Source: Fimbriiglobus sp.
Lineage (GTDB): Bacteria; Planctomycetota; Planctomycetia; Gemmatales; Gemmataceae
Reading direction: 5' to 3'
Length of the DNA: 38,215 bases
Assembly (NCBI GenBank): GCA_025352235.1
Contig: JANXTU010000241.1
Coordinates: 1-38,215 of the forward strand
Each line of letters starts with the position of its first letter. Position 1 is the first letter of the stretch. The position numbers and the translations under genes are program-made. This document shows positions 1 to 38,215 of the stretch, one piece after another. Below the pieces are notes generated by a model, which did not search any database, had not been told where the DNA came from, and saw only the letters and a program-made list of their open reading frames with translations.

Positions 1-503
1 CGGATTTTGTCGCTGCTGCGCAAGAAGACTTTGCTCCGCCGTTTGGCGAGTTTGGCGAAGTGGTGCGACTTGTCGAGCCGCTGCAACCAGCGGTAGGCGG
101 TGTCGGCCAGCCACGTGGTGATCGGATAACGCTCGATGAATTGATCGAATTGATGACCGTGCAGAAAGAGCACTTTCTGACCGTCCGATTCGACGACAAT
201 TTCATCGACGACCGTCACGCCGACGAGGTGCGAAACGATCTCGGCCGAGCCGTCGTGGTTGCCGCAGACCCAAATGACTTCGATGTCGTCCGACAATTTG
301 CGGATCGTCGAGAGGACCTTCCAATGCGATTTCTTCAGGCGGCGGAAGTCGATGGAATCGAAAACGTCGCCGTTCAAAATGAGCCGCTTCGTCCGGAGGC
401 GTTTGTCGTCGATCGATTCGAGGAAATCGACAAGGGCTTTCGCTTGGCAATTGTCGCTGCCGAGGTGAATGTCGGAAAGGATCACCGCATCCGGGATGGT
501 CAT
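1..503 (-). CDS. Metallophosphoesterase (UDP-2,3-diacylglucosamine hydrolase-like), C-terminus runs off the window
   Basis: Reverse-strand translation MTIPDAVILSDIHLGSDNCQAKALVDFLES...LILNGDVFDSIDF...VIWVCGNHDGSAE...VLFLHGHQFDQFIERYP has the calcineurin-like metallophosphoesterase motifs DxH, GDxxD, GNHD and GH. Absent from the ORF track because it has no stop inside the window. Confidence 0.9.
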   Translation of the reverse strand, partial: MTIPDAVILSDIHLGSDNCQAKALVDFLESIDDKRLRTKRLILNGDVFDSIDFRRLKKSHWKVLSTIRKLSDDIEVIWVCGNHDGSAEIVSHLVGVTVVDEIVVESDGQKVLFLHGHQFDQFIERYPITTWLADTAYRWLQRLDKSHHFAKLAKRRSKVFLRSSDKI

Positions 504-667
504 CGATTCGGCTCCTCGTTCGCCCGATCCGTTCCCCGGTCATCGTAGAGAATCGGCGAGCCCCCATCGTGTGGACTCCATGAAGATCGCATTCTCGCTC
601 GGCATTGGAAGAACTCGGTCCGCACCCGGTATCTTAGCGGGGTCATACCACCGGAGTCGCCGCGGCC

Positions 668-1990
668 ATGCGCATCGTGAGTATCACCGCCGGGGCGGCC
701 GGGATGTTCTGCGGCAGTTGCATGCGCGATAACACCCTCGCCACGGCCCTAATCGATATGGGGCACGACGCACTACTCGTGCCGACCTATACCCCGATCA
801 CGACCGACGAACCCGATGCCAGCGCGGGCGGGCGGGTCTTCTTCGGCGGGGTGAACGTCTTCTTGGAGCAATGGAAGGTCACCTCGTGGGCCTTCCGCCG
901 AACACCGCGATTCGTCGATGCGCTCTTCAACAACCGCCGCCTTTTGAAATGGGTCGGTCGCTTCGCCGGGAGCGCTGACTATTCGAAACTCGGTGGGATT
1001 ACGGCGTCGATGCTGCGCGGGCTGAATGGCAACCAACGCAAAGAAGTCGGCAAACTCACCGATTGGCTCAACGGGGAAATCCGCCCGGACATCGTGCTGA
1101 TGTCGAATGCGCTCCTCAGCGGGATCGTGCCGGAATTGCACTGGCGGTTGAAGGTGCCGATCCTGACGACTTTGCAAGGGGACGATATTTTCTTGGACGA
1201 ACTCCCCGAGGCGGATCGTCGATGCTGCATCGACTTGATCCGGGCCAACGACCGATTCATTGCCGGCTACATCTGCACGAGCGCGGCATTCGCCGACCAC
1301 ATGGCTGGGTATTTGGGACTGGACCGAGCCAAGATGCACGTCGTTTATCCGGGCATCCAGACAAAGCCATACAGTGGATCAGCGGCGCGGCCCTCGGAGC
1401 GCCCGCCGACCATCGGGTACTTCGCGCGACTGGCGCCGGAGAAAGGCTTCCACAACTTGATCGACGCATTCATCGAATTGCGAAAACATCCGACTCCTAA
1501 AGGAGTTCGGCACGCCAAGCTCAAGTTCGCCGGTTGGCTCGGGGTGAAGAATCAACCGTACGTCCACGCGCAACTCGCCAAGATCTCAGCGGCGGGATTG
1601 AGTGACGATGTCGAATGGGTGCAATGTCCCGACCTCGTCACCAAGGCCGAGTTTTTCCGGGGGATCGACGTGCTGTGCGTGCCGACGGTTTACCGAGAAT
1701 CGAAGGGGCTGTATGTGCTCGAAGCCTGGGCTAACGGCGTGCCGGTGGTGCAACCGGCGCACGGTTCATTCCCAGAACTGATTGCGCGCACCGGCGGCGG
1801 TATCCTCGTGCCGCCCAACGATACGCCCGCCTTGGCCACGGCACTCGCGGACTTACTCGCCGACCCCGTCCGGCGGGACGCTTTGGGCCGGGCCGGGTAC
1901 GATGGAATCAAAGCCGCGCACCAAGCGCACCACATGGCGGAGGCGACCCTCGCCGTGTTGAACCGATACGTTGCGGGGCCGCGACCATGA
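668..1990 (+). CDS. Glycosyltransferase family 4 (GT-B fold)
   Basis: 440-aa ORF; GT4-type C-terminal region GYFARLAPEKGFHNLIDAFIELRK...DVLCVPTVYRESKGLYVLEAWANGVPVVQPAHGSFPELIARTGGGILVPPND. Confidence 0.88.
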   Translation: MRIVSITAGAAGMFCGSCMRDNTLATALIDMGHDALLVPTYTPITTDEPDASAGGRVFFGGVNVFLEQWKVTSWAFRRTPRFVDALFNNRRLLKWVGRFAGSADYSKLGGITASMLRGLNGNQRKEVGKLTDWLNGEIRPDIVLMSNALLSGIVPELHWRLKVPILTTLQGDDIFLDELPEADRRCCIDLIRANDRFIAGYICTSAAFADHMAGYLGLDRAKMHVVYPGIQTKPYSGSAARPSERPPTIGYFARLAPEKGFHNLIDAFIELRKHPTPKGVRHAKLKFAGWLGVKNQPYVHAQLAKISAAGLSDDVEWVQCPDLVTKAEFFRGIDVLCVPTVYRESKGLYVLEAWANGVPVVQPAHGSFPELIARTGGGILVPPNDTPALATALADLLADPVRRDALGRAGYDGIKAAHQAHHMAEATLAVLNRYVAGPRP

Positions 1991-2397
1991 CACCATTCGT
2001 CCACTCGCGCCGGGTCGAGTTCGGTGAGACCGACATGGCCGGGATCGTCCACTTCTCAAACTACTTCCGCTACATGGAAGCGGCTGAGAGCGCATTCCTT
2101 CGGGCGCGGGGATTGACCGTGAGTTGGGATGTCGCCGGTGTGCATTACGGCTTTCCGCGCGTCTCCGCGGCCTGCGATTTCACCCGGCCGTTGAGATTCG
2201 AAGATTCGGTCGACATCACCGTGATCCTCGAAAAACTCGGGACGAAATCGGTGCAGTACCGCTACGAGTTTCGTCGCGACGGCGCCGACATCGCCATCGG
2301 CCGCACCGCCGCCGTGCTCTGCCGGTCGATCCGCGGCGGCCCGTTCGAATCGATCCCGATCCCCGACGACATCCGCGCGAAATTGGAATCCCCATGA
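1987..2397 (+). CDS. Acyl-CoA thioesterase, hot-dog fold (4-hydroxybenzoyl-CoA thioesterase/YbgC type)
   Basis: 136-aa ORF with VEFGETDMAGIVHFSNYFRYMEAAESAFLRARG, typical of the family; overlaps the upstream stop by 4 bp. Confidence 0.88.
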   Translation: MTPFVHSRRVEFGETDMAGIVHFSNYFRYMEAAESAFLRARGLTVSWDVAGVHYGFPRVSAACDFTRPLRFEDSVDITVILEKLGTKSVQYRYEFRRDGADIAIGRTAAVLCRSIRGGPFESIPIPDDIRAKLESP

Positions 2398-3062
2398 GCC
2401 TGCAAATCCGCGATGTCCGCAAAGAGTACCCGACCCGATCCGGGTCGTTGAAAGTGCTCGACGGCGTTAGCCTCTCGCTGGAACGCGGCGACGCCGTGGC
2501 CATCATGGGGCCGTCGGGATCCGGCAAGAGCACGCTGCTGCACATTTTGGGCACGCTCGATTTCCCGACTGCCGGCAGCGTGCAGCTCGACGGCGTGGCC
2601 CCGTTCGAATTGAACGAGCGCGACCTCGCGGCGTTTCGCAACCGGCGCATCGGTTTCGTCTTCCAAGATCACCATTTGCTACCGCAATGCAGCGTGCTCG
2701 AAAACGTACTGATTCCGACGCTCGTCAATCCAGAAGCGAACAAACCCGAGTTGTTGAAGACGGCCAAGGAACTCCTCGACCGCGTCGGGCTGTCGGGCCG
2801 TATCGAGCACCGACCGGCCGAATTGTCCGGCGGCGAACGGCAGCGCGTCGCCGTGGCCCGGGCTTTGATTCAAAAACCGGCGTTGATTCTCGCCGACGAA
2901 CCGACGGGCAACCTCGACCGCGCGAGCGCCGCCGTCGTCGGGAAGTTGCTGGTCGAATTGAACAGTCGCGAGAATTCGATTCTGGTGGTGGTCACACACA
3001 GCCAAGATCTGGCGGGGCTGTTCCCGAAGCGACTCGAAATGGGCGACGGACGACTTCTGTAA
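2394..3062 (+). CDS. ABC transporter ATP-binding protein, LolD/MacB type
   Basis: MSLQIRDVRKEYPTRSG...GPSGSGKSTLLHILGTLD...LSGGERQRVAVARALIQKPALILADEPTGNLD; ATG overlaps the preceding stop (ATGA). The ORF-track start at 2124 is over-extended. Confidence 0.93.
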   Translation: MSLQIRDVRKEYPTRSGSLKVLDGVSLSLERGDAVAIMGPSGSGKSTLLHILGTLDFPTAGSVQLDGVAPFELNERDLAAFRNRRIGFVFQDHHLLPQCSVLENVLIPTLVNPEANKPELLKTAKELLDRVGLSGRIEHRPAELSGGERQRVAVARALIQKPALILADEPTGNLDRASAAVVGKLLVELNSRENSILVVVTHSQDLAGLFPKRLEMGDGRLL

Positions 3063-3121
3063 GCACTGAGATTCAGGACCCGGATCCGCAAACGCTCTCG
3101 TGTATTCAACCTGGAACTCCG

Positions 3122-6100
3122 ATGGTCCTCCGCAATCTCCGTTACTACTGGGCTTCGAACATCCCGGTTCTATTGGGCGTGATGCTCGGCGCGACCGTCC
3201 TCACGGGGGCGCTGTTCGTCGGCGACTCTTTGCGTGGCAGTCTGCGCGCCCGTTCCGACCGGCAGTTGAACGGCGTCGGCTCGGCCTTCCTCGGCTCGCG
3301 GATGATCCGGCAGCAAACCGCGGAGCGAATCCCGGATTCGACACCGGCGTTGCTGCTCACGGGCTCTGCCGCGGCCGGCAACGACAAACGCTTGGGCCGC
3401 GTGACGATCCTCGGAATGCGAGAGGACGACCGGGCGAAGTTCGACCTGCCGGGCGGAGTCGCGGTTTCGGTGACTGTCGCCGAGCGACTCGGCGTCAAGC
3501 CGGGCGATACGATCGAACTCGGTTTGCAGAGGATGTCGAAAGTCCCGCGTTCCTCGCTGCTCGGTCAGCGCGATGTCGCGAGTTTGACGCGGGCCACGAA
3601 GTTCAAGATCGACGCGGTGCTGCCCGCGGATCACCCGATGAACGACTTCAACCTGACGCCCAATCCACTGCCGCCGCTCAACGTATACATCCCGCTGAAG
3701 GACCTGCAGAAGCCGTTGGAACTGCCCGAAAGAATCAACGCGATGCTGACGCCGCGCGGCGATACCGCCGCGCTCGATGCGGAATTCCGCGCCGCGCTCG
3801 ACATCGCAGACTGGGGGCTGCGGGTTGAAGTCGCCCCGCATCGCAACGCTTACGTCGTCGTCGAGTCGGAGCAGTTGATCCTCGATGAACCCACCGCGCT
3901 CGCGATCGAAAAAGCGGCAACCGCCATCGGCGCCCGCTCGGAGCGGACGTTGACCTACATGGCCAACGGCATTTACCCCGGCGACAAACGGATCCCCAAC
4001 AAAGACGTGGGCGACCCGAAAAACATGATGGCCTACTCGGTCGTCGCCGCGCTCGACACGAGTGCACCCACACCATTCGGCCCCTTCCCCGGCGGCATCG
4101 AGAACCTCGGCGATGGAATCCTCCTCGTCGACTGGCCCGATGCCCCGATGAAGAATTTGAAGCTCGGCGAGACGATTTCGGTCGCCTACTTTCAGCCCGA
4201 GATGGAAGCCGAGGCGGTGGAGACTTGGCATACCTTTCCTTTCAAAGGCTACGTTCGCCTGGCCGGGGCCGCGGACGATCCGAACCTCACGCCCCCCTTC
4301 CCCGGCATCACGGACAAACCCAAAATCCGCGGCAAAAAAGGGGAGCAGTGGGAAGCCCCGTTCGAGATCAATTACCAACGCATCGGCGCCCGCGACGACG
4401 ACTACTGGGAGCGCCACCGCGCCACCCCGAAGGCGTACATTTCCCCGGAGATGGGCCGCAAACTGTTCGGCAGCCGCTTCGGTACGACGACCTCGATCCG
4501 CGTCGCCTCGGCGCCGGGCCAGACGCCGCAAGAAACCGCGGCGCTCTTGCGTGTCGAACTCGTGAAGCAGCTCGATCCGGTGACGGCCGGGTTCCACTTC
4601 GAACCGACGCGCAAGCGCATGCTGCAAGCGAGCCGGGGCGGCACCGACTTCGACGCGATGCTGCTCGCCTTCAGCGGCTTGTTGATCTTGGCCGCCCTGT
4701 TACTCGTCGGCTTGCTCGCGCGGTTGGCCGTCGGCGGGCGGGCGAAAGAAATCGGCTTGCTCCTCGCCACCGGTTACACCCCGCGGAATGTGTTACGCCT
4801 CTTGCTGTGGGAAGGCATGGCCGTGGCGCTCGTCGGCACGCTTTTCGGAACGGCGCTCGCTTGGGCCTACGCGCGCGGGATGCTGGCGGTGCTCGCGGGG
4901 CTTTGGCCCGACGCCGGAGTGGGTTCGTATTTGAAAGTCCACGCCGATCCGCTGAGTGCGGTCATCGGATTTGTCGCGACGATGCTCATCACCGGGATCA
5001 CCATCCGGTTCAGCCTGCGTGGGCTCATCCGGCAACCGGTCACGGCGCTCTTGCGCGGGGAATCCAACCCGCCCAATGTCGGGCTCACCGCGATCCACAT
5101 GCGGCGGTCGAGCCTGATCTTCGGGTTGACCATCTTCGCCGGCGTCGGGCTTGTCTTCGGCGGGGCCGGGGCGGCGAACGCCGACGAGCGCGCCGGCTCG
5201 TTCTTCGGCGGCGGGCTTTTTCTAATGATCGCCGGGCTGCTCGGCTTCCGCTTCTGGTTGCACCGGACGCCCGCGCCGCACGGTGCGCTCACGCTGTTCG
5301 GTTTCGGTTTGCGGAATGCCACCTGCGCGGCCGGGCGGAGCTTGCTGACGGCGGCGTTGCTCGCGCTCGCGACCTTCTTGCTCGTGGCCGTCGAGAGCTT
5401 CCGCAAAAAGCCGGATGCCGAGTTCCAACTGCCGAAGGGCGGCAGCGGCGGCTACCGATTGATCGCGGAAACGGACGTGCCGATTTTCCAGCGCTTCGAC
5501 CGCGAACCGGGCCGGGGCGATCTGCTCGATCAGTTGCAAAAAAGCTACGGTGGCAGCTCCAATGACCCGAGGTTGGCCGCCGCGAAATCCGAACTCGAGT
5601 CGCTCGGGGTCCAGCCCGTCCGCCTCCGCGGCGGCGACGACGCGAGCTGCCTCAACCTTTACCAAGCCGGCAAGCCGCGCATCCTCGGGGTCTCCGGGGA
5701 ATTCGTGGCGCAGGGGCGGTTCGCCTTCGCCATGACCACGGCGAAGAGCGACGCTGCGAAAGCAAACCCGTGGCTATTGTTGAACGAAGAACAAGCCGAC
5801 GGTGCCATCCCGGTGATCGCGGAGCAAAACACCGTTCTTTGGCAGCTGAAGACTTTCATCGGCGGTACGACGACGATCCCCGATGAAAACGGGAACGAGG
5901 TCAAGCTCCGCATCGTCGGCACGCTGCAAGACAGCCTTTTCCCGCGCGAACTTTTGATGAGCGATGCGAACTTCCGCAAGCTCTACCCGCGTGAGGAAGG
6001 CTACCGCTACTTCCTCGTCGAAGCGTCTCCCGAGGGGGCCGACAAGGTCGCGGCACTACTCGAAACGGGTCTGCAATCGAACGGGATGCAAACGATGCGC

Positions 6101-6517
6101 AGCGAAGATCTGGTCGCCGCGCAACAGGCGGTCATCGGGGCCTACCTCAGCACGTTCCAACTCCTCGGCGGGCTGGCGCTGCTGCTGGGAATGTTCGGGT
6201 TCGGCATCGTGATTCTGCGGAATGCGAGCGAACGCACCGGCGAATACGCCATCCTGCGCGCCGCAGGTTACCGCACGGCCACTTTGCAGAAACTGGTGTT
6301 GATCGAGAGCGGGCTCGTCTTGTCCGTCGGTGTCGGCGTCGGGTTGCTGGCCGCGGTGATCGCGGTGATCCCGAATGCCGCGCTCGGTGGCCAAGTGGCG
6401 ACCGGGCGGCTGGGGATCATGCTCGGCGGGATCGTTTTGGTCGGTGTCGCCGTAGCCTACCGGGCGACCGCTCGGATCGCCCGGTTGCCAGTCATCGCTT
6501 CGCTGCGTCGGGAATGA
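3122..6517 (+). CDS. Large ABC transporter permease, FtsX/MacB-like with two FtsX-type regions
   Basis: MVLRNLRYYWASNIPVLLGVMLGATVLTGALFVGDSLRGSL N-terminal TM segment, long periplasmic region, and FtsX-like TM blocks in the middle and at the C-terminus; directly downstream of the LolD-like ATPase. Start trimmed from the ORF-track start at 2687. Confidence 0.88.
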   Translation: MVLRNLRYYWASNIPVLLGVMLGATVLTGALFVGDSLRGSLRARSDRQLNGVGSAFLGSRMIRQQTAERIPDSTPALLLTGSAAAGNDKRLGRVTILGMREDDRAKFDLPGGVAVSVTVAERLGVKPGDTIELGLQRMSKVPRSSLLGQRDVASLTRATKFKIDAVLPADHPMNDFNLTPNPLPPLNVYIPLKDLQKPLELPERINAMLTPRGDTAALDAEFRAALDIADWGLRVEVAPHRNAYVVVESEQLILDEPTALAIEKAATAIGARSERTLTYMANGIYPGDKRIPNKDVGDPKNMMAYSVVAALDTSAPTPFGPFPGGIENLGDGILLVDWPDAPMKNLKLGETISVAYFQPEMEAEAVETWHTFPFKGYVRLAGAADDPNLTPPFPGITDKPKIRGKKGEQWEAPFEINYQRIGARDDDYWERHRATPKAYISPEMGRKLFGSRFGTTTSIRVASAPGQTPQETAALLRVELVKQLDPVTAGFHFEPTRKRMLQASRGGTDFDAMLLAFSGLLILAALLLVGLLARLAVGGRAKEIGLLLATGYTPRNVLRLLLWEGMAVALVGTLFGTALAWAYARGMLAVLAGLWPDAGVGSYLKVHADPLSAVIGFVATMLITGITIRFSLRGLIRQPVTALLRGESNPPNVGLTAIHMRRSSLIFGLTIFAGVGLVFGGAGAANADERAGSFFGGGLFLMIAGLLGFRFWLHRTPAPHGALTLFGFGLRNATCAAGRSLLTAALLALATFLLVAVESFRKKPDAEFQLPKGGSGGYRLIAETDVPIFQRFDREPGRGDLLDQLQKSYGGSSNDPRLAAAKSELESLGVQPVRLRGGDDASCLNLYQAGKPRILGVSGEFVAQGRFAFAMTTAKSDAAKANPWLLLNEEQADGAIPVIAEQNTVLWQLKTFIGGTTTIPDENGNEVKLRIVGTLQDSLFPRELLMSDANFRKLYPREEGYRYFLVEASPEGADKVAALLETGLQSNGMQTMRSEDLVAAQQAVIGAYLSTFQLLGGLALLLGMFGFGIVILRNASERTGEYAILRAAGYRTATLQKLVLIESGLVLSVGVGVGLLAAVIAVIPNAALGGQVATGRLGIMLGGIVLVGVAVAYRATARIARLPVIASLRRE

Positions 6518-6532
6518 CGCCTGTTCGGCGAA

Positions 6533-8138
6533 TTACTTCTTTTTCAACTGATCGAAAGTCGCAAAGAACTTCACGGCCGAGCCTTTGAGGACGATCTTCA
6601 CGTTCAATTCATCACCGCCGGTGACGGTGAGTTTGAGCGTGTCGCGCCCGGCCGGGCCGGTTTTGCCGAAGACGCTTTCGACGGCGGCCGCGTACTTGTC
6701 CGGTGCCAGTTCTGTTTGCGTCGCGTGGCCGAATTGCGTCGCCGAGATTTCCAGCGCCAGCATGGGCAACTTCTTCGGCTTCGCTTCGAGATAGGCCTTC
6801 ATCAGCTTCGGTTCGTCTTCGATCCCGATCGCGACGAGGTCGTCCGAGGTTGCGATCCAAATCGTTTCGGTGCCGAAAGGGTCTTTCAACTTCAGGTTCG
6901 TGAATTCCCCTTTGTGCAAATTGCGACCGGCGGCTTTATCCTCGTCGAACTTCACGCTGGCTTCGCCGCCCATCAAGAAGGGAGCGAACTCCTTGATGGT
7001 CTTCTCGAAAGCGTCGCCTTTGTCCGCTTTCACCGCCGCATGGAGGCGGAGTCCGTCCCCCTTTGCATTCTTGGCGACGAACAGGCCGAGTTGCAGATCG
7101 TCGCTTTTGACGGTCGGCGACACGGCATCGACCATCTTCGTGGCGAAGGGCTTCGCGTCGTCGTTGGCTCCGGCGAGGGCGTCGTCGAACAGGACGTCGA
7201 TGAGTTTGCCGAGTTTCTCGTGCGTACCGCTCGGGAGTTTGGCGATGAGGGACAGTGAGGCCAAAGGATTCTTTCCGACCGAGAACCCCGCGGCCAGACT
7301 CTCGCGATCGGCCCACGATTTCAGGTTCGCCGCGAATGTCGACTTCGCCTTGGCGGTCATCCGGATGTTGGCCGAGATCGCGTCGGTTTTCGGATCGGCG
7401 TCGAGGGTGATTCCGAATTTCTCGCCGTCGTTCAAAATCGTTTGGACCATCCCGACGCCGACGTCGATGAGGCCGCGGCGGGCTTGCTTCTGCAATTCGC
7501 TGCCGCCGAAGTCTTTGGTCCTCTCCGCGAGTTGCAGTTCGATTTGCCCGAGCATCACTTTCTTTACGTCGGCCGGGAAGCGATCCCAATAGATGTCGGC
7601 CGCGAGCACCTGTTTCAGTGGGGCTTTGAAGAAGTCCTTGGGCGGGATGATCGAATCCGGGTCGATGCTTTTGACGTTGCGGATCGTGGCGTAGGCGTAG
7701 CCGTGGAGGAACCGGAAATAGACCGCGCCGAGGGGCAGTTGCGGAATCTCGATGCTGTAGATGTCGCCTCGACCCTTCTTCGCGTCGACGTTCAATGTAT
7801 TTTTGAGCAACGCGACGAACGCGACTTCGTCCTTGACGGGCACCATGACGACGACGGCGCTGTCGGCGATGTTCTCCGAAATGCGGACGTACCCACCGAT
7901 GAGCTTGCCGGTGTCGATTCCTTCGAGTCCCGTGTCGCCGGCGCCGAGCTTTGTGATCATTGCCGCGAATTGCTGGCCCGCTTCGGGTTGAAGTAAAGTC
8001 GCCCCGGCGTACTCGACGATGCCGGCGAGGTCGCCGATGGCCTTCACACGGATTTCCACGGCGGGGGCCACCGGCTCGGCGGCGGGGGCGAACAGCGGGA
8101 ACCAAGCGAGAGCCAGCAAGGCGAACGGTCGTTTCATC
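6533..8138 (-). CDS. Secreted protein of unknown function
   Basis: MKRPFALLALAWFPLFAPAAEPVAPAVEIRVKAIGDLAGIVEYAG...; clear signal peptide; about 535 aa; ends FFATFDQLKKK. ORF-track start (8596) is over-extended into argH. Confidence 0.75.
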
Positions 8139-8257
8139 GGGAACCTCCGGGGTGCGGGATCGATTCGGGAAACATACCCGCCGGGGGCCGCGCGGGTGTC
8201 ACGCTTTTGACGGTTCCGTAAAACACGCGTTCGATCAGGAAGCGGCGGGGCCGAACG

Positions 8258-9634
8258 ATGAGTCAGAAGACGTGGGGCGGGCGATTCACCGGCGGCACCG
8301 ATCGGCGCGTCGAGGAATTCACCGAGTCGATCGGCGTCGACCGCCGGCTCTACCGGCACGACATCGTCGCCAGCCAAGCGCACGCGGCCATGCTCGCCGA
8401 AGTCGGGTTGATCTCGGTCGCCGAAGCCGCGCAGATCGGCGAGGCGCTGGACGCCATCGGGACGGAGATCGAAGCCGGGACGATGCCCTACTCCATCGCG
8501 CTCGAAGACATCCACACCCACATCGAACAGGCGCTGATCGCCCGCCTCGGCGACATCGGGCGCAAATTGCACACGGGGCGCAGCCGCAACGACCAAGTCG
8601 TGACGGACGTGCGGCTTTGGGTCCGCGAAGCGATCGACCGCACCGACGAATTACTGGCCGACTTGCAACGGGCGTTCGTCGGCTCGGCCGGGCGCGACGA
8701 GGGGGTCATTCTGCCGGGTTACACCCATTTGCAGCGGGCGCAACCGGTACTCGCGGCCCACTATTACTTGGCCTACGTCGAGAAATTCCAGCGGGATCGC
8801 GAGCGCTTGACCGACTGCCGGAAGCGGGCGAATGTACTGTCCTTGGGGGCCGCGGCGCTCGCGGGGAGTTCGCTGCCCATCGACCGCGAGAGCGTCCGGG
8901 CGAAGCTCGGGTTCGATTCCGTCGCCCGCAACAGCCTGGATGTTTCGAGCGACCGCGACTTCCTCGTCGAGTTCGTGTTCGACCTGTCGATGATCGCGAT
9001 CCACCTCAGCGGTTGGGCCGAGGAGTGGGCCATTTGGTCGACGACGGAGTTCAACTTCCTCGAACTCCCCGATGCGTTCTGCACGGGCAGCAGCATCATG
9101 CCGCACAAGAAAAACCCGGACGTGCTCGAACTGACGCGCGGCAAAACCGGCCGCGTGATCGGGGCGTTGCAGCAGTTGCTCGTGCTCTTGAAGGGTCTGC
9201 CGCTGGCGTACAACCGCGACCTCCAAGAGGACAAGGCCGCGCTGTTCGACGCCTTCGACACTGTTGAGGGCTGCTTGCTCGTCGCAGCGCCCCTGGTGGC
9301 GCAAACGAAACTGCGCCGAGACGTCCTCGCCGCGCGGATCGAAGACGGCTTTTTAGATGCGACGACACTCATGGAATCGCTGATTTCTCGCGGGGTGCCG
9401 ATGCGCACGGCGCACGAGGCGGTGGGGGTGTTGGTGAAAAAAGCCGAAGGGGCCCGGGGGCGATTGGCCGATCTGCCGGTCGCCGATTTCGAGGCCGTGG
9501 CCCCCGGCGCTGGCGCGGCGGTGCGGGGATCGCTGGGCGTCGCCAATGCCATCGCCGCCTTCCGCAGCTATGGTTCTACGGCCCCAGTGGAAGTGGCCGC
9601 GCAGTTGGCCGCGTGGCGGGAGCGCTTGGCCTGA
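8258..9634 (+). CDS. argH: Argininosuccinate lyase
   Basis: [36 protein letters not shown]...[17 protein letters not shown]...[11 protein letters not shown]...[24 protein letters not shown] fumarase/ASL superfamily signature. Confidence 0.97.
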
Positions 9635-9635
9635 C

Positions 9636-11015
9636 ATGGAACTGTTCCGATTCGAAAATGCGACCGTCGAGCGCGCGCACGCGGGTCCGGTTTTGCGCGG
9701 GTTGAATTGGGTCGGCACGACGGGACAAACGTGGGCCATCGTCGGCCCGACCGGCAGCGGCAAAACGACGCTTCTGGAAACGCTCGCCGGGCGACACCGC
9801 GTTGTCAGCGGTACGCGCACGATCCCCGAATCGACCGCGTTTGTCGGCTTCCGCGAAGACTCCCGGCTCTTTTCGCCGTCGAACTTTTACTACCAACAGC
9901 GCTTCGAGTTCAACGAGCCGGACGACTGCCCGACCGCCCGCGAATTTTTGAGTGCGAGCATCCCCGGTTCGATCGACGCCGTCGTGGAGCAGTTCCGTCT
10001 CGCCGAGTTACTCGAGTTGAAATTGTTGAAGTTGTCGAACGGGCAACAACGTCGATTGCGGATCGCTAAGGGGTTGCTGAAGAAGCCGACGCTGCTACTG
10101 CTCGACGATCCATTTTCGGGGCTCGACACCGCGACGCGGGCGGAATTGAACGAGCACTTGCGCCGGCTGGGTGACAGCGGCTTGACAGTGGTGTTCACCT
10201 GCCGGGACGACGCGGTGCCCGACTGGGTGGCGAACGTGTTCCGTATCGCGGCGCCGGCTACGATTCGGTTCGAACCGAATCGTAGCGACTCGACGCATGT
10301 CCCACTGCAATTATCCCCGTCGGAACCCATCATCGAAATGGCGAACGTCACCGTCCGCAACGGCGGCCGGACCATCTTGGATCAAGTGAACTGGTGCGTG
10401 AATCGAGGCGAGCGCTGGGCGATCCTCGGGCCGAACGGCTCGGGGAAAACGACGCTGCTCAGCCTGCTATGCGGCGATCACCCCCAAGCGTTCGCCAACG
10501 ACATTCGACTATTCGGCACACGCCGCGGCGGCGGAGAAACCATCTGGGAGGTCAAGAAACGCATCGGCCTCGTCTCCCCGGAAATGCACCAGTATTTCCC
10601 CCGGATGCTGACCGCACGCGAGGCGGTCGCATCGGGTTTCTGCGACCGTTTCTCCCCCGAAGTACAGACTGCGGATCAAAGCCGACGAGTCGACAAGTTG
10701 ATGACGCAATTCCATTTGGAACCCGAAGCATCGCGGCGGTGGTGGCAGCTCTCCACCGGCACGCAGCGGCTGTTGCTATTCCTGCGGGCCGTCATTAAAG
10801 GACCGGAATTGCTGATTCTCGACGAACCGTTCCAAGCTTTGGATGCGCCGACGGTTCAGCGGGTCCACGACTGGCTGAAGTCGGAACTTTCGACGGAGCA
10901 GACTTTGTTGATCGTCGTCCACGACCCGACCGAACTCCCCGCCGCGATGACGCACGCCCTGCGTTTGAACGAGGGCCGAGTCGCGGGGGCCAACTTTCTT
11001 CCGCACTTCCCGTAG
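9636..11015 (+). CDS. Tandem ABC ATPase, ModF/PhrA-like
   Basis: Two ABC cassettes: GPTGSGKTT/LSNGQQRRLRIAKGLL/LLLLDDPFSGLD and GPNGSGKTT/LSTGTQRLLLFLRAVI/LLILDEPFQALD. ATG two bases after the argH stop. Confidence 0.85.
   Translation: MELFRFENATVERAHAGPVLRGLNWVGTTGQTWAIVGPTGSGKTTLLETLAGRHRVVSGTRTIPESTAFVGFREDSRLFSPSNFYYQQRFEFNEPDDCPTAREFLSASIPGSIDAVVEQFRLAELLELKLLKLSNGQQRRLRIAKGLLKKPTLLLLDDPFSGLDTATRAELNEHLRRLGDSGLTVVFTCRDDAVPDWVANVFRIAAPATIRFEPNRSDSTHVPLQLSPSEPIIEMANVTVRNGGRTILDQVNWCVNRGERWAILGPNGSGKTTLLSLLCGDHPQAFANDIRLFGTRRGGGETIWEVKKRIGLVSPEMHQYFPRMLTAREAVASGFCDRFSPEVQTADQSRRVDKLMTQFHLEPEASRRWWQLSTGTQRLLLFLRAVIKGPELLILDEPFQALDAPTVQRVHDWLKSELSTEQTLLIVVHDPTELPAAMTHALRLNEGRVAGANFLPHFP
10257..10286. 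repeat. Perfect 30-bp palindrome inside the linker of the tandem ABC ATPase
   Basis: GCTACGATTCGGTTC|GAACCGAATCGTAGC; the two 15-bp arms are exact reverse complements. Confidence 0.95.
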
Positions 11016-11085
11016 CCAAACGGCCCTGCGGGTGCTAATTTGCTAGTTCTCGGATATTTAGCGCCGTGTGGAAGAGGGTTTGTCA

Positions 11086-11394
11086 GTGGCCGTTCGCATT
11101 CGCATGAAGCAGATGGGTCGAGCCCATCGCCACTACTACCGCATCGTGGCCATCGACCACCGGCAACCCCGCGATGGCAAGGTCATCGAGGAGCTGGGCA
11201 GCTACGACCCGCACCTAGCCGAAAAAGAAAACCGCGTGAAACTTGTCGCGGAGCGTATCAAGTACTGGCTCAGTGTCGGCGCCAAGCCTTCCGAGACGGT
11301 GCAAGTCTTCTTCACGAAGTTTATGAAGAAGTTCGAAGACCTCGAAGCGGCGGATGCCGCCGCGAAAGCGGCCCCCGTGACCGCGGCCGTTTGA
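11086..11394 (+). CDS. rpsP: 30S ribosomal protein S16
   Basis: (V)AVRIRMKQMGRAHRHYYRIVAIDHRQPRDGKVIEELGSYDP matches the S16 N-terminus; GTG start preferred at 11086 (ORF track begins at 11068). Confidence 0.94.
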   Translation: MAVRIRMKQMGRAHRHYYRIVAIDHRQPRDGKVIEELGSYDPHLAEKENRVKLVAERIKYWLSVGAKPSETVQVFFTKFMKKFEDLEAADAAAKAAPVTAAV

Positions 11395-11408
11395 ACCGGG
11401 ATCGCGCC

Positions 11409-12128
11409 GTGGATGCCGCATTGGAACCCCTTCCGGCCGAGACGCTTTCTCGCCGGACGATTCGTTTCGATGTACTCACGCTCTTTCCCGACCTCTTCCA
11501 AGGGTTTCTTTCGCAGAGCCTTTTGAAGATCGCCCGGCAAGCCGGGATCGTCGATGTTCAGTTGTGGAACATGCGCGATTGGTCGCTGGACAAACACAAA
11601 CGGGTCGATGACCGGCCGTACGGCGGTGGTCCTGGTATGGTTTTGATGGCCGAGCCGGTGGTCGATTGCGTCGAGGCGGTGCGGGCGAAAGATGAAGATC
11701 CGGGATTGCTGATCATGCTGACCCCGACCGGGCGGCGTTTGACGCAGCAAGTCGTACGAGAATTGGCAGAGCACCGGCGATTGCTGCTGCTCTGCGGGCG
11801 GTACGAGGGTTTCGACGACCGTATTCGGCAAGTGCTGACGCCGATGGAGGTCTCCGCGGGAGATTTTATCTGCAACGGCGGGGAAGTTCCCGCCATGCTG
11901 GTGATCGAGGCGGTGATACGGCTGATCCCCGGCGTCCTCGGCGATGCCGCGAGTGCCGTGGACGAAAGCCACAGTGAGCCGGGCCGATTGGAGTATCCAC
12001 AGTACACGAAACCCCGCGAGTATCGGGGTTTGTCTGTACCCGAGGTGTTGCTGAACGGGAACCACGCGGTGATTGAGAAGTGGCGGCGGCAACAATCGGA
12101 AGATCGAAGTCGGCAAGATTCGGAATGA
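11409..12128 (+). CDS. trmD: tRNA (guanine-N1)-methyltransferase
   Basis: FDVLTLFPDLFQGFLSQSLLKIARQAGIVDVQLWNMRDWSLDKHKRVDDRPYGGGPGMVLMAEPV...LLLLCGRYEGFDDRI; start uncertain (GTG 11409, or TTG 11391 overlapping the rpsP stop). Confidence 0.93.
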   Translation: MDAALEPLPAETLSRRTIRFDVLTLFPDLFQGFLSQSLLKIARQAGIVDVQLWNMRDWSLDKHKRVDDRPYGGGPGMVLMAEPVVDCVEAVRAKDEDPGLLIMLTPTGRRLTQQVVRELAEHRRLLLLCGRYEGFDDRIRQVLTPMEVSAGDFICNGGEVPAMLVIEAVIRLIPGVLGDAASAVDESHSEPGRLEYPQYTKPREYRGLSVPEVLLNGNHAVIEKWRRQQSEDRSRQDSE

Positions 12129-12162
12129 TTCGTTCGAGAATGCACGCGAAAGGGCGAATGCC

Positions 12163-12660
12163 ATGCAACGGAAACTGCTTCAAGTCGTCGAGACCGGCCT
12201 GCTGAAAGCGGATGTCCCCGCGTTCCAAGTCGGCGACACGATCATCGTCCACCAGAAGCTCCTCGACGGGGCCAAGGAACGCGTCCAGACCTTCGAAGGC
12301 GACGTGATCGCCCGCAACGGTTCGGGTATCCGCGAAATGATCACCGTCCGCCGGCTCGTCCAAGGCGAAGGCGTCGAACGGATCTTTTTGATCCACTCGC
12401 CACGCGTCGCCAAGATCGACGTCAAGAAGGCCGGTTTGGTCCGCCGAGCGAAGCTGTACTACATCCGCGATCGCGTCGGGAAAGCGATCAAGATCAAAGG
12501 CGACGTCAAACGCCAGTTGGCCCTCGACTCGGCCGCCGCGAGCGCCTCGAAAGTCGCCGCCGCCGCCAAAGCCGCCGCCGCCAAAGAGCAAACGGCGACG
12601 ACGGGCGAGAGCAAGCGGGCCGCCAAGCGCAAGGCCAAAACCGAGACCACGAAGAAGTAG
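12163..12660 (+). CDS. rplS: 50S ribosomal protein L19 with a low-complexity Ala/Lys C-terminal tail
   Basis: FQVGDTIIVHQKLLDGAKERVQTFEGDVIARNGSGIREMITVRRLVQGEGVERIFLIHSPRVAKIDV...RRAKLYYIRDRVGKAIKIK then SAAASASKVAAAAKAAAAKEQ...KRKAKTETTKK. Confidence 0.95.
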   Translation: MQRKLLQVVETGLLKADVPAFQVGDTIIVHQKLLDGAKERVQTFEGDVIARNGSGIREMITVRRLVQGEGVERIFLIHSPRVAKIDVKKAGLVRRAKLYYIRDRVGKAIKIKGDVKRQLALDSAAASASKVAAAAKAAAAKEQTATTGESKRAAKRKAKTETTKK

Positions 12661-13094
12661 TGGAAGTCCCCGGTCTGACCGCCGACGCCGAGTTTCGCCG
12701 CTGGCGATTTTGGCGTCGTTGGCTCGGCCAACGCTCCGAGCGCGTCGCCGCGAAGTTCTTGCGAACTCTCGGCTGGCGTATCCTCGGGGCGAACATCCAC
12801 GACGGTTTGGGCGAAGTCGACCTGATCGCCACCGACGGCGAAACGCTAGTGATCGTCGAAGTCCGTTCGACCTCGCAACCCGACCCGCAAATCGCAGCCG
12901 CCACGGTCGACCTCGCCAAACAGCGGCGGTTGACCCGGGCGGCTCTTCGCTTTCTCGGCCGTCACCGCCTCCACGGTGTCAATCTCCGGTTCGACGTTCT
13001 CGCCCTCGCGTGGCCCCAAGACTCGGCAACACCAACGATCCTGCACCTCCGCCAAGCCTTCGAGCCGAACGACCGCTTCCAGATGTTTTCCTAA
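12660..13094 (+). CDS. YraN/UPF0102 family endonuclease-like protein
   Basis: RSERVAAKFLRTLGWRILGANIHDGLGEVDLIATDGETLVIVEVRST...KQRRLTRAALRFL; GTG start overlaps the rplS stop by 1 bp; canonical neighbour of rplS. Confidence 0.88.
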   Translation: MEVPGLTADAEFRRWRFWRRWLGQRSERVAAKFLRTLGWRILGANIHDGLGEVDLIATDGETLVIVEVRSTSQPDPQIAAATVDLAKQRRLTRAALRFLGRHRLHGVNLRFDVLALAWPQDSATPTILHLRQAFEPNDRFQMFS

Positions 13095-13099
13095 CGGTG

Positions 13100-14269
13100 T
13101 CAGTCGTAAGCCGACTCCGCCGCGGCGACGCCCGCACCGGGCACCACTTTCGCCCCCGCTCCGCGCAACACCACTTCTAACGCCGCGAGCACCTGGAAAA
13201 CGCTGCTCGGTTTGCTGTTATAGCCCATGAGGCCGATGCGCCAGGCCTTGCCTTTGAAGTCGCCGAGCCCGCCACCGATTTCGATGCCGAAATCGGTGAG
13301 CATGCGTTTGCGGTTCGGGATGTCTTCGACCCCGGCGGGGATGTGCACCGCGTTCAACTGCGGCAGGCGGCACTCCGGAGCCGCGATGTAGTTCAACCCG
13401 ATCGCTTCGAGCCCAGCCTTGAGCGCGAGGTGGTTGCGCCGGTGCCGGGCCCAGCGCGCTTCCAACCCCTCTTCCAACACAATCCGTAGCCCTTCCCGGA
13501 GTGCGTAAATCATGCTGATCGGCGCGGTGTGGTGGTATGAGCGGTCCCCACCCCAGTAGCTCTCAATGGCGGTCATGTCGAGGTACCAGCTCTGCACTTT
13601 CGTCTTGCGGGCCTTGAGTGCTGCGACGGCGCGATCGCCGAACGACAGCGGCGAGAGCCCCGGCGGGCAGCCGAGGCCTTTCTGGGAGCAGCTGAAGGCC
13701 GCGTCGATCTTGAGCTCGTCGAGTTTCAACGGCGTGCACCCGAGCGAGGTCACGCAATCGACGATGAGGAGTGTGCCGAGTTCGCGGCAGAGGTCGCCCA
13801 AACCTTCGAGCGATTGCGCCACGCCGGTCGACGTTTCCGCGTGAACGATCCCAATGGCCTTTGGGCGTTCGCGTTTCAGCACTTCGAAAATCCGGTCGAG
13901 GTCGAATGCTTCGCCCCACTTCTGCTGGAGGGCGATCACCTTGGCCCCGGTGCGTTCGGCGATATCGATCATGCGGACGCCGAAGAAACCGGCGGCACAC
14001 ACGACGACCGAATCGCCCGGTTCGAGGAGGTTAACGAAGCAGGCTTCCATCCCGGCCATGCCGGTCGCGGAGATCGGGAACGTCAGCCGGTTCGCGGTGC
14101 CGAAGACTTCGCGCAGCATCGCCTGCGTTTCGGTCATGATCTCGAGGAACTGCGGGTCGAGGTGGCCCAACAGCGGCGTCGTCATGGCCGTGAGAACGCG
14201 CGGGTGGGCGTCGCTCGGGCCGGGGCCGAGGAGCAAGCGGGTGCTCGGGGTCAATTGCGAAGCGATCAT
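13100..14269 (-). CDS. Class V aminotransferase (alanine-glyoxylate/serine-pyruvate aminotransferase-like)
   Basis: LLLGPGPSDAHPRVLTAMTTPLLGHLDPQFLEIMTETQAMLREVFGT...DCVTSLGCTPLKLDELKIDAAFSCSQKGLGCPPGLSPLSF (PLP Lys in SQKGLGCPPG). Confidence 0.93.
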   Translation of the reverse strand: MIASQLTPSTRLLLGPGPSDAHPRVLTAMTTPLLGHLDPQFLEIMTETQAMLREVFGTANRLTFPISATGMAGMEACFVNLLEPGDSVVVCAAGFFGVRMIDIAERTGAKVIALQQKWGEAFDLDRIFEVLKRERPKAIGIVHAETSTGVAQSLEGLGDLCRELGTLLIVDCVTSLGCTPLKLDELKIDAAFSCSQKGLGCPPGLSPLSFGDRAVAALKARKTKVQSWYLDMTAIESYWGGDRSYHHTAPISMIYALREGLRIVLEEGLEARWARHRRNHLALKAGLEAIGLNYIAAPECRLPQLNAVHIPAGVEDIPNRKRMLTDFGIEIGGGLGDFKGKAWRIGLMGYNSKPSSVFQVLAALEVVLRGAGAKVVPGAGVAAAESAYD

Positions 14270-14272
14270 CGT

Positions 14273-16591
14273 TCACCTGCTCGGGAGGGATTTCAAAGCG
14301 GCCGCGAGGGCGGCGACGGCCGCGGCGATTTCCGATTCCTCGGGCGCGGCCAATGAGGAACCAGCGTAGCGAACGCGGTAGAGTTTGGAAGACACGAACG
14401 CCGGCACCGCCGCGGCGGACGCGGCCGGCGTCGAGCGCAGGTACTCGCCGGCGCGGTCGGCGAATTCCTTGGGCGTCTCCCCGGCGGCGGGGAATTGGCC
14501 GTGGGCCTGCAGCACCGCGAGGTAGTCGCGGTACCACGGCAGATCGGACTCCGGCTCGGCGAGTCGATCGCGGCAGCGCCGGGCGAATTTTCGCCGCAGC
14601 GCGACGAGGAGGGCGACGGCGCCGGCCGCGACAAGGAAGTCCAGCGACCATTCGACGATGCCGCCGCGGATGGCCTCGACCGCCTCCTCCCGCTTTTTCG
14701 GATTGTAGCCGATGATGAAATCGTTCAAAAACGAGACTCCCAATTGCCGGGCCTCATCGAACCAATTCCCGTTTTTTTGCACCGCGGGGGCCCCGCCCGG
14801 CGTCGGGTCGAGCGTGAGCCAATGCCAGACTCGCTCGGCTTTGCGATTTTCCGGGTTTTTGAACGGGAACCCGGCGGGGGCCGCGCGGGGCACCATGACC
14901 TCGACCCAAGCGTGGGCGTGCTCTTGCCGAATCAAAATCTTGCCGTCGTCGGCGGAGTCGTACCCTTTGAATCCGACGACGAACTGCGCCGCGATGCCGA
15001 GGCTGCGGAGGGCGAGAGCCAGTCCGGCGGCGAAGCGTTCGCAGTGGCCGGCCTTGCCGTTCCAGAGGAAGTCTTCGATGGGGTCGATCTTGCGGTCCAC
15101 GCGGCGGAGCTTCGTGGAATACTCGAACTCGCCGGAGTTCAGGAAATGATCCCGGAACGCGCGGGCGACGGCCTCGTGGTGGTCCGGATGGAGGGCGAAG
15201 GACGCGCGGCGATCGGCGGTATCGAGGGCCGCTTGAGGCAAGCTCCCGTCGGCCACGTATTTTTTCAACAGATTGACGGCCCATTCCCGGATGCGCGGAA
15301 TCTCCATTTTGGCGAGGACGGCGCGCTCGGGTTCGGCCAAACCCGGGGTTCCGGAGCCGCTGGGTTCCATCGCCGGCCCCAATCCGGGCTCGGAAGGCGC
15401 CCGCGTTCGTTGCGTGTAGTGTTGCCGAACGCGGGCCCCGAATTTCGCGGGCGGGATGAACGAACCGTCGTACAAGGGGGACCACGCCTGGCGGTTGTCA
15501 CCCGCGCCGGCGACCGGAGCTTCTCGGTCGTCCGCCCAAAAGATGGGCGTCGACAGCACCGGCCCCGCGACTTTCTCGCTGCCCAGAAATTCGAGGTCAT
15601 ACTGCGAGTCCCCGAGGCCGGGCGCGCGGTACGGACTCGCCGTGCGGAGCTGCGATCCATAGCCCGACACGTACGACTTTCGGGCCCAACTGCCACCCGC
15701 GTATTCCGAATACGCCAATCCGCGCCAGAGTTGACCGGGGTCGAAATCGTTCTTCGGGCTGCCGTCCCGGTTCTCAGCCCGGACTTCGAACGCGATTTCC
15801 GAATTGGTCGTTTCGAGATCGCCGACCTTGCCCATGTCGTGGACGCTCTCCGGGTTGTACCCCGTTTCGATCCGCGACTTCGCGAAGGCCCAACGCTCGC
15901 CGCTGGAACGCGGGCTGAGGAAGAAAATCGGCAGCGAGACCACACAAGCCGCACCGAGCCAGAGGAGCGATCGGTACCACGCGCCGCGTTCGCCGTCGGC
16001 ATTTCGGGGCGCGTTCCCTTGTAAAATCTGCGGTCGCGAGATCGCTTTTCCTGGGAGCGGGGGGATGGCTCCGGTCGAGCGATTGGAAAGCAATAGCGAC
16101 AAACTCCAAGTCGCGGCGAGGGCGTACAGCGCGACGAGCACAAGGAAAAACGGATCGTCGGACATCGACGACGCGAGGACCACGGTCGCCAAACCGATCC
16201 CCTGCATCGTCCACCAATCGCCGACGTGCTTCGGGCGGAACAGCTTCGCCGGGATCAGGATCATCACCACCGGGCCCAAGTACGGCAGCAGATTCGCGGG
16301 CCACGCTAGGTGCGCGAGCGCCGAACTCGTGGGCCGGGTGAATTTCACAGCCAGCCAGCCGACGGCGACGATGCCGATGCCCAGCCCCAACAGATTCGCT
16401 TTGCCGAGACCGAGAGCCACGCGACCTTCCAAAAAAAACGACGCGATCAGCGAGAGGATCACGACCGCCATGAAAGCGATCGACTCGGGGACGAGGTCGT
16501 ACTCGGAATAGCCGAGCGCGACGCAGGCCAACAACAGCGTGGAGTAAGTGGCGATGCGGAACGGCAAGCTCAGCGGCGGGGGAGGGGTCAC
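14273..16591 (-). CDS. Membrane-anchored transglutaminase-like (TgpA-type) protein
   Basis: Multiple N-terminal TM segments (SLPFRIATYSTLLLACVALGYSEYDLVPESIAFMAVVILSLIASFFLEG...), transglutaminase core FLWNGKAGHCERFAAGLALALRSLGIAAQFVVGFKGYD...HAHAWVEVMVP and C-terminal TM. GTG start overlaps the DUF58 gene stop. ORF-track start (16945) over-extended. Confidence 0.87.
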   Translation of the reverse strand: MTPPPPLSLPFRIATYSTLLLACVALGYSEYDLVPESIAFMAVVILSLIASFFLEGRVALGLGKANLLGLGIGIVAVGWLAVKFTRPTSSALAHLAWPANLLPYLGPVVMILIPAKLFRPKHVGDWWTMQGIGLATVVLASSMSDDPFFLVLVALYALAATWSLSLLLSNRSTGAIPPLPGKAISRPQILQGNAPRNADGERGAWYRSLLWLGAACVVSLPIFFLSPRSSGERWAFAKSRIETGYNPESVHDMGKVGDLETTNSEIAFEVRAENRDGSPKNDFDPGQLWRGLAYSEYAGGSWARKSYVSGYGSQLRTASPYRAPGLGDSQYDLEFLGSEKVAGPVLSTPIFWADDREAPVAGAGDNRQAWSPLYDGSFIPPAKFGARVRQHYTQRTRAPSEPGLGPAMEPSGSGTPGLAEPERAVLAKMEIPRIREWAVNLLKKYVADGSLPQAALDTADRRASFALHPDHHEAVARAFRDHFLNSGEFEYSTKLRRVDRKIDPIEDFLWNGKAGHCERFAAGLALALRSLGIAAQFVVGFKGYDSADDGKILIRQEHAHAWVEVMVPRAAPAGFPFKNPENRKAERVWHWLTLDPTPGGAPAVQKNGNWFDEARQLGVSFLNDFIIGYNPKKREEAVEAIRGGIVEWSLDFLVAAGAVALLVALRRKFARRCRDRLAEPESDLPWYRDYLAVLQAHGQFPAAGETPKEFADRAGEYLRSTPAASAAAVPAFVSSKLYRVRYAGSSLAAPEESEIAAAVAALAAALKSLPSR

Positions 16592-17760
16592 GGCGCGTCT
16601 CGCTTCCCGGTGGAGGGTATCGGGGCCACGGCGCTCGGCGGGGCGAACCAGTGGATCGGCGTACTCGGATCGACGGCGGCGAACGAGAGCCCGGCCGCGC
16701 GGATCGCCCCTGCGACGGGGCCGCGCGGACGGGTACTGATGACGAGCCGCGCGGCTTTGTGGCGCAGCGCCGGGACGCGGTAGAGCGCGGTCGCGTCTAT
16801 GTCTGCAGTCCCGGCGATTTCGGCGAGTTTGAAAAAACCCTCGCGGACAAACAGCGGTGTCCCCGGGCCCGAATGCACCGAAATCGTCCGTTCGCAGACG
16901 ACGAGCGCAATGGTACCGGGGCTTTCTTCGTGGACCCACGCCCATGCCGCACTAAGCGCGAACGACAACGCCCATTCCAGTTTCCGCTGCGAGGCGGCTT
17001 CCGCCGGGCCACTCGGCACCCAAGGTTCGACGAAAATGGTGAGGTCGATCGGGGCGGTTTGGTCGTATTCGCGCACCATCCATTTCCCCCGGCGGGCCGA
17101 AGTCTTCCAGTGGATGTCGCGGACGCCGTCCCCCGTCCGGTGCGGGCGGAGGCCGCGGACATCGCCGTCGCTCGGCGTCCAGCGGGCCGGGGGGCGGCGC
17201 GAGCGATCGTCCCCGTGGCCGGTGCGGATCAGGAATCGTTTCAGCAACCGCGCGTTTACCGTCCCGAGCGGCGGCAAGACGAGTTGTTCGCCGGCGGTGG
17301 TCAGAGTGCGCTGGAACGCCAAGATGCCGAGCGGGTAACCCGAACGGGCGACCAAAGGCGGCAACGGATGCCGACCCCGCGTGAGGAATGTGGCCTTCGT
17401 CGAGGCCGGAATGGTGGAGGCGCCGTCGAAATGCGGGGCGTACCAAACTGCGCCGTTGGGCCCGGCCATTTCCGCCAAACTCAGCGACTTCACACGGTCA
17501 TCCGGATTGGTAAACTCCGCATGGAGCGTGGTTTCTTCCCCTGAGAAGGCGGGGGCGTGCGGGATGCGACGGGCCGTGATGCCGTGCGTCATCCGGTGGG
17601 CCAGAAAGGCGTTGATCGCGAGGAGCGCGGCCAGTGTGTAGGAAACTAGCAACAAAACGTTGATGGTTTTCATCCAGCCGACGACGCCGACGAGCACCGC
17701 TGCCAAAAGCCACCAAACGAGGGCGGGACCAGCCCGGTAGCCCGTGCGGGGGGTCGGCAT
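16588..17760 (-). CDS. DUF58 domain protein
   Basis: TM hairpin then DUF58 signature GVRDIHWKTSARRGKWMVREYDQTAPIDLTIFVEPW. Alternative GTG start at 17790. Confidence 0.9.
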   Translation of the reverse strand: MPTPRTGYRAGPALVWWLLAAVLVGVVGWMKTINVLLLVSYTLAALLAINAFLAHRMTHGITARRIPHAPAFSGEETTLHAEFTNPDDRVKSLSLAEMAGPNGAVWYAPHFDGASTIPASTKATFLTRGRHPLPPLVARSGYPLGILAFQRTLTTAGEQLVLPPLGTVNARLLKRFLIRTGHGDDRSRRPPARWTPSDGDVRGLRPHRTGDGVRDIHWKTSARRGKWMVREYDQTAPIDLTIFVEPWVPSGPAEAASQRKLEWALSFALSAAWAWVHEESPGTIALVVCERTISVHSGPGTPLFVREGFFKLAEIAGTADIDATALYRVPALRHKAARLVISTRPRGPVAGAIRAAGLSFAAVDPSTPIHWFAPPSAVAPIPSTGKRDAP

Positions 17761-17809
17761 TGTCCCGGCGGCGGGGGATGTCGGGGCCACGCGTCCGCCT
17801 CGGGGGATG

Positions 17810-18796
17810 TTAAACGGGCACTTTCGTTTTCGACACGATATCGGCCACGACGGACTCGGTGTCGTTGCGACCGCCTTGGTCCCACGCCTTCGTCATGATG
17901 CGGTGTGCCAGCACGGGCACCGCCAAAGCCTTGACGTCGTCGGGCGTCACGTACTGCCGGCCGGACAGCATGGCGAGGGCTTGCGAGGCACGGTAGTACG
18001 ACAGTGCCGCCCGCGTGCTCGCCCCGAGGGAGACTTCCGAATGGACGCGGGTCGCTTCGATCAAATCGAGGAGGTAGTCCGCGACGGGGGGTTCGACCTT
18101 CACGCTGCGGACCACCATCTGGAGCGCCACGATGTCGCTGGGCCGCAGGACCGGTTTGAGGTGGTCGACCGGTTCCCCGCGGCGGTGCTGCGTGAGGATC
18201 GCACGCTCGGAGGCGCGATCCGGGTAGCCGATTTTCACCCGCATCATGAAGCGGTCGAGCTGGCTTTCGGGCAGCGGGTAAGTCCCCTCGAACTCGTAGG
18301 GGTTCTGCGTGGCGAGCACGAGGAATGGCGGCCCGAGCGGCCGGGTGACGCCGTCGATGGTCACTTGGCGTTCGCTCATCGCTTCAAGGAGGGCCGACTG
18401 GGTGCGAGGCGTCGCCCGGTTGATTTCATCCGCGACGACGACCTGCGAGAAGATCGGACCGGGGACGAATTCGAACTTCGCCTCCCGCTGATTCAAAATG
18501 TTCGTGCCGAGCAAATCGCCCGGCAGCAAGTCCGGCGTGAATTGGATCCGCGAGAATTTGCACTCCAAACTCTTGGCGAGCGCCTTGGCGAGCAGCGTTT
18601 TGCCGACGCCGGGAACGTCTTCGAGCAGAAGGTGGCCGTCGGCGAGCAACGCGATGACGGCGAAGCGGATGACCTCCGCCTTGCCGAGGAAAACCCCGGC
18701 GACGTTGTCGCGGAGGCTATCGACCAAGTGAGCCAATTCGGCGGGGGGTTGGGCTTCGGGCGTGGGCAAGTAGCTCGTGGCGGGCGGGTGCGACAT
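17810..18796 (-). CDS. MoxR-family AAA+ ATPase
   Basis: LLADGHLLLEDVPGVGKTLLAKALAKSL...FSRIQFTPDLLPGDLLGTNILNQ...GPIFSQVVVADEINRATPRTQSALLEAMSERQVTIDG; upstream of DUF58 in the usual order. Confidence 0.95.
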   Translation of the reverse strand: MSHPPATSYLPTPEAQPPAELAHLVDSLRDNVAGVFLGKAEVIRFAVIALLADGHLLLEDVPGVGKTLLAKALAKSLECKFSRIQFTPDLLPGDLLGTNILNQREAKFEFVPGPIFSQVVVADEINRATPRTQSALLEAMSERQVTIDGVTRPLGPPFLVLATQNPYEFEGTYPLPESQLDRFMMRVKIGYPDRASERAILTQHRRGEPVDHLKPVLRPSDIVALQMVVRSVKVEPPVADYLLDLIEATRVHSEVSLGASTRAALSYYRASQALAMLSGRQYVTPDDVKALAVPVLAHRIMTKAWDQGGRNDTESVVADIVSKTKVPV

Positions 18797-18887
18797 CGGG
18801 GCGACTTTCCGCACGGGGCGAGGTTGCTGTTAATACGCTGTCACATCGCCCGCGGTTTGCCCGGATTGTCGAAATCGCCCCGACGGT

Positions 18888-20330
18888 TCACGCGTCCCCG
18901 AAGAGCGGCTTCCCGTCGCCGATGCCGCCGCGGAGATTGGGGTTCGTCGAGCGGTTCGCCATCCGCGCGGCCGCTTCCGTCGCGTCGGCCTGCCGCTCGG
19001 CTTCCCCAGCCGCTTCGGCTACAGCCGCTTCGCCGGCTTGGATCGTCTTCAGCGACAATCCGATCCGCTTTTTCTCCGCATCCACGACCATCACTTGCAC
19101 TTCGACTTGCTGACCTTCGGTGACAACGTCGCGCACCCGGCGGACTCGCTCGGTGCTGAGTTCCGAAATATGGATCAACCCTTCGATTCCGGGCGACAGT
19201 TCGACGAACGCGCCGAAGTCTTCGAGTCGGGTGACTTTGCCCATCACGCGCGAACCGGGCCGGCAGGTTTTGGCGAAATCGTCCCACGGGTTGGCCAAGA
19301 GTTGCCGGAGGCTCAGCGAGATCCGCCGCGTGGCGGTGTCGAGCCGCTTGACGACGACTTCGACGCGCTGGCCGAGCTGCACGACTTCGCTCGGGTCGCC
19401 GATGCGCTGCCAACTGAGTTCGGAGATCGGGATCAATCCGTCGGCGCCGTCGAGATCGACGAACGCCCCGAATGGTTTGATCATCCGCACGACGCCGATG
19501 CGGGTCTGGCCCTCTTCCAGGGTCGCCCAGAGTTGCTCGCGCTTCTCTTCACGCTCGCGTTCTTGGACGGCCCGCCGGCTGACGATGAGGTTCCGCTCTT
19601 CGCGGTCGAGTTCGACGACTTGCACCTTCAGCATCTGCCCGACGAACTGTTCCGGCGATTCCACGCGGTACAAATCGAGTTGGCTCAGCGGCAAGAAGCC
19701 CTTCACCCCCGAGGCTTCGATCGTCATGCCGGATTTGCTCTTGTTCATCCCCGTGACTTTGACGAGGACGATCATGTTGAGCGAGATGTTCGACCAGTCG
19801 CTCACACTTTGGACCGAGCCTTGCCGCGTGAGCAGGACGAGGCCGTTGGCGGCGTCGTAGCGCTCGATGGAGAACTCGACGACCTCGCCGACGGCCGGCT
19901 TCGTGTCGAATTGATCGAGCGAGATCAAGCCCTGCCCGCGACCGCCGGGGACGTCGACGAAGACGTCATTGCCGTGGATCGAGACGATCGTCCCTTTTTT
20001 CTTGCCACCGGGGACTTTGGCCGCCGGCTTTTGTGAGCCTTGCTCTTCGAGTCGGGACACGTCCAATCCGGCGAGCGCCGCTTCCATCTCGGCTTCGATG
20101 CTGGCGTCGAGCATCCGCTTGTTCGGCCGCGACTGCGAGAAATCTTTCCGGTCGAGCACCGGCGGTGCGGAGCCGTCGAACCGAGGCTTCTCCTCGCGCG
20201 GCGGACGGTGCCCTTCCCCGGCGCGCGGGAAGGTTTTGGCACCGGGGCGCGGACCGCCCGGTTGCGGCGGACCCGAGTTCGGGCGCGGGGCCGGATTCGG
20301 GGCGGGTGGGGTGTTCGGGGTATCGCTCAT
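18888..20330 (-). CDS. S1 RNA-binding domain protein (four S1 repeats, ribosomal protein S1-like)
   Basis: Four S1/OB repeats, e.g. GVVRMIKPFGAFVDLDGADGLIPISELSW and GKVTRLEDFGAFVELSPGIEGLIHISELS; Pro-rich N-terminus. Confidence 0.9.
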   Translation of the reverse strand: MSDTPNTPPAPNPAPRPNSGPPQPGGPRPGAKTFPRAGEGHRPPREEKPRFDGSAPPVLDRKDFSQSRPNKRMLDASIEAEMEAALAGLDVSRLEEQGSQKPAAKVPGGKKKGTIVSIHGNDVFVDVPGGRGQGLISLDQFDTKPAVGEVVEFSIERYDAANGLVLLTRQGSVQSVSDWSNISLNMIVLVKVTGMNKSKSGMTIEASGVKGFLPLSQLDLYRVESPEQFVGQMLKVQVVELDREERNLIVSRRAVQEREREEKREQLWATLEEGQTRIGVVRMIKPFGAFVDLDGADGLIPISELSWQRIGDPSEVVQLGQRVEVVVKRLDTATRRISLSLRQLLANPWDDFAKTCRPGSRVMGKVTRLEDFGAFVELSPGIEGLIHISELSTERVRRVRDVVTEGQQVEVQVMVVDAEKKRIGLSLKTIQAGEAAVAEAAGEAERQADATEAAARMANRSTNPNLRGGIGDGKPLFGDA

Positions 20331-20467
20331 GGAAAGATCCGGGAAAGTAAACCTGCATCGCAGCAGATAAAGTTATCATTCACCGCGCCGACGGCAACGG
20401 CGCGGCGAACCTCGGCTCGACCTCGAGCGTCCGGGTTCAGACGATTCCTTCGGACTGCGGTGCCACC

Positions 20468-21508
20468 ATGATCCAGATCGACGGTAGCGAGGGCGAAGGG
20501 GGCGGGCAGATTCTGCGCTCGTCGTTGACGCTGTCCCTGCTGACCGGGAAGCCCTTCAAGCTCATCAACATCCGGGCGAACCGGCCGAAACCGGGGCTGG
20601 CGGCGCAGCATTTGGCCTGCGTCCGGGCCGCGTCGCAGATCAGCGGGGCGATCTACAAGGGCGGGGCGCTCGGCTCGAGCGTGCTGCACTTCGAGCCGGG
20701 GCCGGTGAAATCCGGCGACTACCGGTTCGTCATCAACACGGCCGGGGCGACGGCGCTCGTGCTGCACACCGTCTACCTGCCGTTGATCCTGCGCGGCGAC
20801 GGATCGAGCCGAGTACAGATCACGGGTGGCACGCACGTCATGGCGGCGCCGAGTTACCATTTCCTCGAAACGACGTGGGCCGGGTACTTGGCGAAACTCG
20901 GCCTCGACGCGGTGCTGAACATGATCCGCGCCGGCTTCTATCCGCGCGGCGGCGGCGAGATCGAAGCAGTCCTGCAACCGGCGTCCCGCGTGCGCGGATT
21001 GAATCTGACGTCCTGCCCGCCGCTGACGACGGCCGGGGGATTCGCGGGCACGGCCGACCTCCCGGCGTCGGTTGGGAAAACGCTGGCGCGGCGGATGAAG
21101 CACAAACTAAAGATGGCCGACATCGAGAGCCACATCCCGGAGGAATCTTGGGAGAATGGTCCCGGAGCAGTGGCGGGAGTCGTTTTCCGGCAAGCGCCGG
21201 TGCCGACGGTGTTCACCGCCCTCGGGGAACGCGGCCGCCCGGCCGAAGCGGTCGCCGATGCCGCCGTCGAAGAAGCGTTGGAGTATCGCGCCAGCGGTTG
21301 CCCGGTCGATCCGCACTCGGCCGACCAGATTCTTTTGCCGCACGCTTTCAGCAACGATGCCAGCGAATTCGCCGTCTCGGAAGTGACCAACCACCTGCTG
21401 ACGAACATCAGCACCATCCGCCGCTTCGTGGATCGGGAGATCACCTGCGAAGGATTTGTGGGTGGGAAAGGAATGGTGCGTATTCCTGGGAGACCTGCCG
21501 AGGGTTGA
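20468..21508 (+). CDS. rtcA: RNA 3'-terminal phosphate cyclase
   Basis: MIQIDGSEGEGGGQILRSSLTLSLLTGKPFKLINIRANRPKPGLAAQHLACVRAA...GFYPRGGGEIEA...HAFSNDASEFAVSEVTNHLLTN. Confidence 0.95.
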   Translation: MIQIDGSEGEGGGQILRSSLTLSLLTGKPFKLINIRANRPKPGLAAQHLACVRAASQISGAIYKGGALGSSVLHFEPGPVKSGDYRFVINTAGATALVLHTVYLPLILRGDGSSRVQITGGTHVMAAPSYHFLETTWAGYLAKLGLDAVLNMIRAGFYPRGGGEIEAVLQPASRVRGLNLTSCPPLTTAGGFAGTADLPASVGKTLARRMKHKLKMADIESHIPEESWENGPGAVAGVVFRQAPVPTVFTALGERGRPAEAVADAAVEEALEYRASGCPVDPHSADQILLPHAFSNDASEFAVSEVTNHLLTNISTIRRFVDREITCEGFVGGKGMVRIPGRPAEG

Positions 21509-21560
21509 ATCCTTTTTCAGCCCTTCGGTGCGTTGCAGAGCCACGTGCCCATCGCGCGGG

Positions 21561-21566
21561 TATAAT
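21561..21566 (+). promoter_or_regulatory. Putative -10 box (TATAAT) placed for leaderless transcription of the radical-SAM gene
   Basis: CGGGTATAATCCTCTCATG: consensus TATAAT ends 6 nt before the ATG at 21573; no convincing -35 at 17-bp spacing. Confidence 0.5.
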
Positions 21567-21572
21567 CCTCTC

Positions 21573-22178
21573 ATGATTCTGCAAATCGCCACCGTCGTGC
21601 CGTGTACGGAAGCCGAAGGGCCCGGGCGGCGGTTCGCGCTCTGGTTCCAAGGCTGCCCGCTGCGCTGCCCCGGTTGCTGCAACCCGGAGTACTTGCCGTT
21701 CAAGGGTGGGCAAGCGGTTGCACTGGTGGACATCGTCGAACAATGGCAACGATCGGAAATCGAAGGGATCACTCTGCTCGGCGGAGAACCGTTCGCCCAT
21801 GCGGAGGGGGCGGCCGCACTCGCGCGGGAAGCGCAAGAATTGGGGCTGTCGGTGATGGTCTTCACGGGGTATCTGCGGGAAGAATTGGAAGCGAAGAACG
21901 ACCCTGCGACGACGGCGTTGCTCGCGGAGACGGACATTCTCGTCGATGGGCCGTACGAGCGTGAGCGGCCCGATTTCTCGCGGCGGTGGATCGGTTCGAC
22001 CAATCAGCGTATCCATTTTTTGACGGCGCGATACCGTGCGGATGACCCGTGTTGGCAGAAGTCGAACACACTCGAAATCCGGGTGCGCGGTAGCGAAATC
22101 GTCGTCAACGGCTTCCCCGCGATTCCCGCTCTAGGATTGTGGAAGGGCTGGAAACGCAAAAGTGGAGCCGACGTATGA
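21573..22178 (+). CDS. Radical-SAM 4Fe-4S activase-like protein (NrdG-like)
   Basis: VVPCTEAEGPGRRFALWFQGCPLRCPGCCNPEY contains the CX3CX2C radical-SAM cluster motif; followed by GITLLGGEPFAHAEGAAAL and LSVMVFTGY. Confidence 0.88.
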   Translation: MILQIATVVPCTEAEGPGRRFALWFQGCPLRCPGCCNPEYLPFKGGQAVALVDIVEQWQRSEIEGITLLGGEPFAHAEGAAALAREAQELGLSVMVFTGYLREELEAKNDPATTALLAETDILVDGPYERERPDFSRRWIGSTNQRIHFLTARYRADDPCWQKSNTLEIRVRGSEIVVNGFPAIPALGLWKGWKRKSGADV

Positions 22179-23248
22179 CGACCGCCCTCGCGCCCACCGG
22201 CCCGCCGGCGGTGTCGCGCTTCGAGTACAACATGCTCCGGATCCTGCGCTTCCTCGTCGGCCAGATGCCGGCGGATCAGGCCATGAACCTCGTGTACGCG
22301 AAGCTCCCCGCCCCGCCCTGCCTCAGCCGCGTCTGCGTCCGCATCGCCCAAGATACCTTGGCCAAAGCGAGCGTCTTGCACCTCGCCGAATCGGGTGGCT
22401 GGCGGCGTGAGCGATTCTTGGTCGATCGCCGGCCGACGGAAGGGCGTGTCTGGGAACGACTGCCATTAGAATTGCGGAAGCTTGCATTCGGCCCAAGTCC
22501 CTTGGCGTTTCTGATGTGGTTGACAGCCGAAAAACCGACCGATACTTCGAATCGGTGGGATGCGCCGGGCGGACTGACGGCGGCCGACGAACTCTTTTTC
22601 CTGATGGCCTACGACGAATTGAAGGCCGAGCCGGAAGTGGCTCAGGCCCTCGTCGAGAAACACTACTTTCGGGGCAACCCGCTGGTGCGGCTCGCCTATG
22701 CCGGTGACTTCGCGGGCGCCGTGCCGGATTTCACGGGCTGTTTCACCGGGACCCGGGTCGCGATCCTCGAATGCCTCCAGCCGGTGTTCGCTAAGCGGTG
22801 GATTCGCTCGGAGCGGGCCAAGGGGCAGATCGGCGATTGGAAGCGGATGCGCCGGCAAGGCGAAGTCGAGCTCGAGACGCTCCGGGCTTTTTTGAAAGCC
22901 GCGAATGAGGCCCGCCGGCCCGATCTCGCCCGGTTTGTGCTCGTGGCCAATTCCGTCTTGCTCGCCCCGCCCGAACTCGGACTCGGATTCTGGACGGGCG
23001 GCCTCCAGGGCCAAGGTCCTGGACGTTTGGCGGATCGGATCGAAACGCAACGGGTGGCCCTAGCCTTCCCCCGGCAGCTCGAAACCCTGCAAAGCTGGGA
23101 ACGACAAGCCCGCAACGTCGGCTATTATGAGGAGGACTACGCCGCGAGCCAACTCTGGAAAGCGGACTGGGAATTGGCCCGCGGCGACACCGTTGCGGCG
23201 AAAGCCCGGGCACTGGTCGAACGACTGGACCCCCTGCGGACCGGGTGA
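22175..23248 (+). CDS. Uncharacterised protein (orphan component of the putative FtsH-like cluster)
   Basis: 357-aa ORF MTTALAPTGPPAVSRFEYNMLRILRFLVGQMPADQAMNLVYAKL...; ATG overlaps the radical-SAM stop (ATGA). No family recognised. Confidence 0.8.
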   Translation: MTTALAPTGPPAVSRFEYNMLRILRFLVGQMPADQAMNLVYAKLPAPPCLSRVCVRIAQDTLAKASVLHLAESGGWRRERFLVDRRPTEGRVWERLPLELRKLAFGPSPLAFLMWLTAEKPTDTSNRWDAPGGLTAADELFFLMAYDELKAEPEVAQALVEKHYFRGNPLVRLAYAGDFAGAVPDFTGCFTGTRVAILECLQPVFAKRWIRSERAKGQIGDWKRMRRQGEVELETLRAFLKAANEARRPDLARFVLVANSVLLAPPELGLGFWTGGLQGQGPGRLADRIETQRVALAFPRQLETLQSWERQARNVGYYEEDYAASQLWKADWELARGDTVAAKARALVERLDPLRTG

Positions 23249-23259
23249 AGAAGAAGCAA

Positions 23260-23426
23260 GATTTTCACCACGGAGAAAGAAGAGGACGCGGAGAAGATGA
23301 AATAGAAACGATTCAAAAGAGTTTGGTCACTGCTGGTGCCCATCTCTGATTCTGGATTGACTCCGCGTCCTCTTCTTTCTCCGCGGTAAAAATCTTCCTC
23401 CTGCACTGTGTCTCTGTGGTGAAATC
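23260..23426. repeat. Long imperfect hairpin plus a third half-unit of a CACGGAGA-type intergenic repeat
   Basis: Left arm 23260-23293 GATTTTCACCACGGAGAAAGAAGAGGACGCGGAG; right arm 23361-23394 is its reverse complement with 2 mismatches in 34; 23401-23426 CTGCACTGTGTCTCTGTGGTGAAATC is a related inverted unit. Confidence 0.88.
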
Positions 23427-23441
23427 TTTCGGAGCCATCGA

Positions 23442-24014
23442 ATGAGCAGAGCCTATCGGATCACGGTGAAGGAATCGTCGACCCGCGAGCTGAAAGGCTC
23501 GGATGAGATCTGCACGCAGCTCGAAGTTCTCGAGATTCTGCCGCCCGAGGTGATGGCGGAGTTGCTGAAGAAAGAATTGATTCAAAAGGGATACGCCGAG
23601 AACCCGGACGGCACGCTCTCCCGTTCCGATGGCAACACCACTGTGACGGTGAATCCGAAGACGTTTGAGGTCTCGGTGAAGTCGCAAGTGGGCGAGGAGG
23701 TCACGCTCGAATCGAAGCGCGAGACCTTCGGTTACGACGACGTCGGCCCCGGCCAGCAGGAACTCCGCGAGCGCTTGAAGAAACAACTCGACGACGACAT
23801 CGACAAAAAGGCCGAGCGCGAATCGGAACGACTGCAAGGGCAAGCCACGGCCGAGTTGGAAGAAAAGCTCTGCGACCTGCAACCGGAACTGAGCGAGGTC
23901 GTGAACAAAGTGACCCGCGAAGCGCTCAAGCAGAAAGCCCGGCAGCTCGGCAATATCAAGGAACTGACCGAAGACGAAGAGACCGGTTCGCTGACGATCA
24001 AAATCGAGGTTTAA
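23442..24014 (+). CDS. Uncharacterised 190-aa protein, coiled-coil-like C-terminal half
   Basis: MSRAYRITVKESSTRELKGSDEICTQLEVLEILPPEVMAELLKKELIQKGY... then a charged helical region; in the 21.6-33.5 kb co-oriented block. Confidence 0.82.
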   Translation: MSRAYRITVKESSTRELKGSDEICTQLEVLEILPPEVMAELLKKELIQKGYAENPDGTLSRSDGNTTVTVNPKTFEVSVKSQVGEEVTLESKRETFGYDDVGPGQQELRERLKKQLDDDIDKKAERESERLQGQATAELEEKLCDLQPELSEVVNKVTREALKQKARQLGNIKELTEDEETGSLTIKIEV

Positions 24015-24015
24015 C

Positions 24016-24094
24016 GAATGCGGAGTTCGGAGTGCGGAATCCAAGATCGATCTCCTCGCCTTTTCTGCACTCCGCATTCCGAACTCCGAACTCC
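24016..24094. repeat. Intergenic inverted repeat of GGAGTTCGGAGTGCGGA-type units
   Basis: GAATGCGGAGTTCGGAGTGCGGAATC versus GCACTCCGCATTCCGAACTCCGAACTCC; reverse complements share CGGAGTTCGGARTGCGGA (17/18). Confidence 0.8.
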
Positions 24095-24102
24095 AGGTGA
24101 AG

Positions 24103-26247
24103 ATGTCCATCCTGACCGCCGAAGCCGAACTCCCCTCGTCGCTCGACCTTCAACAGGCCGTGGATGTGGCCTACGCCGCGGAACTCGCCGAGATCGCGGG
24201 GAACATCCTGCGCGGCTTGCCGAGCCTCGTGGAGTGCGATAAAGAACTCGCGCCGTTCGTGTTCATGAGCGTCCGCACGCGTTTGCGCGAGCGTAACGTG
24301 AAGTGCATCTATCTCGACGGCCGACCCCGCGAAGCGGAAGGCTCGAACGCCGGCGCCGCGCCGATGGGTCTGATCGGCACTATGATCTCGCAACTGCGCG
24401 AAGCGGTGCGGGGAGCCGTGGAAAAACGGGTCGTCGTGCTGCCGCACTTGGATTTGCTGACGACGAACACCGGCGGCCTGACGGGGGAATCCCGCGAGGT
24501 CATCCCCCTGCTCTACGAGAACCCCGACCTCGTCTGGCTCGGGTTCAAAGATCCGTCGTTCCCGCTGCCGAAGGTGATCGAGAATCTGTTCCCGCACCGG
24601 CTCAGCATCCTCGGATTGAACCGCACGACGCTGAAAAAGATCGTGACCCAGCGCGAGGCCCGCAAGTTCGGCAAGACGTTCAACCCGTGGCAGCTTTATA
24701 AATATGTTTCGGGTTTGAACGCCGTGCGCTTGCGGAAATTACTCTCGACTTTGGAAGGCGAAGATTACCCCGCCGACCCGAAGAAGGCATACCTGCAACT
24801 CCGCCAAGCGACGTTGTCCGGGGCGCTCGAAATCCCCGATGTCGACCTCGACCGGGACATCGGCGGCTACGCCAAAACCAAGAAACAACTCCGCCAAGAA
24901 ATCCTCGATGTCCTCGCCCGCCGCGATGCCTCGACTAACCCGGACGACATCGCCCGACTCGAAGAATTGATCCCCCGCGGAATGATTTTCTGGGGCCCGC
25001 CCGGCACCGGCAAAACCTACTTCGCCAAAGCTATCGCCACCGCCATCGGCGCCGCGATCACCATCGTCTCCGGGCCGGAATTGAAATCGAAGTGGGTCGG
25101 CGAGTCGGAAGAAAACCTGCGGATGGTCTTCCACAAGGCCCGGCAATCGGCCCCCGCGATCATCGTCTTCGACGAACTCGATTCCTTTGCCACGCGCCGC
25201 GGCAGCTACTCCGGCTCCGGCGTCGAACACAGTATGGTCAACCAACTCCTGACGGAGATGGACGGCTTCCACAAAGAGGAACTCGTCTTCGTCGTCGGCA
25301 CCACGAACTTCGTCGAATCGCTCGACCCCGCTCTCCTGCGCCCTGGCCGGTTCGAGTTCCACTTGCACATTCCTTATCCGGACGACACCGACCGCCGCGA
25401 GATTTTGAAGATCTACGACAAGAAGATGAAGCTCGATTTCACCGACGAGGCGATCGATTACGCCGTGCGTCGCACCGGCGAAAACTTCATGACGAGCACC
25501 GGTACCGCCTTCAGCGGGGACCATTTGAACGCCCTCTGTCGATCCGTGGCCCGCGTTCGCCTGCGGGACGACATCGTCGGGCCGTCGACCCAAAAAGAAA
25601 TCGAACGCGGCTTCAACGAGTACGAAGAGAAGGTCGATCTCAGCGACAAAGATTCCATCCTCGTGGCCACGCACGAAGGCGGGCACTTCGTGGTGTCGCT
25701 CTTCTGCCTGCATCACCCGCACCCCGAACGCGTCACCATCCAATCCGAGATGCCTTGGGCGCCGTTTTACACCGGGTACAAAAAAGACGACACCCGCAAG
25801 GTCGGCTACAGCCGCAGCGAATTGTTCGACCGGCTTTGCGTCCTCTACGGCGGTATCGAAGCCGAGCGATTGCTCATCGGCGATGTGAGTACCGGGGCGA
25901 GCGCGTTCGGCAATCCGCAGGGGGATTTGTTCCGCGCCACGCAACTGGCGATGATGATCGTCGAGACCTGCGGGATGTCCGGGTTGCAAGCCTCACTGCG
26001 GGTCTACCGCGACGAAAAAGGCGCCCGCGAAGTGATCTCGGGAAGCACGGCCGAAGCCATCGACCGTCAGGTGAACACGATCATCGTCGAGGCCCAAGCG
26101 CGGGCCGCGAAAATTTTGCTCGACCATAGGGCGGAACTCGAGAGCGTCCGCGAGGAATTGATGCGCGTGAAGACGATCGAATCGACCCGCATCAACGAGA
26201 TCATCGAAGCGGTGCGGAGCAAGTATGCGGATGAGTTCAAGGGTTGA
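24103..26247 (+). CDS. Soluble FtsH-like AAA+ protease: degenerate N-terminal AAA-like region + AAA ATPase + M41 zinc metallopeptidase
   Basis: Walker A GPPGTGKT, Walker B IIVFDELD, SRH LDPALLRPGRFEFHLHIPYPD, zinc motif HEGGH, third-ligand region GDVSTGASAFGNPQGDLFRAT; no N-terminal TM helices. GTG alternative at 24097. Confidence 0.93.
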   Translation: MSILTAEAELPSSLDLQQAVDVAYAAELAEIAGNILRGLPSLVECDKELAPFVFMSVRTRLRERNVKCIYLDGRPREAEGSNAGAAPMGLIGTMISQLREAVRGAVEKRVVVLPHLDLLTTNTGGLTGESREVIPLLYENPDLVWLGFKDPSFPLPKVIENLFPHRLSILGLNRTTLKKIVTQREARKFGKTFNPWQLYKYVSGLNAVRLRKLLSTLEGEDYPADPKKAYLQLRQATLSGALEIPDVDLDRDIGGYAKTKKQLRQEILDVLARRDASTNPDDIARLEELIPRGMIFWGPPGTGKTYFAKAIATAIGAAITIVSGPELKSKWVGESEENLRMVFHKARQSAPAIIVFDELDSFATRRGSYSGSGVEHSMVNQLLTEMDGFHKEELVFVVGTTNFVESLDPALLRPGRFEFHLHIPYPDDTDRREILKIYDKKMKLDFTDEAIDYAVRRTGENFMTSTGTAFSGDHLNALCRSVARVRLRDDIVGPSTQKEIERGFNEYEEKVDLSDKDSILVATHEGGHFVVSLFCLHHPHPERVTIQSEMPWAPFYTGYKKDDTRKVGYSRSELFDRLCVLYGGIEAERLLIGDVSTGASAFGNPQGDLFRATQLAMMIVETCGMSGLQASLRVYRDEKGAREVISGSTAEAIDRQVNTIIVEAQARAAKILLDHRAELESVREELMRVKTIESTRINEIIEAVRSKYADEFKG

Positions 26248-26252
26248 GTGTC

Positions 26253-26412
26253 GAGTCCAGCGTTTGGACGTTGAGTCCAGCGTTTGGACGTTGAGTCCAG
26301 CGTTTGGACGTTGAGTCCAGCGTTTGGACGTTGAGTCCAGCGTTTGGACGCTGAGTCCAGCGTTTGGACGTTGAGTCCAGCGTTTGGACGCTGAGTCCAG
26401 CGTTTGGACGCT
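26253..26412. repeat. Eight perfect-phase tandem copies of a 20-bp hairpin-forming unit
   Basis: GAGTCCAGCGTTTGGACG[T/C]T x8 plus a degenerate ninth (GAGTCTACGC). Each unit holds the hairpin GTCCA-GCGTT-TGGAC. Confidence 0.97.
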
Positions 26413-26491
26413 GAGTCTACGCAAGGGTGTGCGACTTCTCGCTGGACTCGAGGATTGGTCACTCGGCAAAGTTTCATTAGGAATTCCACAC

Positions 26492-26755
26492 ATGGCCGAA
26501 GTCTTGATCCTCCTCCGGCGCGACCCGACGACCGGGAAGCAGAACATCATCGTGAAGCTCGAATCGGACCCGGATTCGCTGCCGATCGAGCACGAGCAAT
26601 TGCACAAGCGGATCGTTGAGAAATTGGTCGGCAAAGGGATGAAGGCCGAGGATTTGGGCGACATCGTCATCGAGCGCGAAGGTTCGCTCGAACCGAAGGC
26701 GACGAACGAACCGAGCGAAGCCGAGCGCAAAAAGACCGCCCAGGGCCAGAGCTGA
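26492..26755 (+). CDS. Uncharacterised 87-aa protein
   Basis: MAEVLILLRRDPTTGKQNIIVKLESDPDSLPIEHEQLHKRIVEKLVGKGMKAEDLGDIVIERE...; AGGAA RBS upstream; stop one base before the next ATG. ORF-track start at 26384 lies in the repeat and is unlikely. Confidence 0.75.
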   Translation: MAEVLILLRRDPTTGKQNIIVKLESDPDSLPIEHEQLHKRIVEKLVGKGMKAEDLGDIVIEREGSLEPKATNEPSEAERKKTAQGQS

Positions 26756-26756
26756 C

Positions 26757-29700
26757 ATGATCCTCAGTTTCCCCGACCTCGACACGTTCCGCCTCGCGGC
26801 GACCGGCACGCTGTTGCCGGCCGAATTGACACTCGCCCCGGCACGGGTGCGCGTCGAAACGGACGGTCGCCTCCTTCTGGAAACCGCTGGCAAAGTCTCG
26901 AAGAAGGCCGCGGGCGAACTGACCCGGTTGAACGTCGCGGCCTTGAAAACCATCTCCGGTCCGACTGAAGAAATCTCGTGTTGGCTGCAAGCGCTCAACG
27001 CCGAGCGGGACGAAACCCCGCCGTTCTCGACGCAGACGCCGGTGATTTTCGAAGTGCCCGACCCGGCGACCTTGCCGCAGTTGGTCGGCGAAATGCTCCG
27101 CCTCGGCAACGACCGCCAAAGCTACTGCTGGCTCGAAACCGAAGGCGAGAGCCGCGTGCTGCTCCGCGTCGTCGGACCGCCGTACTACACGCTGTTGCAA
27201 TCGCTCGACCCGCATTTCTCCGGTTCGCTGCGGACCCTCACCGCGTTCGTCGAACAGGCCCCGCGGGTCTGGGTGCAGATCGGGTACCGACACCCCGTCG
27301 CATCGCGCATCAAACTCGCCAACGAGCAAATGCTGTTGATTCGACCGGGGCGGAAGTGGACCTACCTCGACGACCCGCCCTTCCGCGACATTTACGACGC
27401 GCTCCAATTCCCGCTGCCCTCGGCGCCGACGTCGTGGCAGGCCGTCGAAAAACCGGAGAAACTGACGATTCCGCTGAAGCTTGCGGCGGGGAATGCGGCC
27501 GATCTCCCCGAGTTCTGGGTACTGCGCGATCGCGCCGCCGAGCGGCTCGACGCCTTCGTGCGCGACGCCGATGACCGGTTGATCCAGCGGCTCCGCTTCG
27601 CCGTATCCGAACCCGGCGACGCTGCCGAGAGCGTGATTGCCCTGCGGCTCAGCCCGTCGAAATTGCCGCCACCGGCGCTCGAACTCTCCGGGGCGGTCGG
27701 ATACAAACCGTATTTCAAATTGACGAATCTGTACCTCCCGACGGGATCGCGGCTGCATCCGCAATTGCGCCGCGACGCGGTGCGCACGCTCTTGGCCGGC
27801 GATCCGGACCGGGTCGTTTGGTTGTCGCCGGGGACCGACGGCGCGTTCGTCCCCGAATCGATGGCCGAAGACGCGTTCCGCCCACTCGAGCACTGGGTCG
27901 ATTACATTTTGGAATCGTCGCCAGCACCGCTGAAGGCGTGGATCGCCGCAACGGAATTCGATTTTGAATCGTTCGTCTGTTCGGATGTCGCCGCGAAGCC
28001 ACGCGGTCCGGACCGCGGCACGAAAGAGCGCGGCCGGAGCATTCCGACCGATGGCCACAGTCCGCTGCAACCGGAGTCGGTGCCACCGGCACTCGATGCG
28101 GGCGCTTCGCAAAACTTTGCATCCGTCACGCCGAAGCCGGTCGATGAGTCGCAACGCATCGACGAATGGAAGCTCCGCCGGCAGGCGCTGCAAGACGAAT
28201 TTCAGAGATACGACGGCGGACTCGACCGACCGGAGCGGCAGTCGTTGTGGCCGGCATTGGCGCGGGCCAACACCGGCGCCGGCGATGCGGCCGAAGCCGC
28301 GATCTGCTGGGTCAACGCGATGTGGGAGTACGATTCGCTCCCGGCCGAACTCGCGGCGGGCTGGTTTCGAACCGAACACCCGAATCGAAAAGAATCGGCC
28401 GGTTTTTCGGGGATTGAAATCGACCAACTTCTCCGCAGCCAAAATCCGGATCGCATCGAAGTCCGTCAACTCGCCAGCGCCGCGTTGGCCGCGTTGATTC
28501 TCGACCCGGCACCCGAGTGGTTGCCCGCGCGATTGCCCGCGATCCAACACTATTTGGAAGCGAACGACGGCAAGCTCCCGGTACGGGCCGTCTGGCTGTT
28601 GGCGTTGGAGATGGCCGCGCAAACCGGGGCCGACATACTCGGTTTGGCCCGCGTGCGGGATCGGATCCTCCAGCGGCTGCTCGATGGCGGCTTGAACGCC
28701 GAGACCGACCTGCCCTTTTTCCTCCGTACCGCGGGGCTGAAGGATTCGGAACGAGTCCGTTTGGTCCGCGATCAAGCGGTGACCTTGCACCGACTCTGCC
28801 GGAAATGGGCCGAGGCGGCAACCGTATCGCCCACCGCCACCGGCGCGCGGGATAACCGTCAGACGCTCCCGTACATCGATCTGCTCTTCTCGTTCGCACA
28901 GGCGAAACTCGGGGAGATCACTTCGGCGAGAACGATGCTCGAGTCCGCCCGGAAAGAGATGGAGCCCCGCCTGCCGGCCGACGCGAAATCGCTGACGGCC
29001 CACTACCTGTTCCAGGCGTTCCGCCACCGGGTCGAAGAGGCTCTGGCCGGGAAGCCGCCCGCGATGAGCCTACCGCGCGAACTGATCGTAGCGATCGACC
29101 AATTGGTGGTTCTCGGAAAGGGGATCGCGAACAGCCCGCACGCGATGGCGAATTTCGCCATCGCGCGGATGCGGCAGCAATCGACGATTTTGGAACCGCA
29201 AGAGCGCAACAGCCCGTACGCGCACATCATGGGCGACGGCGATGAATTCCTCAAAGCCCTCTACAAGATCGGTTCGCTGCGCGAACCCGCCGAGCTCGCC
29301 CGGCACGTCCGCACACTCTACCGCGGGGGCATTGGCGGCAAAGACCCGCGCCCGCTCGCGGCGGTGCGCCTGCTGACCCTCCACGCGGCCGTGCCGTGGG
29401 CCATCCGCGCGGGCGAAGCCTTCACGTTGGAACTTTTGGGCCTCGTCCCCGAAAGCCTCAAAGCCGATGCAGTGTTTGATTCGGTGCCGGAACTCAACCG
29501 CATTCAAGGCCAACTCCTCGAGCGATCGTTGTTCCTCGCGGCCCATTTCGACCGCCGCGATCTCGTTGGCCGGTTGCTCGATCAATTCGTCGAATTGGTC
29601 GGGACCAAAGCGGTCGACCAGCGCTTCGAACTCGTCAACTTCGTCGCCGGGCAATGTCTCCGGAGCCTCCGGAAACTCGGCCTGCGCGACGAGATCGACA

Positions 29701-30236
29701 AACTCCTCCGGCGGATCTTGGCGGTCGTTCTCGAAGGCAAAACTTTGCAGCAATGGAAAACCCGGTACGCCGCCCGGCCGGATCAATGGTGGCGCGCCCT
29801 GCAGACCCTCCTCAACATGGCGAGCGGTTGGTTGACCTTCGGCAATTTCGACCAAGCCAATCCCATCTTGGACGAAGCCCGGGCGGAGTTATTGGCGCCG
29901 AGCCGCCGGGCCAACGATCCGCCGCCGGTGGAATTCGCCAAGCTCGCGCAGGGCTATATCGCGGCCGTGGCCCAAGGCCCGAGCGAAAGCGGCCTGACCC
30001 GCATCGCCGAACTCTTCGAGCGGATGGATCCCGCGCGCGTGCCGGTCGGCTATTCGACGGCCCCATTTTATTCCCGGCTGCACCTCAACATCGTCGAAGA
30101 GGTCGTCCTCGCGATCGTCAGCGACGACTTCGCCCTCGGGCCGGGGGGGCGGCGTTGGCTGGACGAAGACGAATTCCTCGTCCGGCGGCGCCTCCACCGC
30201 GATATGCAAACGTCCCTCGCCCAGAGCCGGCTTTGA
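26757..30236 (+). CDS. Giant cytosolic protein (1159 aa), paralogue 1; N-terminal uncharacterised beta-rich-looking domain and C-terminal helical-repeat region
   Basis: MILSFPDLDTFRLAATGTLLPAEL...RVVGPPYYTLLQSLDPHF...APRVWVQIGYRHP...WLDEDEFLVRRRLHRDMQTSLAQ; long single ORF coupled to the preceding gene. Confidence 0.88.
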   Translation: MILSFPDLDTFRLAATGTLLPAELTLAPARVRVETDGRLLLETAGKVSKKAAGELTRLNVAALKTISGPTEEISCWLQALNAERDETPPFSTQTPVIFEVPDPATLPQLVGEMLRLGNDRQSYCWLETEGESRVLLRVVGPPYYTLLQSLDPHFSGSLRTLTAFVEQAPRVWVQIGYRHPVASRIKLANEQMLLIRPGRKWTYLDDPPFRDIYDALQFPLPSAPTSWQAVEKPEKLTIPLKLAAGNAADLPEFWVLRDRAAERLDAFVRDADDRLIQRLRFAVSEPGDAAESVIALRLSPSKLPPPALELSGAVGYKPYFKLTNLYLPTGSRLHPQLRRDAVRTLLAGDPDRVVWLSPGTDGAFVPESMAEDAFRPLEHWVDYILESSPAPLKAWIAATEFDFESFVCSDVAAKPRGPDRGTKERGRSIPTDGHSPLQPESVPPALDAGASQNFASVTPKPVDESQRIDEWKLRRQALQDEFQRYDGGLDRPERQSLWPALARANTGAGDAAEAAICWVNAMWEYDSLPAELAAGWFRTEHPNRKESAGFSGIEIDQLLRSQNPDRIEVRQLASAALAALILDPAPEWLPARLPAIQHYLEANDGKLPVRAVWLLALEMAAQTGADILGLARVRDRILQRLLDGGLNAETDLPFFLRTAGLKDSERVRLVRDQAVTLHRLCRKWAEAATVSPTATGARDNRQTLPYIDLLFSFAQAKLGEITSARTMLESARKEMEPRLPADAKSLTAHYLFQAFRHRVEEALAGKPPAMSLPRELIVAIDQLVVLGKGIANSPHAMANFAIARMRQQSTILEPQERNSPYAHIMGDGDEFLKALYKIGSLREPAELARHVRTLYRGGIGGKDPRPLAAVRLLTLHAAVPWAIRAGEAFTLELLGLVPESLKADAVFDSVPELNRIQGQLLERSLFLAAHFDRRDLVGRLLDQFVELVGTKAVDQRFELVNFVAGQCLRSLRKLGLRDEIDKLLRRILAVVLEGKTLQQWKTRYAARPDQWWRALQTLLNMASGWLTFGNFDQANPILDEARAELLAPSRRANDPPPVEFAKLAQGYIAAVAQGPSESGLTRIAELFERMDPARVPVGYSTAPFYSRLHLNIVEEVVLAIVSDDFALGPGGRRWLDEDEFLVRRRLHRDMQTSLAQSRL

Positions 30237-30254
30237 TCCACCGGGTGCCGGCCC

Positions 30255-33200
30255 ATGCTCTCCCTCTTCTTCCCCAATGCGGACGCTTTTCGGCTCGCAC
30301 TCGCGTCCGGGATCATCCCCGGTGATGTCGCCGACGCGGAGGTCGCCGCCGCGCCGGGTCCCGGCGGATTTTGGGTGCGTTCGCGGGCGGCGCTCTCCAA
30401 AGACGCCTTTGCGGCGCTGGCCCATATCGGTGTCCGCCCGTTCGCCAGCCCCGCCGAATCGGTATTCCGCCAATACCCCTGCTGGCCGGCGGCGCTCCCT
30501 TTGAAACGCTGCGACGAGCAGTCGGTGGACGCGCCCGTGTTGTTCGAACTTTCGCCGACGCGGCTGGCGAACTTCCTCGGGGAACTCGCGCGCTGCGGGA
30601 GCCCGATCGACGGCTTCCAATTGACGGCCGATGCGGCGTTCGTACGCTCGGCACGAGCCCCCGAGTATTGGATCGAACGGAGTCGGACCGAACCCGATTC
30701 CGCGATCCGGAGTTATCGCCTCGCCGCGACGAATTTCTGGGTGGAATCGGGTTGGATGCACTCGCTCGCGCCGAGCGCCGGCGATTCCCGTGCGACTCTC
30801 GTTTCGGTGACCGAAGGCTGGCGACGGTTCGATTTGGATCCGTGGCACGCCCCGCGCGAAGTCTTCGCCCTCCGGCTCGCCCCGGCGTGCGCGTGTCCCA
30901 CAATGCCTCTCGCGCGGATCGAGATCGCCCTCCGGTTGAAGCCCCGCACGACCGGAGACGAAATCGATTCGCTTTGGATTCACCCCGGTTCGCTCGCGGA
31001 CGTTCGCGGTCCGCTCGAATCGATCGATCCCCGCGCGGGGCGGCGACTCGAAATCGCGCAACTTTGGAGTGCGGACGGGGCCTGCATCGCCCTCAGAACG
31101 ACCGGTTCGCGCCCGGACTTCGCCCCGGCGGGGTCGTGGATTTCTTTCGCCGCGCATCCGCGCTGGAAACAATTGTGGATCCCGTCCAACCGGGAATTGG
31201 CCCCGGTCGTCCGCGACGCGGTCTTGCTACGGGAGTTGCGAATACAGCCCGGAGAAATGGCGTGGCTCGAATCGGCCGGGAATAGCGTGCGCGGCAATCG
31301 CTTTCCCACCGCCGCGTTTCGACCGCTTGCCGAAGTGATCCGATACACGGCCCCGGCGGCGCTCGCGATCCACCGCGCGCGACCCTCCGAAACACCGTTC
31401 GCGTTGACCGGTTTCGTGGCGATTCCCGAACCGGGACCGGGCTCGATGTCTTCCGGCGCGGTGCCGATGTACCGCCCGCCGCCGGCGCCCGCCGGGCCCG
31501 GTGAAACGGCGCGCAGCCGCTTCTTCAAATGGGCGGGCCGGCTCTTCGCCCCGTCGCGGGACACGTCGATCGCAGACGAGATCGAACCTGACGAACCTGT
31601 CGAAACGCACGGCGTTCCGCGCCGGACGCGGCTCTCGCAGCAAGAGCGATTGGCCCGCCGGGCCGAGTTGCAAGAGCTTCTTTTTCGCCGGGATGCAACG
31701 GCGCGGAACGCGGAGTGGGCCGAACTCGCGGAGTTGTTCGCCGAGGGCGGCCACCCGGCCGACGCCGTCCTCTGCTGGCTCCACGCGATTTGGGGGATGG
31801 CCAAGCCGCCCGAAGATTGGCTGCAATCGTGGGCCAAACTCGAAACGCGCGGGGCGAAGACGACCCCGCTACGGGGCCGGCTCGTCGAACGGATTCGGCT
31901 CGCGCACGCCCCGGCGGCGCAAGTCGCGGTGACGCCCGGCATCGACCCCCGCGCGGCGTCGGCCGAACTGGATCGCGCGGAGGACGAGTTGCCGTGCCGG
32001 ATGGTTTGGCTCGCCCGAACGGCGCTCGCCGATCTCGCCGGTGGGGACGCGCTCCAACTCGCGCGGTGCCGGGATCGCCTGTTCGCCCGGCTTCAAAATG
32101 AGACCGCTCTCGCCGCGCTCGACACGCCGTCGTTCCTGCGCTTTCGAGGGCTGTCGGGGAGCGACCGCTTTCCGCTCGCGCGCGATTGGCTGGTGCGCTG
32201 CCGGGAACCGATCCAGCGCTGGTTGAAGCGGCAAGCGACGGACGACCGACCGGCTTGGGCCGCGTCCGATGCGGACCGGACCTGCACCGCATGCTACGCC
32301 GATGGCATGCTCGCATGGGGCTTCGCCAAACTCGGCGACCGGGGCCGCGCGAACGAACTCGGCGACGCGGCGTCCGCCGCACCCCACCCCGATGCCGTCA
32401 CGGGCGTCCACCGGCGATTGCAAGAGTATTTCCGCGGGGAAATCCAACTCGCGCTCGGTGCCCAACTCGACTCATCGAATGCGGATGGTGCGCCCCTCGA
32501 TGAACTCGGCGAGTACGCCGTGGCGAAGTTGTCGGCCCATTCGCAAATCCTCGGCCGGCGCCGGGGGCGCTCCGAATTCGGCGGCCGGCCGTTGTTCGCC
32601 CTGATGGGGGACGACGACCTCGGTCGGTCGTTGATCCGATTGCTCGAAGCGAATGCGACGCCCGACGGATCGACCGTGCGATCTCTCCTCGACGCGGTGA
32701 AATCCGATCGCACGGCGGGATCGTTGCCGCGCGTGATCCTCGCGCTGCTCGAAGTCGTACGGGCCCCCGAGGCCGTCGCGGAAGTCCTCGCGCTCACCCC
32801 GCTCGCTTTGGAGTTGCTGCCGGAGGCGTTGCGGCTCCGCGGGATCGTCGAAACCGATTCGCCGGGCTATTCGATCCGCCTCGCCGCGCGCGCGGTCGAA
32901 GTCGTCGGGGCGTCGGCCGTGGAATTCGACCACCCGGACAGTTTGCGGGCGCTGTTGACGAGCTTGAGCCGCGCGCTCGAGGAGAACGACCCGACGGCCC
33001 GCGAAATCTTCCGCCTGACGGCACCGCGGTTGTTCCGCGCGTTGAGCCGCTGCGGATTGACGGCCGAACTCCGGCCCTTGCTGGCGCGCTGGTACCGGGT
33101 CGGGGCCGACGACCCGGAGATGCAGCTGTGCGCCGCCATCGGCTGGTTCGCACTGGGCGAGGTCGAGCGCGGCAACCGCATCCTCAACGACGCGCGCGAA

Positions 33201-33533
33201 CGGTTGTTCGTCGTCGGCCTCTCGAATGAACGCGACCGCACGCGCATCGCGCTCGCTTACGCGCACGCGCTCGCGCACGCCCCGCCGCGGTTGGCCCTCG
33301 GTCGCTTGGAAGAACTGTTCCAACGCCTCGGCCCCATCGCCGCCGGCGGTGCCACGGCCCGATATTACGCGCTGAAGCCGCTGGAGTTGATCGATACCGC
33401 GATCACCGCCGTCGTAAACGAAGAATTCGGCCTCGGCCCCGACATGCGCAGCTGGCTCGACGAAGACGAACTGCGGATCCGCCGGCGGATCACCCGCGAC
33501 TTAGAAGCCGCGATCCGTGCGCGACCGATCTGA
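30255..33533 (+). CDS. Giant cytosolic protein (1092 aa), paralogue 2
   Basis: MLSLFFPNADAFRLALASGIIPGDV...; shares start, mid (EAAICWVNAMW / DAVLCWLHAIW) and end (DDFALGPGGRRWLDEDEFLVRRRLHRDM / EEFGLGPDMRSWLDEDELRIRRRITRDL) with paralogue 1. Confidence 0.88.
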   Translation: MLSLFFPNADAFRLALASGIIPGDVADAEVAAAPGPGGFWVRSRAALSKDAFAALAHIGVRPFASPAESVFRQYPCWPAALPLKRCDEQSVDAPVLFELSPTRLANFLGELARCGSPIDGFQLTADAAFVRSARAPEYWIERSRTEPDSAIRSYRLAATNFWVESGWMHSLAPSAGDSRATLVSVTEGWRRFDLDPWHAPREVFALRLAPACACPTMPLARIEIALRLKPRTTGDEIDSLWIHPGSLADVRGPLESIDPRAGRRLEIAQLWSADGACIALRTTGSRPDFAPAGSWISFAAHPRWKQLWIPSNRELAPVVRDAVLLRELRIQPGEMAWLESAGNSVRGNRFPTAAFRPLAEVIRYTAPAALAIHRARPSETPFALTGFVAIPEPGPGSMSSGAVPMYRPPPAPAGPGETARSRFFKWAGRLFAPSRDTSIADEIEPDEPVETHGVPRRTRLSQQERLARRAELQELLFRRDATARNAEWAELAELFAEGGHPADAVLCWLHAIWGMAKPPEDWLQSWAKLETRGAKTTPLRGRLVERIRLAHAPAAQVAVTPGIDPRAASAELDRAEDELPCRMVWLARTALADLAGGDALQLARCRDRLFARLQNETALAALDTPSFLRFRGLSGSDRFPLARDWLVRCREPIQRWLKRQATDDRPAWAASDADRTCTACYADGMLAWGFAKLGDRGRANELGDAASAAPHPDAVTGVHRRLQEYFRGEIQLALGAQLDSSNADGAPLDELGEYAVAKLSAHSQILGRRRGRSEFGGRPLFALMGDDDLGRSLIRLLEANATPDGSTVRSLLDAVKSDRTAGSLPRVILALLEVVRAPEAVAEVLALTPLALELLPEALRLRGIVETDSPGYSIRLAARAVEVVGASAVEFDHPDSLRALLTSLSRALEENDPTAREIFRLTAPRLFRALSRCGLTAELRPLLARWYRVGADDPEMQLCAAIGWFALGEVERGNRILNDARERLFVVGLSNERDRTRIALAYAHALAHAPPRLALGRLEELFQRLGPIAAGGATARYYALKPLELIDTAITAVVNEEFGLGPDMRSWLDEDELRIRRRITRDLEAAIRARPI

Positions 33534-33563
33534 TACAAAAGTCCCAACTCCCGAGGATTTGCT

Positions 33564-35534
33564 ATGTCCGCATTCGATGAAGCCCGAGCCGGATTCGCCA
33601 CCGTCGAGGCACCCGTCTCGATCCGAGAGAAAGCGATGCAGTTCCTCAACTCTTGGCTCACGGAGTCGGAATACTCCGGGTACGTCCCGCAGATCGAATG
33701 GCTCATCGCCCAGAAAAAGTGGTCGTTCCTGCTCGATTCCTTCTACCAGATCCTCCCGTTCGGCACCGGCGGCTGTCGGGGCTCCGTCGGCATCGGGCCG
33801 AACCGCATGAATCTCTGGACGCTCGGCGCCAGCTTGCAAGGGCACTCCGAATACTTGAAACAGAAGTTCCCCGGCTACCCGAAACTCGGTGTCGTGCTCG
33901 CCTACGACGTGCGCAAATTCATGGACAAGCGCGGCTTCTACAATCCGGCGTTGCCGAATCCCGTGATGACGCTGACGAGTCGGAATTTCTGCGAGTACGC
34001 TGCCGGGGTCTACGCCGCCAACGGCATCCATTCGCACATCCTGCCGCCGGACACGAAGCGGTACGTGTCGACGCCCGAACTCAGTTTCAGCATCCGCCAC
34101 TTGGCGGCGCAAGGCGGGTTGAACATGACCGCCAGCCACAACCCGCCCGACGACAACGGCAGCAAATTCTACGACGAACGCGGCGCCCAACCGGTGCCAC
34201 CCGAAGACCAGATCATGAGCGAACTCGTCGATCAAGTGATCAACATTAAGCACCTGCCGTGGGCCGACGCGGTGAAGTCGGGCAAAGTGCATTTCCTCGA
34301 TGACGCCCCGCACGCGGCCTACATCGACCTTTGCAGGAAGACGAGCCTCATCGCCCCGCCGAAGAACGGTGAGTTGCGCGTCGTTTACACGCCGTTGCAG
34401 GGCGTCGGCGGCGGTTGCGCCGGCGAGACGCTGATCGCGGCCGGGTTCAAATTGACCCTCGTGCCGGAGCAGAATGAACCGGACGGACAATTTTCGCACG
34501 TGACGAAGACGCCGAACCCCGAAGTCCGCGAGTGCTTGGACCGCGCCGAGACCGTGGCCCGCGCCACCGGGGCCGACCTCATCATCGCCACCGATCCGGA
34601 TGCCGACCGCATCGGCGGCATGGCCTGCACCTCCGCCGACGGTCGCGGCGATTACCGGTTCCTCACGGGTCAAGAAATCGCGGCGCTGCTGACCTACTTC
34701 AAACTCGGCCGACTCTCCGCGGCCGGGGACATGCCGGCGTCGCCCATCGTCATCACGACCGAAGTGACCACGGGCATGATCACGCGCATCGCCCGGCAGT
34801 TCGGCTCGCAAATTGTCAACGATCTGCTCGTCGGCTTCAAATACCATGCCGACGTGCTCTGGCAATTGGAATCGACCGGACAATTCGGCGACGTGAAAGG
34901 CACGACCGCCGACTTCGTCATCGCCACCGAAGAGAGCCACGGCATCCTCGCCACGGCCGACTTGCGCGATAAGGATTCCGCCTGCGCCGCCGTGCTGATG
35001 GCCGAGTTGGCCCTGCACTTGAAGCGGCAGAAGCGGACAATCCCCGAACTGCTCGACGATCTCAGCCGGCAGTTCGGCTACTATCGCAACGAGTTGATGA
35101 ACATCGTGATGACCGGTCTCGAAGGCAAACAAGACATGGCGAAGATGCTCGACGCCCTGCGGAATCAGCCGCTGACGGAAATCGCGGGGATGCCCGTGAC
35201 CCACTTCGAGGACCTCCGCGACGAAGCCGGGAAGATGGGACCGTACAAAGGGGATACCGACAAAGCCGCGCGGAACTTCTTGATCTTCCGCCTCGCCAGT
35301 GATGGCATCGAAGCGAAGGTTTGCTTGAGGCCCAGCGGCACCGAGCCGAAGGCGAAGGCTTACATCGAAGCCAGTTCGGCCCCGCTGACGCCGGGTGCCG
35401 GCGAAGACGCGTGGGCGAAAAATTGCGCCGCCGTCGATGCGCACGTGCAAAAGTTGGCGACCGAGTTTTTGAAGTTGGCGATGGCGACGGTGGGCCAAAC
35501 CCCGACGGCGGGCGCGGACAAATTGAGCCGATGA
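33564..35534 (+). CDS. Phosphoglucomutase/phosphomannomutase (alpha-D-phosphohexomutase)
   Basis: MTASHNPPDDNGSKFYDERGAQ active-site loop, ATDPDADRIGG metal-binding loop, EESHG and RPSGTEPKAKAY. Confidence 0.94.
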   Translation: MSAFDEARAGFATVEAPVSIREKAMQFLNSWLTESEYSGYVPQIEWLIAQKKWSFLLDSFYQILPFGTGGCRGSVGIGPNRMNLWTLGASLQGHSEYLKQKFPGYPKLGVVLAYDVRKFMDKRGFYNPALPNPVMTLTSRNFCEYAAGVYAANGIHSHILPPDTKRYVSTPELSFSIRHLAAQGGLNMTASHNPPDDNGSKFYDERGAQPVPPEDQIMSELVDQVINIKHLPWADAVKSGKVHFLDDAPHAAYIDLCRKTSLIAPPKNGELRVVYTPLQGVGGGCAGETLIAAGFKLTLVPEQNEPDGQFSHVTKTPNPEVRECLDRAETVARATGADLIIATDPDADRIGGMACTSADGRGDYRFLTGQEIAALLTYFKLGRLSAAGDMPASPIVITTEVTTGMITRIARQFGSQIVNDLLVGFKYHADVLWQLESTGQFGDVKGTTADFVIATEESHGILATADLRDKDSACAAVLMAELALHLKRQKRTIPELLDDLSRQFGYYRNELMNIVMTGLEGKQDMAKMLDALRNQPLTEIAGMPVTHFEDLRDEAGKMGPYKGDTDKAARNFLIFRLASDGIEAKVCLRPSGTEPKAKAYIEASSAPLTPGAGEDAWAKNCAAVDAHVQKLATEFLKLAMATVGQTPTAGADKLSR

Positions 35535-36395
35535 TCACCGGGATCGATACTCCACCCGTAACTTCGCCAAGTTGATCGGGTCCAGTTCTTCGCCGTCGGG
35601 TCCTTCTTTGGGCGTCTCCAAAATCATCGGCAGCGCGTCGAAACGCGGGTCGTTCACGAGCATTCGGAACGCCCCTTCCCCGATTTGGCCTAGGCCCAAG
35701 CCCGCGTGGCGATCGACCCGGCTGCCCAACGGCTTGACGCTGTCGTTGACGTGGAAGAGTTTCAAATGTTCCAAGCCGATCACCGCGTCGAATTCTTCAA
35801 AGGTCGCATCGAATCCGTCTCGGAGGTGAATCGGATAGCCGGCCGCGAAGACGTGGCACGTGTCGAGGCAGACGCCGAAACGATCCGGTTCCCGCACCCC
35901 GGCCCGGATCGCGGCGAGGTGCTCGAAGCGGTGACCGAGGGTCGTCCCCTGCCCCGCCGTCGTCTCCAACAGAATTTGCGTTTTCAAACCCGGGCAACTT
36001 GCGCTGGCGACGTCGAGCGCTTTGATCACGCGTTGCAACCCGGCGTCGTCGCCGCTGCCGACGTGGGCGCCGGGATGCGTCACCAAATACGCGAGCCCGA
36101 GTTGCTCGGCCCGTTCCCACTCGATCACGAACGCGCCGATCGATTTCTGGAACAACTGGTCGCCCGGCGCGGCGAGGTTGATGAGGTACGAATCGTGGGC
36201 CGTGAGAAACTGCAACTTAGCCAAATCCGCGGCCGTCTTGAAGGCAGTGGCATCGGCATCCGCGATCGGTTTCGCGGCCCACTGATTCGCGTTCTTGGTG
36301 AAAAGCTGCAGCGTGCCGCAATCGAATCGAACCGCCGTAGCCACGGCGTTCGTCAATCCGCCTGCGACGGAAAAGTGCGCCCCGCTTACCGGCAT
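35535..36395 (-). CDS. nfo: Endonuclease IV (AP endonuclease)
   Basis: MPVSGAHFSVAGGLTNAVATAVRFDCGTLQLFTKNANQW...LVTHPGAHVGSGDDAGLQRV...ILLETTAGQGTTLGHRFEHLAAI...GVCLDTCHVFAAGY...HVNDSVKPLGSRVDRHAGLGLGQIG. Stops back-to-back with the mutase (TGATCA). Confidence 0.95.
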   Translation of the reverse strand: MPVSGAHFSVAGGLTNAVATAVRFDCGTLQLFTKNANQWAAKPIADADATAFKTAADLAKLQFLTAHDSYLINLAAPGDQLFQKSIGAFVIEWERAEQLGLAYLVTHPGAHVGSGDDAGLQRVIKALDVASASCPGLKTQILLETTAGQGTTLGHRFEHLAAIRAGVREPDRFGVCLDTCHVFAAGYPIHLRDGFDATFEEFDAVIGLEHLKLFHVNDSVKPLGSRVDRHAGLGLGQIGEGAFRMLVNDPRFDALPMILETPKEGPDGEELDPINLAKLRVEYRSR

Positions 36396-36457
36396 GATGG
36401 ACTCGACTCCATGGTCCCCCTCCGCTCGGAGAGGGGTTGGGTGAAATCTTTGTTCAA

Positions 36458-37165
36458 CTACTTCAGCATCGATTTGACGTCGGCTTCGATGGCCTTCGCC
36501 CAAATGCCGTAGCCCTCTTCGCTCAGGTGCAGCAGATCGGGCATGATCTTCTTGTCGAGGCCGCCTTCTTTGTCGAGAAACTTTTCACCGATGTCTTTGT
36601 AAACGACTTTCTTGCCGTCGTCGAGCTTCGAGATGGCCGCATTGATTTCTTTGATCTTCGTCCGGATTTTGTCTTCGGCTTTCGCGGATCTCGGGAAGAC
36701 GCCGAGCAGCAGGATCTTCATTTCGGGTTTCTGTTTCTGCAATTCCGCAACGATGGCCGTGATTCCGCCGGCGATTTGCTCGGCTGTGTGAGCACCGGTG
36801 TTGTTGGTGCCGATCATGATGACCGCGAGCTTCGGCTTGAGCGGCTCGAGTTCTTTACCATCGGTGATGCGCCAGAGGATGTGGCCGGTCTGGTCGCCGC
36901 CAATGCCGAGATTGACGGCCTTGAGCGGAGCGAACGACTCGGCCCACACTTTCTTGCCGCTGCCTTCCCAACCTTGGGTGATGGAGTCGCCGAGGAAGAT
37001 CACGTCCCCTTCGCCCTTCTCGACGACTTTCAAAAACTGCTTGTGGCGGGCGTTGTCGCGGTTCAACGACTTGGTCGCCGGGTTCACCTTCGCGTCTTCG
37101 GCGAAAGCCGGGGCGAGGATGCCGAGCGCGATGGCGAAACCGAAACAGAGGGAGAGGCGACGCAT
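36458..37165 (-). CDS. Secreted SGNH/GDSL hydrolase
   Basis: Signal peptide MRRLSLCFGFAIALGILAPAFA; block I FLGDSITQGW, block II GIGGDQT, block III IGTNNTG, block V DLLHLSEEGY. Confidence 0.92.
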   Translation of the reverse strand: MRRLSLCFGFAIALGILAPAFAEDAKVNPATKSLNRDNARHKQFLKVVEKGEGDVIFLGDSITQGWEGSGKKVWAESFAPLKAVNLGIGGDQTGHILWRITDGKELEPLKPKLAVIMIGTNNTGAHTAEQIAGGITAIVAELQKQKPEMKILLLGVFPRSAKAEDKIRTKIKEINAAISKLDDGKKVVYKDIGEKFLDKEGGLDKKIMPDLLHLSEEGYGIWAKAIEADVKSMLK

Positions 37166-37375
37166 CGAAGGAACTCCGAGAAAGACCGATGGCCCGAAAA
37201 GGCCGGGGTGGGAATCGACGGATTGACCGGCGACCAGATCAGTATGTGCTTGAGAGCGAAGGGCATCAACTGAGAATTGCGGAGATTTCGAGATCGGCGA
37301 AAGATGGGGTTGGGGGATGATCGATCCCCCGTGGCAGTGGCGCGGCGAATCAAACGTTCGAGGCGATCAGGGCGT

Positions 37376-37840
37376 CTAACTGCGCCGCGTGCTCGCGGCA
37401 CTCGACCAAGAACTTGGTTCGCACCATTGTTTGCACGACTCGCTGACACCATCTTTCGCAATCGCTTCTTCGTATTCTTCGACTCCGTGCTCTTCGCCTT
37501 TTTTCAGAGCGGTCAAAACGGTTTCCGGCCCGAGCAATTTGGCGGCCCCCGTTACGGCGCCGGCGAACGTGCCCCACGATCCGGAGGTGGTCGTCGGTTC
37601 TCCGCCGCGGTGGGCGACTTCATTGTTGAGAGTGGCCACGGCTTGAGCATGATGATTGCGCATCTGTCGAACTGGTGACGCGGCGGGTTTGCCCGCAAGC
37701 TTTTCGATGGCTTGACGGGCGGCGATGGCTTCGGCCAAGGCCCGCTCGATTTCCACCGTCGAGATCTCAGCGGTGATGTCCTGGTCGTACGTTTCGACCG
37801 CGGAGATTTCGCCGTGATCGGTGACCGCTACCGTAGCCAT
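37376..37840 (-). pseudogene. DUF2383/PA2169-like four-helix-bundle protein with an apparent 3' frameshift
   Basis: MATVAVTDHGEISAVETYDQDITAEISTVEIERALAEAIAAR...LLGPETVLTALKKGEEHGVEEYEEAIAKDGVSES then an unfamily-like tail to the stop at 37376; the -1 frame to 37350 encodes VRTKFLVECREHAAQLDALIASNV, a better family C-terminus. AAGGAG RBS before ATG 37840. Confidence 0.6.
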
Positions 37841-37894
37841 CAGAAACTCCTTGGTGTTGAACAATCACGAACGGCCGGGTTCAGACCGAATAGA

Positions 37895-37914
37895 CATGCA
37901 AGAGTCGTGCCAAG
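37895..37914 (-). promoter_or_regulatory. Sigma-54 (RpoN) -24/-12 promoter
   Basis: Minus strand CTTGGCACGACTCTTGCATG fits TGGCACG-N4-TTGCA exactly; predicted start about 45 nt upstream of ATG 37840. Confidence 0.8.
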
Positions 37915-37961
37915 CGATGAGAATCGCCTCTGGGTCTTGTACGCAATTCCACCGGAATTAT

Positions 37962-37990
37962 TTGACTCGACGCGGATTGGAGCTTATAAC
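37962..37990 (+). promoter_or_regulatory. Sigma-70-type promoter with no ORF immediately downstream
   Basis: TTGACT-N17-TATAAC on the + strand in an AT-rich intergenic stretch. Confidence 0.5.
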
Positions 37991-38063
37991 TACATCGATA
38001 CAGAATTATACCAGTTTGCCATTCAAGAGCCTAAGTATTCTCAGCGCAGTCTGGGTTAACACT

Positions 38064-38212
38064 GCTCCGCGAAAAGTGGCTGGGCTCGCCCGGGACTGGC
38101 GGAACTTGTCCGAGCCGTGCGGAGAACGTCGCTTTTCGCTCCGCGAAAAGTAGCTGGGCTCGCCCGCGAGGTGCGGAACGCGAGTGCTGGCGTCAACCAC
38201 TTTTCGCGGAGC
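38064..38212. repeat. MITE-like element: 16-bp perfect inverted termini, internal 29-bp near-direct repeat and a central hairpin
   Basis: GCTCCGCGAAAAGTGG (38064-38079) and CCACTTTTCGCGGAGC (38197-38212); direct repeat GCTCCGCGAAAAGTRGCTGGGCTCGCCCG at 38064 and 38138; hairpin CTTTTCGCTCCGCGAAAAG at about 38132-38150. Confidence 0.7.
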
Positions 38213-38215
38213 GAA

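Follow-up and report, generated by a model that had tools for sequence, protein, structure and literature searches.

An FtsH-Centered Ternary-System Module in a Gemmataceae-like Planctomycete and Its Dispersed MoxR and vWA Partners

Seven co-oriented genes on a planctomycete contig almost certainly form the FtsH-centered module of an FtsH-vWA-MoxR ternary system, whose MoxR and ivWA partners are encoded on two other contigs of the same genome. The window, namely the whole 38,215-nt stretch of DNA that was analyzed, belongs to genome G000, a Gemmataceae-like planctomycete of 613 contigs and 90% completeness. MoxR and ivWA are predicted with high confidence to act with the FtsH module in trans. 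An ancestral single operon was taken apart in Gemmataceae with all of its parts kept, and this dispersal is new here. No mention of it was found in the searched parts of Kaur et al. 2020 (eLife 9:e52696, PMC7159879), while individual Gemmataceae loci may stand in the supplementary tables of that paper. A literature search found no experiment on any member of an FtsH ternary system.

Results and Discussion

Gene Organization and Family Membership

All seven plus-strand open reading frames listed in the initial annotation were present, and a gene caller trained on the codon usage of the region recovered each of them (Table 1). They are not chance reading frames, because orthologues of each were found in other genomes. 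The annotation had guessed that the locus belongs to the FtsH-ternary family, and had proposed a domain search of the seven proteins and a neighborhood comparison across Gemmataceae. The guess was borne out by Pfam, whose "FtsH ternary system domain" models named five of the seven proteins (fvmX6, fvmX5, fvmX3-analog and, twice, fvmX7; hereafter X6, X5, X3a, X7A, and X7B), alongside AAA and M41 models, and the neighborhood proved to be conserved across the family. The "several start/stop overlaps or 1-bp gaps" reported at the same time held for one 4-bp overlap (radical SAM/X6) and one 1-bp gap (X3a/X7A), whereas the X6–X5, X5–FtsH, and FtsH–X3a gaps measured 193, 88, and 244 bp. X7A and X7B are 18 bp apart, and a gene labeled PGM follows X7B after 30 bp. 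An additional gene, rtcA, which was absent from the annotated run, lies on the same strand 64 bp upstream of the radical SAM gene. Repeats, inverted or tandem, occupy all three large gaps of the module; the X5–FtsH gap holds a 28-nt inverted repeat (24016–24094), and copies related to the 42-nt inverted repeat of the X6–X5 gap recur at several further genomic sites.

Table 1. Features of the ternary-system locus in window coordinates.
Feature	Position	Strand	Evidence
rtcA, RNA 3'-terminal phosphate cyclase, 346 aa	20468..21508	+	PF01137 3.6e-67; TIGR03399 above cut-off
Small NrdG-like radical SAM enzyme, 201 aa	21573..22178	+	PF13353 8.9e-33, PF04055
fvmX6 protein, 357 aa	22175..23248	+	PF20004 4e-129; alignment A2
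Inverted repeat, X6–X5 gap	23252..23402	.	two 42-nt arms, 90% complementary
fvmX5 protein, 190 aa	23442..24014	+	PF20003 6e-71
Soluble FtsH-like protease (AAA+/M41), putative, 714 aa from ATG	24103..26247	+	PF00004 1.8e-41, PF01434 2e-26
20-bp tandem repeat, 8.2 copies, FtsH–X3a gap	26253..26417	.
fvmX3-analog, 87 aa	26492..26755	+	PF20002 4.8e-34
fvmX7 protein A, 1159 aa	26757..30236	+	PF20005 3.3e-82
fvmX7 protein B, 1092 aa, diverged paralogue	30255..33533	+	PF20005 9.7e-21

In the parts of Kaur et al. 2020 (PMC7159879) used here, the FtsH ternary class is defined by a MoxR, a divergent vWA, and an FtsH with one inactive and one active AAA+ domain, and the simple type by a helical-vWA fusion together with a radical SAM gene. 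With the simple type so described, the window system shares the Pfam domain set, an FtsH whose first, N-terminal AAA+ domain is inactive (no P-loop or Walker B) and whose second is active, a helical-N ivWA, a MoxR with the GxxxTAKS P-loop, and a stand-alone radical SAM gene that is present and conserved. It differs in that its core is located at three places in the genome, rtcA stands 5', and X7 is in tandem duplicate; no NEFF1 effector was recognized in the window system. Of the parts of the complex (Ubl-conjugation) type, JAB, E1, E2-Ubl, RING, and beta-propeller-vWA, none was recognized in the window operon, and its ivWA is of the helical_N type. The window system is the simple, radical-SAM type as characterized in that source. 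The same source discovered the class through core genes in one neighborhood, which is a matter of discovery rather than a functional requirement. The core genes do not share one neighborhood in G000 or in most Gemmataceae, including the single-contig genomes G004, G011, and G035; co-occurrence stands in for linkage.

The FtsH-like Protease

The soluble AAA+/M41 protease of the initial annotation carries an intact AAA+ domain of the active type with conserved AAA+ residues, an M41 peptidase domain whose zinc site is intact, and a predicted AAA+ fold at the N-terminus in place of a membrane anchor. Its M41 zinc residues H524, E525, H528, and D608 (HExxH plus the third-ligand aspartate) were invariant in 45 orthologues. 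A GTG at 24097 is an alternative start, which gives 716 aa. Residues 2–248 were predicted to adopt an AAA+ fold with a lid (pLDDT 84), for which Foldseek gave PCH-2 (E 7e-7), then p97 and Vps4. The model of this N-domain matched 231 PDB chains at E<=1e-3, and the best 50 of the 231 were all AAA+. Profile comparison alone showed no AAA+ homology for the N-domain, and it was the structure comparison that settled the fold; in the alignment, the domain has no GxxxxGK[ST] P-loop. Since the N-terminus is modeled as an AAA+ fold, the protein would have no membrane anchor and would be a soluble motor-protease. Housekeeping FtsH (TIGR01241) likewise combines AAA+ with M41 and retains the zinc ligands, whereas the window protein scores 248.9 bits against an equivalog cut-off of 600, has the predicted AAA+ domain where the anchor would be, and possesses an AAA+ region that a profile search placed near p97 as well as near FtsH structures.

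MoxR and ivWA Partners outside the Window

The initial annotation noted no vWA protein and set aside the only MoxR of the window (17810–18796, − strand), rightly so: this is another MoxR, because it has an ordinary GVGKT P-loop, matches the bpMoxR model at just 1.6e-08, and lies alongside a DUF58 gene. It was thus rejected as the ternary partner. These two genes and a further protein (14273–16567) make up a minus-strand group at 14273–18796 unrelated to the ternary system. A matching MoxR was found on another contig of G000 (C44:271–1308; bpMoxR E 1.6e-62, P-loop GPPGTAKS) and a matching ivWA, the divergent, inactive-type vWA, on a third (C14:2766–4241; PF19997 1.5e-39, helical N-terminus PF19996 5.3e-28), both unlinked to the module. 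The MIDAS of this ivWA is degenerate. A peculiar GxxxTAKS MoxR P-loop and a divergent vWA with a degenerate MIDAS are described for FtsH ternary systems in the parts of Kaur et al. 2020 (PMC7159879) consulted.

Both genes accompany the module across relatives. Among 59 related genomes, many of which are MAGs, the module (X7 or X5) and ivWA occurred together in 29 and were both missing from 30, with none holding one alone (Fisher 1.7e-17, a value not corrected for phylogeny). For the fvm-type MoxR (187–214 bits), the same comparison gave 27 genomes with both, 2 with the module only, 0 with MoxR only, and 30 with neither; the two exceptions are G014, which is 84% complete, and G018, which is 7% contaminated. 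Ten of ten further X7-bearing genomes across the phylum encoded ivWA and seven of the ten encoded X5, on which ground a stand-alone use of X7 in other planctomycete families was rejected.

The annotation's conclusion that the locus is a reduced or variant form working without MoxR and vWA starts from the fact that neither gene of the system lies within the window locus; it is scarcely credible, as both are encoded elsewhere in the genome, co-occur with the module, and, in the case of MoxR, directly follow X7B in the sister species G003. With both motor parts present elsewhere in G000, the system is whole and scattered, not reduced.

Dispersal of the Operon

A contiguous run of the radical SAM gene, X6, X5, FtsH, X3a, X7, MoxR, and ivWA was found in Myxococcus, Pyxidicoccus, and the planctomycetes G049, G101, L184, and L202. 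Gemmataceae, of which 28 out of 37 genomes carry the module, mostly in single copy, and 9 lack it, retained the order from the radical SAM gene to X7, with ivWA elsewhere. In the single-contig genomes, ivWA and X7 were located at 1.56 and 1.77 Mb (G011), 1.26 and 1.76 Mb (G004), and 4.25 and 3.18 Mb (G035), that is, 0.2 to 1.1 Mb apart. Dispersal is hence not an effect of assembly. MoxR represents an intermediate stage, as it adjoins X7 in G003, G020, G026, G031, and others, adjoins ivWA in G016, and stands alone in G000. In another planctomycete family (f26), X7, X5, and ivWA are on separate contigs of fragmented assemblies.

The neighbor of ivWA in G000 (C14:1671–2465, locus L142) encodes a protein without a Pfam family that is conserved across the order and that, in 13 of 17 loci, is oriented divergently from ivWA. 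It was considered as a new component and rejected, since it is also found in genomes without the ternary system; we read it as a landmark of relocation. The position of ivWA beside the same unrelated gene in these loci, together with the presence of that gene where the system is missing, suggests one old relocation. Neighborhood-based surveys would score such whole Gemmataceae systems as incomplete; the present comparison identifies their unlinked MoxR and ivWA partners genome by genome.

On the FtsH tree, Myxococcota formed one clade. At L188 and L190, as well as L206 and L208, the genes 3' of FtsH were not recognized as X3a or X7 and may represent a further variant. L188 and L190 are from MAGs labeled Gemmataceae and Singulisphaera that hold near-identical modules on this tree, for which mis-binning or mis-labeling is likely.

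X7, X3-Analog, X5, X6, and Radical SAM Proteins

The two large proteins, annotated as paralogues from the outset, are 29% identical over their length. The predicted structure of X7A (model m6fd739ce817a, mean pLDDT 79.8) has an alpha/beta N-terminal domain followed by a long alpha-solenoid from residue 470. The fold search returned weak, generic alpha-solenoid matches alone, such as transportin and PPR, at a best E of 1.3e-3. Among the structure matches listed, none evidently corresponded to the N-terminal alpha/beta domain. Between G000 and G002, identity was 66.6% for X7A and 54.9% for X7B, compared with 94.1% for FtsH (388 aligned residues), 92.0% for X3a, and 82.4% for ivWA. Fast divergence, judged from these alignments, is confined to the putative X7 scaffolds, which is new here. 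Extra X7-type proteins apart from the FtsH module exist in the same genomes at L064 (G013:C4), L065 (G011:C1), and L066 (G036:C19), and the copy in G036 has an fvm-type MoxR closely 3'.

The motif E33-H34-E35-x-x-H38 (HExxH) of X3a showed no variation among 44 sequences drawn from two phyla, and its recognition in this 87-aa protein is new here. It provides a lead toward possible metal binding; a single motif in so short a protein is not enough to call it a peptidase. X5 is present in single copy in most relatives, and the nearest named relatives of the window protein are Fimbriiglobus MAGs. The radical SAM protein conserves the CxxxCxxC cluster motif (C28, C32, and C35 in 36 orthologues), and its gene holds the same operon position in Myxococcota.

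Proposed Mechanism

Taken as a whole, the FtsH module and the dispersed MoxR and ivWA probably constitute a two-motor machine for remodeling and proteolysis, an explanation in which we place fair confidence. The gene composition, the conserved catalytic residues, the folds, and the co-inheritance are shown, while the scheme by which such a machine would remodel and degrade its targets is a prediction and an even call. X7 solenoid scaffolds would carry a client or a surface for sensing signals, and the MoxR ring, coupled via the vWA adaptor, would remodel the X7-scaffolded assembly. The dead N-terminal AAA+ ring of the FtsH hexamer may serve as a docking platform, so that FtsH would unfold the exposed protein through a p97-like pore and cut it inside the M41 chamber. 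As a guess, X5, X6, and X3a act as adaptors or clients, one of which the radical SAM enzyme might modify. Myxococcus is a tractable host for examining this machine.

Association with RtcA and Possible Roles

RtcA was located immediately 5' of the radical SAM gene in 12 Gemmataceae (the window, G001, G003, G009, G010, G011, G013, G015, G019, G023, G029, and G035), and in G001 and G015 the two genes overlap by 4 bp. No gene family beyond RtcA recurred in more than three loci, and the myxobacterial operons lack RtcA. Of the genomes of the family, 22 carried both the module and RtcA, 6 the module only, 5 RtcA only, and 4 neither (p 0.21, not significant). RtcA as an obligate part of the module was rejected for lack of strict co-occurrence, as it is neither necessary nor sufficient. 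It is possibly an accessory, joined 5' in a lineage-specific manner, and this joining is new here.

As to what the machine does, a homeostatic role can be put forward tentatively: it would assemble or repair cellular complexes, or carry out damage-induced proteolysis, like the MoxR-vWA metallochaperone pairs, with a tie to RNA repair via RtcA in Gemmataceae. The vertical-looking inheritance, the conserved gene order, the retention of parts despite dispersal, and the RtcA joining agree with such a role, while the loose co-occurrence of RtcA and the dispensability of the module, as seen from the nine family genomes without it, speak against it.

An anti-invader role was proposed for FtsH ternary systems by computational inference in the parts of Kaur et al. 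2020 (PMC7159879) cited here: the system would be held inactive until a sensed virus or plasmid switches it on via MoxR-vWA remodeling, and would then deploy an effector, a radical-SAM-modified peptide, to contain the infection or kill the cell. For the window system we consider this conceivable, though doubtful. The case is drawn, for the family as a whole, from MoxR-vWA chaperones, from proteolysis, and from the link to a multicellular habit, to which the much faster divergence of X7 than of FtsH and the extra X7 copies in some genomes can be added. However, the two phyla share one constant gene set without a variable effector module, and the mostly single-copy module and the single myxococcal FtsH clade fit long-term inheritance better than a mobile defense island. 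Also, the window neighbors examined are housekeeping genes, and PADLOC yielded just generic AAA+ and weak radical SAM matches. For this subtype, the case for conflict from a "variable effector" is weakened by a constant gene set that is mostly single-copy, widely retained, and placed among housekeeping genes. The question of conflict versus homeostasis is thereby narrowed, as the gene set is constant and just the X7 scaffolds evolve fast.

A more specific form of the homeostatic role is rather unlikely as a whole. It holds that the Gemmataceae machine was vertically kept and dispersed into three pieces (the FtsH module, MoxR, and ivWA) that act in trans and are coupled through RtcA to RNA 3'-end repair. 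The proteolytic response would then be homeostatic and linked to RNA damage instead of being directed against viruses in a conflict system, and the small HExxH protein would bind metal and be a client of the radical SAM enzyme. It is very improbable that the radical SAM gene marks an operon for activation of an anaerobic ribonucleotide reductase or glycyl-radical enzyme, with the remaining genes as its chaperone: the best curated models of the enzyme are NrdG-like, but all NrdG and PflA scores fall well below the equivalog cut-offs, and no glycyl radical enzyme was recognized among the classified genes of the operon here or in Myxococcota.

Comparison with Other AAA+ Systems

NorQ/NorD, RavA/ViaA, and CbbQ/CbbO are metallochaperone pairs consisting of a MoxR ATPase and a vWA partner. 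The ternary vWA differs from these in that most members lack the DxSxS MIDAS and that it is predicted to work beside a second AAA+ motor with a protease domain. The Ycf46-DUF1257-DUF2997 module of cyanobacteria and others, which sometimes includes a radical SAM gene, also combines an AAA+ protein with a middle-sized protein and one of approximately 70 aa, whereas it has no M41 domain, X6, X7, MoxR, or vWA. Homology of X5 with DUF1257 and of X3a with DUF2997 was rejected (hhalign probability of approximately 1% or less). At L248 (G184:C71), a cluster located at approximately 5–9 kb contains a Ycf46-like AAA+ gene, DUF1257, DUF2997, and a radical SAM gene, as a second AAA+ system sharing the enzyme; its radical SAM protein is clearly related to that of the window (122 bits, E 1.9e-37).
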